Shown here: positions 1-64,000 of the stretch, piece after piece
Layout: each line of letters starts with the position of its first letter
How positions within the stretch are numbered: the stretch's first letter is position 1
Origin: Geovibrio thiophilus
GTDB taxonomy: Bacteria > Chrysiogenota > Deferribacteres > Deferribacterales > Geovibrionaceae
NCBI RefSeq assembly: GCF_004087915.1
Contig: NZ_CP035108.1
Coordinates: 2,666,001-2,730,000, forward strand
Reading direction: 5' to 3'
DNA length: 64,000 nt
Made by a program: the position numbers and the translations under genes
The notes under the pieces: generated by a model
What the model was told of the DNA's origin: nothing
Databases searched by the model: none
Seen by the model: only the letters and a program-made list of their open reading frames with translations

Positions 1-457
<457 letters not shown>

Positions 458-604
458 TTATAGTTTCAGAGCCTTCAGCTCCAATTTCTTCACAGTACAC
501 GCTTTTCAGTCGATAATCAGCAGTTTTTACAAAACCTGTCCTTAAAAAACTGTTTTCACACAGCACATTCACACCCGAAAAACGTTTTTAGAACTGCTTT
601 CTGA

Positions 605-647
605 TGTATACTGTATACAGTTATAATTAAACAAAGATTTTTGTCAA
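605..647 (-). promoter_or_regulatory. Promoter and inverted-repeat operator of mdh
   Basis: On the minus strand TTGACA (642-647) and TATAAC (620-625) are 16 bases apart, a good sigma-70 promoter pointing at mdh. A perfect 7-1-7 inverted repeat, TGTATACTGTATACA (605-619), follows the -10 box and covers the likely start site. That placement suits a repressor. The same repeat with one mismatch covers the acnB promoter at 4094-4108. TGTATACA-type palindromes are typical of GntR-family operators, but no GntR gene is in the window. Confidence 0.7.
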
Positions 648-649
648 GT

Positions 650-1130
650 ATTATTGGTAACGCCGATAATAAAACATTTTTTAAATTTGATAAAGCGGAA
701 AATAGAATTTTTTGCATATAATAAGAGACAAAAAAAATACCTCAAGGTTCACCATATTTCAGAACCCTTGAAAACACCTGCTTTCATCACTAATAGCAAC
801 AGGATGCGTTCTACCCTGTTTTTCGATATGACGGTTTAAAAAAATTGCGGAGATCGCCTGAATATTCCCTTAGCGGACTTAGTATTCATACGGCAGATCC
901 GCCGATTCATTATACCAATAACCGTATCGTTTTTATCTATCAATTTTTCAAAACGGTATTTTATGAACATAAATCCATTTGAAGCATAGTGAAATGACAT
1001 ACGACCCCGCTTTAACCCTCTTTCCATACCACTCTGAATCCAATGAGTGAAGGACCTCAAACCGGATGTACATCGTTGGCTTGTTTTCAGCGCCTGAGAC
1101 TGCTTCACTCCCGCGGAGTTCGCAATGGCG
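650..1130. other. Long gap with no credible gene
   Basis: Between the mdh promoter and the first three-hairpin repeat I see no gene with a ribosome binding site or recognisable product. The short open frames here have biased, low-information sequences. Around 1099-1128 lies a short hairpin repeat with the pattern TGCTTCAC ... GTTCGCAATGG, which recurs at 1245-1276 and 61310-61346 next to three-hairpin repeats. Confidence 0.5.
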
Positions 1131-1134
1131 CCAT

Positions 1135-1226
1135 GTTCCATGGATGGAACTGCGCCGTGCGAAGCGAAGCCGCATTTACTGCGGCGCGAGCGTGTGCGTC
1201 AAACTGACAGGATGTGCAGTTCGATG
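1135..1226 (+). repeat. Three-hairpin dispersed repeat, copy 1
   Basis: Hairpin 1 has stem GTTCC/GGAAC and loop ATGGAT. The linker TGCGCCGTGCGAAGCGAAG follows. Hairpin 2 has stem CCGC/GCGG. A GCGAGCGTGTG linker leads to hairpin 3, with stem CAAACTG, loop ACAGGATGTG and an imperfect CAGTTCG arm. Loops and linkers match the other copies while stems differ between distant copies. A short TGCTTCAC/GTTCGCAATGG hairpin repeat precedes it. No protein is plausible across it. Confidence 0.8.
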
Positions 1227-1244
1227 TTATAAAAAAAGGAGAGA

Positions 1245-1276
1245 TTGATTCACCCTCTCAGGGTTCGCAATGAAGA
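1245..1276 (+). repeat. Short hairpin repeat between copies 1 and 2
   Basis: The sequence runs GATTGATTCACCC, then CTCAGGGTTCGCAATGA. The same module recurs at 61310-61346, again directly beside a three-hairpin repeat. The ends (ATTGMTTC and the complement of CGCAAT) give a weak stem. It appears to be a separate module of a mosaic intergenic repeat system. Confidence 0.5.
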
Positions 1277-1293
1277 CTAGATAAATGGAAACT

Positions 1294-1384
1294 GCTCCAT
1301 GGATGGAGCCGCGCCGTGCGAAGCGAAGCCGCATTTACTGCGGCGCGAGCGTGTGCGTCAAACTGACAGGATGTGCAGTTTGAC
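1294..1384 (+). repeat. Three-hairpin dispersed repeat, copy 2
   Basis: Hairpin 1 has stem GCTCC/GGAGC around ATGGAT. The linker GCCGTGCGAAGCGAAG follows, then hairpin 2 with stem CCGC/GCGG. Hairpin 3 is a perfect nine-base stem GTCAAACTG/CAGTTTGAC around ACAGGATGTG. It is nearly identical to copy 1, about 160 bases away, and ends six bases before the acnB terminator. Confidence 0.82.
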
Positions 1385-1389
1385 GCCAT

Positions 1390-1413
1390 AAAAAAGGAGC
1401 CCCGAAGAGCCCC
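1390..1413 (-). terminator. Rho-independent terminator of acnB
   Basis: On the minus strand GGGGCTC, a UUCG tetraloop and GGGGCTCC form a seven-pair stem closed by C-G, with two G-U wobbles, followed by six T residues. It starts about a dozen bases after the acnB stop codon. Confidence 0.75.
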
Positions 1414-1424
1414 TCAAAATCCTT

Positions 1425-3980
1425 TTAGAATGCCACTCTTTCGATGTATGAAAGCTCAAAGTCTCCCATTTTATCGAATTCAAGGTACCTGTACACCTCA
1501 GCCTGTTTCGGCTCAATCTTGCTTTTATACAGCATGAAGTATTCCGCCGGAGTGGGAAGCTCGCCCATCAGGGCGGTCACAGCCGTGAGCTCCGCGGAGC
1601 CGAGGTAAACCTGAGACTCGTCCCCGATACGGTTGGGGAAGTTCCTTGTTGACGTAGAAAGAACGTGAGCCTTGGGCTGCACTCTTCCCTGATTTCCCAT
1701 GCAGAGTGAGCAGCCGGGGATCTCGGTTCTTGCGCCCACACTTGCGTATATTGAGTAGTAGCCTTCTTCCATAAGCTGCATCTGATCCATAAGGGTCGGA
1801 GGAGTCAGCCATATTTTGGTTTTGGGATAGGCGGCGCCTTCCCAGATTTTACCTGCGGCGCGGAAGTGACCTATGTTAGTCATGCAGGAACCGATAAAGA
1901 TCTCATCTATTTTGTTCCCCGCGACTTCGCTGAGAAGCTTAACATCGTCAGGGTCGTTGGGGCATGCGAGAATCGGCTCAGTGATTTCGGCAAGGTCGAT
2001 TTCTATAACAGCCGCATATTCGGCGTTTTCGTCTCTTTCAAGAAGAACGGGATTGGCAAGCCATTTTTCAGCGTCCTCAATGCGTTTTTTCAGCGTGTCC
2101 GCATGCCTGTACCCTGCCGCAATCATCTTTTTCATCAGCGCTATGTTGCTTCTGAGAAAACCGGAAACAGACTTCTCGCTGAGCTTTATCGTACCGCCGG
2201 CGGCTGATCTTTCCGCTGTAGCATCAGTGAGTTCAAACGCCTGCTCAACAGTAAGATCAGGCAGACCTTCCATCTCAAGAATGCGTCCGTTGAAAATGTT
2301 CTTTTTATTCTGCTTGGGAACAGTAAGCAGCCCCTGCTTGATCGCCCAGTAGGGGATAGCGTTTACTGCGTCCCTGAGAGTTATGCCGGGGTTGAACTTG
2401 CCCTTGAACTTCACAAGCACGGATTCGGGAACATCAAGAGGCATAAAGCCGAGAGCGCCCGCAAAAGCGACAAGACCTGAGCCCGCAGGGAGAGAAAGCC
2501 CTATAGGGAAGCGTGTGTGAGAGTCGCCGCCTGTTCCCAGAGTATCGGGAAGAAGAAGCCTGTTAAGCCATGAGTGGATAACACCGTCACCGGGGCGAAG
2601 CGCCACGCCTTTTCTTAAGGTGACGAAATCGGGGAGAGATTTGTGCATAGCCACATCGGCTTTCTTGGGGTAAGCGGCAGTGTGGCAGAAGGACTGCATG
2701 AACATAGACGCCTGAAACTCAAGGCAGGCAAGCTCTGTGATTTCATCCCTTGTCATCGGTCCGGTGGTGTCCTGAGAGCCGACAGTTGTCATTACGGGCT
2801 CGCAAGCGGTTCCGGGAAGAACGCCTTCCACTCCGCATGCTTTTCCGATAATTTTCTGCGCAAGCGTGAAGCCCTGACCTTTTTTGGGAACAGGATTTAC
2901 CGTTGCGGTGAAGACTGTGCTTTCAGGAAGACCGAGTGCCTTGCGCGCCTTAACAGTAAGCTGGCGTCCGATGATGAGGTTCAGACGTCCGCCCGCTCTG
3001 TATTCGTCTTTTATAGTGGCGGGGCTGAGCTTGAAAGTGGAGATCACTTTGCCCGCTTCGTCCCTGACTTCGCATTTTTCTGTGTCGACTATTACAACAT
3101 CGCCGGTTTTGATATTGTTCACATCACAGATTATGGGCAAACCGCCGGAATCTTCGGTGGTGTTGAAGAAGATGGGGGCTATTACGCCGCCGAGGATAAC
3201 ACCGCCGCGTCTCTTATTGGGAACGAAAGGAATATCCTGACCTATTTTCCACATAACGGAGTTGCACGCTGATTTTCTGGATGAGCCCGTTCCTACAACA
3301 TCGCCCACGAAGCCTGCCTCAAAGCCTTCCTCACGGAATTTGTCTATAGTGGTATTACCCTGCGGCCATGAGGTTTCACCCATGGCGAGAGCATGCAGCG
3401 GAATGTCCGGACGGCTCCACGCGTGTTTAGCGGGGGAAAAATCGTCCGTGTTTGTTTCGCCGTCTGCTTTAAATATTTTCAACTTGAATGATTTTGGAAA
3501 TTCGGGCTTGGATGTGAACCACTCGGCATCCGCCCATGACTGAATAACAGCCTTGGCATTGGCGTTGGACTTGGAAAGAGCAAGCACATCTTCAAAAGAG
3601 CCGTAAATGAGTATGGTCTGCTTAAGAGCTTCGGCGGCATCAGCACCGAGTTCGGCGTCAGTGAGAAGATCCACAAGGGGTTTTACATTGTAGCCGCCGA
3701 GCATTGTTCCGAGGAAGAACACAGCATCTTTTTTTGTGATTACGGGGCATTTCACAGCGCCTTTGGCGACTCTTTCAAGCCAAGCTGCCTTGACTTCCGC
3801 AGCGGGGTCAACACCGGGAGAAACACGGTTAACTATAAGTTCCTTAAGGAAATCCGCCTGCTCCTTCGCCGGATTTTCCAGCATTTTACACACTTCTGCG
3901 GTAAATTCGGGTGACAGAGGAAGAGGAGGTATCCCCTGAGCCTTTCTTTCTTCAACATGCTTAAGATAGTCTTGCATCAT
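1425..3980 (-). CDS. acnB: Aconitate hydratase B (bifunctional with 2-methylisocitrate dehydratase in the family)
   Basis: AcnB-type aconitase, 851 residues, close to the usual length of about 860. It isomerises citrate and isocitrate through cis-aconitate in the TCA cycle; many AcnB enzymes also hydrate 2-methyl-cis-aconitate. The N-terminal HEAT-like domain begins with a YLKHVEERKAQGIPPLPLS-like segment, followed by the swivel domain and the large Fe-S domain. The three [4Fe-4S] ligands are the Cys of IGSCMTN and the two of GCSLCMGNQG in the last 160 residues. AAGGAG eight bases before the first ATG supports the start. The gene has its own promoter with an operator shared in sequence with mdh, and a terminator directly downstream. 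Identification is secure. Confidence 0.98.
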   Translation of the reverse strand: MMQDYLKHVEERKAQGIPPLPLSPEFTAEVCKMLENPAKEQADFLKELIVNRVSPGVDPAAEVKAAWLERVAKGAVKCPVITKKDAVFFLGTMLGGYNVKPLVDLLTDAELGADAAEALKQTILIYGSFEDVLALSKSNANAKAVIQSWADAEWFTSKPEFPKSFKLKIFKADGETNTDDFSPAKHAWSRPDIPLHALAMGETSWPQGNTTIDKFREEGFEAGFVGDVVGTGSSRKSACNSVMWKIGQDIPFVPNKRRGGVILGGVIAPIFFNTTEDSGGLPIICDVNNIKTGDVVIVDTEKCEVRDEAGKVISTFKLSPATIKDEYRAGGRLNLIIGRQLTVKARKALGLPESTVFTATVNPVPKKGQGFTLAQKIIGKACGVEGVLPGTACEPVMTTVGSQDTTGPMTRDEITELACLEFQASMFMQSFCHTAAYPKKADVAMHKSLPDFVTLRKGVALRPGDGVIHSWLNRLLLPDTLGTGGDSHTRFPIGLSLPAGSGLVAFAGALGFMPLDVPESVLVKFKGKFNPGITLRDAVNAIPYWAIKQGLLTVPKQNKKNIFNGRILEMEGLPDLTVEQAFELTDATAERSAAGGTIKLSEKSVSGFLRSNIALMKKMIAAGYRHADTLKKRIEDAEKWLANPVLLERDENAEYAAVIEIDLAEITEPILACPNDPDDVKLLSEVAGNKIDEIFIGSCMTNIGHFRAAGKIWEGAAYPKTKIWLTPPTLMDQMQLMEEGYYSIYASVGARTEIPGCSLCMGNQGRVQPKAHVLSTSTRNFPNRIGDESQVYLGSAELTAVTALMGELPTPAEYFMLYKSKIEPKQAEVYRYLEFDKMGDFELSYIERVAF

Positions 3981-4091
3981 AAATATTTCTCCTTAGTAGA
4001 GGTATTCTCTGCGCAGCCTCAGCTCCGCTTATTTTCACATTAATGATTCCGAACCCGCAAGCTTTCGGAGCGGAACCGTTCATAACTTAAG

Positions 4092-4129
4092 ATTGTATTC
4101 TGTATACAATTTTGAGCGCTTTTTGTCAA
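4092..4129 (-). promoter_or_regulatory. Promoter and inverted-repeat operator of acnB
   Basis: On the minus strand TTGACA (4124-4129) and TATACA (4101-4106) are spaced by 17 bases. The inverted repeat ATTGTATTCTGTATACAAT (4092-4110) overlaps the -10 hexamer completely. Its core differs by one base from the perfect palindrome at the mdh promoter. Occlusion of the -10 box predicts repression by a dimeric regulator. Confidence 0.72.
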
Positions 4130-4139
4130 AATATTTTAG

Positions 4140-4761
4140 AACATATTTTCGTATGCGCCATATATAAGCTTAAGCATAAATCAGACTCCCAGTAAATACA
4201 ATGCGAAACCCTTTAATATAAGGCGTTACCGGGCACACGCAAATGAAAACTGCGGTTACTTGTACAACGACGCATATTTAACCTGCAATAACTATCAGAA
4301 GAAATGAGAGCCTATTGTTCATAAACAGACCGAACATCAACGGAGATAAACAGTATTCGCGACATCTTTCCTTTTAATTGTAAAACAATTACCGCCTTAT
4401 ATTATATTTTAAAACCATTCAGGTATTTTAACAAAGAAAAAGATAGTGCGTTTATAATTTTTACCGGATTTTATTAGAGAAATTTTATTCATAATAAAAT
4501 TTTTGAATTTGTAGTCCAAGCTACTATAATTTTCTGCACTTTATTTAAAATGCACATCTCAAAAGCTTTCATTTTTATACAGGTTAACCGTGAAAACTAG
4601 CTCTGCCTGCAAAGAGAAACAGTAAAATGTTTCTCTTTAAACAGCAGCAACCCGTAAAAAAGCTCTGTCTGCGTATATTTAAGGAGGTAGAAAGTATTTG
4701 ATTATTTCAAACATAGTGAAATATTAGATAAGCAGACATATTTATTAAGGAGCATTCATTT
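4140..4761. other. Long AT-rich leader region before the Crp/Fnr gene
   Basis: No gene is recognisable in about 600 bases. The region holds a strong stem-loop at 4611-4638, a purine-rich AAGGAGGTAG at 4681-4690 with no open frame behind it, and the Crp/Fnr ribosome binding site AAGGAG near 4748. A TTGA-N5-TCAA sequence (4698-4710) resembles an FNR box but is one base too short between half-sites. A long 5' leader is possible. Confidence 0.4.
4611..4638. promoter_or_regulatory. Perfect 11-base inverted repeat in the leader of the Crp/Fnr gene
   Basis: The arms AAAGAGAAACA and TGTTTCTCTTT are separated by GTAAAA. No T-run follows on either strand, so it is not a textbook terminator. It lies about 125 bases before the Crp/Fnr start and could be an operator or a leader hairpin. 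Confidence 0.5.
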
Positions 4762-5460
4762 ATGGCAGGTTGTATTTGCAACAATTTTATTTCCGGTTAC
4801 CACAGTCACAGTAAAGCATGTATCGGCAGCACATGGATTTTTCAGAATCTCTCTCCTGATGAGAAATCCTCTCTCGCTTCCTTCGCCGTGAGAAAGGAGT
4901 ACAAAAAGGGCGAAGTCGTTTTTTCTCAGGGGGATACTGCGGATCAGATGTTCCTGATTAAAGCCGGGCTCGTGAAGATCTCCAAGGTCTCTGAAAACGG
5001 CAGTGAGATGATACTTGATATAAGAAAAATGGGTGACTTCATGGGTGAGCAGATATTCTGGGACGATTTTGAGTACCCCGGAACGGCGGTCTGTGTGGAA
5101 GACTCGTTCATATGCACTTTTTCAAAGAACGCTTTTGAAAAGCTGGTGCTGAGTAACCCTAACATCGGGCTTAATGTTGTTAAAAACCTCAGCAAGCATA
5201 TCGAATTTCTAAGCTCAAGAAACTGCTATCTGCTGATCAGGGATTTGAAGGAGAAGCTTTACAACCTGCTTCTGAATATAGGAAACGAGCACGGAACAAA
5301 TCACAGTGATCATTTTGAGATCAATATACATCTCAGCCACGAAGAGCTTGGATTTCTGCTCGGCGCTCACCGTGTAAGCATTACCAAAACAATGAAAGCT
5401 TTGAGAAAAACAGGATTGGTTAAAAAAGAAGGTAAAACTCTTTATGTTTACCGAAGTTAA
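4762..5460 (+). CDS. Crp/Fnr-family transcription regulator, possible Fe-S sensor
   Basis: A 232-residue Crp/Fnr regulator. A cyclic-nucleotide-binding-type beta barrel spans about residues 25-145. A long dimer helix follows, and then a C-terminal winged helix-turn-helix at about 190-228 (LSHEELGFLLGAHRVSITK). The N-terminus carries Cys4, Cys6 and Cys20, and the barrel carries Cys111 and Cys118. This is reminiscent of the three N-terminal plus one internal ligands of FNR, although the spacing differs, so oxygen or NO sensing by a cluster is possible but unproven. AAGGAG precedes the ATG. The stop is only 26 bases before the octahaem cytochrome gene on the same strand, so the two are probably one operon and the regulator may control that respiratory module. 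The effector cannot be read from the sequence. Confidence 0.9.
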   Translation: MAGCICNNFISGYHSHSKACIGSTWIFQNLSPDEKSSLASFAVRKEYKKGEVVFSQGDTADQMFLIKAGLVKISKVSENGSEMILDIRKMGDFMGEQIFWDDFEYPGTAVCVEDSFICTFSKNAFEKLVLSNPNIGLNVVKNLSKHIEFLSSRNCYLLIRDLKEKLYNLLLNIGNEHGTNHSDHFEINIHLSHEELGFLLGAHRVSITKTMKALRKTGLVKKEGKTLYVYRS

Positions 5461-5486
5461 TTTTTTCTCTGAACAGGAGGTTACGC

Positions 5487-7610
5487 ATGTTCAAACTGAA
5501 AGCTTTCATTCTGATCGTAGCAGCACTTTTTATTTTTTCATCTGACGTTTACGCGGCACAGTACCCCATAGCGGGCAAAGTGGTCAACACAGCGGAAGAG
5601 CCTATTGAAAAAATCACAGTAAAGCTGATTAATGCCAAAGATAACTCCGTTGCTGCCTCAGCAATGACAGACAAAAACGGAAACTACACCTTCAAAAATA
5701 TTATGTCCGGAACAAAGTACTTTGTACAGACAGACAAATCCGCAGACGGCAAATACATACGCGGCGGGCTGAGAATGTCGGTGGAAGCCGGAATAAACAC
5801 CGCTTCCCTCAGAAACATTCAGCTTTCCGGCAGACCGGGTGACAAGGCGGAATATGTGGGAAATAAAATCTGCATGGATTGCCATATGGACATGGATAAA
5901 AGCCACGATATGGCATCCGGTCACTCAGCATCCGCACATATGCGAATCATAATGCCCGGTCAGAAAGATGTCATTGAACCAATGAGCGGCTGGGGAGCGG
6001 ATAATGATCCGCTCGGTAAAAAAACAGGCGTTTCGGCATCTCCCCCTGACGGCAGCGACAATGACCCTGTGCCGGTAACCGCATGTACCAAAAAAGGAAT
6101 CAAAGGCTTCGCGTTCGGCGGAAATGGAAAGAACCCTTGTGTTACAGGTGTTTTTATACCCATAGCCGCCACAGTCGGCGGACAGGGTGATAAATACATT
6201 ATGCCCGGGACAGACGAGATGCACACGAATGTAGGAGTATTCAAACAGCACTATCTCGCCAAACTCAAGGATGTTCCGGCTACCTCCGGTCCCAGCTGGG
6301 AAATGTATCCTTATCCGGGCGCAGATAAGGATTTTATAATGCTTCCGCTTTATGTGGCTCAGTCTGGAACTGATTCACCGAAATTCAAGCCCTTCCGCGC
6401 AGTACGTGCCGGCGGTGCGGCCAAAGCAGTCCAGAACGACGCTGTACAAGCCTTCCGTGCCAAAGGAACAGGCAATCTCCGGAACGCATGGGTTGATCAG
6501 GGGCAGCAGTATTCACAGGCATGTGCGGGGTGCCATGTTCTCGGCATTAAGATAAAAACCGGCGGGGAAAAAGGGGTCTACACCTCCGAATTTGACTTCC
6601 TTGAATTCGGTGTCGGCTGCGAAAACTGTCACGGACCCGGCTCACAGCACACTGAAGATCCCGGAAAAAGCAAACACATAATCAATCCCGCAGCACTCAC
6701 TGCAACTGATGAAAGAGAGATATGCGCCCGCTGCCACGGACTCGCTCTGCCCGCCAGCGCCAGCCCCGCCAATGCTCTCCTTTATCCGTGGAATGATAAA
6801 TACGCAGGTTCCGTGGGTCACGGCAACTTCATAGCCGGAATCCATAAGCTCGCTGATTTTATGCCCGGGTGGGAAAACGGAAAAGGTTTCTTCAGCTGGG
6901 ACGGAGTGCACGGCAGACACCACAAGCAGCAGTCATATGAGTTTGAGCTCTCCGTACATGTAAACAACACAACCAGACCTCTGACATGCACAGCCTGTCA
7001 CTCCTCGCACAGTCTCTATCAGGGACCTGAAAACAGACGGGAAATGTCAATAGACGGAAAGGAATATAACTATCGCAACACCAAATTTAATAATAATACG
7101 GTATGCCTCGCCTGTCATGCGGAATCAGGCAGCTTTGCATCCCTCTCCAAAAATGACATTGCCCTGCTCAGCGCAGGATACGGTCAGCCCACGTTCCTAA
7201 ACGGTGATGCCAAGCCTCTCTACGAAGTCGGCGCAGCAGGAATAGGCAAGGCGCAGAACAAGACTGCCGCAGCGGTAATCAAACATATGAAGGATAAGGC
7301 AGGCATGGTCACTGCCGCCTATAACCCTTTAGATGAGTCCAATCCTGTGGGCAGATGCCAGAGCTGTCACATGCCGAATACGGGTATGATGGGCGACTAT
7401 ACTTATGATGATGATAAGACGAACTCCTCAAGAGCAATGATTGAGGGAGATGTCGTGTCTCATGTGGGTGATGTGGTGTGTCCTGCCGATGTGTATTCCA
7501 TGTTCAGAGGAGTGGAAGAGAAAAAGGCCGCACCTCTCACGAGATGGAGCAGTGTAATGCCAACCTCATGCGGTAAATGCCATAAAAGCAGCCGTTATTA
7601 TCTTAAATAA
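5487..7610 (+). CDS. Secreted octahaem cytochrome c with N-terminal beta-sandwich domain
   Basis: A 707-residue exported electron-transfer protein. A signal peptide (about 1-23, ending VYAA) is followed by a carboxypeptidase-regulatory-like beta-sandwich at about 27-115 (VVNTAEEPIEKITVKL, DKNGNYTF). Eight CxxCH haem c sites follow, at about residues 129, 346, 378, 413, 501, 540, 624 and 695. Many scattered His residues could be distal ligands. The 215-residue gap between haems 1 and 2 is Gly/Pro-rich. The N-terminal domain resembles those used for surface attachment or protein contacts. The cytochrome probably moves electrons in the periplasm or at the outer membrane. The terminal acceptor is not identifiable; metals, selenium oxyanions or nitrogen oxides are all conceivable. 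GGAGG precedes the ATG, and a strong terminator follows. Confidence 0.9.
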   Translation: MFKLKAFILIVAALFIFSSDVYAAQYPIAGKVVNTAEEPIEKITVKLINAKDNSVAASAMTDKNGNYTFKNIMSGTKYFVQTDKSADGKYIRGGLRMSVEAGINTASLRNIQLSGRPGDKAEYVGNKICMDCHMDMDKSHDMASGHSASAHMRIIMPGQKDVIEPMSGWGADNDPLGKKTGVSASPPDGSDNDPVPVTACTKKGIKGFAFGGNGKNPCVTGVFIPIAATVGGQGDKYIMPGTDEMHTNVGVFKQHYLAKLKDVPATSGPSWEMYPYPGADKDFIMLPLYVAQSGTDSPKFKPFRAVRAGGAAKAVQNDAVQAFRAKGTGNLRNAWVDQGQQYSQACAGCHVLGIKIKTGGEKGVYTSEFDFLEFGVGCENCHGPGSQHTEDPGKSKHIINPAALTATDEREICARCHGLALPASASPANALLYPWNDKYAGSVGHGNFIAGIHKLADFMPGWENGKGFFSWDGVHGRHHKQQSYEFELSVHVNNTTRPLTCTACHSSHSLYQGPENRREMSIDGKEYNYRNTKFNNNTVCLACHAESGSFASLSKNDIALLSAGYGQPTFLNGDAKPLYEVGAAGIGKAQNKTAAAVIKHMKDKAGMVTAAYNPLDESNPVGRCQSCHMPNTGMMGDYTYDDDKTNSSRAMIEGDVVSHVGDVVCPADVYSMFRGVEEKKAAPLTRWSSVMPTSCGKCHKSSRYYLK

Positions 7611-7622
7611 AACCTAAATTTA

Positions 7623-7658
7623 CGCGCTGTCCGCCCTCCTTCGGGCAGCGCGCCTTTT
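7623..7658 (+). terminator. Terminator of the cytochrome operon
   Basis: CGCGCTG (7623-7629) pairs with CAGCGCG (7646-7652), with an inner CCC/GGG pairing around a TTC-containing loop, followed by CCTTTTATT. It lies 13 bases after the cytochrome stop. Confidence 0.8.
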
Positions 7659-7736
7659 ATTACCTTATGCACAGTGTGATGTTAAGTATGAGATTCAGAA
7701 AGACACAGCGACGTTCACAGCTCTCTGACATAGCAA

Positions 7737-7825
7737 CTCCACGGATGGAGCTGCGCCGTGCGGAGCGAAGACCTGTCTTGCAGGGCGTGAGCGTATATAC
7801 AAAATTTCCATGGAAGGCAAATTTT
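7737..7825 (+). repeat. Three-hairpin dispersed repeat, copy 3 (first of a tandem pair)
   Basis: Hairpin 1 is CTCC/GGAG around ACGGAT. The linker GCGCCGTGCGGAGCGAAG follows. Hairpin 2 has stem CCTG/CAGG. Hairpin 3 has stem AAAATTT/AAATTTT around CCATGGAAGGC, a stem and loop unlike those of copies 1 and 2. A second copy follows within 20 bases. Confidence 0.75.
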
Positions 7826-7842
7826 GGATTATCAAGACAAGA

Positions 7843-7920
7843 CACTGCGCCGTGCGGAGCGAAGACCTGTCTTACAGGGCGTGAGCGTATATACAAAATT
7901 TCCATGGAAGGCAAATTTTA
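7843..7920 (+). repeat. Three-hairpin dispersed repeat, copy 4 (hairpin 1 missing)
   Basis: Nearly identical to copy 3 from the CTGCGCCGTGCGGAGCGAAG linker to the end, but without hairpin 1. One base differs in the hairpin 2 loop (CTTGC versus CTTAC). It ends ten bases before the stop of the small HTH gene and separates the cytochrome operon from the XRE/S8 cassette. Confidence 0.75.
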
Positions 7921-7929
7921 AGCGGTAAG

Positions 7930-8187
7930 TCAGTAAAAATCTATATTCATTGAATTCCTTTTCTGCACAAACTCCGCTATGCTCTGTTTCGCTATGCGCC
8001 AGTGCCCCTTGCCATCTGTCCGTGTATTCCAAGCAGGAAGCTCCACCCGCCAGATCCATCTTTTAACAGTAAGGGGGTTCACCTGAAGAATCTCAGCCGC
8101 CTGTGACACAGATAAAAAACCGTGCGGTATCTTCGCCAGTTCCTCTTTTATACTTTTTTCCTCCCACTCAAGCTCCCTGTACACCAT
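7930..8187 (-). CDS. Small helix-turn-helix (excisionase/MerR-like) DNA-binding protein
   Basis: An 85-residue protein with a helix-turn-helix of the excisionase/MerR-like type (HTH_17 style) at about residues 24-75. The recognition segment is LSVSQAAEILQVNPLTVKRW, followed by a wing with GHWRIAKQSI. The N-terminal 20 residues are charged and helical. It is transcribed divergently from the XRE gene across a 107-base region rich in small palindromes, so both may regulate that region. It could be a recombination directionality factor left from a mobile element, but no integrase is present; a transcription regulator is equally possible. The start at 8187 is the only ATG upstream of the domain, and no strong Shine-Dalgarno sequence is visible. 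Confidence 0.75.
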   Translation of the reverse strand: MVYRELEWEEKSIKEELAKIPHGFLSVSQAAEILQVNPLTVKRWIWRVELPAWNTRTDGKGHWRIAKQSIAEFVQKRNSMNIDFY

Positions 8188-8202
8188 CCGCCTCCATAAT
8201 CA

Positions 8203-8271
8203 CAAATAATATTTGTTATTACACAAATTGTGCGTAAAAATCAACAATAATTTTTTGTTATAATTTTACGC
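8203..8271. promoter_or_regulatory. Divergent operator region with nested palindromes
   Basis: Two perfect small palindromes, CAAATAATATTTG (8203-8215) and CACAAATTGTG (8222-8232), have centres 18 bases apart, less than two helical turns. Arms TGCGTAAAA (8231-8239) and TTTTACGCA (8264-8272) enclose an inner AACAA/TTGTT pair. A TATAAT hexamer lies at 8259-8264, 30 bases before the XRE start. The arrangement resembles phage-repressor operators. Confidence 0.55.
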
Positions 8272-8294
8272 AAATTTCATGTATCTTAATTTTT

Positions 8295-8675
8295 ATGGAT
8301 TTAGCAGAAAGATTAAAAACCCTCAGAAGACATTTCAAGATTTCCCAGTCCGATATTGGAGACATACTCTCAGTGCGTCAGCAGGCTGTATCTCACTATG
8401 AAAAGTCCGGCAATATCGATGCCGCGAAGCTTGAGGTGCTGGCAGACCACTTCGGTCTGGATATAAAGTTTTTTTACGAAAAAGCGCCTCTGGAGTACTA
8501 TCTCAACTCCAACAGACAGACAGTCCACCTGCTTTCCTCGGACAGCGGCGGCTGTGTCCCCGTTGGGTGGGAACCTCTTTTAGAGAGAATATGCGGTCTG
8601 AGGCACACGCATATAAAAAATATTGAAAAAATACTTACACCGCTGGTTGAAATCTTTGAGGGTTCAAAAGAATAA
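8295..8675 (+). CDS. XRE-family (Cro/CI-type) transcription regulator
   Basis: A 126-residue protein. The first 65 residues form an XRE helix-turn-helix (LKTLRRHFKISQSDIGDIL, then VRQQAVSHYE); the remainder is helical with no recognisable effector fold. It is the first gene of a two-gene unit with the S8 protease, whose start is 43 bases downstream. No good Shine-Dalgarno sequence precedes the ATG, which sits close to the likely transcription start, so translation may be nearly leaderless, as for some phage repressors. It probably represses its own operon through the palindromes at 8203-8271 and perhaps the divergent HTH gene. Whether the partner protease cleaves it is unknown. Confidence 0.88.
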   Translation: MDLAERLKTLRRHFKISQSDIGDILSVRQQAVSHYEKSGNIDAAKLEVLADHFGLDIKFFYEKAPLEYYLNSNRQTVHLLSSDSGGCVPVGWEPLLERICGLRHTHIKNIEKILTPLVEIFEGSKE

Positions 8676-8718
8676 AATCCGGTCGCTTTGAAGCCGCATT
8701 TTTGCCGGAGTCCGAATA

Positions 8719-10875
8719 ATGGGGAAAATCTTCAAAAACCCCATACTATTCATGGAGTTTTCTGAAAACTTTGTAAAAGCGCGCCCGGTGTCCGGTGTTC
8801 CGGTTAAACCCAGAATGTCGGGACATCCGCCGCTCAGCCGCGGAACAATTGTCCGCATGATGGAGGAGGGGTTCGGCTTTTACAGAAATTTTGAGTACAA
8901 CAGGGGGCTCTCTGTTGTGGAAAAATTTGTGCTGAGGGAAAATTCTCTCGCAAAATCCCTGCGCTACAGCTTTCTGGAAACCGCCAAAATCTCCCTTATC
9001 GGCTCTGTCGGGCAGACAGGCTTCCTTTTTCCCGTTGAGGATGATTCCGAACTGGCAAGAATCAGCACGGTGCTCCGCTTCAGCAGAAGCAAATCACTCG
9101 ACGCTTCCCTGACCCATATTGAGAGCATCGGCGGGTTTTACCCCAACGAAAAACTGGAGCTCTCAAAAAAGTTTGTTCAAAAAGCCGTTTTTGATAAAAC
9201 ACCGGACAGGCTGATACGCTTCCGCTGCTTCCCTTTTGCGGACGCGGCGGAAAAGGTAGCCGTATTTCTCGCCCATCTGGGGGCGTCCTCAATAAAAATA
9301 TATCCGGACATCACTGATTCGATCTTTATAGAAGCTCACATCACGGACTATAAACCGAAGCTCACCACAATACTCAACCACAGCTACATCAGCGAAATCT
9401 CCGAGCCTGAAACAGTGGAAATAACAGAGCACTACCTGCGTCATGAGGATCTTTTCGCAGACTGTGTCATGGAGAAAACAGCAGGTGAAAGCTATCCGAC
9501 TGTGGGAATAATAGATTCCGGCGTGGCGGAAAACTCCTTCCTCCGCAAATGGGAAGCAGGTAGGGAGCTGTTTGTGGAGCCAGAGCAGATGGACACCGCT
9601 CACGGGACGTTTGTGACCGGACGTGCTCTTGCCTGCGGGGAAAGCTTCGGCGGGACTGAGTTTCTGGATGTGGCTGTAATGCCCGGGCGCACGGGCACCC
9701 CGCCGGATCTTGCCCGGCTTGCGGAGATACTGCGGATTGTTGTACCGAAATACAGGGATAAAATCAAAATCTGGAACCTCTCTCTCGGGACTAATATTAC
9801 CGCAGGGGAAAACGTCAGCCTGTTCGCGTACCTGCTGGACTGCATTCAGCGGGAGCAGGATGTGCTGTTCGTGCTGCCCGCGGGAAACTGCTTTCCGCTA
9901 AGAACATGGAGTACGGAGGATCTGAAAGACAACGACCTCATAACTGTTCCCGCCGAAAGTCTGTTCGCCCTGACCATCGGCTCCGTCAGTCACATGGATA
10001 CAAACCTCACTCCGCTTCACGCCCCCTCCCTTTTTACAAGACGGGGCAGAGGAGTGTTTTCCTCCGTGAAGCCGGAGCTTGTGTACTACGGCGGAACACA
10101 TGAATATAAATTCGGCAAAAACATACCAAAAGGGGTCTTCTCCATCGGCAAATACAACGAAATCGCCGAAGACACCGGAACAAGCCACGCATCACCCGTC
10201 ATAGCGGGAATTGCGGCGAAGCTTCATCAGCTTCTGGGCAAAGCGGCGACAGTTGACGCTGTGAAGGCGCTGATCATCCATAAAGCCTCCGGCGGATGCG
10301 CCGACGGAGTTTACACAGGCTGGGGTTTGCCTGAAGCTCCGGAAGAGATGATGAGAACGGATGATGACACAATCACCATAATCCACACAGGAATATACGA
10401 AAACGGAAGCCATATCGAGACCCCGCCCGTACCTGTTCCGCCGGAAATGATAAGGGGCGGCAGATTTACGGGCACAGTGCGCATCACCCTTTCATATCGT
10501 CCGCAGGTGAGCATAAGTTACTGCGGCTACTACACATGCGTAAACCTCAAGGCTTCGCTGGGATTTTACAGAAACGGCAGATGGAAGGGACTCATAACGG
10601 ACAGACACCTGAAGTTTGCGCCGGAGGAACCGAAGAACAAGGCTGAGTTTCTCTGGCTGCCGCTGAAGGATTACCATGCTGAACTGAACACCGCCTGTGC
10701 TTTCGATAAGCTTTTCCTGCGGATTACCGCCTCAAAAAGAGACTTCTGGAAAGAAGCCTCTCCCGTGCCCTACGCCGCTGTAATATCCTTCATATGCGGC
10801 AGCAAAGGCAATTACGCCAGCTTCAAAAAAATCATGGAAGAGAAATCTGACGATTTTAAATTTTTAGGGATATAA
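8719..10875 (+). CDS. Large S8 (subtilisin-like) serine protease with N- and C-terminal extensions
   Basis: A 718-residue protein without a signal peptide, so probably cytoplasmic. The catalytic triad is visible: Asp266 in VGIIDSGV, His295 in DTAHGTFVTG and Ser489 in TGTSHASPVIAG, with oxyanion Asn390 in LPAGNC. About 250 residues precede the catalytic domain and about 190 beta-rich residues follow it. This layout is unlike secreted subtilases and closer to the cytoplasmic subtilases found with regulators or ATPases in accessory islands, such as the IetS partner of the IetAS anti-phage pair. No AAA ATPase lies nearby; the partner here is an XRE regulator. GGAG lies about nine bases before the ATG. 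Targets are unknown. A defence, regulated-proteolysis or toxin-like role is inference. Confidence 0.88.
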   Translation: MGKIFKNPILFMEFSENFVKARPVSGVPVKPRMSGHPPLSRGTIVRMMEEGFGFYRNFEYNRGLSVVEKFVLRENSLAKSLRYSFLETAKISLIGSVGQTGFLFPVEDDSELARISTVLRFSRSKSLDASLTHIESIGGFYPNEKLELSKKFVQKAVFDKTPDRLIRFRCFPFADAAEKVAVFLAHLGASSIKIYPDITDSIFIEAHITDYKPKLTTILNHSYISEISEPETVEITEHYLRHEDLFADCVMEKTAGESYPTVGIIDSGVAENSFLRKWEAGRELFVEPEQMDTAHGTFVTGRALACGESFGGTEFLDVAVMPGRTGTPPDLARLAEILRIVVPKYRDKIKIWNLSLGTNITAGENVSLFAYLLDCIQREQDVLFVLPAGNCFPLRTWSTEDLKDNDLITVPAESLFALTIGSVSHMDTNLTPLHAPSLFTRRGRGVFSSVKPELVYYGGTHEYKFGKNIPKGVFSIGKYNEIAEDTGTSHASPVIAGIAAKLHQLLGKAATVDAVKALIIHKASGGCADGVYTGWGLPEAPEEMMRTDDDTITIIHTGIYENGSHIETPPVPVPPEMIRGGRFTGTVRITLSYRPQVSISYCGYYTCVNLKASLGFYRNGRWKGLITDRHLKFAPEEPKNKAEFLWLPLKDYHAELNTACAFDKLFLRITASKRDFWKEASPVPYAAVISFICGSKGNYASFKKIMEEKSDDFKFLGI

Positions 10876-10918
10876 TTGTATACAGACACAAAACGCATTG
10901 AGCAATGTTGCAATATCG

Positions 10919-10947
10919 TTGATATATTCGCTTTTTCATATTATAAT
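10919..10947 (+). promoter_or_regulatory. Promoter of the single-domain response regulator gene
   Basis: TTGATA (10919-10924), a 17-base spacer and TATAAT (10942-10947) form a near-consensus sigma-70 promoter 28 bases before the start codon. An ATTGTATACAG half-site, like the left arm of the mdh/acnB operators, lies upstream at 10875-10885, but the second arm is missing. Confidence 0.7.
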
Positions 10948-10974
10948 TGTGAAATATATCATCAGGAGTGATGG

Positions 10975-11334
10975 ATGACAAAAGATTTATCAAGTCTGAG
11001 CATACTTTATGTCGAGGATGAGTCCGTCACACGAATGGCGGTCACCCGGGTTCTGCAAAAGCGGGTGGGAAACATATATCCGGCAAAGGACGGAAAAGAA
11101 GGGCTCTCCATGTTTCTGGAGCACAGACCGGATATGGTGCTGACAGATCTCCAGATGCCTGTTATGGACGGCTGGGAGATGATCTCGGAAATACGCAAGG
11201 TCGCTCCGGCGGTGCCTATCATCGTCATATCAGCCTATGAATACGACAACAGTGACCGAACTGTGAGCGATTCAATCGTCAAGCCTGTTATCAAAGACAC
11301 TCTCTTCGAGAAAATTGAGTGCTGTTCCAAATAA
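10975..11334 (+). CDS. Single-domain response regulator (REC)
   Basis: A 119-residue CheY-like receiver domain with no output domain. The acidic pair Glu14/Asp15 is in YVEDES, the phospho-acceptor is Asp58 in LTDLQMPVMDGWEM, and the conserved Lys is in IVKPV near residue 103. AGGAGTG precedes the ATG, and a near-consensus promoter is directly upstream, so it is an independent transcription unit. Stand-alone receivers act in phosphorelays or by docking on partner proteins. No histidine kinase is adjacent, so its partner cannot be named. Confidence 0.92.
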   Translation: MTKDLSSLSILYVEDESVTRMAVTRVLQKRVGNIYPAKDGKEGLSMFLEHRPDMVLTDLQMPVMDGWEMISEIRKVAPAVPIIVISAYEYDNSDRTVSDSIVKPVIKDTLFEKIECCSK

Positions 11335-11415
11335 AAGAAGCTTTTCCTCAGCCCCTAACCGATGACAAATGTTGAATTTTGCATTGCAGCACATAAGGAA
11401 CGCGGCAGTCTCAAA

Positions 11416-11510
11416 CAGTTCCAAGGATGGAACTGCGCCGTGCGAAGCGAAGCCGCATTCATCGCGGCGTGAGCGTGTATGTGAAACTGACAGCATGTGC
11501 AGTTTCACAT
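11416..11510 (+). repeat. Three-hairpin dispersed repeat, copy 5
   Basis: Hairpin 1 has stem CAGTTCC/GGAACTG around AAGGAT. The linker CGCCGTGCGAAGCGAAG follows, then hairpin 2 with stem CCGC/GCGG. Hairpin 3 has stem ATGTGAAACTG/CAGTTTCACAT, 11 perfect pairs, around ACAGCATGTG. Compared with copy 2, outer stem bases changed on both arms together, a clear compensatory pattern. Confidence 0.82.
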
Positions 11511-11552
11511 TAATAAAAAAGGAGCGAATCTGCTGTAGACAAGGATAAAACA

Positions 11553-11590
11553 CCCCTCTTTAACAAAGAGGGGCTAGGGGAGATTTAAAG
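11553..11590. repeat. Palindromic CCCCTCTTT repeat, possible bidirectional terminator
   Basis: CCCCTCTTT and AAAGAGGGG flank AAC, followed by CTAGGGGAGATTT. The same type of module occurs at 47535-47616 and 60382-60432. On the minus strand it lies about 75 bases after fumC and may end its transcript. Confidence 0.65.
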
Positions 11591-11663
11591 AAAATTGTTC
11601 CTTTGTTCCAATGTCCCGACTTTGCCGACAAAATCGGGCTGCCATGCAGACCGGCATTCAGCT

Positions 11664-13055
11664 CTATTCCTTCGGAGTTACCATTTCTTCGGGTATCACG
11701 TACTTTTCAAACTCTTCTGCCGTGAGAAGCCCAAGCTTCACAGCGGTTTCCTTCAGCGTTGAATTTTCCTTGTATGCGGTTTTGGCTATCTTCGCCGCAT
11801 TCTCGTAACCTATGTACGGATTAAGCGCAGTCACAAGCATCAGTGAGTTTTTAAGATAGCCTTCTATCACATCCCTGTTTGCCTCGATTCCAACAGCGCA
11901 GTGCTCATTGAACGAATCCATGCTGTCCGCCAGCAGCCTCACCGACTGGAGAAAGTTGTAGATTATCACAGGCTTGAACACATTCAACTCAAAATTGCCC
12001 TGACTCGCGCCGAAGGCTATTGCAGTATCATTGCCGAACACTTGGCACGCAACCATAGTCACCGCTTCCGACTGTGTCGGGTTCACCTTTCCGGGCATGA
12101 TAGAACTGCCGGGTTCGTTTTCGGGTATGCGCAGCTCACCGATACCGCATCTGGGACCGGAGGAGAGCCAGCGTATATCGTTTGCTATCTTCATCAGGTT
12201 AGCTGCCAGAGATTTTACCGCGCCGCTGGCGTACACAAGCGCATCGTGAGAGGTGAGAGCCTGAAACTTGTTCGGTGCCGAAACAAAGCGTTTTTCGGTA
12301 AATGCGCTTATCTCCTCCGCAGCCATAACTCCGAGCTTGGGGTGGGCGTTTATTCCCGTTCCCACCGCTGTTCCGCCTATTGCGAGTTCACGCACATACT
12401 CTAGTGAGCGCTCAATCTGGGTATAATTCGTCTCAAGCATGGCAGCATAGCCGCTGAACTCCTGACCGAGAGTGAGCGGAGTTGCGTCCTGAAGGTGCGT
12501 ACGCCCTATTTTCACTATATCCGCAAATTCGTCGCGCTTTTTGGCGAGTGTTTCCGTAAGACGCTTGAGGGCGGGCAGAAGAAGATCCTCTACCTCCGTA
12601 ACCGCTGCGATGTGCATCGCCGTGGGGAATGTATCGTTTGAACTCTGAGACATATTTACATGGTCATTAGGATGGATGAGTCTTTTCGTGCGGAAATCAC
12701 CGCCGAGGAGTTCCGTTCCTCTGCTGGCAATGACTTCATTGAGGTTCATGTTAGTCTGGGTTCCGCTGCCTGTCTGCCATACGGCGAGAGGAAACTGATC
12801 CGACAGCTTTCCGGAGAGTATTTCATCGCAAGCCTGAACTATAGCTCCTGTCTTTTCGGCGTCAAGCTTGCCGAGCTTATTGTTTACTACGGCGAGTGAT
12901 CTTTTCAGAACGGCAAAAGCCTTAATCAGCTCTGACGGCATTTTTTCTATGCCGATACGGAAATTTTCAAGGCTTCTCTGGGTCTGGGCTGCCCAGTAAT
13001 TTTCATTGGCGACTTTGATTTCGCCCATCGTATCCTTTTCAATTCTGAAACTCAT
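11664..13055 (-). CDS. fumC: Fumarate hydratase class II
   Basis: Iron-independent fumarase of the aspartase/fumarase superfamily, 463 residues, the usual length. It interconverts fumarate and malate as a homotetramer in the cytoplasm. Diagnostic segments are the substrate-binding [10 protein letters not shown] and the superfamily signature [11 protein letters not shown] near residue 317. The ATG at 13055 has GGAGG seven bases upstream and yields the standard N-terminus ([20 protein letters not shown]). The longer reading frame to 13112 lacks a ribosome binding site. It is divergent from the class I fumarase genes, so both fumarase types are encoded side by side. Being oxygen-stable, FumC would back up the Fe-S enzyme under oxidative stress or iron limitation. 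Confidence 0.97.
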
Positions 13056-13188
13056 CGTTTTCCTCCGATGTTTTATTATAAAAAATCTGATACCTGCTCC
13101 CGCAGAATACAAGACTTATCAGTCGGGCTGAAAATTTATTATACTTAGATAAGTCTAACACCAAAAAAGCATTGTTTCAAAAGGAAAT

Positions 13189-13217
13189 TTTAACTTTCTT
13201 CACCTGCTTCCTATAAT
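13189..13217 (+). promoter_or_regulatory. Possible promoter of the class I fumarase genes
   Basis: A perfect TATAAT (13212-13217) stands 17 bases after a poor -35 (TTTAAC, 13189-13194). The leader to the ATG would be about 110 bases. An inverted repeat TTAGA-N4-TCTAA lies upstream near 13145-13158. Confidence 0.4.
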
Positions 13218-13333
13218 ATAAATTAATACCTCATTAAAGCCGTTATTGAAATATAACATTTTTTGGGTTACATATGAGTATAAGCGCAAAATAACGCTAT
13301 TAATTTTTTCAATAGCTGAATAATGAGGTGGCT

Positions 13334-14200
13334 ATGGAACTCAAGAATGCTATGCTGGAACTGCTCCGCAGAGCCTCCACTGACCTTGCACCGGATGTGG
13401 AAAAGGCGATCAGGCAGGCCCACAAAAACGAGGACGAGGGAACATCCGCTAAAAACGTTTTCGGCACCATAATCGAAAACATCGAACTGGCAAGAAAAGC
13501 CTCAACGCCTCTCTGTCAGGACACGGGTTCGATAATCTGTTACGTCGATTTCCCCGTGGGCGAAAGCGAAAAAAAATACCGTGAGGCCCTTGAATGGGCA
13601 GCTATTGAGGCTACCAAGCTTCAGTATCTCCGCCCTAACGCAGTTGATCCTATCACAGGGAAAAACACTGGCAACAACATAGGCATAAACGCTCCCTACA
13701 TGCACTTTCACCAATGGGACAAGCCCGAAGTCAGGGTGAGAGTCATGCTCAAAGGCGGCGGGTCCGAAAACGTCGGGACACAGTACAGGCTGCCAGACGC
13801 TGCCCTTAAAGCGGGACGTGACCTTAAAGGCGTACGCAAAGTGATAATCGATGCCGTGCACAAGGCTCAGGGTTACGGCTGCGCACCCGGAATAATCGGC
13901 GTGGGCATCGGCGGAGACAGAGTAACAAGCTACGCTCTCTCCAAAGAGCAGTTCTTCCGCGCACTCGGCGAAAAAAGCGACAACCCCGAACTCGCAAAGC
14001 TTGAGGAAAGCCTTCTCGATGACCTGAACAAGCTTAAAATAGGACCCATGGGCTTCGGCGGCAAAACCACCGTTCTCGGAGTGAACATTGGTCTTCAGCA
14101 CAGACACCCCGCCACCTATTATGTTGCAATATCATATACCTGTTGGGCTTACCGCAGGAAAACCATGATAATCAAAGGAAGTGAGGTGAGCTATGATTAA
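13334..14200 (+). CDS. Fumarate hydratase class I, alpha subunit
   Basis: Alpha subunit of the two-subunit [4Fe-4S] fumarase (the TtdA/FumA N-terminal domain family), 288 residues. It carries the cluster ligands: Cys in TPLCQDTGS near residue 61 and in the GYGCAPG segment, with a third Cys near the end (YTCWA). Hydrates fumarate to malate in the TCA cycle, or runs in reverse toward fumarate respiration. I prefer the ATG at 13334, because GAGG lies five bases before it; the in-frame GTG at 13328 falls inside that ribosome binding site. It overlaps the beta subunit gene by eight bases, so translation is coupled. Tartrate dehydratase is an alternative for this family, but the TCA context favours fumarase. 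Confidence 0.93.
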   Translation: MELKNAMLELLRRASTDLAPDVEKAIRQAHKNEDEGTSAKNVFGTIIENIELARKASTPLCQDTGSIICYVDFPVGESEKKYREALEWAAIEATKLQYLRPNAVDPITGKNTGNNIGINAPYMHFHQWDKPEVRVRVMLKGGGSENVGTQYRLPDAALKAGRDLKGVRKVIIDAVHKAQGYGCAPGIIGVGIGGDRVTSYALSKEQFFRALGEKSDNPELAKLEESLLDDLNKLKIGPMGFGGKTTVLGVNIGLQHRHPATYYVAISYTCWAYRRKTMIIKGSEVSYD

Positions 14201-14774
14201 GCTGAAAACTCCTATTTCTGAGGAAACTGCGAGAAGCCTCAAGGTCGGCGACGAGGTTCTTCTCACAGGAACGATAGTTACAGCAAGAGACGCCGCACAT
14301 AAGCTTATGGTCGAGGAAAAACCCGATTTCATAAGAGAGCACCTCTTCGGCTCAGTCATATATCACTGCGGTCCAGTTGTAAAAAAAGACGCAGACGGCA
14401 CATACTCCTTCGTAGCGGCAGGTCCCACTACATCCTCAAGAGAGGAACCGTATCAGGCTGATGTTATGGAGGAATACAAAGTGCGCGCAGTAATAGGCAA
14501 GGGCGGGATGGGACCCAAAACGGCGGACGGGCTTAAGAAAACCGGCGCAGTCTATCTCCACGCTGTCGGCGGCGCAGGCTCTCTCATCGCCAAGAAAGTT
14601 ACAAGCGTTGACACAGTCTACAAGCTGGAGGAGTTCGGAACTCCTGAGGCTTTCTGGGTTATTCAGGTTGAGGACTTCCCCTGCGTTGTGACAATGGACT
14701 CCCACGGCGGCAGCCTCCACAAGGACATTATGGAAATGTCCGGCAGCATAGCCAAAGAACTCATGGAAAAATAA
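14193..14774 (+). CDS. Fumarate hydratase class I, beta subunit
   Basis: Beta subunit of the class I fumarase, 193 residues, corresponding to the C-terminal domain of single-chain FumA/FumB. Recognisable segments are LTGTIVTARDAAH near residue 30, YHCGPVV, and the glycine-rich VIGKGGMGPKT at about 105-115 that helps bind substrate carboxylates. GAGGTGAG precedes the ATG, which lies inside the end of the alpha gene. The stop is followed by a strong terminator, so the transcript contains just the two subunits. The assignment rests on pairing with the alpha subunit and these motifs. Confidence 0.93.
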   Translation: MIKLKTPISEETARSLKVGDEVLLTGTIVTARDAAHKLMVEEKPDFIREHLFGSVIYHCGPVVKKDADGTYSFVAAGPTTSSREEPYQADVMEEYKVRAVIGKGGMGPKTADGLKKTGAVYLHAVGGAGSLIAKKVTSVDTVYKLEEFGTPEAFWVIQVEDFPCVVTMDSHGGSLHKDIMEMSGSIAKELMEK

Positions 14775-14796
14775 AAACTTTCGGAAATATAAGCGC

Positions 14797-14836
14797 AGAG
14801 CCCTGTTCAGGTTTTGTGAGCAGGGCTCTTTTTTTT
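14797..14836 (+). terminator. Terminator of the class I fumarase operon
   Basis: AGAGCCCTG (14797-14805) and CAGGGCTCT (14821-14829) form a nine-base stem followed by eight T residues. Confidence 0.9.
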
Positions 14837-14840
14837 ACGG

Positions 14841-14875
14841 AAAAAACGGGCTCCCCGTAATCCGAGAACCCGTTT
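14841..14875 (-). terminator. Terminator of the leftward membrane-protein gene
   Basis: On the minus strand AAACGGG and CCCGTTT, with an inner CTC/GAG pairing, form a stem followed by further T residues. It is 47 bases after the stop at 14922 and faces the fumarase terminator. Confidence 0.7.
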
Positions 14876-14921
14876 CAAGCCTTCGACTGGTTATACCTAT
14901 AACCGTATGATAACTGACGGT

Positions 14922-15368
14922 TTATAATGAAAAATGTACCGTCACTATGGTTATGGGGATAACCACCGCAATAACATAAGCAAAATGAGCCGCAAAAATT
15001 GTCAGCCCTTTGCCGAAGCCGATGGGAACGCCGTTCTCCTCACGGCTGAACGACCTGCCGTATATCCACCCCCCGACCGGAATAAGAAGAAAGAAAGTAA
15101 GAAACATAACCCCTTTCACTGCGTATTCCGAAATGTCTTCTCCTGCGTAATGCTTCTTGAAGTAATGAGCGGCAGTCGCTCCTGCCACATATATTCCGCC
15201 CGCAGTGAGGGTTATCTTCCTGAAAGCTGTGTACTTGTCCGGCTCAAAGCTGCAAAGCCTTCTGCATAATCTGCATATGAGCAGAACGTTGCTGTAAAGA
15301 TACACAGAAATCAAACCCATTACTACTGCCATCAAAAGCATTCCGCCGATTGTTGTCAGCAAACCCAA
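14922..15368 (-). CDS. Small polytopic membrane protein of unknown function
   Basis: A 148-residue inner-membrane protein with about four transmembrane segments (around residues 7-30, 52-70, 82-102 and 120-145). I do not recognise the family. A cluster of Cys and Arg (ICRLCRRLCSF) lies on a loop after the first helix. The start is TTG at 15368, because AGGAGGTG sits at ideal distance and no ATG is as well placed. It is a single-gene unit with a terminator. Nothing nearby suggests a role. Confidence 0.75.
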   Translation of the reverse strand: MGLLTTIGGMLLMAVVMGLISVYLYSNVLLICRLCRRLCSFEPDKYTAFRKITLTAGGIYVAGATAAHYFKKHYAGEDISEYAVKGVMFLTFFLLIPVGGWIYGRSFSREENGVPIGFGKGLTIFAAHFAYVIAVVIPITIVTVHFSL

Positions 15369-15553
15369 TTTTCACCTCCTGACATGTGATATTCCGGGTT
15401 CTGCCGATTTACGGGTTTTCAAACATCGTCCCGTAAGCGTGCAGACTTGCGGGTGAATGATTATAGCAGGCACGGAGGGGATGTCAAAAGAAACCGGATA
15501 AGTAGCTGTCAATAAACGGATAAAAGAGAGAGTCGCGGGAGGGGATTCGGATA

Positions 15554-15586
15554 TAAAAAAACCCCCGCCTCGGCAGAGACGGGGGG
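15554..15586 (-). terminator. Terminator of the lipoprotein genes
   Basis: On the minus strand CCCCCG..GAG and CTC..CGGGGG form a GC-rich stem around TGCC, followed by a T-run (seven or more). Confidence 0.85.
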
Positions 15587-15642
15587 TTTCCATATATAAA
15601 AGGGGCTTAATCGCCCCTCTGGGTTAACAAATGAATGTTAAC

Positions 15643-16176
15643 TTACTTTACTACGGATTTGATAAGTGTCAGCACATAATCGGGATGTGCGAATGAACCG
15701 TGCATATCGGGGAAATTTTTGTAAAGCATGCCGTCGAAAATTTCCTGCTCGCCTTCAAAAACCTTAATCTTCACAGCGGGGTTGTTCTCCTCACCGGATC
15801 TTGTTGTATATACGCCGTCGCCGTCAATGACGAATTCGGGCAGATAATGTTCAACAAGCACAGTGAAGGGAGTTCCCTGAATTTCGGATTTCTGACCGAT
15901 AAGGACTTCCGTCTGCACATCTATACCCTGTTTCTCGTTCTTTACGCCGATGATGACGCTTTTGAACTTGTCAGCGATTTCCTTAGGGATAGATACTTTC
16001 TTATCCTTGGAAACTTTGATTCCGTGAGCGTCGCCTTCGGGCATGCCTGTGCTGCCGTTTTCGGACTGCTGTTCCTGCGCCATGGGGGCGCCGGTTTCTT
16101 TCTTCTCATCAACAACACCCTGAGAGCAGGCGAAGATGACAAAAGAAACGAGTACCAGATAGAGTGCTTTTAACAT
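15643..16176 (-). CDS. Lipoprotein with DUF2155-like domain
   Basis: A 177-residue predicted lipoprotein. The signal peptide ends in the lipobox VIFAC, with Cys17 as lipidation site. A low-complexity Glu/Gln/Gly linker (about 20-50) follows, and then a beta-rich domain at about 90-175 containing FTVLVEHYLPEFVIDGDG, a conserved NPAVKIKV and HPDYVLTL. That pattern matches DUF2155 proteins known from several proteobacterial groups, whose function is unknown. Its first 20 residues are closely similar to the next gene (MLKA-Y--L-S-VIFACSQ), which implies recent duplication of the signal region. AGAGGG precedes the ATG. It probably shares a transcript with the upstream small lipoprotein and ends at the terminator at 15554-15586. 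Confidence 0.8.
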   Translation of the reverse strand: MLKALYLVLVSFVIFACSQGVVDEKKETGAPMAQEQQSENGSTGMPEGDAHGIKVSKDKKVSIPKEIADKFKSVIIGVKNEKQGIDVQTEVLIGQKSEIQGTPFTVLVEHYLPEFVIDGDGVYTTRSGEENNPAVKIKVFEGEQEIFDGMLYKNFPDMHGSFAHPDYVLTLIKSVVK

Positions 16177-16205
16177 AGTTTTTCCCTCTTATGCTAATTC
16201 AAGAA

Positions 16206-16451
16206 TTAGTTAGCAGAAGCGTTATCAGCTGCGGGTGTGGCGTTGTCAGCCATACCAGCTTCAGCTGAAGCGTTGTCTTCTGCCATAGCAGGAGCTTCAG
16301 TAGTAAGGTTGTCAACTGCAGTGTAGTTATCTGCAACCTGTTCCTGAGTTACTGCGGGAGCTGCCGGCTCCTCTGTTTGTGTTTCTTCTGCTTTCTGTGA
16401 GCAAGCGAAGATAACAGCCGAAATGAGTAGTACATAGACTGCTTTCAACAT
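16206..16451 (-). CDS. Small Ala/Glu/Asn-rich lipoprotein
   Basis: An 81-residue predicted lipoprotein. The signal peptide ends in AVIFAC with Cys17 as lipidation site, and the remainder is a low-complexity tail of Ala, Glu, Asn, Asp and Thr with recurring ADN units. The start at 16451 follows GGAGAG. The longer open frame upstream runs through the tRNA-Ser gene and is not real. The signal sequence is paralogous to the DUF2155-like lipoprotein directly downstream, while the mature parts are unrelated. It may be a structural or spacer envelope lipoprotein; no family is recognised. Confidence 0.75.
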   Translation of the reverse strand: MLKAVYVLLISAVIFACSQKAEETQTEEPAAPAVTQEQVADNYTAVDNLTTEAPAMAEDNASAEAGMADNATPAADNASAN

Positions 16452-16478
16452 AGTTTCTCTCTCCTTTATATAAAGTAA

Positions 16479-16571
16479 CGGAGGGGGAGGGATTTGAACC
16501 CTCGGTACGGTATAAAGACCGTACACTCGCTTAGCAGGCGAGCGCCTTCGACCTAACTCGGCCACCACTCC
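16479..16571 (-). tRNA. tRNA-Ser (anticodon GCU)
   Basis: A 93-base class II tRNA with a long variable arm. The anticodon loop CTGCTAA gives GCU, and the T-loop is TTCAAAT. The acceptor stem GGAGTGG/CCCCTCC has one U-C mismatch at the fifth pair. CCA is not encoded. It is 17 bases downstream of tRNA-Ser(UGA), probably on the same transcript. Confidence 0.95.
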
Positions 16572-16588
16572 TTTCCTTACGTACAAAA

Positions 16589-16677
16589 CGGAGGAGGTAG
16601 GATTCGAACCCACGGATGGCTCACACCATCAACGGTTTTCAAGACCGCCTCCTTAAGCCAGACTCGGACACTCCTCC
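16589..16677 (-). tRNA. tRNA-Ser (anticodon UGA)
   Basis: An 89-base class II tRNA with a perfect acceptor stem GGAGGAG/CTCCTCC, anticodon loop CTTGAAA (UGA), a long variable arm and T-loop TTCGAAT. CCA is not encoded. It is the first of a tandem serine tRNA pair. Confidence 0.96.
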
Positions 16678-16689
16678 AAAGAACAAGTC

Positions 16690-17376
16690 TTATAAAACAA
16701 CTTCCCTTATTTTGCAAGCGGTATCTTTATTAATCCCGATTTTTTTTAAGGCATCTGTCATATAAGAACTAAGTTCGGCATTTAGGATAACACGAGCGCC
16801 GTCCATGTCAATAAAATTCATATTATTTGCAAAAAGACTTAAACGTCTGTCCTCCGACTTGTCGCCGTAAAGCCAGTCGGATACGAGCGGATGCCCGTGG
16901 GCTCTGAGGTGAACCCGTATCTGGTGGGTTCTTCCCGTGTGCAGCTTCGCAGCCACGAGTGACGCGCCGCCGCAGCAGCCCAGAGGAGAGAAGGATGTGC
17001 GGGCACTGCGCCCGCTTTTAAAATTTATGCGGTATCTGCCCTTCTGATTTTTGGCGGCAATGGGAAGCATTATCGAGACAGGGTAAGGGAAAACCCCTTT
17101 GACAATGGCAAGGTATGTTTTTTCTGCCCTGCCCTCCTCCATCACTGTATTAAAATAACGGTGAGCGGCGGCATTTTTGGCAAGGAGAAGAACGCCTCCT
17201 GTGCCTGAATCAAGCCTGTGGACGATGAAGAGCCGTCCGAAACGCTCACTGAGAATATCTGTTACGGTCGGGATTGACCTGTCGTATCTGTCGGGGAGAA
17301 CATGAAGCCCGTGAGGCTTGCGCACTGCCACCCAGTTTTCCGTTTCGGCTATGATGTCAGTCGTGAGATCAATCAT
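16690..17376 (-). CDS. RluA-family pseudouridine synthase
   Basis: A 228-residue RNA pseudouridine synthase of the RluA group. The catalytic Asp56 lies in IVHRLDSGTGGVLLLAK. Other core motifs are KPHGLHVLPD near the N-terminus and LHTGRTHQIRVHL near residue 146. There is no N-terminal S4 domain, so it resembles RluA/RluC-type short forms; the rRNA or tRNA target cannot be inferred. The start codon directly abuts the stop codon of the upstream response regulator, so the two are translationally coupled, an odd pairing with no obvious functional link. The two tRNA-Ser genes lie just downstream. Confidence 0.9.
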   Translation of the reverse strand: MIDLTTDIIAETENWVAVRKPHGLHVLPDRYDRSIPTVTDILSERFGRLFIVHRLDSGTGGVLLLAKNAAAHRYFNTVMEEGRAEKTYLAIVKGVFPYPVSIMLPIAAKNQKGRYRINFKSGRSARTSFSPLGCCGGASLVAAKLHTGRTHQIRVHLRAHGHPLVSDWLYGDKSEDRRLSLFANNMNFIDMDGARVILNAELSSYMTDALKKIGINKDTACKIREVVL

Positions 17377-17940
17377 TTATATTTTATCTCTCACAAATTT
17401 TTCGATCACTGAAGCTATTTCATCCGTGCCGGATACGGACGGCGCATCAGGCACAAGGTCGGCTATATAGCGGAAGCGTGCCACAGTCTTCTGAAGCAGA
17501 CTGATCAGCGAGTCTTTCATATCCTGATTACGCTTGAGTTCTATATGGGTTCTCACTCTGGCAAGGAGTTCTTCCGAGTTGAAAGGCTTGGAAATATAGT
17601 CCACCGCACCGGTCTGAAAACCTTTTTTTATGTCCTCGGCAGAGGCGCGCCCCGTGAGAAAAATTATCGGGATCCCCTCCGTGACAGGGTTAGACCTCAC
17701 CCTTTCGCAGACCTCAAAGCCATCCATACCGGGCATAACTATATCAAGCAGAATGAGTTCGGGACTGATGCTCTCAAGCATTTCAAGCGCCTGCTCTCCG
17801 CTAACGGCGAAAGCTATCTCATAGTTCTTTCTGGAAAGAACAAGACTGAGAAGCTGAATATTTTTAGGAACATCATCAACAATAAGCACAAGAGGCTTAC
17901 GTTCGTTCATTTCTTCCAGAAGGTCGCTTACTTCATACAT
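17377..17940 (-). CDS. Response regulator with short helical tail
   Basis: A 187-residue protein. A receiver domain spans about 16-130, with acidic pair Asp22/Asp23, phospho-acceptor Asp66 in LLDIVMPGMDGFEVC, Thr in FLTGRAS and Lys in YISKPF. A C-terminal helical tail of about 55 residues has no recognised output domain. It is likely a signalling adaptor of the two-component type. It is the first gene of a two-gene unit with the abutting pseudouridine synthase, and no kinase is nearby. Confidence 0.9.
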   Translation of the reverse strand: MYEVSDLLEEMNERKPLVLIVDDVPKNIQLLSLVLSRKNYEIAFAVSGEQALEMLESISPELILLDIVMPGMDGFEVCERVRSNPVTEGIPIIFLTGRASAEDIKKGFQTGAVDYISKPFNSEELLARVRTHIELKRNQDMKDSLISLLQKTVARFRYIADLVPDAPSVSGTDEIASVIEKFVRDKI

Positions 17941-18155
17941 GCTTCACCGATCGTTTTTGAATTATCCATAAAATAGTCTAAGGCTATCAAAATTACAAAT
18001 ATATTTGGATAACTGAGCAGCTTTTTCTCACATGTCACTTTTCTTCACTGTTAAATTAAACAAATTTAATGTAAAATAATTTATAGTTAAACAGTTTTAC
18101 TTTTGCACAGTTCTTGCTCACTAATCCTTATACTATCTTTAAGGAGATTACACCT

Positions 18156-18986
18156 ATGTTCAAAAAAGTATTACGTAAAACAGTTTCTTTAACTGCCTTG
18201 TTCTCATTTATTGTCTTAGTGTTCAGCGGTGCGGTGATCATGCTGACCCCTCCCGGGCGTCTTGCCGAGTGGACAGTGTGGAGGGTTTTCGGACTTACTA
18301 AAGAGCAGCACACTGATATGCACCTCACCACTGCCTGTCTTTTTCTTATCACCATGATTCTGCACCTGTGGCTCAACTGGAAGTCCGTCTGGGCGTATCT
18401 GAAAGGGAAAACGGCGGTGAAAATAAGCAGAGAGCTGGCGGTTTCAGCAGCGCTCACCGTGCTCATCGTATGGGGTACGCTCGCGGCTATTCCCCCTTTC
18501 AGCACAGGTCTGAAAGCTCTGGCGGATTACAAGGAAAACTATGAGGACACCATTGAGAATCCTCCCTTCGGTCATGCGGAGCTTGCGCCTCTTGACGGGC
18601 TCATAACAAAAATGGGCTTTGAGCTTGAACAGTCGTTAGTGCTCCTTGAAGAGGAGGGAATAAGTGTCGGAAATCCTTCGGACAGCCTGAAGAAAATAGC
18701 TGCGGCAAACAGGACAAGTCCCGCTAAAATATACCGCATAATAAAATCAACAAAAAAAGAGAATGACGAAACTCCGCTGCCGGTTCAGGAAGAGCCGATT
18801 TCAGGGTTGGGCAAAATGAACCTTGACACTCTGGCAGGCAAAATCGGCATGGAACCGGAAAAAGCCGTTGAGTTGCTGAAAGCCAAAGGCATTGAAGCGA
18901 CAGCGGATGAAAAGGTCAAGGATATTGCGGAAAAAGCAGGAATACTCCCTATGGATATTTACGATTACCTGAAAGAGAATATGTAA
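18156..18986 (+). CDS. DUF4405-type membrane protein with duplicated C-terminal helical repeat
   Basis: A 276-residue protein. Three predicted transmembrane helices (about 9-31, 52-72 and 85-105) carry His residues in QHTDMHLT and ILHLWLNW, as in DUF4405 cytochrome b-like membrane domains that may bind haem. Two copies of a roughly 50-residue helical unit follow: LITKMGFELEQSLVLLEEEGI near 147 and LAGKIGMEPEKAVELLKAKGI near 230, each continued by an I-A-TSPAKIY/I-DIYDYL ending. AAGGAG precedes the ATG at 18156; the in-frame ATG further upstream lacks one. A redox or electron-transfer role is inferred from the family. The repeat domain may hold a small ligand or partner. Confidence 0.82.
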   Translation: MFKKVLRKTVSLTALFSFIVLVFSGAVIMLTPPGRLAEWTVWRVFGLTKEQHTDMHLTTACLFLITMILHLWLNWKSVWAYLKGKTAVKISRELAVSAALTVLIVWGTLAAIPPFSTGLKALADYKENYEDTIENPPFGHAELAPLDGLITKMGFELEQSLVLLEEEGISVGNPSDSLKKIAAANRTSPAKIYRIIKSTKKENDETPLPVQEEPISGLGKMNLDTLAGKIGMEPEKAVELLKAKGIEATADEKVKDIAEKAGILPMDIYDYLKENM

Positions 18987-18989
18987 ATA

Positions 18990-19014
18990 GAAGCCGACTT
19001 TCGGGGCGGCTTCA
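18990..19014. terminator. Weak hairpin between convergent genes
   Basis: GAAGCCG and CGGCTTC form a seven-base stem around ACTTTCGGGG, between the stops of the DUF4405 gene and the convergent small gene. There is no clear T-run on either strand. Confidence 0.45.
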
Positions 19015-19425
19015 CTATCCAGCTTTAGTGTGGTAGATCTGCTTCATAAGCAAGGCTGACTTATAAAGCTTGCCTTTATCCGCCAGTGAAGGATTGATAA
19101 ACGGAGTGTAATCCCTGCTTTTAATATACGCTTCAAGCGCCGCAAGGGACGCGGTAAGTTCTTCCGGTTCGCTTCCGCCCCCGGTGGGTGAAACAAGAAA
19201 TTCCATGTATTTCAACGCTTTTTCAGTGTAGTCATTCACAAGAGCATCAAGCTCCGGATCGGCGGAGCAGTTCGCCACAAGCTTTTTAAACAGCCTCAGA
19301 ACCTCAGTCCTGCGCCGTCTGCTCCTTAAAAGAAAAAAAACAAATACCCACGCCACCATAAAGACGGTGAGCGCCTGAATAATGAAAAAGCCCAGTGTAA
19401 ACTGAGTAACGTCCGCTCCCTGCAT
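19015..19425 (-). CDS. Hypothetical single-pass membrane protein
   Basis: A 136-residue protein with one N-terminal transmembrane segment (about 10-33, LGFFIIQALTVFMVAWVFVF), then an RSRRRR basic anchor and a cytoplasmic helical domain of about 95 residues. The family is not recognised. Topology by the positive-inside rule puts the C-terminal domain in the cytoplasm. It lies ten bases downstream of galE on the same strand, so it is probably the last gene of that unit. Confidence 0.65.
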   Translation of the reverse strand: MQGADVTQFTLGFFIIQALTVFMVAWVFVFFLLRSRRRRTEVLRLFKKLVANCSADPELDALVNDYTEKALKYMEFLVSPTGGGSEPEELTASLAALEAYIKSRDYTPFINPSLADKGKLYKSALLMKQIYHTKAG

Positions 19426-19435
19426 TTATCCCCCG

Positions 19436-20398
19436 TTAAGCCGTTTTCCAGACGGTTTTTATTATATCCTCAATATCAATGTATTCCGGCTGCCAGCCTA
19501 GGATGCGTCTCGCCTTGGCGCTGTGGGCAACCAAAGAAGCAGGATCGCCCGCTCTTCTGCCTTCGGTTTTTACTTTAAAATCCATACCGCTGACAAGCTT
19601 AACTTTATCTATAATCTCTTTGACAGAAAACCCGCTGCCGTTGCCTAGGTTGAAATCCTCCGGGGCACCGCCGTCCTCCAGATACTTTACCCCCGCCAGA
19701 TGCGCCGCACATAGGTCAATTACATGTATATAGTCCCTCACACAGGTTCCGTCCGGCGTATCGTAATCATTGCCGTAAACCGCAATGTGCGCCCTCTCAC
19801 CCTTAGCCGCCTGAACAACAAGAGGGATAAGGTGAGTTTCGGGGCTGTGGCGCTCCTTCAGCTGACCTGATTCGTCATGCCCTGCGGCGTTAAAATATCT
19901 GAATACAACATATTTCAGACCGTACGCCTTGGCATAGTCGCCCAATACCTGCTCGATAACCAGCTTGGTTCTGCCGTAGGGATTTACCGGCTCCTTCGGA
20001 TGCTTTTCATCTATGGGCAGATAGTCAGGGTTTCCGAAAACCGCGGCAGTGGAGCTGAAAATAAATCTGTCGCAGGCGTGCCTGCGCATGGTCTCAAGTA
20101 GATTCAGGGTGCCGGTCACATTGTTGCGGTAGTATTTTTCAGGTTTTTCAACGGATTCTCCCACGAGAGAGAACGCCGCAAAGTGCATAACCGCGGAGGG
20201 GTTGTATTTCTCAAAAATTCTGCCCATACGGACGGAATCAGCTATGTCGCACTCCTCAAAATCACCGTAAAGCACCGCATCACGGTGTCCGGTGGATAAG
20301 TTATCGACAGTGACAGGATTAAACCCCGCCAAACTGAGCATTTTCACCATGTGCGAACCGATATATCCGGCGCCGCCCGCAACTATTATGTTTTTCAT
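19436..20398 (-). CDS. galE: UDP-glucose 4-epimerase
   Basis: A 320-residue extended short-chain dehydrogenase. It has the Rossmann signature GGAGYIGSHM at residues 8-17, VDNLSTGHRDAV, catalytic Ser/Tyr/Lys in FSSTAAVFG and YGRTK, and the GalE-typical VRDYIHVIDL. It interconverts UDP-glucose and UDP-galactose in the cytoplasm and can feed sugar precursors to the neighbouring polysaccharide locus. Its start is four bases after the stop of the amidase gene, implying one transcript. Identification is firm as GalE; activity on UDP-GlcNAc cannot be excluded. Confidence 0.95.
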   Translation of the reverse strand: MKNIIVAGGAGYIGSHMVKMLSLAGFNPVTVDNLSTGHRDAVLYGDFEECDIADSVRMGRIFEKYNPSAVMHFAAFSLVGESVEKPEKYYRNNVTGTLNLLETMRRHACDRFIFSSTAAVFGNPDYLPIDEKHPKEPVNPYGRTKLVIEQVLGDYAKAYGLKYVVFRYFNAAGHDESGQLKERHSPETHLIPLVVQAAKGERAHIAVYGNDYDTPDGTCVRDYIHVIDLCAAHLAGVKYLEDGGAPEDFNLGNGSGFSVKEIIDKVKLVSGMDFKVKTEGRRAGDPASLVAHSAKARRILGWQPEYIDIEDIIKTVWKTA

Positions 20399-20402
20399 TG
20401 TT

Positions 20403-21140
20403 TCACCTCAGCCTGTCACGCTGAAAAGGGAAAAAGCGCCTCGCCTCGGCAACGGTTTCAATATCAATCTCCGCTGTGAATATTCCTTCAGCGCTGCCGC
20501 ACTCAAGAACTGCCTCCCCGAGCGGGCTGTACACGGCAGAATCACCTGAATAATTAAATTTCGGGTCATTCCCCGCCCTGTTTACACCTATGACAAACGC
20601 CTGATTCTCTATGGCTCTGGCACGGAGAAGAGATTTCCAGTGGAGACTTCTTGATGCCGGCCAGCTTGCGTTTACTATAAATATATCAGTTTCCGCAGCC
20701 TTCTCCCAGAAGAGATAGGGAAAACGGAGGTCATAGCATACGAAAGGGGTTATGTTTGCGCCGTTCAGCTTGAAGGTCAGGGCTTCTGAGCCTGCTGAGT
20801 AGAAGTTATCCTCCCCTGCGTAGCTGAAGAGATGTATTTTTCTGTAACATGCGATGCTTTCGCCGTCTTTATCAAGAGTACGCTGGCAGTTGAAGCCGTT
20901 TTCCACCGCTCCGTATATCACTGCGCAGGAAAAACGCCTTGCGATGGAAGCGAAAAACTCCATATCGGCATCATCGCATGATGTTTTGTCCGCGTTCATG
21001 GAAAAACCCGTGAGAGTCATCTCCGGAAATATCATCAGATCCGTATCGCTCCCGCAGGAGCTCAGCAGGCTTTCAATCCGCCTCTTAGTGGCGGCTTTGT
21101 CTTCCCAGCACATGTCAAGCTGGACAAGGGAGGTTTTCAT
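20403..21140 (-). CDS. Carbon-nitrogen hydrolase (omega-amidase/Nit2-like)
   Basis: A 245-residue nitrilase-superfamily enzyme with the full triad: Glu40 (IFPEMTLTGF), Lys101 (YRKIHLFSYAGE) and Cys135 (FVCYDLRFP). The segments around Lys and Cys match omega-amidase (YafV/Nit2-like) enzymes, which hydrolyse alpha-ketoglutaramate or deaminated glutathione-type metabolites in damage repair. The exact substrate is an inference. It is cotranscribed with galE, four bases upstream of it, and lies after the decayed manB. Confidence 0.9.
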   Translation of the reverse strand: MKTSLVQLDMCWEDKAATKRRIESLLSSCGSDTDLMIFPEMTLTGFSMNADKTSCDDADMEFFASIARRFSCAVIYGAVENGFNCQRTLDKDGESIACYRKIHLFSYAGEDNFYSAGSEALTFKLNGANITPFVCYDLRFPYLFWEKAAETDIFIVNASWPASRSLHWKSLLRARAIENQAFVIGVNRAGNDPKFNYSGDSAVYSPLGEAVLECGSAEGIFTAEIDIETVAEARRFFPFQRDRLR

Positions 21141-21269
21141 AATATCAGATACCGTTCATTGTTTTCCTTTTATTATTCTTTCGACCAATTCCAATTTTTG
21201 ATGAATCAGTTCCGGTTTCCCCGCCGATTCCATGTTCAATCTGAGCATTAGTTCAACTCATTGTCTCCA

Positions 21270-21626
21270 CTAACAGACACAGAGCTCTTTGCCCACAAAC
21301 TTCATGCCGTTGTAGTCCTTGGGGTTGTGGCTAGCAGTCACCATTATTCCGCCGTCTGCTCCTTTGTGAAAAGTGTTGAAATATACTTCCTAAGTCCCGC
21401 ACAGACCTATATCAATCACTGAAATCCGGCAGAAGTCAATCCGAGCATCAGAGCGTCGGCTATTTCTCTGCTTTCCAGACGAACATCGAAGCCGACAACA
21501 ACCGACTTTGCCCCTTTCTCTTCTGCAAAAGCTCTTCCGATAAGATAAGCGAGGTCCGCATCAAGCCTTCAAGAACTTTCTTCTTATATCATATTCCTTG
21601 AAGCAGGCGAGTTGCTCAGCGCCCAT
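21270..21626 (-). pseudogene. Phosphomannomutase/phosphoglucomutase remnant (manB/algC-like), N-terminal fragment
   Basis: The minus strand encodes, in several frames, the start of a phosphohexomutase: CFKEYDIR, then DADLAYLIGRAFAEEKGAK, then SVVVGFDVRLESREIADAL, VIDIGLCGT and [25 protein letters not shown] is the catalytic phosphoserine motif. At least two frameshifts and several stops interrupt it, and everything after about residue 115 is gone (a normal protein is about 450 residues). It begins inside the last codons of manC, so it was once the next gene of the polysaccharide operon. Mannose-1-phosphate must now come from a mutase encoded elsewhere. Confidence 0.85.
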
Positions 21627-23031
21627 AAATATCGTCTATCCTCACAATATCATCCTCACCGACATATTCTCCGACCTGCACCTCTATCATTGCGAGATCC
21701 ACTTTCCCTTCGTTTTCGAGGCGGTGCACCTGTCCGGCGGGAATGTATGTCGATTCGTTCGGGTGAACATAAAAGCGTTTATCACCAACGGTTACAGTTG
21801 CTGTTCCGCTCACCACCACCCAATGCTCGCTGCGATGAAAATGTTTCTGGAGAGAAAGCTTTCTGCCGGTTTTAACCACTATTCTTTTGATTTTATATCT
21901 GGAGGACTCAAGCAGAACTTCGTATGTACCCCACGGGCGGTGAACAAACCTGTGGGTTTCTGTAAGTTCAGGTTTAAGCTTTTTGATTGCTTCTGTAACT
22001 GCCTTAACTTTCTGCGAGCTGCCTTTTTTTGAAATAAGCAAAGCATCAGATGTGTCCACGACAAGAAGTCCCTCAATATCAACAAGGGCTATCTGCCTCT
22101 CAGAAGAGATCACAAGGTTGTCTGTTGAATCCACACAAACCAGCTCAGGAGAACCTTCAGAATAAGCAATTACAGAATTCCCATTTTCACCTGCTTCCGT
22201 CTCGGCATAAAGAGAGTCAAAGCTGCCGAGATCAGACCAGCCTATATCACAGGGGACAACCTTCACCCGATCCGATTTTTCCATCACAGCATAGTCGATA
22301 CTGTCTGCGGGGATGGCGAGCATATCCTCATGCTTTATTCTGTACTGGCGCTCCTGAACTGTGACTTTGTTGTTCAATGCCGCTGCGGAGGTCTCAAATA
22401 TGGCAGGAGAGTATTTTTTGAGTTCATCAAGAAATACACCTGCTTTAAAGCAGAACATGCCTGAATTCCAAAGATATTTCGCTGGGAGATTTTTCGCTGC
22501 AAGCTTTGCGTTTGCGTGCATATATCTTTCAGCTTTTTCCATTGCGGGCTTTTCTTTGAATCTCAGCACGTCCGCCCCGTCCGCCTCTATGTAGCCGTAG
22601 CCTGTTTCCGGATAGTCCGGGGTTATACCGAAGGTAACAAGGTAATCCTGTCTGGCGAGATTTTCTGCTGTTTTCACAGCTTCCTCATAGGCGGACTGTT
22701 TTTTGATGAGATGATCAGACGCAGTGACAAGAACAATCTCCTCCGGCTCAAGCAACATGCACGCCAGAGCAATAGCTGGAGCGGTGTTTCTGCCAATTGG
22801 CTCAAGGAGGAAAACCGCTTTTGAAGATTCCTCAAGCTGATCGGATGCCAAAAAAAACTGCTCTGCGTTGCAAACTATGAGTGAGGACGAGCAGAGTCTT
22901 CTGTTGCGCTCTTCCGTCATCTGAAAAAGAGATTTTTCACCAAATATTTTAACAAACTGCTTAGGAAGCATAGTGCGGCTGAGAGGCCAAAGCCTTGTCC
23001 CTGAACCACCGCAGAGAATAATATTGTTCAT
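21616..23031 (-). CDS. manC: Mannose-1-phosphate guanylyltransferase / mannose-6-phosphate isomerase (type II)
   Basis: A 471-residue bifunctional enzyme that makes GDP-mannose. The N-terminal nucleotidyltransferase has the signature LCGGSGTRLWPLSR at residues 5-18. The C-terminal cupin (about 355-471) carries the phosphomannose isomerase residues, with HRPWGTYEVL, LQKHFHRSEHW and ESTYIPAGQVHRLEN. I chose the ATG at 23031, giving the classical N-terminus. It overlaps the WecG-like gene by four bases (ATGA). GDP-mannose feeds gmd and fcl further upstream in the same locus. The next gene downstream, manB, is broken. Confidence 0.96.
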   Translation of the reverse strand: MNNIILCGGSGTRLWPLSRTMLPKQFVKIFGEKSLFQMTEERNRRLCSSSLIVCNAEQFFLASDQLEESSKAVFLLEPIGRNTAPAIALACMLLEPEEIVLVTASDHLIKKQSAYEEAVKTAENLARQDYLVTFGITPDYPETGYGYIEADGADVLRFKEKPAMEKAERYMHANAKLAAKNLPAKYLWNSGMFCFKAGVFLDELKKYSPAIFETSAAALNNKVTVQERQYRIKHEDMLAIPADSIDYAVMEKSDRVKVVPCDIGWSDLGSFDSLYAETEAGENGNSVIAYSEGSPELVCVDSTDNLVISSERQIALVDIEGLLVVDTSDALLISKKGSSQKVKAVTEAIKKLKPELTETHRFVHRPWGTYEVLLESSRYKIKRIVVKTGRKLSLQKHFHRSEHWVVVSGTATVTVGDKRFYVHPNESTYIPAGQVHRLENEGKVDLAMIEVQVGEYVGEDDIVRIDDIYGR

Positions 23032-23753
23032 CTCTCCCTCATTATTTTTACTTTTTCTTTTACTACTGCATAAACAAACAATGGCGTAGATACCAAGTTC
23101 CTTTCCCATAATCTTTTCGGCTCTTTGAGAAACCTTATAAGCCATTCAAGGTGAAGCTTAATCCAAAAATTGCTGGGTCTTTTTACTAAACCAGCATAAA
23201 AATCGAATACAGCCCCGACTGAGCACGCCGTAGAAAAAAAGAGTTTATCTTTATGAATATGCAGCCATTTTTCTTGTTTCGGTGCCGTCATTCCTATAAA
23301 AAGAATATTCGGTTTAAACTCATTTACTTTTTCAATCATCAGTAGGTTATCACTTTCCGAAAATTGAGCCTTATAAAGCGGTGAATAAACACCGACTTCG
23401 ATCTTGGGATATTCCTTATCTATTCTTTTCTTTATAAGCTCAAGGCACTTCTCACTTGCTCCCAGATAAAACACCCTGCCGTCGATCTTGTTCATTTCCT
23501 CAAGAAGGTATTTGTGAAGATCGAACCCGGATATTTTTCTTATTTTTCTTTTTTTTAAAAAAGATGCGGCAAAAACAATCCCGCTGCCGTCTGGTAGCAG
23601 AATATCAGACTCCTGCAATGCTTGAGTAAAAACCTTGTCTTTTGTCGCAATAATATAGGAGTGCGGATTAATGGTATTAATTATCTGCCGTTTTTCATTG
23701 CTCCCGATAGAAGTTATTCCTTCATCAAATACATTATATCCGAGTATTTCCAC
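23028..23753 (-). CDS. WecG/TagA/CpsF-family glycosyltransferase
   Basis: A 241-residue GT26 enzyme. The signature is LFIGMTAPKQEKWLH near residue 152, with LLPDGSGIVFA and GRVFYLGASE earlier. Family members transfer ManNAc, ManNAcA or glucose units onto undecaprenyl-linked acceptors at the membrane face. The start is GTG, supported by AAGGAG seven bases upstream. It overlaps the Wzy gene by 20 bases. In this locus it probably adds the second sugar after the WecA-type initiator. The donor is not readable from the sequence. Confidence 0.9.
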   Translation of the reverse strand: MEILGYNVFDEGITSIGSNEKRQIINTINPHSYIIATKDKVFTQALQESDILLPDGSGIVFAASFLKKRKIRKISGFDLHKYLLEEMNKIDGRVFYLGASEKCLELIKKRIDKEYPKIEVGVYSPLYKAQFSESDNLLMIEKVNEFKPNILFIGMTAPKQEKWLHIHKDKLFFSTACSVGAVFDFYAGLVKRPSNFWIKLHLEWLIRFLKEPKRLWERNLVSTPLFVYAVVKEKVKIMRER

Positions 23754-25119
23754 AAATGGACTCCTTATAGATTACATACTGAATTACTAGCATATAACAG
23801 CTTACTTGAAATATAGACAATACCGGCTCGCTGAACATGCTTGAAATAAACACTCCAAGGAGTATCGAAGAAAGTATTTTATATGAATACGGAGATTTCT
23901 TTAAAAAAATTCGATCGAGATATAGGTAAAGTGCCGCATAAACCAAAAGACCAAGCAATCCCATTTGATAAAACAATGAACCGATAAAAGACTCTCCGCC
24001 ACGTGCCGCTTTGGACAGTTCGCTGACAATACCTTGTTGACCGACCGTTCCTCCAGTCCCAATTCCATTACCCATCAAGAAAGTGACAGGAGAATTCAAG
24101 GAGTTTAAAATAGGGTAAAACAGCCCCCAGACATGCTGAATTGCTCCACTGCTTGAAAAAGCAACCACTTTCGCATTTAATGCCCAAATAGCCATTAAAA
24201 TAATCATAAATAATGCAACAGATGTTCTTTTAATAAGACTTTGTATATTAAATATTCTGATCAGAAAATACGAATAAAAAAAGACCATCAAGTTTAATAA
24301 AATAGCTTTAACATGAAAGAAATAGAGCGGTACAACCATGAAAGCTGAAATAAACATCAAAAGAAATACCGAGAGTTTCTTTTCGATCCAAATAAATAAA
24401 AAAAGCAGAATGCCGTACATAACATAGGCGGCTTTATCAGGAGAAAGAAAAATACCCAGCATTCGATGTGAGGTCTGTTGATTGATGATGTCATAAGTCG
24501 CAATCCCAATCGGAATTTCACCTATGCCGGAGATATTGCGGCTGTAATAGAAAATATCATAGCCAAAGTTTAAAAAGAATTTTTCAAAACCGTAAATGTC
24601 CTGTATTCCGTTTACAAGAAACGAAAGCAACATAACGACTACAAATAGCCAGAAGTTATTCTTACTGCTGCTTAAGTCTGTTCTATATCCAAGAATCAGC
24701 AGAGCAGGAAATATAAGCAGGTTTTTTATAAACGCCACTGCACCAACAACCGAGCCAGAATTAGTCAGACCGTAAACGGTTTCTACAAGCGTGATTAAAA
24801 GCATTACAAAAAAAAAGTTATTATTATAAACGTTATATTTGAGACAATATAAACTAATTATAATCAGCATTATTGCCTGAAACAAAATTGAATTAAAATC
24901 TGAGCCAGAATTCAGAAGCAGGAGCGTCATAAGGTCATACAAAATAAAATAGGAATACAGATAAATGGGTAAATCCAGTTTAAACGGCACGAATGCAAAA
25001 TAAAGCAAAAAGAGCAGTATAAATACATAATGCACCGCCATCAAAAAAGGAATTATCAGGAGAAATAGATAAGACAAAACTGTTATTAAAGACAGATTCC
25101 TGCTGCTGGAAATATCCAT
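23734..25119 (-). CDS. Oligosaccharide repeat-unit polymerase (Wzy-like)
   Basis: A 461-residue membrane protein with about ten to eleven transmembrane helices and a large periplasmic loop at about 310-370 that contains GNGIGTGGTVGQQG. This is the usual O-antigen polymerase/ligase layout. It would polymerise undecaprenyl-linked repeat units in the periplasm. It could alternatively be an O-antigen ligase; the adjacent Wzx and Wzz-like genes favour Wzy. The sequence is AT-rich, like the neighbouring core genes, a sign of exchange between strains. The start has only a weak ribosome binding site. Confidence 0.8.
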   Translation of the reverse strand: MDISSSRNLSLITVLSYLFLLIIPFLMAVHYVFILLFLLYFAFVPFKLDLPIYLYSYFILYDLMTLLLLNSGSDFNSILFQAIMLIIISLYCLKYNVYNNNFFFVMLLITLVETVYGLTNSGSVVGAVAFIKNLLIFPALLILGYRTDLSSSKNNFWLFVVVMLLSFLVNGIQDIYGFEKFFLNFGYDIFYYSRNISGIGEIPIGIATYDIINQQTSHRMLGIFLSPDKAAYVMYGILLFLFIWIEKKLSVFLLMFISAFMVVPLYFFHVKAILLNLMVFFYSYFLIRIFNIQSLIKRTSVALFMIILMAIWALNAKVVAFSSSGAIQHVWGLFYPILNSLNSPVTFLMGNGIGTGGTVGQQGIVSELSKAARGGESFIGSLFYQMGLLGLLVYAALYLYLDRIFLKKSPYSYKILSSILLGVFISSMFSEPVLSIFQVSCYMLVIQYVIYKESICGNTRI

Positions 25120-25125
25120 AATATA

Positions 25126-26031
25126 TTATGACCTGCTCAGCTTCCATTTTGTGATAATAAATGCCCTAATAAGATAAGGGAAATTCCTAATCAGCCATAT
25201 TTTAAGCTTTGAGTTGAACCTAAGCCTGCTAGAGAATATATCTCTCAAAGTTAAATCTTCCTTTCTCATTGTTTTATTATATTCATAGACATTATCAAGA
25301 ATATCAGTGGCATATCCACTTATTATGCGCTCCTCTCTTTTAAAAATCTCAATAAGCTTAATAAGCCTGCTTGCCCTGAAAATAACTTTATCTTTTTCAT
25401 AATTTAAAATGCCGCCAAAAGTATTCGATGTGTGCTGCCTGTAAAGATAAACTGGGCTCTTTATATGATAAATAGATGCAGCATTTCGTTTAATATTCAT
25501 AGCTATCCATACATCTTCAAAAGGAAGATTCTCTGGCATAGGAAAGATTATATCTGCTATCCTTCTATTGAACGACCATGACCATTTAGGAAGACTGATT
25601 AGCCCGGACAGTACAAACTCATAGCTTTCTGTTAAAATACAAGACGGAACAAGATATTTAGTCATTACACTAAGATTTTGACCTACGATATACGCATTGT
25701 GGCAATGGGCTTCATGTTTTTGAAGATTATCGTACTCTTTAAAGAAATTATTGAGCAAAACATCATCAGAATCAATACACTTGATAATATCCCCTTTTGT
25801 GAGAGAGTATCCGTAATTTGTTCCGAGGACCTTGCCGACAAACTTATTTCTGACAACTGTTATTCTACTATCATGCTCAGCGTGACAGTAGGCAGCCTCA
25901 AATGTCGAATCATCCGAATGATCATCAACGATGATAAGTTCCCAGTTAATTAGATTTTCTTTTTGCAATTCTATGATGGCTTCATCGATATACTTCTCAA
26001 CATTTTTAGCCATCATAATAAAGCTGATCAT
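25126..26031 (-). CDS. Glycosyltransferase family 2
   Basis: A 301-residue GT-A enzyme. The N-terminus IMMAKNVEKYIDEAI and WELIIVDDHSDDSTF bind the nucleotide sugar; CIDSDDVLL is the metal-binding DxD segment near residue 90. The acceptor domain contains LPFEDVWIAMNI, as in single-sugar transferases of surface polysaccharide loci. GGGGGTG stands about eight bases before the ATG. It is AT-rich and followed downstream by Wzy. The donor and linkage are unknown. Confidence 0.88.
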   Translation of the reverse strand: MISFIMMAKNVEKYIDEAIIELQKENLINWELIIVDDHSDDSTFEAAYCHAEHDSRITVVRNKFVGKVLGTNYGYSLTKGDIIKCIDSDDVLLNNFFKEYDNLQKHEAHCHNAYIVGQNLSVMTKYLVPSCILTESYEFVLSGLISLPKWSWSFNRRIADIIFPMPENLPFEDVWIAMNIKRNAASIYHIKSPVYLYRQHTSNTFGGILNYEKDKVIFRASRLIKLIEIFKREERIISGYATDILDNVYEYNKTMRKEDLTLRDIFSSRLRFNSKLKIWLIRNFPYLIRAFIITKWKLSRS

Positions 26032-26191
26032 GTTTTAGCACCCCCATGGCAAACGCATCATATTTTAAAATACTTTCTATAACAAGACTGTGAGAGATGA
26101 TCCCCCTATTCAGCACAGCACTTAGACTGAAATAAGGTGTAAGCCTTCGGGCATACTATCATCTTTTCCCCAAAGTTGAATTCCTAATCCA

Positions 26192-27667
26192 TTATACTAT
26201 ACTTTTTCTATTATCTGATAACTTACTTATAATCTTATTAATGCCCATAAATTTACTTTCTTTAAATATAAAAATACAAGCCAGCCATACAGCAAAGTTT
26301 ATCACAGCACTTATAAAAAAATTTAGTATAAGTGATTCGATTTTTTGCAAGTTTAATATTGCAATATTAACGCCGATTAAAATCATACCTATGAGAAAAG
26401 GGGTTTTTAAATTCATGTAAAAATCAATCAAGCTATTCCCTAACACCTTCACAATCAACAAATAATATAACTGAATGAAATTTATGCACATAGCAACCAA
26501 TATACCCACCGCAACGTATTCCAGTCTGCCGCCGACAAAAACGCCTAAGGAAATACCGGAAACCATTAAAACTCCGCTGATTAAACTAACCAGAAAAAGC
26601 ACATCTGTTCTGCCGGCAGCCCGAAATATGGCTCCTCCGCTTCCGGTTATAATCTGTATAATAATTGACAATGAAAGTATTCTAAAGGTAGGAATAATAT
26701 AGAGCCATTTATCGCCATACATAATGAAAATTATCTCCTTGGCGTAAAAAAATAAAATAACAACTATAGGAACACCAAGCATGGCTAGGAACTTAACGAG
26801 CCTTTTATAAACTGAATAAATTTTGTCTTTATTGTCCTGATAATCAGCAAGCAGAGGGTGCAGAACAGGCGTAAGAACATGTGTAAGGTTCATGACAGGA
26901 TACATCATTAATCTATACGCCCGATCATAATACCCCAATTGTGTGGCTCCTAAAAACTTGCCTATAAGAATGTTATCTATATTTCTGGAAAAATAGTTAA
27001 CAAAATTATGCAGATATTCAAATGCGGAATAACCTGCTATTTGCCGCAGCACATGAAGGCTGAATGCTTTTTTAATCTTAATTTTGCAGAGAAAGAAATA
27101 GGATGAAAACATCAGCACACTTAAGAGGATAGAATTAATCACGATTGAAAAATATGAAAACCCGTGCAAAGCCAAAATGATTGTGGCAATACCGGCGATT
27201 AAATTCATCAGTATCGTTGTTATGCCCATTGCCTTGAATCGCTTATCTCTTGTCAGAATTGCTGTCGGCACAATGTTCATTGAATTGAATAAAACTGAAA
27301 TAGACAACAGCTTTCCGATTAATACGTATACATCGTTTTCATAAAAGTATGCTATAGCATAAGAAAAAAAGAAAAAAGCTGTCGCCAGCCCAAAAGATAG
27401 CAATGTGGTGAATTTGAATATATCGGAAATATCCTTGTCAGACAAGGTTTTGTGCTGAATTACAGCCGCCCCAAGTCCCATTTGACTTAACATCTGGAAA
27501 AATGTAGTAAAAACAGCAACAATAGCTACTACACCAAACTCATCAGGGTCCAGTATTCTTGCCAGAATAGCGCTTATTATCAGATTGACCGCAATGAACA
27601 TATACCGGGAGACAAATGTTATTAATGCTCCTGAGATAAATTGCTGCTTTAAGGTTTTGTTTTCCAT
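26192..27667 (-). CDS. Repeat-unit flippase (Wzx-like, polysaccharide transporter of the MOP superfamily)
   Basis: A 491-residue protein with about 12-14 transmembrane helices. The N-terminus (GALITFVSRYMFIAVNLIISA, LDPDEFGVVAIVAVFTTFF) is typical of the PST/MOP flippase family. It would move undecaprenyl-linked repeat units across the inner membrane for Wzy. I start it at the ATG at 27667 (MENKTLKQQ); an in-frame ATG at 27697 is possible but less like the family. It overlaps the upstream toroid-like gene by a few codons at most. A 160-base gap with no gene follows before the GT2 gene. Confidence 0.88.
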   Translation of the reverse strand: MENKTLKQQFISGALITFVSRYMFIAVNLIISAILARILDPDEFGVVAIVAVFTTFFQMLSQMGLGAAVIQHKTLSDKDISDIFKFTTLLSFGLATAFFFFSYAIAYFYENDVYVLIGKLLSISVLFNSMNIVPTAILTRDKRFKAMGITTILMNLIAGIATIILALHGFSYFSIVINSILLSVLMFSSYFFLCKIKIKKAFSLHVLRQIAGYSAFEYLHNFVNYFSRNIDNILIGKFLGATQLGYYDRAYRLMMYPVMNLTHVLTPVLHPLLADYQDNKDKIYSVYKRLVKFLAMLGVPIVVILFFYAKEIIFIMYGDKWLYIIPTFRILSLSIIIQIITGSGGAIFRAAGRTDVLFLVSLISGVLMVSGISLGVFVGGRLEYVAVGILVAMCINFIQLYYLLIVKVLGNSLIDFYMNLKTPFLIGMILIGVNIAILNLQKIESLILNFFISAVINFAVWLACIFIFKESKFMGINKIISKLSDNRKSIV

Positions 27668-27674
27668 ATAGTTG

Positions 27675-28832
27675 CTAACCTTCTTGGCGGTCAGCAATAT
27701 TAAGATTCTTGAGCTTTAATTCAAGATTCGGCAAACGTGTCGCCTCGTAGACACGGGCGGCCTGAGTTAATTTGTCAGCGGCGAGCCTGTTCACCATATC
27801 CGTTTCAGAATCATATTCCTGCTCAAAATGGGTACTGAGCAGTTCTTCAACTATTTGCTCTTTATCTTCTATGTCACAGAAAGCAAGTATTGTATATGCT
27901 TCGTATATATTTATATTTTCAAATTTGTAAACACTATTTGGCTTTTTAAGACCAAGACTTTCCTCATGTTTTGTAAAATCATTTGAAAAAATGTAGTTAA
28001 ATGTTGATTTAAATTTTTTAGAATACCAAAAATCATTTTCAGAAAAAACGTTTTTGAGTATCGGAAATGCCCATAGATTAAAACAATGGTATCTGATCGC
28101 TCTGATTATCTCATTCTTCCTCTGTTGACCGATCAGTAATTTAAGAGTTTTCAGGTGAGGGATGATTCCTTTTTTCCTGAATGAATGATGCCGGGATACA
28201 TAATGATATATCAGACCCTTATGCCCGAATTTATGTACATTCATATTCCTGTGCAGAGCATCCAGAAAAAGCCTGACCCTGCGACCGATCTCCTCATTTT
28301 TTCCGACCCGCCAAAGCTCCGCCCCGGCTACGGCAAACCAAAGCTGATGATTAAATGTCGGGTCAATAGGCAGATAGGAACCGTCAACAGCTACACTCCG
28401 CCACAAAGCGTTTTTTTCATCAAAGGGGTGGAGCAGAAAGACTTCATCGGCAAGATTTTTAACAGCTTCCATTTGCAGCACTTCATATGCCTGAGCGAGT
28501 GCGTCAAGTGTAAAAGCCTGCCCCACAGTTCCGTTACAGAAATCCTTATGCGGGTTTTTCCTGCACCAGAAGCTTGCTCCCATCGGGCGGACTTCTTTGC
28601 TTAACAGGTAATCCACCGCCTTGGCTGCGGCGATTTTATATTTATCATCATTTGTATATGTATACACCTTCAACAAGATCATCAGCCAATGACTGGTGTT
28701 CCTGACTGGTGTTTCGGGATCATTGTAATAGACATTAGTTCCGGGCGGAAATGAGCCGTCTGAATTTTGAATTTCCATTGCAGCATCCGCTGTGCGGCGC
28801 AATAGATCATATAGTTTTATGTTAGTCTGCAT
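27675..28832 (-). CDS. Alpha/alpha-toroid-like protein of the polysaccharide locus
   Basis: A 385-residue soluble protein with no signal peptide. Repeating helix pairs (DLLRRTADAAMEIQNSDGSFPPG, HWLMILLKVYTYT, AAAKAVDYLLSKEV, AFTLDALAQAYEVL) resemble the (alpha/alpha)6 toroid of six-hairpin glycosidases, epimerases and terpene-cyclase-like enzymes. I cannot assign a reaction; sugar epimerisation, lyase activity or non-enzymatic binding are all open. Similar proteins are annotated in some bacterial agl-like polysaccharide clusters. It sits between Wzx and the beta-propeller gene. Confidence 0.6.
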   Translation of the reverse strand: MQTNIKLYDLLRRTADAAMEIQNSDGSFPPGTNVYYNDPETPVRNTSHWLMILLKVYTYTNDDKYKIAAAKAVDYLLSKEVRPMGASFWCRKNPHKDFCNGTVGQAFTLDALAQAYEVLQMEAVKNLADEVFLLHPFDEKNALWRSVAVDGSYLPIDPTFNHQLWFAVAGAELWRVGKNEEIGRRVRLFLDALHRNMNVHKFGHKGLIYHYVSRHHSFRKKGIIPHLKTLKLLIGQQRKNEIIRAIRYHCFNLWAFPILKNVFSENDFWYSKKFKSTFNYIFSNDFTKHEESLGLKKPNSVYKFENINIYEAYTILAFCDIEDKEQIVEELLSTHFEQEYDSETDMVNRLAADKLTQAARVYEATRLPNLELKLKNLNIADRQEG

Positions 28833-28855
28833 TTGTCATTATTCTCCTAAGACTA

Positions 28856-30010
28856 TCAATAAGTACTTGTATAAAATAACGAATGTTTCATGGCGGCAGG
28901 CAGTGGTGTTGTTACATTATTGAACTTAAACCTATACAAATAATCACCGTAAGCTGGTACTGCAATTATGCTGCCGTCGTCCGTGGTTACACCACCTGCA
29001 CACTTAGCTTTACCCTGTTCTTCTACACTGCTTACGTGCGTCAGTATATCCTTTCCGGTATCATATTCATATATAATAGATGACGCACCGGGCATACTGT
29101 ATAATTTACCGTTCAGCCCGTGTTTTGTGCCGTAACTTCCAAAAATAATGTCATTGTGAAGCATTTCTGTTGTTTGATTTTTAACGTCAATTTTGAGGAT
29201 TCCTTTTTTATTACTAAATCCGTAAATGTTGCCGTCTCCACAAATCTGTGCTTCAAAAACATAGCAGTTTAATTTATTTCCGATATAACGAAACGATTTT
29301 GTTTCAGGATTCAGCACAAGCACTTTCTCATTATTTTCCGGGAAAAAATAAATATTTCCATCATAATGTAAAATTCCATTCTGGTAGCGGAATTTTATTT
29401 TCAGCGTCGATGGACACAAGGGTATCTTTTCTGCTGAATATGTATTCAAGTCCACAGCGAGTATATGATTTTCGTCTCTTGGGGGAAGATACATAAGACC
29501 GTCGGCAGTTACAGCCCCTGCATAATGATGCTCCCCTTTGTAACTTGTGTTTAACGGCACTAACGATACAGTCATTTTTTGCGGATCTATCTCTAACAGG
29601 CTGTTTGATGATCTTGGAAAACCATATATTTTATCTTTGTACACACAGCAGCTTGTCCATTTGTACGATTCACTGCCGACATCTCCGAAATAAGAGACAT
29701 CATCATTTTTTATGTTGTAAACCATTACACAGTCGGCACTGTTTGGAATACAAAAAAGCATATCACCAAAAAGAGTGCCGCCGACCCATTTTGCCTTGTA
29801 CCCCATTTTTTTTACTTGTATTTTTTTGATACAATCCAATAACATACTGCTATTACTGTCAGCAAAACGTAAATAATCGCCAAGGTCAGCATACTCCTTT
29901 TGTTTGACAGTGCAAACGGTACTTCGTTGTTGATAACAGTTAATGGCAGCACGGTTTGCTCTCCGCATAAACAGATCTGCCAATTTCCGAATCGATTTGT
30001 TTATTATCAA
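28856..30010 (-). CDS. Beta-propeller-like protein of the polysaccharide locus
   Basis: A 384-residue protein. After a basic N-terminal helix (KLADLFMRRANRAAINCY), it has about six beta-sheet units of 45-50 residues, each with a G-x-x-Y/F core and a following D or N, for example GKIDYGFPRSSNSLLEID-type, GLMYLPPRDENHILAVDL and GNIYFFPENNEKVLVLN. This is a kelch/NHL-like propeller pattern. No signal peptide is seen, so it is probably cytoplasmic. It overlaps the upstream nucleotidyltransferase fusion by four bases. The function is unknown; such propellers can bind sugars or act as cyclases or lyases. Confidence 0.6.
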   Translation of the reverse strand: MIINKSIRKLADLFMRRANRAAINCYQQRSTVCTVKQKEYADLGDYLRFADSNSSMLLDCIKKIQVKKMGYKAKWVGGTLFGDMLFCIPNSADCVMVYNIKNDDVSYFGDVGSESYKWTSCCVYKDKIYGFPRSSNSLLEIDPQKMTVSLVPLNTSYKGEHHYAGAVTADGLMYLPPRDENHILAVDLNTYSAEKIPLCPSTLKIKFRYQNGILHYDGNIYFFPENNEKVLVLNPETKSFRYIGNKLNCYVFEAQICGDGNIYGFSNKKGILKIDVKNQTTEMLHNDIIFGSYGTKHGLNGKLYSMPGASSIIYEYDTGKDILTHVSSVEEQGKAKCAGGVTTDDGSIIAVPAYGDYLYRFKFNNVTTPLPAAMKHSLFYTSTY

Positions 30011-31716
30011 AGAGATACACCTTTATTTTTAAACTTTTCCACCAAAAACAAATATGTAGTTTCAGGCACGTAGTTTTTTATCTCTTCCCATTTGTTTTCC
30101 GCCATCAGTGCCCTGACCTTGGATGCGCTGACAACCTGCTCTCCGTCAACTGTTTTTCTCGGTATTTCGTGAAACTCAACACCCATTTCAGGCAGCAGTA
30201 ACTGCATGCTTCTGTTGTACTCTGCTGTAACAACATCTATCGGCTCTTCACCTGCAAAACGTATTTTAATGCCCAACCCCTTTGCAATGTAGTTTCCGAA
30301 GGTGTGCAGGTCTTTGGTCGCATCAAAATCAATGCTCTTTTTGTAGTCCTTCATAAAGTATTCAGGGAACGTCAGAGCAGATATCATAAATTCGCCGCTC
30401 GGAATAACAAGAACGTTTTTCAGATCAGCCGTTCCTTTGCGAACAAGCACGATCCTGTCATCAAATTTGAAGAAGGATCTGTCCTCCTGAAGAACAAAGA
30501 CATACAGTCTGTGCACTTTTTTAGAGGCGTATTCGATCAGGTATCTGTGCCCCAGTGTAAAAGGATTGCAGTTCATCACGATAGAACCGATTGTTTTTTC
30601 ATTTTCAGTTAATGGGAAATCAGCCTTAATACCGTCTACATACATCTGTAGATTTCGTTGAAACTCTCCGGAAGTATGTTCGTTCAGATAATCGCTGATA
30701 AAATCGTGTCTGATATCCAGCACATCGGATGGGGCATCTTTCGCTTGATACCCGGTTTTTTCCAGCATGTCAAAGATATAGTTTGTGGAAATATCGTACC
30801 CTTCAGCATTCATGTGTCCTGCATAGTCGTATATGCACCATCTGCTTCTTTCATCATCATGGAAAGGCTTTGTACAATCAAAATAATACATACCGAGTTT
30901 CTCAAGCAGAGCCACCTCTTCTTTCAAAGGCGCACGCTCATAGAACACAACGATGTCTCTTTCTCCATAGGTCTCAGATTCGATGATAAGATTATTTAAG
31001 ATTAAATTATCATCTGCTCCCCAAAGTCCATGGTTTATAACTTTAATAGGTTTTGAACACTGATTGAGCTTTCGCTGCAACAGGCTTGGTACAGTGTTTC
31101 TGTCATCAACAGCATACCCGAAAGCTCCGCAACGACCGTAAACATGAATTGTTTTTTCTCCATTATTGACCGCATCAACGACCACACGACGACCATTAAT
31201 AATATTGACCAGCTCAGACTGCATATCCTCATGCCCAAATAAACTGCCGCGCTTGATCACCTGAGTAATAGCCTTTAAGGCATCAACATACTCTTTTGAT
31301 GCCTTTTCACCCAGTATTTCTTTAAAATGTTTTTCATATTTATCGTAATCTTCAGACATTGTAGGGAAATCAAGATGTTTTTCTCTTCTTTCCTGAGCTG
31401 AATCAGAATAATATTCCTTATCAAGAGAGTCGGTACGCCCAAAGAAATAGCATGGAACCCCCTTTTTTGCTAATTTCTGCATTACCTGATAAAGCAGAAA
31501 GAAATATTTGGCATCCTCAATCCCTTTTTTCATCGATTTTGCAGGTAACCCAAGCATATTTAATATTTTTCTGAGATATCTGTTATCTTCAAGACAAACA
31601 AATTTCTTGCGGTTTCCGCTCAATGCCAGCATCAGTCTTTTAAGAGAGAAACCGAAACATGCCTGCTTATCCTGCACCGTGTTGTAGTAAAATTCTACCA
31701 TCTCTCTTTCATTCAT
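30007..31716 (-). CDS. SGNH-like / citrate-lyase-ligase-like nucleotidyltransferase fusion
   Basis: A 569-residue three-part protein. Residues 1-170 are helical and charged with no recognised domain. Residues about 178-320 resemble an SGNH-type fold: YGRCGAFGYAVDDRNTVPSLL replaces the usual GDS block, and DYAGHMNAEGYD has the D-x-x-H spacing of the catalytic block. Residues about 375-560 match the C-terminal nucleotidyltransferase domain of citrate lyase ligase (CitC): IGSIVMNCNPFTLGHRYLIEY holds a TxGH nucleotide-binding motif at 387-390. There is no citrate lyase here, so a role in activating or attaching an acyl or small acid group to the polysaccharide is more likely. It overlaps both neighbours (8 and 4 bases). 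The function is inferred only from the domains. Confidence 0.75.
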   Translation of the reverse strand: MNEREMVEFYYNTVQDKQACFGFSLKRLMLALSGNRKKFVCLEDNRYLRKILNMLGLPAKSMKKGIEDAKYFFLLYQVMQKLAKKGVPCYFFGRTDSLDKEYYSDSAQERREKHLDFPTMSEDYDKYEKHFKEILGEKASKEYVDALKAITQVIKRGSLFGHEDMQSELVNIINGRRVVVDAVNNGEKTIHVYGRCGAFGYAVDDRNTVPSLLQRKLNQCSKPIKVINHGLWGADDNLILNNLIIESETYGERDIVVFYERAPLKEEVALLEKLGMYYFDCTKPFHDDERSRWCIYDYAGHMNAEGYDISTNYIFDMLEKTGYQAKDAPSDVLDIRHDFISDYLNEHTSGEFQRNLQMYVDGIKADFPLTENEKTIGSIVMNCNPFTLGHRYLIEYASKKVHRLYVFVLQEDRSFFKFDDRIVLVRKGTADLKNVLVIPSGEFMISALTFPEYFMKDYKKSIDFDATKDLHTFGNYIAKGLGIKIRFAGEEPIDVVTAEYNRSMQLLLPEMGVEFHEIPRKTVDGEQVVSASKVRALMAENKWEEIKNYVPETTYLFLVEKFKNKGVSL

Positions 31717-32923
31717 AGTTTTCCCCTTTGTTGCGCAAAATTTTTATTATAAGCTTACCAAATGGATTCAGTTTTGCAATTTTTCTTGCTATGCTTTCTT
31801 TACGCCTGAATTTAGAAAAGGTGGCATGAAATCCGCTTTTCTTCATATGGCTTAGAAACGCATTTCTATATTTACTTTCCTCAGGCGCTTTAGAGAGGTG
31901 CCTGCAACTGTTTACAGCCTCTTCCAATGATGATGGTTCAATCAATAATTCATGTTTTATCTTCTCAATGCAGGCTACTCCTTTTTCAGAGGAACAAACA
32001 ACAAGTGAAATACCCAGATTTTGATTATTTTCCCTGAGCCCGCCCTTATATTGCCAATAATCGGCTAAGGTAATGTCTGCCGCGCGTGGCAGGCTCGCGT
32101 ATCTGCATCCGCCGCATGAAGGGCGGCTGTAATACCCTGACAGGTATCCCCTGTGAATCGGCGTAGTACTGGACAGGTCCGCCTCTGATGTCCCATCCGT
32201 AAAGCATATCCTGATGCAGTTTTGGTTCCAGCCCCTGCTCTTGTCTCGGTATATTATTTCCTGAACTTTTTTGTTCCTCAGCGCTTCCAACTCATGAATA
32301 TATGTTTTAAAAACATTCATGGAGGGCACACCGTGACAAACGACTTCCGCGGTCACTAAGTTCGGATAAGTTTTACAGCCGAAAAAGCCGTACAAACCAG
32401 CAACCTGACAGCCTGTACCGGTGAACAAAACCTGCCTGCCTTGTTCGAGATCTGCTTTTATCTGCCTGAAAGTTTCTTTTGTATTGCTCTCCAGATACTT
32501 TGACCTGCGGAACGGTACGCACTGCTCAAGAGATTCCGCCCGCCCGTGGTGAACATCGAATAATGACTGATGCTCAACCCCGTAAACAACGCCATGCTGT
32601 TCGATAGTATGCCTCGCAAGAGCCCAGAACACCCCGCCGGAGGAAACACTGTACAGCTGGCTCAAATCCGGCAGATAAGCGGCATAAACCCGTAAGGTGT
32701 TCCGGTTTGCTGTTCTTTCCACCAGCATATGACAACGCCGCCTGCAAAGCCCGCATCCGCTGCACAAGGAATCGTCTTTTACCGGGTATAAAAAACCCTC
32801 ATCGTCATACTCCATCGAAAGGGCGCTGTTTCCGCAAACCTGAGCACAAGCGCCGCAGCCCGTACACATTTTCTTTTCATCGTATATGCGATACCCGCCG
32901 CAGTTATCTGACGCTGTATTCAA
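31709..32923 (-). CDS. Ferredoxin-type protein with F420-hydrogenase/dehydrogenase beta-subunit domain
   Basis: A 404-residue protein. Two N-terminal [4Fe-4S] motifs (CTGCGACAQVC and CSGCGLCRRRC) precede the F420-hydrogenase/dehydrogenase beta-subunit N and C domains, which contain a GTGCQVAGL segment near 170 and a CHGVPS segment. Additional Cys occur in CGGCRY. Proteins of this kind often lie next to polysaccharide pyruvyl transferases in surface polysaccharide loci, as here, with one base between the genes. The role is probably a flavin/Fe-S redox step on a sugar or on the pyruvyl modification, but the substrate is not established. True F420 use is not implied. Confidence 0.85.
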   Translation of the reverse strand: MNTASDNCGGYRIYDEKKMCTGCGACAQVCGNSALSMEYDDEGFLYPVKDDSLCSGCGLCRRRCHMLVERTANRNTLRVYAAYLPDLSQLYSVSSGGVFWALARHTIEQHGVVYGVEHQSLFDVHHGRAESLEQCVPFRRSKYLESNTKETFRQIKADLEQGRQVLFTGTGCQVAGLYGFFGCKTYPNLVTAEVVCHGVPSMNVFKTYIHELEALRNKKVQEIIYRDKSRGWNQNCIRICFTDGTSEADLSSTTPIHRGYLSGYYSRPSCGGCRYASLPRAADITLADYWQYKGGLRENNQNLGISLVVCSSEKGVACIEKIKHELLIEPSSLEEAVNSCRHLSKAPEESKYRNAFLSHMKKSGFHATFSKFRRKESIARKIAKLNPFGKLIIKILRNKGENYE

Positions 32924-32924
32924 A

Positions 32925-34139
32925 TCAGTTAACCCCTTTCAGACAGTCAAACACACTGTTTTCCTGAATTATCCCAAGCTGAGTCTTAATTTTTTCCCTG
33001 TTTATTCCCTGATTGGTTATCATATCGTTTATAGCATATGTTATCTTATTCACATCAATCTGCTGCCGCACATCAAACAAATATGCTGCCTGATTAAAGG
33101 CTCCAAGGAGTTCTTTGTACTTCTCAGCCCAGCCCAGCGTTATTACCGGTATTGATTCCAGATATGCGTGAACTATTGAATGATACCTTGATGCAACAAT
33201 AAAATTAAATTTAGAAATCAGGTTTTGAAGTTCAATACAGTTGAATTCTTCAGAAATCAGGATAACTCTATTGTCATTTGAAAATCCGCTTTTCACTTTT
33301 TCGCAGATAGATAAGTCTTCGGTCGAATGCGGAATCAGAAAAACATTCAGATTATTTTTTAATAACTCTTTAGTAATTTCATTGAGCAGCAATAAAGTTT
33401 TTCCCCCGTTTCCGTGTATGAAGGTTTTCTCATTAGGAACAATTGCCGCCGAGTTTTGCGGAATATCCGGAAGCTGCTTTTCAGATATTCCTTGTTTAAA
33501 AATAATGCTTTTATCAATTTCATGCTTATTCTGCAAAACAAGATCAGGGCTCAGGCGAACATTTTTACAAAATTTCTGAATACTGTTCAAACCTTCTTTT
33601 TCCCGGGCAAAAACCGCTTTCGGGTAACTCAGGAATTTTTTCATAAGAAAGTTAATAAAGAGTCTTTGATAAGTCTTTGGATAATTAAACGGACCGAAGG
33701 ATTGCGGAAAAATATATACAGGCACATTATAATTTTTCGCAGCAGCAATACCAAGTAAGTAGAAAACAGATTTTCTGAATCCCATCTGTGACGACAATGC
33801 CAATCCGCTTATGTCTATAAGGCAATCCGCATTTGCGAAATACTCTTTAAGCTGAGCAGCAGCATCTTTATATTGTGTTTTAAATTTTCCATAATTACGG
33901 ATTTTGTTTAACAGGCGAAAAAATCTACCTGACAATGCAAGACGTAATCTTAAACCAAACTCCATGATAACAAAATTATACCTGTCTGTGTCGCCTTCTA
34001 CCCGTTTGTGAGGGACAGATGAAAGCAAAACCGGAGTGGAATCAGGAAAATATCTTTTACATTCGTTAACCACTGTAAAAGTCATAGCCTGTGCGCCTTT
34101 GTTGTACATCTGTCCGCCGGTTATCAGAACATATCTCAT
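32925..34139 (-). CDS. Polysaccharide pyruvyl transferase family protein
   Basis: A 404-residue member of the CsaB/WcaK-like family, which uses phosphoenolpyruvate to add ketal-linked pyruvate to sugars. It has two Rossmann-like halves. The N-terminus is YVLITGGQMYNKGAQAM, the middle segment is FPQSFGPFNYP, and a C-terminal segment SRYHSIVHAYLESIPVITLGW carries the conserved R-x-H used in catalysis. It pairs with the adjacent Fe-S/F420-beta protein. An acidic pyruvyl group on the exported polymer is predicted. Confidence 0.88.
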   Translation of the reverse strand: MRYVLITGGQMYNKGAQAMTFTVVNECKRYFPDSTPVLLSSVPHKRVEGDTDRYNFVIMEFGLRLRLALSGRFFRLLNKIRNYGKFKTQYKDAAAQLKEYFANADCLIDISGLALSSQMGFRKSVFYLLGIAAAKNYNVPVYIFPQSFGPFNYPKTYQRLFINFLMKKFLSYPKAVFAREKEGLNSIQKFCKNVRLSPDLVLQNKHEIDKSIIFKQGISEKQLPDIPQNSAAIVPNEKTFIHGNGGKTLLLLNEITKELLKNNLNVFLIPHSTEDLSICEKVKSGFSNDNRVILISEEFNCIELQNLISKFNFIVASRYHSIVHAYLESIPVITLGWAEKYKELLGAFNQAAYLFDVRQQIDVNKITYAINDMITNQGINREKIKTQLGIIQENSVFDCLKGVN

Positions 34140-34171
34140 CTCTTAAATCCTTCTCGGCAATATTACAGAAA

Positions 34172-35122
34172 TCATGTTAAATATTTTTTCTGTTTATTGT
34201 GTTCACTTTTGTAATGGATAAGTTTTTTTAATGTTCTTAAATTCAAATCCCGCATTCTGAAAACAGGGATTTGATGCTTTGAAAATAGCTTATAAGTTGA
34301 AATGGCTTTTATTACACCAAATTCATAATTTATTGCTTTCAAAATGAGTCCTCCGCTCCTTAAGCTTTGCTTTTTTATATACCATTCGGGGGCATTGTCG
34401 TGCAGAAATTTGCAATAATCGATATGTACAGCGACTCTCGCATCAAAAACTTTTTCGCTTGTATTTTTTGTCAATGTCCCCACATCTTTGGTAACAGAAT
34501 AGATTATTTCATCAGATACACTGAATAATTTCATATAATGCCCTGTTTTCGTTGAGAACATCAGATCATTTGACGCGATTGTTTCATCAAAAAAAATTCC
34601 GTTATCCTTAACAAATGAACGTCTGAACAGCTTTGACCACGGAACATAAAATTTATACCTGAGATCCAGAAGTGCTTCATCATCAGGATTTTCAATATAA
34701 TTCTGAACTAGTTTCTTGTAACGTAAATGCCTATCTGAAGTTTCACCGGTTAAATTGTCTCTGCTGGTCGGAGGGAAAAAGACTATATCATTATGAGTAT
34801 CAAAAAATTTAGCGACATAATCATAAAAGCCGCCAATAAAAAAGTCGTCAGCATCAGCAAAAAGAAGCCAATTTCCCTGAGCATTCATCAGACCAATGTT
34901 TCTGCAAACACCAGCTCCTTTTACACAGGAAGCATTATCCAAAAATGCAACATGTTCATACGCCTTACTGTCTCTTAAATAAGTATAATCTTCAGTAAAC
35001 TTATCACTTTTATCATCAATGACTATTACCTGAACATCTTCCTGATCGGGAATAGAATTCAATAACTTAATGAGTGAATCGACAGAGTTATAATGTGGTA
35101 TGATTATTGACAAATTAATCAC
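34172..35122 (-). CDS. Glycosyltransferase family 2
   Basis: A 316-residue GT-A transferase. LSIIIPHYNSVDSLIKLL and VQVIVIDDKSDK form the nucleotide-binding half, and LLFADADDFF is the DxD segment at about residues 92-101. The C-terminal half is helical with basic residues, suggesting contact with the membrane-bound acceptor. AT-rich codon use resembles that of the Wzx/Wzy genes. A 133-base gap separates it from fcl. The donor is unknown; GDP-fucose from gmd/fcl is a candidate in this locus. Confidence 0.88.
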   Translation of the reverse strand: MINLSIIIPHYNSVDSLIKLLNSIPDQEDVQVIVIDDKSDKFTEDYTYLRDSKAYEHVAFLDNASCVKGAGVCRNIGLMNAQGNWLLFADADDFFIGGFYDYVAKFFDTHNDIVFFPPTSRDNLTGETSDRHLRYKKLVQNYIENPDDEALLDLRYKFYVPWSKLFRRSFVKDNGIFFDETIASNDLMFSTKTGHYMKLFSVSDEIIYSVTKDVGTLTKNTSEKVFDARVAVHIDYCKFLHDNAPEWYIKKQSLRSGGLILKAINYEFGVIKAISTYKLFSKHQIPVFRMRDLNLRTLKKLIHYKSEHNKQKKYLT

Positions 35123-35255
35123 TATAACCGCCCCTTCTATGACGCAATTTCCAGCCTCAGTAACTACCTAAATCTGTTTTCAAAAACAGGAGTATCTTCC
35201 AAAATAATTTTGTTATCGTTGTTCACTCTTTTGTTAGAATCCGTAAAAGTCTCTC

Positions 35256-36233
35256 TTATGAGCCTACAGACGGGACATTCTGTTTCAAAAACCGATTATA
35301 AGTACACACAACCCCTTCTTCCAGTTCAGTTTTGTACTGCCAGCCAAGCTCTGACAGCTTGGAAACATCAGTAAGCTTAACCATTGTCCCGTCCGGCTTT
35401 GAGGGATTGAACTTAAGTTCGCCCTCAAAACCGACAACCTCTTTTATGAGTTCAGCAAGTTCCCTGATACTTATGTCTTTTCCTGTGCCGATATTTATGT
35501 GTGTGTTTCTGATTTCCGTTTTATCCTTGACCAGATCGCGAAAATCGATCCTCTCCATAATAAAGACGCAGGCGTCCGCCATATCCTCGCTGTACATAAA
35601 CTCACGCTTGGGCTTACCGCTTCCCCATATTTCAACAGAGGCGTCCCCGCGCTCTTTTGCTTCGTGAACTTTCCTGATTAAGGCAGGTAAAACATGTGAT
35701 GTCTCAAGATCAAAATTATCATTAGGTCCGTAAAGATTTGTAGGCATAACACTAATAAAGTTTGTTCCGTGCTGCAAGTTATAGCTTTCGCACATCTTTA
35801 CGCCTGCAATTTTGGCTATAGCATAGGGCTCGTTGGTATATTCAAGAGGACTCGCAAGCAGATATTCCTCTTTCATAGGCTGCGGTGCTTCCTTTGGATA
35901 AATGCACGTACTCCCAAGAAAAAGAAGCTTTTTTACATCGTTCATATAACTCTGATGAATAACATTATTCTGAATCATCAGGTTTTCGTATATAAAATCA
36001 GCCCTGTAGGTATTGTTTGCCATTATGCCGCCGACTCTTGCTGCTGCAAGAAACACATAATGCGGTTTTTCCGAAGCGAAAAAAGCAGCAACGGCATCCT
36101 GATTCACCAGATCAAGCTCGCTTCTTGTCCGGATGATGATATTGCTGTACCCCTTCTCCGTAAGTTTTTTCATAATCGCGCTGCCAACAAGCCCTCGGTG
36201 ACCCGCAACAAATATCTTTCCGTTTTTATTCAT
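35256..36233 (-). CDS. fcl: GDP-L-fucose synthase
   Basis: A 325-residue epimerase/reductase that turns GDP-4-keto-6-deoxymannose into GDP-L-fucose with NADPH. Visible features are [15 protein letters not shown] (GxxGxxG), [22 protein letters not shown], the catalytic YAIAK and the GDP-sugar-binding [12 protein letters not shown]. The length is normal for WcaG/Fcl. Its start overlaps the end of gmd by eight bases, so the two consecutive enzymes of the pathway are translationally coupled. Identification is firm. Confidence 0.96.
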
Positions 36234-37338
36234 AATAGCTCATAGTTTTGTACCCGCCGTCTTTGAGGTACACATCTTTTGTCATAAGCTTAAGATCGCT
36301 TTCCATCATCTCATTCACAAGATCCTGAAGTTCAAACTCTCTTTTCCAGCCGAGCTTCTGCTCCGCCTTTGTCGGATCGCCTAAGAGAAGATCCACTTCC
36401 GTAGGTCTAAAATATCTGGGATCAACCGCAACGACCTCCGTTCCGATCGGTATCTGATAAAGCGGGTTTGAACAGGAGGCAACAATGCCTTTCTCATCAA
36501 CACCAACAGCTTTAAACTCAAGCTCAATACCCGCACAGGCAAACGCCATACGGACAAAATCCCTCACTGTTGTTGTTTTCCCGGTTGCAATCACCCAGTC
36601 TTCAGGCTCAGGAGCCTGAAGGATCATCCACATCATTTTTACATAGTCTTTGGCGTGTCCCCAGTCTCGTTTGGCATCGAGATTACCTAGGAAAAGCTTG
36701 TCCTGAAGACCTAGAGCAATTTTGCTGGCAGCTCTGGTAATTTTTCTTGTAACGAATGTCTCCCCGCGAACAGGGCTCTCATGGTTAAACAAAATACCGT
36801 TGCAGGCAAACATATTGTATGCCTCACGGTAGTTTACTGTTATCCAGTAAGCGTACATCTTAGCAACGGCGTAAGGGCTTCTGGGATAAAACGGAGTGGT
36901 TTCCCTCTGAGGAATTTCCTGAACTTTCCCATAAAGCTCAGAGGTACTCGCCTGATATATTTTTGTTTTTTCAACTAAGTTAAGCAATCTTACTGCTTCC
37001 AGAATCCTTAGTGTTCCAGTTCCGTCCGCATTGGCAACATATTCAGGAGTTTCAAAACTCACATGAACATGGCTCATAGCAGCAAGATTATATATTTCAT
37101 CAGGCTGAACCTCCTGAATAATACGGGGAAGATTCATGCTATCTGTCATGTCTCCGTAATGAAGGATCAGTTTTCTGTTCTCGACGTGAGGGTCTTGGTA
37201 CAGGTGGTCAATCCTGTCCGTATTAAACAGAGATGCTCTTCTTTTTATTCCGTGGACTGTGTAGCCTTTCTTAAGCAGGAACTCTGCGAGATAGCTGCCA
37301 TCCTGACCTGTTATCCCTGTTACCAACGCAGTCTTCAT
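36226..37338 (-). CDS. gmd: GDP-mannose 4,6-dehydratase
   Basis: A 370-residue NADP-dependent dehydratase that forms GDP-4-keto-6-deoxy-D-mannose from GDP-mannose. The N-terminus is [19 protein letters not shown] with GxxGxxG. It also has [17 protein letters not shown], the catalytic Tyr/Lys in [10 protein letters not shown], and [20 protein letters not shown], which is highly typical of GMD. It works between ManC (GDP-mannose) and Fcl. It overlaps the Wzz-like gene by four bases. Confidence 0.97.
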
Positions 37339-38222
37339 TGATTTCCTCTTACTTCGTTTTCATTTCTTTGTTTCGTGCTGTTCATAATGAAATTAATGAC
37401 CAAAACCCCAAAAACCATAAATATGAAGCTGCCTATAAAAGCAATTATACATATTCTTAAGCGGTGCGGTCCGACTTTATCTAAAGGATCCGGCAATGAA
37501 GGTTCGGATATAATGCTGAAACCGTAATACTCATCCGCATTTGCAAGGACTTTACTCTGAATAAGATTTGCAACCAATTCACTGAGCTTGGTTTTCAGTG
37601 CGAGATCAGCGGCTCGGTCAATTTCAAGCTTGTAGTTTTCTATGCGCATATCCAGATTCTCTAACTGTTTTGAACGAAGTACATTGCTTACATCCCGAAG
37701 CATAAGTGTAAGAATCTCTTTTGCCAGTTCGGGGCTGCTGTTATTGTATGAAAATGTTATATATTGCGTAGACTTATCCTCAACAAGCTTCAAATCCTCA
37801 TGAATTAATTTGAATAAGCTGAATTTCTCATTTTTCCTGAACTCAGAAGTATCTGCAACTGACATTTCCTCCAGCAGTTTCGGCAATAACTCGTTTCTTT
37901 TGATAAAATCTGCGAGAAATGCTTTGTCGTTGAGAATAACATTCATATCCGCAAAGACAGAACCGCCGGAGTTGATATTTATTCCTGCAAATCCGGCTAA
38001 AGTTCCAAGTCCTCCAAGGCTGTTTTGTGTTGAAGTCTGCGCTGTCGGTTTGAGCACTGTTTTAGACTCATAAACATTGTTAAGAGAAAGAGAGTAAATC
38101 ACTGTCGCTGCGGAAATCAAAAAGACAAATCCTATTATGTATAACTTACGCTTCCATATTACTGCCGCAAGTTCCAGCAGGTTTATCTCATCCTCATATA
38201 TCTGTCTGTTATACTTATCCAT
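37335..38222 (-). CDS. Chain-length determinant (Wzz-like) protein
   Basis: A 295-residue polysaccharide co-polymerase. A cytoplasmic N-terminus ([17 protein letters not shown]) leads into a transmembrane helix at about 30-50. A periplasmic helical domain contains [13 protein letters not shown], and a second transmembrane helix lies near 255-280 after a Pro-rich [18 protein letters not shown] motif, as in Wzz. It would set polymer length together with Wzy. There is no C-terminal kinase, so it is not a full BY-kinase. One base overlaps the epimerase gene. Confidence 0.9.
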
Positions 38223-39304
38223 TATTTCTCCTGTTTTTTGATCTGATAATAGTCCCTGTACCAGTCGATGAATCTGCCTATGCCAGTCACCACATCAACA
38301 GAAGGCTTGTAGCCCAAATCGGCAGTAAGGTCGCTGACATCTGCATAGGTCGCATGAACATCACCCGCCTGAAGCGGCATCATGTTCTTCTCCGCCTTCC
38401 TGCCTAGTTTGCTTTCCAGAGCTTCAATGAAATCCATCAGACGCACAGGTGAGGAATTGCCAATGTTGTATATTTTATATGGCGCTTTCGATGAGCCCGG
38501 ATCAGGGGTTTTGGCGCTCCACAAATTATTTTCCCGGGCAGGGTTATCTATTACACGTACTACACCATCGATAATATCATCGACATAAGTAAAATCACGC
38601 TTCATTTCACCGTAATTGAATACATTTATCGGTCTGCCTTCCAGAATCGCTTTGGTAAAAATAAAAAGTGCCATATCAGGTCTTCCCCACGGACCGTAGA
38701 CAGTAAAAAATCTAAGCCCTGTAGTCGGCAGATTAAAAATATGGCTGTAGGTGTGAGCCATAAGCTCATTCGATTTCTTGCTGGCGGCATAAAGGCTTAC
38801 TGGATGGTCAACATTATGGGAAGTGCAGAAAGGCTGTGTTTCATTAAGTCCGTAAACCGAAGAGCTGCTGGCGTAAGAAAGTGCCTTTACACCATGGTGA
38901 CGGCAGCATTCAAGAATATTTATAAAGCCGACTATATTAGCACTAATATAAGCATCGGGATTTTTGAGGGAATAGCGGACGCCCGCCTGAGCGGCGAGGT
39001 GGCAGACATTGTCAAATTTTTCTTCACTGAAAAGCTCTTCCAGTTCATCCCTATCTTCAAGATTTAGGCGAATGAACCTGTAGTTCGGGTATTTTTCCGA
39101 CTGAATAAGCCTGTTCCATGAAGCGGAATCGTCATTTATTTTTATTCCTGTCTCGGCAAGTCTGTCGAATTTAAGCCTGACATCGTAATAGTCGTTTATG
39201 CTGTCGAGCCCGACAACTTCATCACCTCTTTCCAGAAGCTTTCTGACAAGATGAAAACCGATAAAACCGGCGGTACCGGTAACCAGTATTTTGTTTCTGA
39301 CCAT
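38222..39304 (-). CDS. NAD-dependent UDP-sugar epimerase (UDP-glucuronate 4-epimerase-like)
   Basis: A 360-residue extended SDR. ILVTGTAGFIGFHLVRKL binds NAD. GLDSINDYYDVRLKFDRL is typical of the CapI/LspL group that epimerises UDP-glucuronate to UDP-galacturonate. Catalytic Tyr/Lys are in LYAASKKSNE, and ASSSSVYG and FFTVYGPWGRPDMA also fit. It probably supplies an acidic hexuronic sugar to the polymer. Other C4 epimerase specificities are possible. Confidence 0.9.
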   Translation of the reverse strand: MVRNKILVTGTAGFIGFHLVRKLLERGDEVVGLDSINDYYDVRLKFDRLAETGIKINDDSASWNRLIQSEKYPNYRFIRLNLEDRDELEELFSEEKFDNVCHLAAQAGVRYSLKNPDAYISANIVGFINILECCRHHGVKALSYASSSSVYGLNETQPFCTSHNVDHPVSLYAASKKSNELMAHTYSHIFNLPTTGLRFFTVYGPWGRPDMALFIFTKAILEGRPINVFNYGEMKRDFTYVDDIIDGVVRVIDNPARENNLWSAKTPDPGSSKAPYKIYNIGNSSPVRLMDFIEALESKLGRKAEKNMMPLQAGDVHATYADVSDLTADLGYKPSVDVVTGIGRFIDWYRDYYQIKKQEK

Positions 39305-39324
39305 TGCTCACTGCCCCTGAACAG

Positions 39325-40326
39325 CTATTTTGTGCTCTTAACCGAAAAGCTGAATCTAACCAGCTTTATATATGAAATATGGTAGCATATTATAAAGACA
39401 ATGATGAAAAGTACAAGCACAGGTGAAGACTTGTAGAACATCACAGTAAGAAGCTGGTACGTAATATAAATAAGAAGGAGAATACCTGAGGCGACCGAGT
39501 TTGAAAACTTTGTTCTTTTATAAAGAAGTGAATGCAGGTGGAGCCTGTCTGCACTGAGAGCGTCACCTTTTCTTATTACTTTACGTCTGAAGATAGAAAA
39601 GATCACTTCCCATATAGGGAAAATGAGTACTGCCAAAGGAAACCAGACGGACACATTTTCGTTTCTGTTCACAAGCAGTATAGAAAACAGTCCGAGAACA
39701 AAGCCCAGAAAATAGGCTCCGCCGTCTCCCAGAAATATTTTACCCCACGGATATACCCATATGAAAAAGCCGCATACGGCAAACGTCATTATTATTATCA
39801 GCCTGCCGAGCTGATAATCACCAACACTGTAGGCAACTGTAAAAAGAGCAAACAAAGCCACGATAGACGCACCGGACGCCAAGCCGTGGAGACCGTCAAT
39901 AATATTTATGGAGTTTGTCACGCCTACAAGCGAGAACAATGTAAAAGCCATAGCGAAATAATACGGTAACTTAATAAAATCTATTTGAGTGATAAGCACA
40001 TCAAGAGCCATAACAGCAATAACAGCTCCTGCTGTCATGAAAAGAAGCCGGATCTTAGGGGAGACCGCGCCGGATAAATCCTCAAAAAGACCTATAAAGA
40101 ACACAGGCAGTGATGCCAAAAGAATCATTCGACCCAGCGGATCAACAAGCATAAATAAAGCCGCAGACATAATGCTGATACCGCCTACACGGGGTGTTGC
40201 GGTTAAATGAAATCGCTGAGGCTTGCAGCTGTTTTCACAGTCCATCATTATTTTACATTTTTTCGCAATCAGTATTATTACAAAATTTATGAATAGTGAA
40301 ACGGCAAGGACAGCAAGATAGCTCAT
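39325..40326 (-). CDS. WecA/MraY-family sugar-phosphate polyprenyl transferase
   Basis: A 333-residue polytopic protein of the polyprenyl-phosphate N-acetylhexosamine-1-phosphate transferase family. It has about ten to eleven helices, the cytoplasmic HLTATPRVGGISIM segment, NSINIIDGLHGLASG with the metal-binding Asp, and KIFLGDGGAYFLGF. It links GlcNAc-1-P or a related sugar phosphate to undecaprenyl phosphate and so starts repeat-unit assembly. I prefer the ATG at 40326; an in-frame TTG at 40338 has a comparable ribosome binding site. It follows the Wzi gene after a 270-base gap that may hold an internal promoter. Confidence 0.9.
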   Translation of the reverse strand: MSYLAVLAVSLFINFVIILIAKKCKIMMDCENSCKPQRFHLTATPRVGGISIMSAALFMLVDPLGRMILLASLPVFFIGLFEDLSGAVSPKIRLLFMTAGAVIAVMALDVLITQIDFIKLPYYFAMAFTLFSLVGVTNSINIIDGLHGLASGASIVALFALFTVAYSVGDYQLGRLIIIMTFAVCGFFIWVYPWGKIFLGDGGAYFLGFVLGLFSILLVNRNENVSVWFPLAVLIFPIWEVIFSIFRRKVIRKGDALSADRLHLHSLLYKRTKFSNSVASGILLLIYITYQLLTVMFYKSSPVLVLFIIVFIICYHISYIKLVRFSFSVKSTK

Positions 40327-40609
40327 AGTATTTCCCAAATTACACCCTTCGGACAGCGACAGACAGGTTTATAAATGTTAATTCAAAACGGGAAGAAGCA
40401 GTGCTGTGTATAAGAAATTTTATTCTATTCTTATCAAACAACTTTGTTGACATTTAGCTTCCTCATGACTTTTATCCGTATATACAACTATTTTTTAATC
40501 CACGAAAGTAATAATTACCAATTTGTTTCTTTTGATCTCAAAAATATCACTGAGTTCTTTCAGAGAGTAGGTTCACAACAATAATTAAAAATTTGCGACA
40601 ATCATTTAA

Positions 40610-42136
40610 TCAAAAGATATATTTTAAATCAAATCCCGCAATATAGTTTTCGGTCGAACTGCCTGAAAAATCATAATAAAAAGTTCTTTCATCCAGATCC
40701 TTTTTATCCTGCGTGATGTATCGGGCAAAGACATTCAGCTCGTAGCTGCTGCCGAGGAATACTTCAGCACCTGCGGAATACTGCTGTTCCTTCTGTTTCA
40801 GCGCGCTGTCCCTTGTGCCTTTTTTGACATAAGACGCTTTAATATAAGGATGCACCGTTTCATTAAGCTCAGTGTATATCTCAAGATAGTAGCCTTCGTT
40901 ATCCCTGCCAATCTGATGACCTATTATATAATCCTCAACGCTGTAGCCTTCGGGTGCGTAATTGTGGTGCAGGTAAGTTTGTCTGGAGATTCTTGCTGTC
41001 TCAAACCTTATATCGGTTTTACCTGTGGTAAGGAGCAAGCCGTATATATATGACTCGCCGAGGAGCTTAAAATCCTTCCCCTTGTCCTCAGTCTGCCACG
41101 GAGCGATTATGTCGTTCCAGTTATATTCAACGTAAAGCTTGCCGCCCTTAAATAATCCGCTCTTCTTGAGAAACGGAAGATACACTGACATCTCAGCTCC
41201 CAGAAACTGATCAGTGTCGTGCTCAGAACCGCTGTTTTCGTCTTCAGCGGTCAGAATATCCCAGTAATCGGACAAACCGTAGGATGGCATCTCGCTGCCG
41301 CCGTAAAAGCTTGTGCGGGACACAGCCAATTCAAGCCAATCCGTGGGTTTGAGGGAAAATCTGATCCCCAGCAGTTGAGGATCTTTATTCTTTCTGTCAT
41401 CGTCATCAAACCAAAAATTAAAGATGTAATAGCGGAATCTGCCGAGAAAGCCCCAGTTATAGGGGATTTCCGTTTTAATCATCGCAAATGCCTGCGGGCG
41501 GATGTTGTCGCTTATTATCAACTGACCGAAATATCCCGGACCTATCTGAAGGTTATCCACGGCACCGATATAGGCGTTGTGTTTTCCCGCAAACTTGAGC
41601 TTGGCTCTTTCTACTTCTATTTCGGTTTCATCCGAGTTTCTGTAGATGCCCAGAGTATAATCAACGGCAAGAAAACGTGTCATATAAAGACCGCCGCTGA
41701 GGCTTGCCCTGTTGAAGAAGTCATCTCCGGCGTCTTCGCCGAAGTCCCCCGTGATCTGCATATCTTCATCGGATACATATCTGTTTTTCAGGTTTATCTC
41801 CCTGAGGGGAACAGCGTCAAAGCCCTCACCGTAAAGATCTTTCTGCCCGTAATATTTCCCTGCCTTCCGAGCGAATTCCTCAGTGTCTGCGTCAGAGCCG
41901 AAAAGTTCCTGCACTTCCCTGCTGTTGCCGAAAAGCACTTCTGCCTCACGCACTGCGACGGGCTTAAAGTTATCCGTATAGTATATGCTTGGATTGATAG
42001 CCATGCTTCTCTCCGCCAAACGGTAAAAGTATCTGTTGGTGAGCGGTATATCCGAAGTTGCGTACCTTCCGGCACCGTATGACGGGAGTGCGGTAAATAT
42101 AACTGCTGCCAGCAGAAGCAAGGCTGTCTTTTTCAT
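40610..42136 (-). CDS. Capsule assembly Wzi-family outer-membrane protein
   Basis: A 508-residue exported beta-barrel protein. The signal peptide (about 1-22, LLAAVIFTALPSYG) is followed by an N-terminal helical part (YFYRLAERSMAINPSIYY), many amphipathic strands, and a C-terminal aromatic residue (LKYIF) for outer-membrane insertion. The layout and the IGPGYFGQLIISDNIRPQA-type segment fit Wzi-like capsule assembly proteins, which anchor surface polymer. AGGGAG sits five bases before the ATG at 42136; the upstream GTG is less likely. It lies nine bases after the SLBB export gene. Confidence 0.82.
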   Translation of the reverse strand: MKKTALLLLAAVIFTALPSYGAGRYATSDIPLTNRYFYRLAERSMAINPSIYYTDNFKPVAVREAEVLFGNSREVQELFGSDADTEEFARKAGKYYGQKDLYGEGFDAVPLREINLKNRYVSDEDMQITGDFGEDAGDDFFNRASLSGGLYMTRFLAVDYTLGIYRNSDETEIEVERAKLKFAGKHNAYIGAVDNLQIGPGYFGQLIISDNIRPQAFAMIKTEIPYNWGFLGRFRYYIFNFWFDDDDRKNKDPQLLGIRFSLKPTDWLELAVSRTSFYGGSEMPSYGLSDYWDILTAEDENSGSEHDTDQFLGAEMSVYLPFLKKSGLFKGGKLYVEYNWNDIIAPWQTEDKGKDFKLLGESYIYGLLLTTGKTDIRFETARISRQTYLHHNYAPEGYSVEDYIIGHQIGRDNEGYYLEIYTELNETVHPYIKASYVKKGTRDSALKQKEQQYSAGAEVFLGSSYELNVFARYITQDKKDLDERTFYYDFSGSSTENYIAGFDLKYIF

Positions 42137-42145
42137 GTTCACTCC

Positions 42146-45100
42146 CTAAAACATCAGTTTTGTAACAGCAAATGTTGTCGCTATCTGGTAGAGAATCTGA
42201 GTTACGTCTTTTATGTCTCTCATATAGCTCGGGAATTTGAGCCTTCTGGGGACAACCACAACATCGCCGGCGTTCAGCTTCACATCATATATATCCTTCC
42301 ACCAGAAGTTGCTTTTCACGTATTGGTTGGACACCACGCTTCCGTTAGCTCTTACAACGTACACATTGTTTTTATCGGCGATTTCCGTCATGCCGCCGGA
42401 ACGGTTGAGCAGGTCGGACACTGTGCTTCTGCTCTTGTCATAGGCAAAGCTTGTAGCCTGAAAGACTTCTCCGACGACAGTAACAGTCGATTTTTTATTG
42501 GGTATATATATTTCATCACCGCTTTCCAGTTCAAAGTCATAACTGCTTTTCGCAAGCTCGGCAACGTTTTCAGCGTCTATGACAACTCTGCCCTGCGGCT
42601 CAAGTTCATCAAGTTTTTTTACTGTGTTTTCAAGATTTTTCGTAAGACTTTCATTCGCTGCGACATCCTGCGCTGAGAGTGATGAGGCAATCTCCTGCGA
42701 AGACATGGCGGTTATCATGCTTTCAAGCCTCATTTTCATAGATTTGAGGTTTTCAGCCTCGATCTCTTTTACAGACTGCCGTATGAATTTTATTCCGCTA
42801 AAGTGGGCGTAATCTGTTGTTCCGCCTGCTCTTCTTATTATGTTTGACAGCTTTTCGCCCTTGGCGATTGCATATTCTCCGGGGAAAAGAACTTCGCCGG
42901 ATACTTTGACAAGCATGCTTTCCCTGAAACCAGTGACCTCTTTTACATATACCTGATCATAGGGCTGGAGCCTGACATTGTACTTATCCTTCATTACCTC
43001 ATTGAGGTTAACGTCAATTACGCTGTATTTGGTCACTCCGTCAACTATATCCATGCGGACAATTTCAGCGGAATCGTAGTAGGCATTGTCTTTAAGGTTG
43101 CCTGCGGAGATTATAAGGTCTTTTATGTTCATTTCAGTTGCGTATATATATTTGCCCGGAACATTCACCGCGCCGTTTATACTGATCGTTTTTTTCGGAT
43201 TAAATTCAAATACCGAGTGTACAAACAGCTTGTCTCCGTCTCTAAGTATCAGGTTGCTTTCAGTATTTCCGTTCATCGCATCGGCAAGGGAGATTCTGGT
43301 CAGAGTGTAATTAAAGCTCTCGTCCTTAATGCGGAAAAGGTGCGCTATGTCTCTGTAGGCTTCCTTTTTGAGTCCGCCTGCTTTTCTGACAAGGTCGCTG
43401 ACCGTGAGGTTCTCACTCAGAAGGAACGAACCGGAGTTGTTCACCTCACCGTCCACTTCCACGTAGCCCTTGGGAGAATCGGCGTATTTAGAGTGAACAA
43501 CTACATTGTCGTCCGCATTGAGCTCAAGCTTTCTGGCTGTCTCGGCATCAATGAATCTTGTATAAAATTTACCGCCTATCTTGCGGACAACTTCGATATT
43601 TTCCATTGAGGCATCAACGGCAAACCCGCCCGCCTTCATAATAGCGTCCATAACATTCGCGATCTCAGGCATTTTATATTTGCCCGCCGCGTTGACCTCA
43701 CCGCTGACGTTTACAAAATGCTGCGCCTTAACCTGCTCAGCGGTAAGAATGTTGATTACGTCCATGGGCTGAACTTCAACATTGTTGGTGTGGTTCTGCG
43801 GATTCCTGAGTACATCGCCTAGGTTGAAGCCTATTACCTGTTTTGTCTTCCCTTCACCCGTGTAGCGCTCTATGTAGCCGTATTCAAGGGCTGTATTGCG
43901 TTTAAGCATGTCTTTATTGCTGAGAATGTCGGACAGCCTCATCCCTTTTTCTATTGAATACATTCCGGTGAAATAGACATTTCCTTTCAGCTCGACTGAA
44001 TTGGAATCGGGAATGTCGGATTCCATTACGAATACCTTGTCGCCGTCCCTCAGCTTGGCATTCCTGAGATTCGTTCCGTAAATATAAGATTTAGTGACAA
44101 CCTTGCCGTCATCGGCAAAGCTTCTGAGAAAAATATTTTTCTTGTAGCCGCTCGCCTCTATTCCTCCGGCAAAGCGAATCAGGTCTGACAGCGTCTCGCC
44201 GCTTTTCAGGTCGTATATCGCAGGGGTTCTTACTTTTCCTTCCAAGGTAACACGCATACTTGTGCGCGGAACAAAAACCGTATCGCCGGGGCTGAGGAGG
44301 AAATCGCCCGAACTGTCGCCGTGTATGATGAGGTTGTAAAAATCTATATTTCCGACAGTATTTCCGCCGTTTTTAATCTGAACGTTTCTTATGTTAGCTC
44401 TTTCAGTGAGACCGCCAGCCATTACAATGGCGCTTGAAATGTTATTAAAGCTGCTGACAGTGTAGTAGCCCGGGCGTGTGACCTCACCAAGCACGAGAAC
44501 CCTGATGCTGCGGACATTCTCCACGAGCACCTCGGCTGACACACCCTCCATGCTTTCGAGAATGCCTTTTATTATGTACTGAACCTCTTCAAAGCGCTTT
44601 CCTGATACCTGCACTCGGCCTGTTTCCTGTGAAATAACGGAACCGTCTGCATTGACAGGGAGGCTGAGGGTTTTCGTTATTCGCCCCCAGATATAAACCT
44701 GAAGTCTGTCGCCGGGTCCGAGAATGTATTCGGAAAAGTTAATAGCGTTCTGATCAGGGATAAAGTTTTCTGTGCTGTTGAATATATTGTGACCGAAAAT
44801 TTCAAGCGGTTTGACCTCTTCGGTTATATTGTCCTGTGGTTCCTCATATCTGCCTTCAAGAATCACGGTGTCATTATCCTGAAGCTGATATTGGGACATA
44901 CGGTAGGTGTTTTTCGGGGTGTATGTGAAGTCTGCTACCTCGGCACCCCTGCGGTACACGGATATTTTCTGGAGCTTCTCAAGCTCAAGGGGACCGCCGG
45001 CTTCCGCTACTGAGTCGAGGATGTTAAATCCTTTATCTACCTTGTATTTGTTAGGATATTTAACAAAACCGAAAACGCCTATGGTTTTTGTTTCATTGTC

Positions 45101-45517
45101 GCTCATATACCTGAGCTGCTTTTTAACAAAGGGGTCAGGAATCGGAGGCTTAGGCGGAAACATTCCTGTCGCATTGTCCTGCAGCGGAAAAACAGTTCCG
45201 TTGTCATATCTTTGAAGATTCCGCAGGTGCGGATAGCGCCTGTAGTCTTCTTCTGTAAGGTTATCAAGATTTTTCGGAAGCTGATTATTTTCGATAAGAT
45301 TATTTTTATCGGAAGCGTTTGTTCTGCCTGTCCTGTTGTCACTCTGAGTTTTTTGGGAATTAAGCTGCTCCTGATATTTTTCAAGCAGGCTGGGATTATT
45401 GCGCATGATTTCAAGGGTCTCCGGGCTGACATCAGCTAAATCCAGAGCATAAACCTTTGCAAAACAAACAAAAGCTAAACAAATAAGAACAAATGATTTT
45501 ATAATTCTGGCAGACAT
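42146..45517 (-). CDS. Very large polysaccharide export protein with multiple SLBB domains
   Basis: A 1123-residue exported protein, about three times the length of Wza. The signal peptide (about 1-24, FVLICLAFVCFAKVYA) is followed by a linker rich in Asn and Asp. A polysaccharide-export domain near 260-340 contains YILGPGDRLQVYIWGR and a VNADGSVISQETG segment. About eight SLBB units follow, each with a V-x-G-E-V-x-x-P-G-x-Y core and a DxVxVP ending. A helical insert at about 900-970 is rich in Met, Ser and Ala. It would form the periplasm-spanning export channel with Wzi and Wzz. The ATG at 45517 has GGAGG. Confidence 0.9.
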   Translation of the reverse strand: MSARIIKSFVLICLAFVCFAKVYALDLADVSPETLEIMRNNPSLLEKYQEQLNSQKTQSDNRTGRTNASDKNNLIENNQLPKNLDNLTEEDYRRYPHLRNLQRYDNGTVFPLQDNATGMFPPKPPIPDPFVKKQLRYMSDNETKTIGVFGFVKYPNKYKVDKGFNILDSVAEAGGPLELEKLQKISVYRRGAEVADFTYTPKNTYRMSQYQLQDNDTVILEGRYEEPQDNITEEVKPLEIFGHNIFNSTENFIPDQNAINFSEYILGPGDRLQVYIWGRITKTLSLPVNADGSVISQETGRVQVSGKRFEEVQYIIKGILESMEGVSAEVLVENVRSIRVLVLGEVTRPGYYTVSSFNNISSAIVMAGGLTERANIRNVQIKNGGNTVGNIDFYNLIIHGDSSGDFLLSPGDTVFVPRTSMRVTLEGKVRTPAIYDLKSGETLSDLIRFAGGIEASGYKKNIFLRSFADDGKVVTKSYIYGTNLRNAKLRDGDKVFVMESDIPDSNSVELKGNVYFTGMYSIEKGMRLSDILSNKDMLKRNTALEYGYIERYTGEGKTKQVIGFNLGDVLRNPQNHTNNVEVQPMDVINILTAEQVKAQHFVNVSGEVNAAGKYKMPEIANVMDAIMKAGGFAVDASMENIEVVRKIGGKFYTRFIDAETARKLELNADDNVVVHSKYADSPKGYVEVDGEVNNSGSFLLSENLTVSDLVRKAGGLKKEAYRDIAHLFRIKDESFNYTLTRISLADAMNGNTESNLILRDGDKLFVHSVFEFNPKKTISINGAVNVPGKYIYATEMNIKDLIISAGNLKDNAYYDSAEIVRMDIVDGVTKYSVIDVNLNEVMKDKYNVRLQPYDQVYVKEVTGFRESMLVKVSGEVLFPGEYAIAKGEKLSNIIRRAGGTTDYAHFSGIKFIRQSVKEIEAENLKSMKMRLESMITAMSSQEIASSLSAQDVAANESLTKNLENTVKKLDELEPQGRVVIDAENVAELAKSSYDFELESGDEIYIPNKKSTVTVVGEVFQATSFAYDKSRSTVSDLLNRSGGMTEIADKNNVYVVRANGSVVSNQYVKSNFWWKDIYDVKLNAGDVVVVPRRLKFPSYMRDIKDVTQILYQIATTFAVTKLMF

Positions 45518-45689
45518 GATCCCTCCGGAAATGAGCAATACCTAATTTTTAGCCCATAAACTACCTTAATACAACTGAAAATGGTGATAAACAGCGATGC
45601 GGAAAAGATTTGTCAAATTGCGGAAGAGATCCTCCATCCTGCGGGTTCAGGTTGAAGGTCTGAAGGGTAATTACGAGGAGTGCAGCGAC

Positions 45690-45842
45690 GAAGCGGTCTC
45701 ACAAGAGACTGCCGTGCTTCCTGCGGAAGCTCGCAGTGACGTAAAAACAGAGTCACTCTGAGCGGAGGCGAAGAGTCTCAAAATAAAAGCAAAATTCAGA
45801 CCGGACTGCACCTTGAGATTCTTCACTTCTTTCAGGATGAGC
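45690..45842. repeat. Cluster of short dispersed hairpin repeats
   Basis: Modules such as GTCACTCTGAGCGGAGGCGA, AGAGTCTC and GAGATTCTTCACTTCTTTCA recur (in either orientation) at 60447-60480 and 61166-61193. These are common intergenic repeat words of bacterial genomes. No gene is visible in 45518-45912. Confidence 0.6.
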
Positions 45843-45843
45843 A

Positions 45844-45875
45844 TAAAAAAGCCCGCCGGAAAAAATCCGGCGGGC
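45844..45875 (-). terminator. Terminator of the porin gene
   Basis: GCCCGCCGGA and TCCGGCGGGC form a ten-base perfect stem around AAAAA, with a T-run after the hairpin on the minus strand. It is 38 bases after the porin stop. Confidence 0.93.
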
Positions 45876-45912
45876 TCGGGTATTTTAGTAAGCTTTTCTT
45901 AGTTCAGGTAGA

Positions 45913-47118
45913 TTAGAAACCTACGCTGAGCATGTGAGAAGCATAGTAGATGGGGTCTGCATCGTACTGATCAGCGCCTGCACCGATTTCGTTAACCTGA
46001 AGGTAAGCTGCCTTAACTGTGTAGTTAAGAGCCTTGTTGATCTGGTATGAAACATACGCATCAAGTTCATACAGGTTGATGTCAGCATAGTTAGGCTGGT
46101 TGTCATCATCGTAGTTAGAGAATGCGTAAGCGAAAGCTGCACCGAGTGTAAGAGCATCAGTGTGAGCGTAGTCAGCATAGAGTTTGAAGGTAGTGAAACC
46201 GCCAAGGTCATCGCCGCCTGTTACGCCGCCGAGTTCGTCAACTATGAAAGTAGTGTCGAAATCGTCAGCGTAGTTGAAAGCTTCGCCAGTGTCTTTATCA
46301 ACTGAACCGTAAAGGAAGATAAGACCAGCAGTTGTTTTACCAAGGTTAGCGAAACCATTAACATATGCACCGAAAAGGTCATAGTCTTCATCGCCTTGTT
46401 TATCTGTAGAAACGTTTCTGTAAGCAAGCTCAGACTCAAATCCGAACATGCCGAGGTCGCCGTTAAACATAACGTCAAGACCAGTAGTCTGAACGCCGTC
46501 AGTGTCGTTGTCCATTATTGCAGCAGAGTTGTCACCGTATGTAAGGTTAGCACCGTAAGTGAAAGCGCCTGCTTTGCCTACATAGTCAATGCCGTATCCG
46601 TCGTTGTCATCTTTTTCAGAATCTTCGACATCATAGCTACCATTCTCAGCATTTTTAGTTGTCTGGAAAGTAAGTTTACCCATAGCAACAGGAACAGCAA
46701 GTTTAACTCTGTAGTTACCTTCTACGTTGTTGCCGAAAGCTGTACCCCAGCCGCCTGTAGCCATGAGACCAGCGGAAAGGAGACCTGCTTTACCGAAGTC
46801 GTGCTCAAGGAAGGCTCTCTGGATAGTGAAGCCAGCTTCGCCCTCACCGGTTGTTTTGGCTTTCATTTCGGGATCGCCCCAAGTACCATCGTGGAAATCG
46901 CCTCTTACTGTGAAGGCTGTGCCTTTGTCAACGATGAATTTAGCCTGAACATTACCGTCCTGCTCCCACCATGAATTCTCACCGAGTGAGTCTTCGTTGA
47001 TACCGCCGTTTTCAACGTAGATACCCTTTACTTCCATGTAGCCGCTGAGTTTAACATCGGCTGCGAATGCTGTTGCGGCAAAAGCCACAACCATGAGAAC
47101 TACTAAAAGTTTTCTCAT
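45913..47118 (-). CDS. Outer-membrane porin-like beta-barrel protein
   Basis: A 401-residue exported protein. The signal peptide MRKLLVVLMVVAFAATAFA is cleaved before ADVKLSGYMEVKG. Alternating amphipathic strands and acidic, Gly/Asn/Asp-rich loops follow, and the protein ends in Phe (HMLSVGF), the signature for barrel assembly. GGAGG precedes the ATG, and codon use looks strongly biased toward few codons, consistent with high expression. Solutes would diffuse through it; specificity is unknown. It is a single-gene unit with a promoter and a strong terminator. Confidence 0.88.
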   Translation of the reverse strand: MRKLLVVLMVVAFAATAFAADVKLSGYMEVKGIYVENGGINEDSLGENSWWEQDGNVQAKFIVDKGTAFTVRGDFHDGTWGDPEMKAKTTGEGEAGFTIQRAFLEHDFGKAGLLSAGLMATGGWGTAFGNNVEGNYRVKLAVPVAMGKLTFQTTKNAENGSYDVEDSEKDDNDGYGIDYVGKAGAFTYGANLTYGDNSAAIMDNDTDGVQTTGLDVMFNGDLGMFGFESELAYRNVSTDKQGDEDYDLFGAYVNGFANLGKTTAGLIFLYGSVDKDTGEAFNYADDFDTTFIVDELGGVTGGDDLGGFTTFKLYADYAHTDALTLGAAFAYAFSNYDDDNQPNYADINLYELDAYVSYQINKALNYTVKAAYLQVNEIGAGADQYDADPIYYASHMLSVGF

Positions 47119-47202
47119 CCTTTTTCCTCCTGTAGGTTTTTACTGTTTAAAAGGTTACCCTTTTTACTTCCACACCATTAACTCAAACTCAAATACTGTT
47201 AA

Positions 47203-47231
47203 AAACTAGCACAGCATTTGAGTAATGTCAA
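47203..47231 (-). promoter_or_regulatory. Likely promoter of the porin gene
   Basis: On the minus strand TTGACA (47226-47231), a 17-base spacer and TAGTTT (47203-47208) lead to a leader of roughly 80 bases before the porin ATG. Confidence 0.55.
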
Positions 47232-47452
47232 CACTAACAAGAACTACCACATACGCTGTTTGTAAGTCAACGTTTTTTTGGTCAGAACACGTTTACAGGG
47301 GAGTTTAGCCCAAACTTAAGTCTCCCACAATTCAAATTAATGTGAAGTTGCAGTGTCTATTGTTGAACACAGTGTTAAACCGCTTTGATACACTTCGGCA
47401 GGGATATTTGATTCTTTAGAGAAAATATTTACAGAAGATCCTTCACTGCCAC

Positions 47453-47481
47453 GGCTCCACGGATGGAGCCTCGCCGTGACT
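47453..47481 (+). repeat. Partial three-hairpin repeat (hairpin 1 only)
   Basis: Stem GGCTCC/GGAGCC around the conserved loop ACGGAT, then TCGCCGTGAC, the beginning of the usual linker. Hairpins 2 and 3 are absent. The stem sequence is different again, with both arms changed together. Confidence 0.7.
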
Positions 47482-47534
47482 CTGCAAAGTATCACTCCGA
47501 GCAACAGCGGGGAGTATTGAACAAACCCTCCCCG

Positions 47535-47616
47535 CCCCTCCTTTTATTAAAGGAGGGGGTTTTAGCCTTATTACCAAAAACTTCCCCCTTTAACAAAGGG
47601 GGACTGAGGGGGATTT
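47535..47616. repeat. Paired palindromic C-rich/G-rich repeats
   Basis: Two hairpins, CCCCTCCTTT with AAAGGAGGGG (47535-47558) and CCCCCTTT with AAAGGGGG (47584-47602), belong to the same module type as 11553-11590 and 60382-60432. They follow the last gene of the hslVU unit by about ten bases and could help end its transcript. Confidence 0.65.
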
Positions 47617-47627
47617 ATTAAAAATTG

Positions 47628-49232
47628 CTACTTTGTTTCGATATACTCTATCTGGCTGGTAGCTTTGCGGAAAACTCCGCCAGCGATGTTTCGGAGCATG
47701 AAGAGATATGTTCTTCCGTATTCCTCATACATGTAATAATCCACAATAACGGGCTCTTTCAGGTCTGATTCCCATACTTTTGACATGGTTCTGCCTTCCC
47801 AGCCGTAGACCGCGAAAGCGGAGCCCTTGTATGAAAAGGTGTTCGGCAGCATGTTGGACATAGATTGGTTTTTTATAAGATACAGCCGTCCGTCGGTATT
47901 TACAAAGATGCGTCCTTTAAGATGCTGCCTCTGCTCCATAACCTCAAAAGCGTCTATATCCTTGATCTTCTGATTGACCTTTCTGTTTTCCTGCTCTTCC
48001 TGAAGATTGATGAACTTCGGGGTCTGACTGAACTGCTCAACGCTTTGAAAAACCTCTTCACCGTCCTTCTCCACAACAACCTTATAATCATCATTAATAT
48101 ATACAGGGTTGACACTGCCGTCCCTGTTGACATCAGCATAACCGAAGCCGAAAAGCTTTTTATTCGCCGAATCAGGGATTGACTCGCCCCTCACGTAGCT
48201 GCCTTTATACTCAAGCTTCTGAATCTGTCCGACAAATGTTCCGTCGGTAGCGAGTCTCTGCGTGAGGACAACCTTTTTACCTTTGTCGTAGCTCACCCTT
48301 GAGAAGAAAGGAAGCTTCTCCGCCTTGAGCGCAAACTTTGCGCCGTCATATTCATAGACATTTGTTTTAGCGAACTTGTCATACTCAAGCCATGATACCA
48401 GAACTTCCTCTATGCCGTTGCCGTCCAGATCCGCACTGTCCACTGACACTATAAACCTTATGCCCTCGGGCTTAAGCTCCGCTTTTTTCTCGAATGCCTT
48501 TCCGGTAAATTTGTAGAAGTCAACCTGAGCCTTGCTTGAAACAGCGGTGTAGATCTCTTCCTTGTCGATCATATGACCGACAGTCATAGTATCGTATTCA
48601 GCCTCAAGAATATCACTCTGGAAAGAATCTCTTGTGAGCTTTCCGGTGTCCTCAGCCTCAATATCAGCGTAGTATGCGCTTGCGATCAGGGTTCCGGTTT
48701 TTGTGTCTCTGGCTTCCAGAGAGATGCCGCCCTTATCGTCCTGAGTAAAATTAAGCGCAATGACCGCCGAGTCTTTGAGGATAACGTTGGGAACCTTTGC
48801 AACATCCTCCTTCAGCAGAAGTTCTATGCGGGTAGGCACATTAACGGCTTTAAACGCCACCTCAACCGGAGGGTTGAGAACGATTGCGTCGCCCACTCGG
48901 GGTTCAGCCTTTTTATCAGAAAGCTCAAGCTCGGAATAACCCTCGAATACATTTTTTACAACCGCATCGCCGATCAGGACTTTTTTTCTGCCCAGCACCT
49001 GCTTGGTTATGGGGTGTATTATCTCCTCGCTCTCTTTGTAAACCTTCAGCACAAGCCCCGGATAAACGTTTGACGCTGAGCCGAGATCCGAATAGATCAC
49101 GCTTCCGTCAACGCTGACCACATACCCGCCCATTCTGCTGAAAAGCGAATTTACATCTGAGGCGACCTTCTCAAACCTTGCCTGAGCGGCTAAAGGTAAG
49201 AGAATAAGAATAAGTACCAGTAATTTTTTCAT
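47628..49232 (-). CDS. Exported beta-rich protein of unknown function
   Basis: A 534-residue protein with signal peptide MKKLLVLILILLPLAAQA. The N-terminal half (about 30-130) has a YVVSVDGSVIYSDLGS segment and a GLVLKVYKE/RVGDAIVLNPP pattern resembling flagellar FlgT-like or peptidoglycan-envelope beta domains. The C-terminal half contains FG-GAP/VCBS-like units with calcium-site spacing (DSADLDGNGIEEVLVSW, GYADVNRDGSVNPVYI), hinting at a beta-propeller. It is eight bases downstream of hslU, probably cotranscribed. The role is unknown; a periplasmic or outer-membrane-associated assembly factor is a guess. Confidence 0.7.
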   Translation of the reverse strand: MKKLLVLILILLPLAAQARFEKVASDVNSLFSRMGGYVVSVDGSVIYSDLGSASNVYPGLVLKVYKESEEIIHPITKQVLGRKKVLIGDAVVKNVFEGYSELELSDKKAEPRVGDAIVLNPPVEVAFKAVNVPTRIELLLKEDVAKVPNVILKDSAVIALNFTQDDKGGISLEARDTKTGTLIASAYYADIEAEDTGKLTRDSFQSDILEAEYDTMTVGHMIDKEEIYTAVSSKAQVDFYKFTGKAFEKKAELKPEGIRFIVSVDSADLDGNGIEEVLVSWLEYDKFAKTNVYEYDGAKFALKAEKLPFFSRVSYDKGKKVVLTQRLATDGTFVGQIQKLEYKGSYVRGESIPDSANKKLFGFGYADVNRDGSVNPVYINDDYKVVVEKDGEEVFQSVEQFSQTPKFINLQEEQENRKVNQKIKDIDAFEVMEQRQHLKGRIFVNTDGRLYLIKNQSMSNMLPNTFSYKGSAFAVYGWEGRTMSKVWESDLKEPVIVDYYMYEEYGRTYLFMLRNIAGGVFRKATSQIEYIETK

Positions 49233-49240
49233 GTGTAATC

Positions 49241-50596
49241 CTATAAAACGTATTTGCTGAGATCCCTGTCTTCCACGATTCCCCTGAGGTGGCTCTCAAC
49301 ATATGTGTCGTCTATTATTATATTTTTTTCTTCCGTATCCGGCGCTTCGTAGGATATTTCCTCCAGAAGCTTTTCAAGTATGGTGTGGAGCCTTCTGGCG
49401 CCTATGTTTTCCAGAGTGCGGTTAACCTCTGTGGCTATTTCCGCTATTTTCATAATACCGGAATCGGCAAACTCAACATTTACCCCGTCCGCTCTGAGAA
49501 GCGCTTCGTACTGCCTTGTGAGAGCGTTTTCAGGCTCTTTCAGTATGCGGATGAAGTCCTCCGTCTCCAGAGAATCCATCTCGACCCTTATGGGAAAACG
49601 CCCCTGAAGCTCGGGGATCAGATCAGAGGGCTTTGCCATGTGAAAAGCGCCCGCAGCTATGAAAAGCACGTGTGACGTGTTCACCATGCCGTGCTTGGTG
49701 TTAACCGTGGAGCCCTCGACAATGGGCAGAAGATCCCTCTGCACCCCCTCACGGGATACATCCCCGCCCTTGTGGGCGGCTCCCTCACGGGCACAGATCT
49801 TGTCTATCTCGTCAAGGAAGATGATACCCGTCTGCTCCACACGGCGCAGGGCGTCCTTCTTAACGTCTTCCATATCGATAAGCCTCGCCGCCTCTTCCAT
49901 TTCGATGACGGTTCTGGCTTCCTTTATCTTCATCTTTCTTTTCTTCTTTCTGTTAGGAAACATGTTTTTCATCATGTCGCCTATGTTCATCCCAAGCTCG
50001 TCCATACCCATATTGGTAAGCACTTCCACCTGCGGACCCTGTTCTTCCACATCCGCCTCTATCTCACGCTCTTCCAGCTCTCCTGAGGCAAGCATCCTGC
50101 GGAATTTCTCACGGGTGGATGAATCGGAATTTTCCTCGGAGAAGCCGGGCTTCTTCGGCAGAAGAATATCCAGAAGCCTTTCCTCTGCGTTGCGCTTGGC
50201 TTTTTCAAGCACGGAATCTTTCTTCTCTGTCTTGACCATGGCGATTGCTATCTCAACAAGATCTCTCACCATGCTCTCAACATCACGCCCCACATAGCCC
50301 ACTTCGGTAAACTTACTCGCCTCTATCTTCATGAACGGAGCTCCGGCAAGCTTGGCAAGCCTTCTGGCGACCTCTGTCTTGCCCACTCCCGTGGGTCCGA
50401 TAAGGATTATGTTTTTTGGCGAGATCTCTTCCTGAAGATTTTCGGAAAGCTGGAGCCTGCGCCATCTGTTGCGCAGGGCGACGGCGACCGCTTTTTTGGC
50501 GTTTTTCTGCCCGACTACATATTTATCAAGCTCTTCCACAATCTGTTTCGGCGTAAGCGCACCCTGCTCCGCCATCAGACGCTGATCGGTTTTCAT
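49241..50596 (-). CDS. hslU: ATP-dependent protease ATPase subunit HslU
   Basis: A 451-residue AAA+ unfoldase of the HslUV protease, which feeds unfolded or regulatory proteins to HslV in the cytoplasm. It has Walker A GPTGVGKTEVARR near residue 60, Walker B FLDEIDKI near 258, the pore GYVGRD segment near 92, an intermediate I domain at about 110-240, sensor segment RFPIRVEMDSL, and the C-terminal LSKYVL tail that docks into HslV. The start lies two bases after the hslV stop. Confidence 0.98.
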   Translation of the reverse strand: MKTDQRLMAEQGALTPKQIVEELDKYVVGQKNAKKAVAVALRNRWRRLQLSENLQEEISPKNIILIGPTGVGKTEVARRLAKLAGAPFMKIEASKFTEVGYVGRDVESMVRDLVEIAIAMVKTEKKDSVLEKAKRNAEERLLDILLPKKPGFSEENSDSSTREKFRRMLASGELEEREIEADVEEQGPQVEVLTNMGMDELGMNIGDMMKNMFPNRKKKRKMKIKEARTVIEMEEAARLIDMEDVKKDALRRVEQTGIIFLDEIDKICAREGAAHKGGDVSREGVQRDLLPIVEGSTVNTKHGMVNTSHVLFIAAGAFHMAKPSDLIPELQGRFPIRVEMDSLETEDFIRILKEPENALTRQYEALLRADGVNVEFADSGIMKIAEIATEVNRTLENIGARRLHTILEKLLEEISYEAPDTEEKNIIIDDTYVESHLRGIVEDRDLSKYVL

Positions 50597-50598
50597 AT

Positions 50599-51129
50599 CT
50601 ATAGTTCCTCGATTATAATGTTCCTGTTGGTATAAATGCAGATGTCCCCTGCTATCTCCAATGCCTTCCTGACTATTTCGGCGGCGGAAAGTTCCGTGTT
50701 TTCGCTGAGCGCAATGGCCGCGGACTGGGCAAAGGCACCGCCGGAGCCTATGGCGGCAACGCCCTTATCCGGTTCGACCACATCCCCGTTGCCCGTGATT
50801 ATGTACACGGCGTCACCGCCCGCCACAACCATCATCGCCTCAAGCCTGCGGAGGTATCTGTCCGTGCGCCAGTCCTTGGCGAGTTCCACGGCAGAACGGA
50901 GCAGCTGACCGCCGAACGCCTCCAGCTTCGCCTCGAAACGCTCCATGAGAGTGAAGGCGTCAGCAGTGGAGCCTGCGAAGCCGCACAGCACTTTATCGTT
51001 ATAAACTCTTCTTACCTTCTTTGCATTGTGTTTCATCACGGTGCTGCCGAAAGTGACCTGACCGTCCGCGCCTATTGCGGTTTTGCCGTTTTTTCTCACG
51101 GCGATGACCGTTGTTCCTCTGATTTCCAT
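50599..51129 (-). CDS. hslV: ATP-dependent protease peptidase subunit HslV
   Basis: A 176-residue proteasome-beta-like peptidase. The N-terminus [16 protein letters not shown] shows that removal of five residues exposes catalytic Thr6. [20 protein letters not shown], with Lys39-equivalent, and [11 protein letters not shown] are family signatures. It forms the double hexamer or heptamer chamber with HslU, encoded next. It is the first gene of the unit, and the nearby divergent gene is the acyltransferase at 51.3 kb. Confidence 0.98.
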
Positions 51130-51346
51130 AATTCATTCCCTGCTGTGTATCAGCTGTTCCTGAGATTTTTGACAAGCCTTTATAAGTTACAAAAAACAGC
51201 ATCGTATGACAAGCCGTTATATTATGAAAGCTGAAATCCGCTTACGTTCAGAACGTTTCCCAAATATGCGGTTTACTTTAAACATGAAAAAAAGTATATT
51301 CAGTGGTTTTAGGATATGCGGTACAAATGCGCTTTTTTACGGTCGG

Positions 51347-51994
51347 ATGATGAAAAATAGACTTTTCCCCTTTGCATTGTGGCTGTTCGGTAAATTCATG
51401 ACGCTGTACGGAAGCACATTCCGTTACCGTGTAACCGGCAGGGAAAAAATTGATGAGCTTTTTAAAAGCGGAAAAAGCGTCGTGTTCTTCACATGGCACA
51501 ATCAGATTTTCCCCATCCTCCACTTTCACAGAGGCGTAAACCTAGCCATAATCATATCCAGCAGCAAGGACGGAGACATAATGGCGCATGTGGCTGAATC
51601 CTTCGGCTACAGAGCTGTCAGAGGTTCGTCCAGCCGCAACGGCTCAAAGGCGCTCCTTGAGATAAAGAAGCTGATGAACGGCACATGGCACGCCGCCATA
51701 GCAGTGGACGGACCCAAGGGACCCAAATATAAAATGAAGCCGGGCGCACTGTTCCTCGCGAAAAACACCCACGGCGTGATGATGCCGGTTATCTTTGACT
51801 GCAAAAAATTCAAACGCTTCGCAAGCTGGGACGGGTTCATTCTCCCTTACCCTTTTGCGAAAATAGATGTTCACTACTGTGATCCTGTTTTTGTTTCCGA
51901 AGACACGGAACCTGAAACCATGAAAAGTGAGACAGAGCAAATAGAGAAATCCACTATGGAGCAGACGCTTGTTTATTCTCCGAATATTGTATAA
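51347..51994 (+). CDS. Lysophospholipid-acyltransferase-like protein (DUF374 type)
   Basis: A protein of about 216 residues from this start. The core resembles DUF374 acyltransferase-like proteins beside waaA in several Gram-negatives: FRYRVTGREKI, VVFFTWHNQIFPIL with the H-x-x-x-x catalytic block, AVRGSSSRNGSKAL, and AAIAVDGPKGPKYKMKPGAL as the glycerol-phosphate-like binding segment. It probably acylates a lipid A or phospholipid intermediate at the inner membrane. The open frame extends to 51206, but no upstream start has a convincing ribosome binding site; MMKNRLFPFALWLFG fits the usual N-terminal anchor. It overlaps waaA by 26 bases. Confidence 0.8.
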   Translation: MMKNRLFPFALWLFGKFMTLYGSTFRYRVTGREKIDELFKSGKSVVFFTWHNQIFPILHFHRGVNLAIIISSSKDGDIMAHVAESFGYRAVRGSSSRNGSKALLEIKKLMNGTWHAAIAVDGPKGPKYKMKPGALFLAKNTHGVMMPVIFDCKKFKRFASWDGFILPYPFAKIDVHYCDPVFVSEDTEPETMKSETEQIEKSTMEQTLVYSPNIV

Positions 51995-53192
51995 CCTGCT
52001 TATAATTATAATTATCCCCTTCGCTGTTCCCCTCGGTTTCCTCTTTGCCCTGAAGAAAAAGGAGGACGCCGACTATTTTCAGCGCTTCGGCTTCATAACC
52101 TTTCCCGAGCCTCCCGCAAAAACAGTCTGGTTTCACTGCGCCAGCGTCGGGGAAGTGCGCAGTCTCAAGCAGCTTATAAACGCCTTCCGCAGACGGTATC
52201 CCGATGCGGAATTTATAATAAGCACCACCACAGCAACGGGAAAAGCCATTGCGGAGAAAGAGCTTAAGCCTTATTTCGCTTTTCTGCTCCCCATAGAAAA
52301 CCCCATCGCTATTCCCTATATTCTGTACTGCATGAATGTCAGGGCAACAGTAATAATAGACACCGAGCTCTGGCCGAATTTTATCACAAGCACATCAAAA
52401 CATGCGCCGCTTTTCCTTGTGAACGCCCGTATTTCAGATCGAAGCCTCGGCGGGTACATGAGAATACGCCGGATAATTTCACCGCTTCTGCACAAATTCG
52501 AGCATATCTTCACCAAAAGCGATGAGGATACAGCCAGATTTGCCGCCATTAAGGGTGACTCGGCTAATATATCCACCCTCGGCAATATTAAATTCAGCGA
52601 ATTTGAGGGAGAACCGGATCTCTCTGTTATAAAACCAATCACGGACAAACCATTCATAGTCGCAGCCAGCACACACAAAGGCGAAGAAACGGCAGTGATA
52701 AACGCGTTTCTTGCAAGCGGCTTTGACGGAAGACTTGTCATAGCGCCCAGACACCTCCACCGGACGGAGGAGTGTCTGTCTCTTCTTAAAAGCGCCGGAC
52801 TCAACCCATGCGCTCTCACAGGGTTTGATCCCTGCTGTTCCGCAGTTGTGGCTGATGTTTTCGGACAGCTTGAAGCGCTTTACAGAACAGCGGACAGAAT
52901 CTTTATCGGCGGCTCAATAACAAATATCGGCGGGCATAATATTTTTGAGGCTCTGCGCTTCGGACGCCATGTTGCAGTGGGACCGAACATGCAGAATTTC
53001 AGAGAAATTTATGAACTTGCGGCTGAATACAGGCTCGTAACAACAGCTGCAAATGAACACGAGCTTGCCGAATTCTTCTCCTCACCCGAACCTGAAGGTA
53101 ATTTTGAAGGTTTCAGAGCGGAAGTACAGGCATCCGCAGACGAAAGACTGGGCAGGTTTCTGGAGGCAATGAAAGTTGCACTTATTGATTAA
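51969..53192 (+). CDS. waaA: 3-deoxy-D-manno-octulosonic acid (Kdo) transferase
   Basis: A 407-residue GT-B enzyme (KdtA family) that adds Kdo from CMP-Kdo to lipid A precursor at the inner membrane. An N-terminal transmembrane anchor (ILRILYNLLIIIIIPFAVPLGFL) is followed by VWFHCASVGEVRSL, DTELWPNF, and the second Rossmann half with GSITNIGGHNIFEAL and VAVGPNMQNF. The start is TTG, with GGAG at the right distance, and overlaps the preceding acyltransferase by 26 bases. Whether one or two Kdo units are added cannot be told. Confidence 0.95.
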   Translation: MFILRILYNLLIIIIIPFAVPLGFLFALKKKEDADYFQRFGFITFPEPPAKTVWFHCASVGEVRSLKQLINAFRRRYPDAEFIISTTTATGKAIAEKELKPYFAFLLPIENPIAIPYILYCMNVRATVIIDTELWPNFITSTSKHAPLFLVNARISDRSLGGYMRIRRIISPLLHKFEHIFTKSDEDTARFAAIKGDSANISTLGNIKFSEFEGEPDLSVIKPITDKPFIVAASTHKGEETAVINAFLASGFDGRLVIAPRHLHRTEECLSLLKSAGLNPCALTGFDPCCSAVVADVFGQLEALYRTADRIFIGGSITNIGGHNIFEALRFGRHVAVGPNMQNFREIYELAAEYRLVTTAANEHELAEFFSSPEPEGNFEGFRAEVQASADERLGRFLEAMKVALID

Positions 53193-54051
53193 GTTTTTTT
53201 ACCTCCTTCTGGGCGGAAGGAGCCTCGGTTTTCTCAGACGCACAGGGAGTTTTCTCGGTTTCGTTTTCTGGTATCTGCTCCCCGCCAGACGGAAGATAGC
53301 TATAAAAAACGCAGAGATAGTAGGTGCGCCCGACCCCGTAAAATGCGCCCGTGAATCGTTCCGCCATACCTTCATGAGCTATATGGAGGCATTCTACATC
53401 GGCAGGGTGGACGAAAAGTTTCTGGAAAAATACATCAAAATAATCTGCCGCTGCGAAAAACCTGATCCGATTACAGGAGAAATCATAGTTTCCGCACACT
53501 TCGGATGCTGGGAGCTTGCGGCGCCTTCCCTCGCTGTTATCAGTCCTCTGAGAATCGGTCTGCTGGCGAGAAAAATAAAAGATCCGAAAATTGATGAATT
53601 TGTGAAAGGACGCAGAGACTTCTCCGATAAACTCATTTATCTGCATCACAGGGACTGTGCGGAGGAGATCAGCAGGCTTATAGCCTCAAACGCCCACATA
53701 GCGGCGCTTCTGGATCACGCATCCACTGAAAAGGATTCGATTTTTATTCCGTTTTTCGGCATCAAAACCACATTCAATAAGGGGCTGCCGCTCATAGCCG
53801 TCCGCAGAAACATTCCTATCCGCCCTGCCTTCATGAAAAGAACGGACGAAGGAGCGGAAATGATTTTTCTTGAACAGATTCTGCCGGACCCTAACCTTAA
53901 GCCCAAGGATCGGATAAACGACGTCGCCATTAAAATTAATAAAGCGTTTGAAGAGATAATTTCCAAAAACCCGGAGCAGTGGTATCTGCTTCATAAGCGC
54001 TTCAAAAAAACAGAGGATGAAAATGGAAAAGTTTCCCGCCGTTTTTATTGA
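53176..54051 (+). CDS. Lipid A biosynthesis acyltransferase (LpxL/HtrB-like)
   Basis: A 291-residue membrane-associated acyltransferase of the LpxL/LpxM family. The catalytic HxxxxE block is HFGCWE near residue 115. GLLARKIKDPKIDEFV, ALLDHASTEKDSIFIPFFG and the C-terminal NPEQWYLLHKRFK, with the W-x-x-x-H-x-R-F motif, are typical. It transfers a secondary acyl chain to Kdo-lipid IVA. The start is TTG with GGAGG nine bases upstream and overlaps waaA by 17 bases. Which secondary chain it adds is unknown. Confidence 0.92.
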   Translation: MHLLIKFFYLLLGGRSLGFLRRTGSFLGFVFWYLLPARRKIAIKNAEIVGAPDPVKCARESFRHTFMSYMEAFYIGRVDEKFLEKYIKIICRCEKPDPITGEIIVSAHFGCWELAAPSLAVISPLRIGLLARKIKDPKIDEFVKGRRDFSDKLIYLHHRDCAEEISRLIASNAHIAALLDHASTEKDSIFIPFFGIKTTFNKGLPLIAVRRNIPIRPAFMKRTDEGAEMIFLEQILPDPNLKPKDRINDVAIKINKAFEEIISKNPEQWYLLHKRFKKTEDENGKVSRRFY

Positions 54052-54616
54052 CCGTGACGGCACAATGAATATCGAAGCAGGCTATATTGATCATCCCGAC
54101 AACTTTAATCTTTATCCGTTTGTCCCCCACGCCGTTCGCCTTCTCAATACGCACGGCTTTATTGTCGTCGTCCTCACAAATCAGGCCGGAGTCGGAAGAG
54201 GCTATTTCGGAGAGGATAATGTGGAACTGCTTCATTCAAAAATGCGTTCGGAGCTTTCAAAGGGCGGGGCAAAGCTTGACGCTGTATATTACTGCCCTCA
54301 CCACACATCATCCAAAGACCCGAAATACGCCATAGACTGCGACTGCCGCAAGCCCCGCACAGGCATGGCGGACAGAGCGCTCAGCGAACTGCCCATTGAT
54401 ACGGACAGGATGTTCATCATCGGTGATAAGATGAGCGACATTAAGCTCGGCAAAAAGCTCGGCTGCCGCACATATCTGGTGAAAACCGGTTACGGGCTGA
54501 GAGAGGCGGAGAAAAATCCCGAGAGTGCGGACATTATAACCGACAGCCTACTCACCGCGGTTTTGGACATTCTGCAAATCAGTCGGCAAGCACAGCCGGA
54601 TCAAACCCCAGCCTGA
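54023..54616 (+). CDS. gmhB: D-glycero-beta-D-manno-heptose-1,7-bisphosphate 7-phosphatase
   Basis: A 197-residue HAD phosphatase. The nucleophile segment is [11 protein letters not shown], followed by [11 protein letters not shown] and the zinc-binding Cys/His loop (YYCPHHT ... [10 protein letters not shown]), then [12 protein letters not shown]. It removes the 7-phosphate during ADP-heptose synthesis for LPS inner core. The ATG at 54023 has AGAGG at good distance, whereas the ATG at 54017 is too close to it. It overlaps the acyltransferase gene by 29 bases. Its 3' end overlaps the convergent chemoreceptor gene by 38 bases. Confidence 0.93.
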
Positions 54617-56375
54617 ACGCTCCCCAATGCTTCCCGTTGATCATAACGGGAAGAGAGAGATCGTTCACCACCTCGCCTGTATCGCGGACATAAGCCTGAA
54701 GCAGGAATCTTTTGGTGTTTTTCGCTGCCCGCAGCCCCGTATGATCATTGAAGATCCTTTTATCCCTGCTGGTCAGAACATCCGTTTCATGGTTCCCCGT
54801 GAGCGGTCTGGCAAATTTGCTGTTGTGGGTGGGAGCGTATCCGTTGCTGTCCACGCACAGGGCGAATATGCACCCTTTCACGTCCCTTAGAGCCTCATCG
54901 TATATTTTCTGAAACTCAGCCTCTATGCGCTTGTCATAATCGGTTGAATACTTCTGCGGATCTGTTCCCTTGACGGGGCGGTAGTTTCTGTCAAAAATAT
55001 TTACACCCTGAGAGGCATAGGCAGAGAGCTTGGATTCAAGGATATTTTTGTATCCGTCCGCCTTAAGAATTATCTGTTCAAAGGTGCCTTTGCCTATTTT
55101 GAAGCGGGAAACAAGTTCCTGAATTATCTCAATCTTGCCGTTAAGATCGTCCGTGGAGTGTTTCGATTCCTCCATCCTTCCGGTTACCTCGTTTGCTATG
55201 CGGTGAATGTCCGAAACATTATCGTTTATCCGGTCGTTGACCTTGGTGAGATCGTCCAGCGAGCCCGAAATATTCTGCAATCCCGCGGATGTCTGCTCAA
55301 AGTCCGTCACCATGGACATGAACTTCACAGATGTCCGCTCCACAACGTCCTTTGTGAGCCCCATATGCTCGTTTATTGTTTCGGTCTGCGTTGCCGTGTT
55401 CTGCACCTGACCGACTATATTGTCTATGTTTTTGGATATTTCTTCCGTTGCCGTCTTCACTCTTTCCGCCAGCTTGCGCACCTCATCCGCCACGACTGCG
55501 AAGCCTCTTCCCGCTTCCCCCGCTCTTGCAGCCTCTATCGCCGCGTTCAGTGCGAGAAGATTTGTCTGGTCGGAAATGTCTTCGATGAGGGAAACAACAG
55601 TTCTGATATGTCTTGAGTTCTCCGCAAGACCGTTCACGGTGGTAAGGAAGGAGCCTATCATTGTGCTCACCTCCTGTATCTTTTCCGTGACATGCTCAAG
55701 CTCCCCGTAGGATTCCCGCGCGTGAGCAAGGTTGTTCATCGTCGTGGTGCTTATCTGCACGGAGTTTGCCGCAACTGTCTCTATGGCATCAGTAACTTTT
55801 CCGCTTGCCTCGAAAACTGTGTTGGCAAGTCCGTCCTGAGTTTTTGCGTCTTTAGAGGCAGCATCGACATTCTTGACTACCTTTGCTGATTCAACGCCTA
55901 TATTGACGCCCAAAACACGGACATTCCTGATAATGTCGCGGAGCTTTTCCATAAATTTGTTGAAGTTTCCGGCAAGCTCGCTCATTTCGTCATATGTGAG
56001 CTGAGGCATATCCAGAGAGAGATCCCCCTCCCCTTCACTGACTTCTTCAAGAAGCGCCGAAAGCCGCTTCACAGGCTTAACAATCAGCATCCGCATAAAA
56101 ATTGCCGTGAGAACGGCGGCGACAACCGAAAAAACGGCGAAGAAAAGTATATGGTAAATACTCTGGCTGACTATGGCTCCGCCTATACTTTCCGCCAGCG
56201 CAGGATCCTTCGCGGTGATCAGCCCGCATATACTGCTGCGCTGATACAGAGTGAACACTACCATCAGAATGATCTGGAAACAGACAATGCCCAGAATATT
56301 CCCGAAGATTTTCTTTGTGAGGCTGTTGAAAATATGTTTCTCCAGCCATTTGTATATATTGTAGAAAATAGCCAT
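54579..56375 (-). CDS. Methyl-accepting chemotaxis protein with C-terminal sensor region
   Basis: A 598-residue chemoreceptor. Transmembrane helices lie at about 28-48 and 74-96, with only a short periplasmic loop between them. A HAMP region follows at about 97-150 ([15 protein letters not shown]), then a long methyl-accepting coiled coil with the CheA/CheW-binding tip [20 protein letters not shown] near 268-287. After the coiled coil, a globular domain at about 445-598 contains [20 protein letters not shown] and DRKRIFND-type, [21 protein letters not shown] segments, as in Cache/PAS-like sensors. The sensing domain is therefore cytoplasmic and at the C-terminus, the reverse of the classical order. 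The ligand is unknown. Confidence 0.9.
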
Positions 56376-56517
56376 AGTTCACCATAACACTTTTATAAAA
56401 TAACCATTGTGTAAAATAAAATCTTTTATAAATTTTTGCAAGCCAATTAAATTCTTTTATAAATTACGGTAAAACAGAATTTTTTTCAGGTAAGATCCTG
56501 TATCAATAATAAAACAT

Positions 56518-56628
56518 CGGGTAATTTTTGTCCGTAAATAGTTTCAGGCGCTTCGCGTATGCAGTCTTTTTCTGCTTTCCGGAAAATTAAGTTCTGGACA
56601 AATAATTGATATTTCCCATAATTACCCG
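56518..56628. promoter_or_regulatory. Nested inverted repeat upstream of the flavin oxidoreductase gene
   Basis: Outer arms CGGGTAATT (56518-56526) and AATTACCCG (56620-56628) enclose inner arms TTTGTCC (56527-56533) and GGACAAA (56596-56602). A GCAG/CTGC pair lies between them. The structure ends about 20 bases before the start codon. It could be an operator pair for DNA looping or a small relic element. Confidence 0.45.
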
Positions 56629-56648
56629 AAACATCATGAGGTTCATCA

Positions 56649-57740
56649 ATGACATTATTTCAGAAAACCAATATCGGAACACTTGCGCTCAGTAACAGAG
56701 CTGTCAGATCCGCCACATGGGAAGGCGGAGCGGATGCGGACGGAATACCGTCCGAGAGGCAGATTAATCTATATAAAGAGTTGGCGGAAGGCGGAACCGG
56801 ACTGATTATCACAGGATATATCGTCCCCTGCGCGGACGGCAGACAAACCCCCGGGCAAATGATGCTGAAGGATCAGGCTGCACTTGAAGTGTACAGAACG
56901 CTTACCGGTGCCGTGCATACAGAAGGAGCCAAGATAGCCGGACAGCTTGTTCACTGCGGCGGTCAGTCCACGGAGCGCATGGCAGGAAGAAAACCCCTCG
57001 CCCCTTCCGCCGTGGAAGCGCCCCAATACTCTTCGGTTCCGGAGGAGATGAGCACGGAGGAAATCGAAAGAATAAAATCCGCATTCGCATACACGGCAGG
57101 GCTCTGTAAAGAAGCGGGATTTGATGCCGTGCAGCTTCACGCCGCCCACGGGTATCTTATTAATCAGTTTCTGTCGCCTGCGCTCAACAAACGCACAGAC
57201 GAATACGGCGGAAATATCGAAAACAGGGCACGCTTTCTTCTGGAAGTTCTCGCGGAAGTTAAAAAAACCGCAGGAGCGGACTTTCCGGTGATGGTGAAGC
57301 TGAACGGCTCGGACAATCTGGAGGGCGGGCTTGATATTGAAGACTCAGTACAGGTTGCGGCTATGCTTGGAAAAGCCGGAGCAGACGCAATCGAGGTGAG
57401 TGCGGGAACCCCTGCCTCCGGCAAAGAAGGCGCTCCGGTACGAACCGGAATTAAGTGCGGGATAAACGAAGGCTATAACCTTGGATATGCCAAAAGAATA
57501 CGCTCCGCCGTGTCGCTGCCTGTTATCACCGTGGGCGGGTACAGAAGCTATGAGGAATGCCGGAAAGCTTTTGAGGCGGGCATGGACTTTGTTTCATTTT
57601 CAAGACCGCTGATAAAAGAGCCTGCGATCATAAAAAGATGGGAAAGAGGCGACACCGCGCCGTCCGGCTGTATATCATGCAACGGATGCTTTAAGCCCGG
57701 GCTGAAGGAAGGGCTGATAAGATGCGTAATAAATAAATAG
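56649..57740 (+). CDS. NADH:flavin oxidoreductase (Old Yellow Enzyme family)
   Basis: A 363-residue TIM-barrel FMN enzyme. NRAVRSATWEGGADADG near the N-terminus binds flavin. HAAHGYLINQFLSPALNKRTDEYGG, with the catalytic H-x-x-H variant, and ITVGGYRS with FSRPLIKEPA are typical. The C-terminus has Cys-rich CISCNGCF and a final RCVINK, reminiscent of the Fe-S ligands of the larger 2,4-dienoyl-CoA reductase group but without its extra domains. It reduces activated C=C bonds or nitro groups; the substrate is unknown. GAGG precedes the ATG, and a nested inverted repeat is directly upstream. Confidence 0.92.
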   Translation: MTLFQKTNIGTLALSNRAVRSATWEGGADADGIPSERQINLYKELAEGGTGLIITGYIVPCADGRQTPGQMMLKDQAALEVYRTLTGAVHTEGAKIAGQLVHCGGQSTERMAGRKPLAPSAVEAPQYSSVPEEMSTEEIERIKSAFAYTAGLCKEAGFDAVQLHAAHGYLINQFLSPALNKRTDEYGGNIENRARFLLEVLAEVKKTAGADFPVMVKLNGSDNLEGGLDIEDSVQVAAMLGKAGADAIEVSAGTPASGKEGAPVRTGIKCGINEGYNLGYAKRIRSAVSLPVITVGGYRSYEECRKAFEAGMDFVSFSRPLIKEPAIIKRWERGDTAPSGCISCNGCFKPGLKEGLIRCVINK

Positions 57741-57746
57741 ACACAC

Positions 57747-57777
57747 GCCCCGCCGGAATGCGGGGCTTCGTTTTTTT
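57747..57777 (+). terminator. Terminator of the flavin oxidoreductase gene
   Basis: GCCCCGC and GCGGGGC around CGGAAT, then TTCG and seven T residues. Confidence 0.9.
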
Positions 57778-58037
57778 CAGAGGTGGTACTTAAGCCCGTC
57801 GATGCGACTGATCATTTCATAAAAGCTTCTCAGCTCATTATAATTGCCCACTTCCACAGTGACGGATATAGACACGTACTTTCCGCTGCTGCTTTTTCTT
57901 TCCTGAATGTCAATAACCTCTTTCAGTACAAACACCGCCTTTACGCTGTCCCTGAAAGAATCCGTATCATCCCCCATCATCTTGTATGTGAATCTGGCGG
58001 GGTAGTCCATTTCCGTAAAACTATTCTGCTCGCTCAA
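57777..58037 (-). CDS. DUF493 (YbeD-like) small protein
   Basis: An 86-residue ACT-like alpha/beta protein. DYPARFTYKMMGDDTDSFRDSV, a VSISVTVEVGNYNELRSFYEMI segment and the C-terminal IDGLKYHL follow the DUF493/YbeD pattern; E. coli YbeD resembles the ACT fold and its role is unclear. The start lies inside the last codons of nfeD (17-base overlap), so it is translated from the same message. Confidence 0.88.
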   Translation of the reverse strand: MSEQNSFTEMDYPARFTYKMMGDDTDSFRDSVKAVFVLKEVIDIQERKSSSGKYVSISVTVEVGNYNELRSFYEMISRIDGLKYHL

Positions 58038-59253
58038 CTTTTATCACCATCCCCTTAATTTCCGCAATTTTTACTTTATCGTTTTTCTCAAAGGATGAGC
58101 CTGATTCAGCGTTCCATATCTCGCCGTGGACAAACACCTTGCCTGAGCTTCCGTTCCAAGACATGACAGTTCCCGCTTCGCCTATCATCCCTTCCGCTCC
58201 GGTAGCAGGCTTGGACAGAAAATCCTTAACAATGAGCCTGCCCAGAAGCCCCACAACAAGAAGAACCGCAGCCAGAACGCCTGCTATCATTCCCAATGAA
58301 ACACTTATGCCCACGTTCCCCTCCCTGCTGAAAAGCAGATACATTCCGAACCCAAGCGCCACCACTGCCCCCAGTGTCAGGAGCCCGAAGCTCGGGATAA
58401 AAACCTCCGCAACCATCAAAGCAAAGCCTGCGAAGATCAAGAGAAGCCCCAGCCAGTTTACGGGTATTATATTGATGCCCATGAGGAAAAGCAGTATGGC
58501 GCATATTCCGATCCCTGCGAAAACGAACGTTCCGGGCATCTTGAACTCAAGGAAAACAGCCCCTATCCCTATGAAAAGCATAAGCATCAGCACATTCGGG
58601 TCGCTGAGAAAAAACGCCACCTTTTGCAGGACAGTGGGCTCAAGGTATGTTCTCGCCGTCTGTTCGCCGTATTTTTCGGACAGAAGAGCCACGAGCCCGT
58701 CATCACTGTTCACCACAGTGTCTATAATATCAGCCTCAAGAGCTTCCTGTGAGGTGAGGCTGAGGGAATTTGTCACCATCTGCACAGATATATCAAGGTT
58801 TCTGCCCCTTTTCTCCGCAATGGAGCGCATGAAGGCGACCGTGTCGTTCTCAATCTTTTTGCCCAGCTCACCCTCAATATTCTGTCCGGTTATGTTCACC
58901 GGATGAGCGGCGCCTATATTGCTTCCCTCAGCCATGGCTGCGTAGTGGGAAGCGAGGGTTATGAATGTGCCCGCCGAGCCCGCTCTTGCCCCCTGCGGGG
59001 AAACAAACGTCACCACAGGGGTCTCGCTTTCGAGGATAAGCTGAACGATTTTTCTTGTGGAATCCAGAATGCCTCCCGGAGTATCAAGCTTTAACACCAG
59101 CACACCTTCTGCGGAGGAGGCTTTCTTCAGAGATTCTTCTATATATTTTTCGGTGTATCCGCTGATTACGCCGTTTATCTCAACGAAGAAATACTCCTTC
59201 GCGCCGGCGACGGAAAAGGCAAAAAGCATCAGGAAGGCAAGAAAAAATCTCAT
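58021..59253 (-). CDS. NfeD-family membrane-bound serine protease
   Basis: A 410-residue protein. The signal segment (LAFLMLFAFSVAGA) precedes a ClpP-class protease domain at about 20-215, with LDTPGGILDSTRKI, nucleophile Ser in ARAGSAGTFI near 91 and the Lys dyad region RNLDISVQM. Four to five transmembrane helices lie at about 225-345. A C-terminal OB-fold at about 350-410 contains GEAGTVMSWNGSSGKVFVHGEIW. This is the full-length NfeD (1510-N-like) type that cleaves stomatin-like proteins. No stomatin gene is adjacent here, which is unusual for the family. Confidence 0.92.
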   Translation of the reverse strand: MRFFLAFLMLFAFSVAGAKEYFFVEINGVISGYTEKYIEESLKKASSAEGVLVLKLDTPGGILDSTRKIVQLILESETPVVTFVSPQGARAGSAGTFITLASHYAAMAEGSNIGAAHPVNITGQNIEGELGKKIENDTVAFMRSIAEKRGRNLDISVQMVTNSLSLTSQEALEADIIDTVVNSDDGLVALLSEKYGEQTARTYLEPTVLQKVAFFLSDPNVLMLMLFIGIGAVFLEFKMPGTFVFAGIGICAILLFLMGINIIPVNWLGLLLIFAGFALMVAEVFIPSFGLLTLGAVVALGFGMYLLFSREGNVGISVSLGMIAGVLAAVLLVVGLLGRLIVKDFLSKPATGAEGMIGEAGTVMSWNGSSGKVFVHGEIWNAESGSSFEKNDKVKIAEIKGMVIKVERAE

Positions 59254-59270
59254 CAGTTCCTCCGGAGGAA

Positions 59271-59939
59271 TTACTGTTTTATCATTCTGAAGAAGTATAC
59301 GCCCAGTTCCGGCGAAAACTTGCGGTAATATTTTGTTTCGTGGTAGTCCACAAGCTCGTTTATAAATACAGTATCGTACGCGCTCTTCAAATTTTCCACA
59401 GGTTTCAGGTTTTCCGCTATCTCTTCGGCATAGTCCGCCTGATCTGTCGCCATGTACAGACTGCCGCCCGTCTTAAGCTTGGATGTGAGAATCTCGATGA
59501 AGGATGTCTTCAGCAGCCTGCGCTTATTGTGCTTTTTCTTCGGCCACGGGTCGGGGAAATTCACGAAAAAGTTATCCACACAACCGTCCTCAAGGAGGCT
59601 TACGAAGAATGTGGCGTCGAAGTGAATTATCTTCGCGTTTTTCACTCCGGCAGTGCGCACCTTTCGGATTGCCCTGTCAAATATACGCTTCATTACCTCA
59701 AACCCGAGGTAGTTCTGCTCCGGATGCCTTCCGGCAAAGGCACTTATAAACTCGCCGTTGCCGATGCCTATCTCCACATTGAACGGGGCTCCGTTCGGGA
59801 AAAAATCTTCGGGAACGAATTTATCGTATCCTTCAAATTCGCCGCCGTGGGAAAATTTCTGAAATCTTTCGACCTGCGGACGCAGATCCTTGGCATATAT
59901 GTATATATCTTCCTGAAAATTAAGGTCTACTCTTTTAAT
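59271..59939 (-). CDS. trmB: tRNA (guanine-N7-)-methyltransferase, apparently starting at ATT
   Basis: A SAM-dependent Rossmann methyltransferase that makes m7G46 in tRNA. The SAM loop is VEIGIGNGEF, with FVNFPDPWPKKKHNKRRL the TrmB hallmark and MATDQADYAEEI later. A GTG at 59777 would remove the N-terminal 54 residues and place the SAM loop at the very start, which does not fit the family. The open frame continues upstream with coding-like sequence (DLNFQEDIYIYAKDLRPQVERF) to a stop, without any in-frame ATG, GTG or TTG. GGGAGG stands six bases before an in-frame ATT at 59937-59939, giving 223 codons, the normal TrmB length. CTG at 59885 is the other option. It is 17 bases upstream of nfeD. 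Confidence 0.85.
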   Translation of the reverse strand: MKRVDLNFQEDIYIYAKDLRPQVERFQKFSHGGEFEGYDKFVPEDFFPNGAPFNVEIGIGNGEFISAFAGRHPEQNYLGFEVMKRIFDRAIRKVRTAGVKNAKIIHFDATFFVSLLEDGCVDNFFVNFPDPWPKKKHNKRRLLKTSFIEILTSKLKTGGSLYMATDQADYAEEIAENLKPVENLKSAYDTVFINELVDYHETKYYRKFSPELGVYFFRMIKQ

Positions 59940-59974
59940 AACAAGCCTCCCTGACGTAAATAATATTTATTCAG

Positions 59975-60000
59975 CACAAACACCCCCGTTTAAGGGGGTG
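59975..60000 (-). terminator. Hairpin between DUF1858 and trmB
   Basis: CACCCCC and GGGGGTG around six bases, followed on the minus strand by TTTGTGC. It is about 43 bases after the DUF1858 stop, and the short T-run makes it moderate. Confidence 0.6.
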
Positions 60001-60042
60001 CGGCATTTCAGTCTGTATTATTTTTTTAAGTAATTGCGCTGA

Positions 60043-60249
60043 TCAGGCTTTGCAGTCCGCCACAAATTTTCTCAGCTCTGCCAGAACCTCATCGGGATCA
60101 AGACCGTGCATGCGTGAACCCTTTTCGATGCTCTCATTGGCAACACCCATGCAGCTCATGCAGCCCATGTTAAATTTATCAAAAACTTCCGCTGAAGAGG
60201 GACAGGCTTTCAATACATCCGCAATTATTGTTTTCGCTGTTATTTCCAT
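60043..60249 (-). CDS. DUF1858 small protein (hybrid-cluster-associated type)
   Basis: A 68-residue protein of the DUF1858 family: MEITAKTIIADVLKACPSS, then a CMSCMG motif with Cys pair near 31-34, and the helical tail LDPDEVLAELRKF. Such proteins occur mainly in anaerobes, alone or fused to redox enzymes, and may carry a redox-active disulfide. I start it at 60249, since GAGG precedes it; the ATG at 60264 would lie ahead of that site. It is a single-gene unit. Confidence 0.85.
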   Translation of the reverse strand: MEITAKTIIADVLKACPSSAEVFDKFNMGCMSCMGVANESIEKGSRMHGLDPDEVLAELRKFVADCKA

Positions 60250-60381
60250 AATATTTAACCTCATTGCTGATTTAAAATAAATACTGTTGTAAGCTCACGG
60301 CGCAGGGAATTATCCGGTTATATACCCGTCATGCTGAACGCAGTGAAGCATCCCTGACAGCGTTAATAAATCCCCCTCTGT

Positions 60382-60432
60382 CCCCCTTTAATAAAGGGGG
60401 AAGCCAACTCCCCCTCCTTTGGCAAAGGAGGG
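60382..60432. repeat. Paired palindromic C-rich/G-rich repeats
   Basis: Hairpins CCCCCTTT with AAAGGGGG (60382-60400) and CCCTCCTTT with AAAGGAGGG (60412-60432) are of the same module type as 11553-11590 and 47535-47616. They form the left end of a 450-base repeat island that fills the space before rpmB. Confidence 0.65.
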
Positions 60433-60446
60433 TTGGGGAGGATTTG

Positions 60447-60480
60447 TCTGAGACTCTTCGCCTGAGGCTCAGAGTGACGT
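60447..60480 (+). repeat. Short hairpin repeat word
   Basis: TCTGAGACTCTTCGCCTGAG is followed by GCTCAGAGTGACG. CTGAG and CTCAG pair. In the opposite orientation the same word lies at about 45752-45780. It is a frequent type of bacterial intergenic repeat. Confidence 0.5.
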
Positions 60481-60494
60481 CAGTCAGTAAGTCC

Positions 60495-60577
60495 CGGCGC
60501 GCTCCCTTCCGTGGGAGCGTTTACTGCTTCCACGAAAAAAAGCTTGTCGGAGAGCTTTTATTCAAAAAAACTCTTGA
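60495..60577 (+). repeat. 83-base direct repeat, unit 1
   Basis: Identical over 83 bases to 60659-60741. It begins with hairpin 1 of the three-hairpin repeat (CGCTCCC/GGGAGCG) and continues with unique sequence containing AAGCTTGTCGGAGAGCTT. The two units bracket the body of copy 8, as if a segment next to that repeat was duplicated. Confidence 0.85.
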
Positions 60578-60588
60578 ACCGACTTACA

Positions 60589-60683
60589 AGGAGAACAACC
60601 ACTTCCTGTGTTGTTCTCCTACACGCTCGCGGGCGGATGAACCGCCCTTCGCTTCGCACGGCGCGCTCCCTTCCGTGGGAGCG
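60589..60683 (-). repeat. Three-hairpin dispersed repeat, copy 8
   Basis: On the minus strand hairpin 1 has stem CGCTCCC/GGGAGCG with loop ACGGAA. The linker GCCGTGCGAAGCGAAG follows, then hairpin 2 with stem GGGCGG/CCGCCC. A GCGAGCGTGT linker leads to hairpin 3 with stem AGGAGAACAAC/GTTGTTCTCCT, 11 perfect pairs, around ACAGGAAGTG. All three stems differ from the other copies while loops and linkers are conserved. Confidence 0.85.
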
Positions 60684-60741
60684 TTTACTGCTTCCACGAA
60701 AAAAAGCTTGTCGGAGAGCTTTTATTCAAAAAAACTCTTGA
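60659..60741 (+). repeat. 83-base direct repeat, unit 2
   Basis: Exact copy of 60495-60577, offset by 164 bases. Perfect identity implies a recent duplication or ongoing gene-conversion-like exchange. Unit 2 contains hairpin 1 of copy 8. Confidence 0.85.
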
Positions 60742-60837
60742 TCGGTTATATAGGTTATGTTAGCATTTCAAGCTCTTTAGATCAAGACTATTGAACAGTG
60801 TAAAGGTTTAGAATTATCATACATTCGGAGGATTAAC

Positions 60838-61026
60838 ATGGCCAGAAGATGTGAGGTTTGCGGTAAAGGACCGATGTTCGGTCACAACATAAGCCACGCT
60901 CACAACGTTACAAGAAGGGTTTTCCTTCCTAACGTGCACAAGATGAGAGTTGTTGAAGACGGACAGGTTGTCAGAAAGAAAGTCTGCACAAAATGCCTTA
61001 AAGCAGGCAAAGTTCAGAAAGCCTAA
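60838..61026 (+). CDS. rpmB: Ribosomal protein bL28
   Basis: A 62-residue large-subunit ribosomal protein. [20 protein letters not shown] has the first Cys pair, and [11 protein letters not shown] the second, so this is the zinc-binding (C+) form of L28, which matters for zinc homeostasis in the family. GGAGG precedes the ATG, and a strong terminator follows. A possible promoter (TTGAAC at 60791, TATCAT at 60815, 18-base spacing) sits just after the repeat island. Confidence 0.97.
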
Positions 61027-61044
61027 TCACAGACATTGAACCAT

Positions 61045-61077
61045 GCCTGCGGCTTTTTAGTCCGCAGGCGGTTTTGT
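61045..61077 (+). terminator. Terminator of rpmB
   Basis: GCCTGCGG and CCGCAGGC around CTTTTTAGT, followed by GGTTTTGT. It is about 19 bases after the rpmB stop. Confidence 0.85.
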
Positions 61078-61165
61078 CCCTTTCTTCATCTAAAAAACTC
61101 CAAACTTTCAAAAAGATGTTTTCCTGAAGCTCTTTCAGCAGATATTTCTGCGCCTATGCGTTCAA

Positions 61166-61193
61166 AGATTCTTCACTTCGTTCAGAATGACGC
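61166..61193 (+). repeat. Short hairpin repeat word
   Basis: AGATTCTTCACTTCGTTCAG followed by AATGACG. The same word, diverged, lies at 45800-45835. It immediately precedes three-hairpin copy 6. Confidence 0.55.
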
Positions 61194-61201
61194 AGGCAAC
61201 T

Positions 61202-61294
61202 CAACTCCCACGGATGGGAGTTGCGCCGTGCGAAGCGAAGGCGGGTTTACCCCGCCGCGAGCGTGTGAGGAAACGGACAGGACGTGCCGTTTCC
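61202..61294 (+). repeat. Three-hairpin dispersed repeat, copy 6
   Basis: Hairpin 1 has stem CAACTCCC/GGGAGTTG around ACGGAT. The linker CGCCGTGCGAAGCGAA follows, then hairpin 2 with stem GGCGGG/CCCGCC. A GCGAGCGTGTG linker leads to hairpin 3 with stem GGAAACGG/CCGTTTCC around ACAGGACGTG. All stems are perfect and each is different from those of copies 1-5. Confidence 0.85.
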
Positions 61295-61309
61295 GAACTA
61301 TCATAAAAT

Positions 61310-61346
61310 GAGAGATTGCTTCACCCTTTCAGGGTTCGCAATGACG
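61310..61346 (+). repeat. Short hairpin repeat between copies 6 and 7
   Basis: GAGATTGCTTCACCCTTTCA, then GGGTTCGCAATGACGC. It is almost the same as 1245-1276, which also lies between two three-hairpin copies, so the module order is conserved at two distant sites. Confidence 0.6.
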
Positions 61347-61355
61347 CAGGCGACC

Positions 61356-61423
61356 CAACTCCCACAGATTTGCTGCGCCGTGCGAAGCGTGTACATCAAA
61401 CTGACAGAATTTACGGTTTGATG
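61356..61423 (+). repeat. Degenerate three-hairpin repeat, copy 7
   Basis: Hairpin 1 is decayed (CAACTCCC with loop ACAGAT but a broken second arm), the linker GCGCCGTGCGAAGCG is kept, and hairpin 2 is lost. Hairpin 3 survives with stem CATCAAACTG/CGGTTTGATG (one G-T wobble) around ACAGAATTTA. Loss of the middle hairpin with retention of hairpin 3 suggests modules can be dropped separately. Confidence 0.7.
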
Positions 61424-61438
61424 TTATCATGTCAGGCA

Positions 61439-63586
61439 TCAATTTGTCCGTACTTCCTGAACTCCGTCAATATTGCGAAGCTTATTAATTACTGTTTTCA
61501 GCTCTTTCTTGTCCTGAACCTCGATTGTGAAGTCCTGCTTGGAGAGTCCGTCCGGCGCCTTGCCGGAGGAAAGGTTTGAGATATTTATCCCCATCTCCTT
61601 CATGATGTTAGCTATATCAAAAAGTACGCCCGGGCGGTCAATAACAACCGTCTTGATGGCAACAGGCATTCTGAATACCTTTTTATCGCTCCATTGCACA
61701 GGGGTTAGTCTTTCCTCGTTTATGCTTCCGTTAAGAATATTTTCGCAGTCCTTTTTATGGATAACTATGCCTCTGCCTCGGGATATGTAGCCTACAATAT
61801 CATCTCCGGGAAGCGGCATGCAGCATTTGGCGACCTTAACGAGAACATCGTCTATGCCGTCGATGACAAACGGCTCCTCACTCTTCTTCGGAGCGGGCGC
61901 CTCCATACTCTCGGCTGCGTCTCTCTTCTTCTCCTTGACTTCCACGAAATTATGGACTATCTGCCTCGGCGAAACCCTGCCGAAGCCCACGGCGACATAA
62001 ATATCCTCAAGATCCTTAAGCTTGTACTGAGAGGCAATCTTCCGTACGTTGATGTCCTTATTGAATATCTCACGGTAGTCCAGAAAATACTGCTTGAATT
62101 CCCTGTCCAGAAAATCGATACCCTGCGCCAGCGCACGGTCACGCTCCTCCTTCCTTATGAAGTTGCGTATCCTGACCTTCGCCCTGCTTGTTTTCACAAA
62201 GCCTATCCAGTCACGGCTGGGTTTGTGGTTGGGTGAGGTAAGAACCGTTACCCTGTCGCCGTTGCGCAGGCGGTATTTCAGCGGAACCATACGTCCGTCA
62301 ACCTTCGCTCCGGTGCACATGTTGCCTATGTCGGTGTGGATGGAATAGGCAAAGTCTATGGGTGTTGAACCCACAGGCAGCTCCACTACGTCACCCTTAG
62401 GAGTGAAAACATAGATCTGCGTGGGGAGAATATCTTCCTTCAGAGCCTCCACAAGGTCTATGGGGCGCTTGAGATCATGCTGCTCCAAAAGCCCTCTGAG
62501 CCAGCGGAAGGTTTTATCTTCCTGCGGGTCAAAAACCTTGCCCTCTTTATATTTCCAGTGGGCGGCGATACCTTCTTCCGCCACCTTGTGCATTTCGTGG
62601 GTTCTTATCTGAAACTCAACAGCCATGCCCTTGGGTCCTACCACAGTCGTATGGAGAGACTGGTAAAGGTTGGACTTCTGCATGGCGATATAGTCCTTAA
62701 ACCTTGACTGGATAGGCTTCCAGAGATTGTGGATTATGCCCATAACGGCGTAGCACTGGGGTACATTGCCCACCATGATGCGGAGCGCCAGAAGATCGTA
62801 GATCTCCTCAAAGCTTGCGCCTTTCTTCACCATCTTATTGTAAATGCTGTAGAAGTGCTTCGGTCTGCCCTGAATCTCGGCTTTAATGCCGTTGAGCTCA
62901 AGCTCCTTCATCACCTTCTGCATTACTTCAAGAAGGTACTGCTCACGCTCGCCGCGTTTGTACTTAACCTTTTCGTAGATTTCGTAATACATCTTGGGGT
63001 TCAGGATGCGGAAGCAACGGTCCTCAAGCTCCCACTTGATCCACGCTATACCCAGCCTGTGGGCAAGGGGAGCGTAAATATCCATGGTTTCCTGAGCAAT
63101 ACGCTCCTGCTTTTCCTGTCTCAGGGAATCGAGAGTGCTTATATTGTGGAGCCTGTCGGCGAGCTTAATAAGGATAACACGGACATCTTTAGACATTGAG
63201 ATCAGCATTTTGCGGAAGTTTTCCGCCTGCTTCTCTTCCTTGGACTTGAACTCTATCTGCCCTATCTTGGAGACGCCGTTGACGATAAACGCCACATCCT
63301 CCCCGAACAGCGAGGCAACCTCTTCATAGGTAGCGTCCGTATCCTCAAGAGTATCGTGGAGAAGACCGCCTATCACCGTATCCACATCCATATTCATTTC
63401 GGCGAGGATATAGGCGACATTCAGCGGGTGGGAAAGATAAGGCTCTCCGCTGTGGCGGAGCTGCCCCCTGTGCTTCTGCGCAGCGTAAACATACGCCTTG
63501 TGCACTTTTTCGAGACCGGCGGTGACGCCGTTTTTTATCATTTTGTCCTGAATATCCATCAGGCGAATAATTTTCTTGTGTGTCAT
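61439..63586 (-). CDS. spoT: Bifunctional (p)ppGpp synthetase/hydrolase, Rel/SpoT
   Basis: A 715-residue stringent-response enzyme. Domains in order: HD hydrolase at about 40-190 with intact GGLLHDTLEDTDAT; synthetase at about 230-360 with RPKHFYSIYNKM and EFQIRTHEMHKVAEEGIAAHW; TGS at about 410-470 (IYVFTPKGDVVELPVGSTPIDFAY); a helical/zinc-finger region with CCMPLPGDDIVGY; and a C-terminal ACT domain at about 635-712 (VVIDRPGVLFDIANIM). Both catalytic domains keep their key motifs, so both activities are predicted. The start overlaps the recJ stop (ATGA), suggesting cotranscription with recJ. Confidence 0.96.
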   Translation of the reverse strand: MTHKKIIRLMDIQDKMIKNGVTAGLEKVHKAYVYAAQKHRGQLRHSGEPYLSHPLNVAYILAEMNMDVDTVIGGLLHDTLEDTDATYEEVASLFGEDVAFIVNGVSKIGQIEFKSKEEKQAENFRKMLISMSKDVRVILIKLADRLHNISTLDSLRQEKQERIAQETMDIYAPLAHRLGIAWIKWELEDRCFRILNPKMYYEIYEKVKYKRGEREQYLLEVMQKVMKELELNGIKAEIQGRPKHFYSIYNKMVKKGASFEEIYDLLALRIMVGNVPQCYAVMGIIHNLWKPIQSRFKDYIAMQKSNLYQSLHTTVVGPKGMAVEFQIRTHEMHKVAEEGIAAHWKYKEGKVFDPQEDKTFRWLRGLLEQHDLKRPIDLVEALKEDILPTQIYVFTPKGDVVELPVGSTPIDFAYSIHTDIGNMCTGAKVDGRMVPLKYRLRNGDRVTVLTSPNHKPSRDWIGFVKTSRAKVRIRNFIRKEERDRALAQGIDFLDREFKQYFLDYREIFNKDINVRKIASQYKLKDLEDIYVAVGFGRVSPRQIVHNFVEVKEKKRDAAESMEAPAPKKSEEPFVIDGIDDVLVKVAKCCMPLPGDDIVGYISRGRGIVIHKKDCENILNGSINEERLTPVQWSDKKVFRMPVAIKTVVIDRPGVLFDIANIMKEMGINISNLSSGKAPDGLSKQDFTIEVQDKKELKTVINKLRNIDGVQEVRTN

Positions 63587-64000
63587 ATATTTTCATCCGC
63601 AGAGCGAATATCCTTGAGATTAAGCTGAATATATTTGCCGCCGTACCATCCGTTGAGAACAGGGGTGAAGACTATGTCAAAGGACGCCGAAGAAGTCAGC
63701 ATATCCTCAAAATCCTTCATGTTGTAGCCTATACAGTCAAATACTCTGCCGTCTTTCTCCAGATAAATCTTAAGATGCGTTTTTTCCTTGCCGACATAGG
63801 TGAAAGGCTGAGACTTCCTCAAATTTCTCATGCAGAAGACAGGCTCCTTGTTGCCTGCCCCGAAGGGCTGCATCCTGTCCAGCCAGTCAAGAAGTTCCTT
63901 GCTCACATCGTCCGGTTCCAGAAACGCATCAATAACCAGCTCAGGTATATAATCATTCTCGCAAAGCAAAGTGTCAACAGCTTCGTTGAATTTTTCTCTC
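63583..64000 (-). CDS. recJ: Single-stranded-DNA-specific exonuclease RecJ, C-terminal part (gene runs off the right edge)
   Basis: The last 138 or so codons of a RecJ-family 5'-3' exonuclease. The segment LLDWLDRMQPFGAGNKEPVF is the conserved DHHA1-to-OB-fold junction of RecJ, followed by an OB-type domain (HLKIYLEKDGRVFDCIGYNM) and a YIQLNLKDIR ending. The DHH phosphoesterase half lies outside the window. The frame stays open to position 64000. Its stop overlaps the spoT start by four bases. Confidence 0.88.
   Translation of the reverse strand, partial: REKFNEAVDTLLCENDYIPELVIDAFLEPDDVSKELLDWLDRMQPFGAGNKEPVFCMRNLRKSQPFTYVGKEKTHLKIYLEKDGRVFDCIGYNMKDFEDMLTSSASFDIVFTPVLNGWYGGKYIQLNLKDIRSADENI

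Follow-up and report, generated by a model that had tools for sequence, protein, structure and literature searches.

Bacterial genes known to start at an AUN codon are few, and the classic case among them is infC, the gene for initiation factor IF3, which is autoregulated and starts at AUU or AUA, as described for E. coli and, with AUA, for S. aureus (PMC13009471). IF3 itself discriminates against the AUU start of its own gene (PMC9410913). The cost of such starts has been estimated with reporters: in S. aureus, AUU or AUA preceded by a strong Shine-Dalgarno (SD) sequence yields about 10% of the expression obtained from AUG (PMC13009471), and in Listeria the order of activity is ATG > ATA > ATT (PMC13068326). 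Further examples include E. coli pcnB, where the AUU start limits expression (Binns and Masters 2002, cited in PMC13009471 and PMC9410913); Borrelia burgdorferi pncA/BBE22, where the AUU precedes the first annotated start by a good distance and the longer form is real (PMC13398362); and S. aureus cvfC1 (AUU) and ccpN (AUA), whose starts have been mapped by Ribo-Ret (PMC13009471).

The trmB gene of Geovibrio thiophilus shares traits with each of these systems. Like infC, it combines a strong SD sequence with an AUN start that is conserved across species; unlike infC, its product is not the factor that discriminates, so that any control would be exerted in trans and with no feedback loop, and its codon is AUU, whereas infC in these genomes has AUA. 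With pcnB it shares the AUU start and an RNA-acting product, of a kind thought in the pcnB case to be kept at a low level, but the enzyme and the phylum are different, and pcnB has been studied experimentally whereas the evidence for trmB is comparative. As in pncA/BBE22, the AUU lies so far upstream that database entries truncate the enzyme, although the Borrelia start has experimental and structural support and the trmB start is drawn from sequence comparison. The conserved non-canonical start with an extended SD sequence also recalls cvfC1 and ccpN, which differ in gene function and in having Ribo-Ret-mapped starts. An AUU start for trmB, or work on start codons in Geovibrio, was not found in the open-licence literature, which was searched partly by title. 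Since conserved AUU starts are already known (infC, pcnB, cvfC1 and B. burgdorferi pncA), trmB seems to add a new example to an existing class.

The trmB frame and its proposed start codon

The window (the whole 64,000-nucleotide stretch of the G. thiophilus genome analysed here) carries trmB on its minus strand, with the following elements:

59271..59939, minus strand: trmB, tRNA (guanosine(46)-N7)-methyltransferase, 222 codons from ATT, recognized by TIGR00091, PF02390 and N-terminal constraint
59937..59939, minus strand: proposed start codon ATT (AUU), identical in all four genomes of two genera (g1 and g3, below)
59946..59951, minus strand: Shine-Dalgarno sequence GGGAGG, six-base spacer to ATT, duplex energy -11.1 kcal/mol
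59967..59969, minus strand: in-frame stop TAA, 5' of the trmB start
59775..59777, minus strand: first in-frame canonical codon, GTG, 54 codons into the gene; rejected as start

The product is identified as TrmB by its family profiles, from which its role as a methyltransferase is assigned: it scores 135.5 bits with TIGR00091 against a cut-off of 112.65, which places it in that family, and 142.3 bits with PF02390 against a 24-bit cut-off, where it is the sole match above cut-off in the genome. The initial annotation had described a coding frame that runs about 54 residues above its first GTG and a GGGAGG placed six bases before an in-frame ATT; both the coordinates and the reading were confirmed (59951-59946 for GGGAGG, then ATT at 59939-59937). 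Reading from the TAA at 59969, the frame contains no ATG, GTG or TTG before the GTG at 59777 is reached, and the nine codons that separate TAA from ATT are no exception. Thus, trmB lacks a usable ATG, GTG or TTG start and instead has an AUN codon that follows a strong SD sequence. The GTG itself lies within the residues VEIGIGNG, which we take to be the SAM-binding segment of TrmB.

Conservation and constraint at the start region

Start regions were compared in 12 genomes of the family: three from the window's own genus (g1, comprising the window genome G000 together with G004 and G005), one from genus g3 (G006), and eight from g2 and g4, of which the former contains Denitrovibrio and the latter Seleniivibrio. 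Conservation of ATT in close relatives had been named in advance as a check on the initial reading, and it held: ATT AAA, preceded by a strong SD sequence, occupies the aligned position in 4/4 genomes of g1 and g3, these being its only carriers and the three g1 sequences being close to one another. The four proteins are 70-89% identical. The arrangement reads GGGAGG-N6-ATT in g1 and GGAGGAAGGAGCT-ATT in g3, the exact six-base spacing being confined to g1. Judged by this alignment, the position of the AUN codon is shared with other species. All eight genomes of g2 and g4 instead start trmB at an ATG, four or five codons upstream of the place aligned with ATT. Across the wider phylum, trmB was matched in 46 of 50 genomes and read at 30 loci, among which ATT occurs in 4 and a canonical codon in 26; the 18 loci from outside the family all show an in-frame ATG at the N-terminus or, in one (G019), a GTG.

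The retention of ATT together with a strong SD sequence in all four genomes is beyond chance, given that ATT accounts for 25% (110/445) of isoleucine codons in 12 genes of the window. The motif by itself is no proof, since GGAGGN6ATTAAA occurs once in the genome and its reversed control twice; it is the positional conservation that is decisive.

The pattern of substitution in the six pairs formed by the four genomes points to the same codon. Each pair differs in codons 1-54 by 13 to 20 synonymous changes and by 12 to 22 nonsynonymous ones; in the nine codons that precede ATT, nonsynonymous differences number 4 to 9 per pair and synonymous ones are absent. Translation therefore spans the N-terminal 54 codons, and the substitutions give no sign that it extends above ATT; on this evidence, coding constraint starts at the AUN codon.

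The same position is favoured by SD strength. Duplex energies, calculated with a canonical anti-SD sequence, are -11.1 kcal/mol at the ATT of G000, -12.3 in G004, -10.3 in G005 and -9.3 in G006, in each case the best value among the ATG, GTG, TTG, CTG and ATN codons listed. For reference, 14 other genes of the window score between -2.3 and -13.3, and 4.75% of random 17-mers (n=2000) reach -9 kcal/mol. ATT is rivalled most closely by an ATA in G006, at codon 4 (-8.0 kcal/mol), which draws on the same SD sequence; the corresponding codon is TTA in G004 and G005 and GTA in G000. In-frame TTG codons occur at codon -6 of G004 (-0.9 kcal/mol) and codon -5 of G006 (-3.3), and a GTG at codon 23 of G005 (-0.6) and G006 (-7.1). 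The comparison thus shows AUU to be the one candidate start that all four genomes share and that has a good SD sequence, as well as the point where constraint begins.

Against these observations, other placements of the start can be weighed. That a base-call or assembly error conceals an ATG, a possibility raised at the outset, is hardly credible: any single assembly can have single-base errors, and trmB at one control locus (L081) does show apparent homopolymer damage, but the same ATT stands behind its SD sequence in four separate assemblies, one of them a single-contig genome. A start further downstream, at GTG 59777, at CTG 59885 or at an N-terminal ATA, with the upstream part left untranslated, has the attraction that GTG is a canonical start and that the protein still scores 130.5 bits with TIGR00091 without its first 54 residues. 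It is nevertheless very improbable, as the synonymous changes in codons 1-54 mark that part as translated, the GTG is replaced by GTT in G005 and G006, the CTG is replaced by ATA in G005 and pairs poorly in all four genomes, and the SD sequences of these codons are weaker than that of ATT; the two alternatives named initially, GTG and CTG, fail on these grounds. Somewhat less remote, if still improbable, is entry from above, either at another non-canonical or lineage-specific TTG or GTG codon or by frameshifting from a short upstream frame. The in-frame TTG codons of G004 and G006 and an in-frame GTG above the SD sequence in G005 speak for the former; for the latter, an out-of-frame ATG leader in G006 (MFGGRSY) stops at a TAA that shares bases with ATTAA, and a TTG frame in G000 ends at a TAG shortly after ATT. 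No such candidate, however, is common to the four genomes, none of those scored has an SD sequence as good as that of ATT, and synonymous changes are absent above ATT in all six pairs.

Neighbourhood, history and rarity

The genes that flank trmB, and the sequence between, are as follows:

60043..60249, minus strand: small gene upstream of trmB, in the same place in g3 and the outgroup genus g8; presumably DUF1858-like, judged by its sequence
58021..59253, minus strand: gene downstream, adjoining trmB in all 12 family genomes; presumably NfeD-like
59983..59997, minus strand: terminator-like hairpin CCCCTTAAACGGGGG in the gap that separates trmB from the upstream gene, within the stretch CACCCCCTTAAACGGGGGTG (59980-60000), about 30 bases above the SD sequence

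The small upstream gene has no match in the eight genomes of g2 and g4. In g8, the same gene precedes a trmB that starts at ATG; a rearrangement that removed the old ATG was therefore rejected, and, because the small gene adjoins trmB in g1, g3 and g8, the ATT is not due to a new upstream neighbour. An IF3 tree separates g1 and g3 from g2 and g4 with support of 100/99 (its midpoint root serves for drawing only), so that the sisterhood of g1 and g3 is supported as an unrooted split; a TrmB tree leaves the position of G006 unresolved and does not contradict that split. The simplest history is that ATG gave way to ATT once, in an ancestor common to g1 and g3, although the change may instead have occurred in the family ancestor and been reversed in g2 and g4.

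The hairpin may serve the upstream gene as a terminator, or may be an attenuator; similar stretches with altered loops occur in the three g1 genomes, and none in g3. Folding of the trmB start region gave no structure better than shuffled sequences over 76 nt (z +1.06), and z -1.10 over 131 nt. A promoter scan of 59600-60600 returned a single sigma-70-like match on the minus strand, upstream of the neighbouring gene and at chance level. Further along, between the small gene and a gene at 60838, the ORF translations of 60444-60794 (plus strand) contain peptide words twice, an indication of a short DNA repeat in two near-copies.

How rare such a gene might be was surveyed over 224 kb of G000, some 7.5% of its genome, compared with the syntenic regions of three relatives. 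Of 217 stop-to-stop ORFs with relatives, 126 aligned for at least four codons above their first canonical codon, most of these extensions being explained by closeness of the genomes or by overlapping ORFs. Ten candidates, trmB included, were chosen by eye for lack of overlap and a long extension, a choice that was not blind. Eight were set aside because their extensions differ from each relative by 0 to 3 synonymous changes (the most, at 2674238, being 3 in one relative), too few to argue for coding; a good SD sequence precedes the canonical start in several of them. A ninth, at 2591414, has 4 and 8 synonymous changes, but we read it as lying antisense to a minus-strand gene, at the 3' end of that gene. 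This leaves trmB as the sole ORF found with homology and a synonymous pattern far above its first canonical codon that is not otherwise explained, and a smaller survey of the window (52 ORFs) gave the same answer.

As a control on trmB elsewhere, 76 of 77 loci were examined (L103 starts too late), and 74 have some ATG, GTG or TTG at least 20 codons above residue 55, a loose criterion that is passed even by L027, which is expected to carry ATT. A motif-based variant of this control recognized 12 of the 77 loci and was set aside. One locus that lacks such a codon, L081 from a Pelagibacteraceae metagenome-assembled genome (MAG), looks like a homopolymer frameshift. In L091, from a single Clostridium MAG (upstream of 3001), trmB has 58 open codons without a canonical codon and an ATA about where related clostridia have ATG; this is possibly an independent non-canonical trmB start.

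Probable initiation on AUU and the supply of TrmB

The same genomes also use an AUN codon in infC. In all 12 family genomes (loci L015-L026), infC starts at AUA behind GGAGG-N6, in the form GGAGGTGA-NNN-ATA, with zero canonical codons between the preceding stop and ATA. An IF3 match was obtained in 47 of 50 phylum genomes, and infC starts were read at 38 loci: beyond the family, AUA follows an SD sequence at 24 of 26 further Deferribacterota loci (L170-L195; read from printed codons), seven of which have ATC-ATA and one of which (G034) also has an in-frame ATG five codons above, while the remaining two have ATC (G037) and ATT (G012). At the level of sequence, then, AUN initiation behind GGAGG is an established practice of the phylum.

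Taken as a whole, the account that we regard as very probable is that trmB in g1 and g3 is translated from AUU behind a strong SD sequence, with an output that we infer to be low and sensitive to IF3. The initiator fMet-tRNA would act on the AUU with the aid of strong SD pairing; IF3 would discriminate against this codon and reduce initiation to a fraction of the efficiency of AUG; and the level of TrmB would accordingly be low, and would rise, in the manner of infC, when IF3 is in short supply compared with 30S subunits. The suggestion that initiation fidelity limits TrmB is plausible, and the AUA-started infC of the same genomes fits it. A low, initiation-limited supply of TrmB is likely in view of the published reporter results with AUU and AUA, and a supply tuned by IF3 is possible. 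A wider proposal, that trmB and the AUA-started infC form one IF3-sensing regulon in g1 and g3, in which m7G46 methylation rises at a low ratio of IF3 to 30S subunits, seems to us unlikely.

A competing explanation accepts the AUU start and disputes the regulatory part alone, holding that the loss of ATG was simply tolerated and offset by the strong SD sequence. In its favour, TrmB is probably required by cells in small amounts, and none of the comparisons made here shows regulation of trmB. On the other hand, AUU has been retained across two genera and up to 30% protein divergence, though a single change would restore ATG. We give this explanation a substantial chance, somewhat short of even.

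Gene callers limited to ATG, GTG and TTG would truncate TrmB inside its SAM-binding segment. The shift from AUG to AUU, set beside sister genera in which trmB starts at AUG, provides a clean natural contrast in which to ask what leads a gene to adopt a start codon against which IF3 discriminates.
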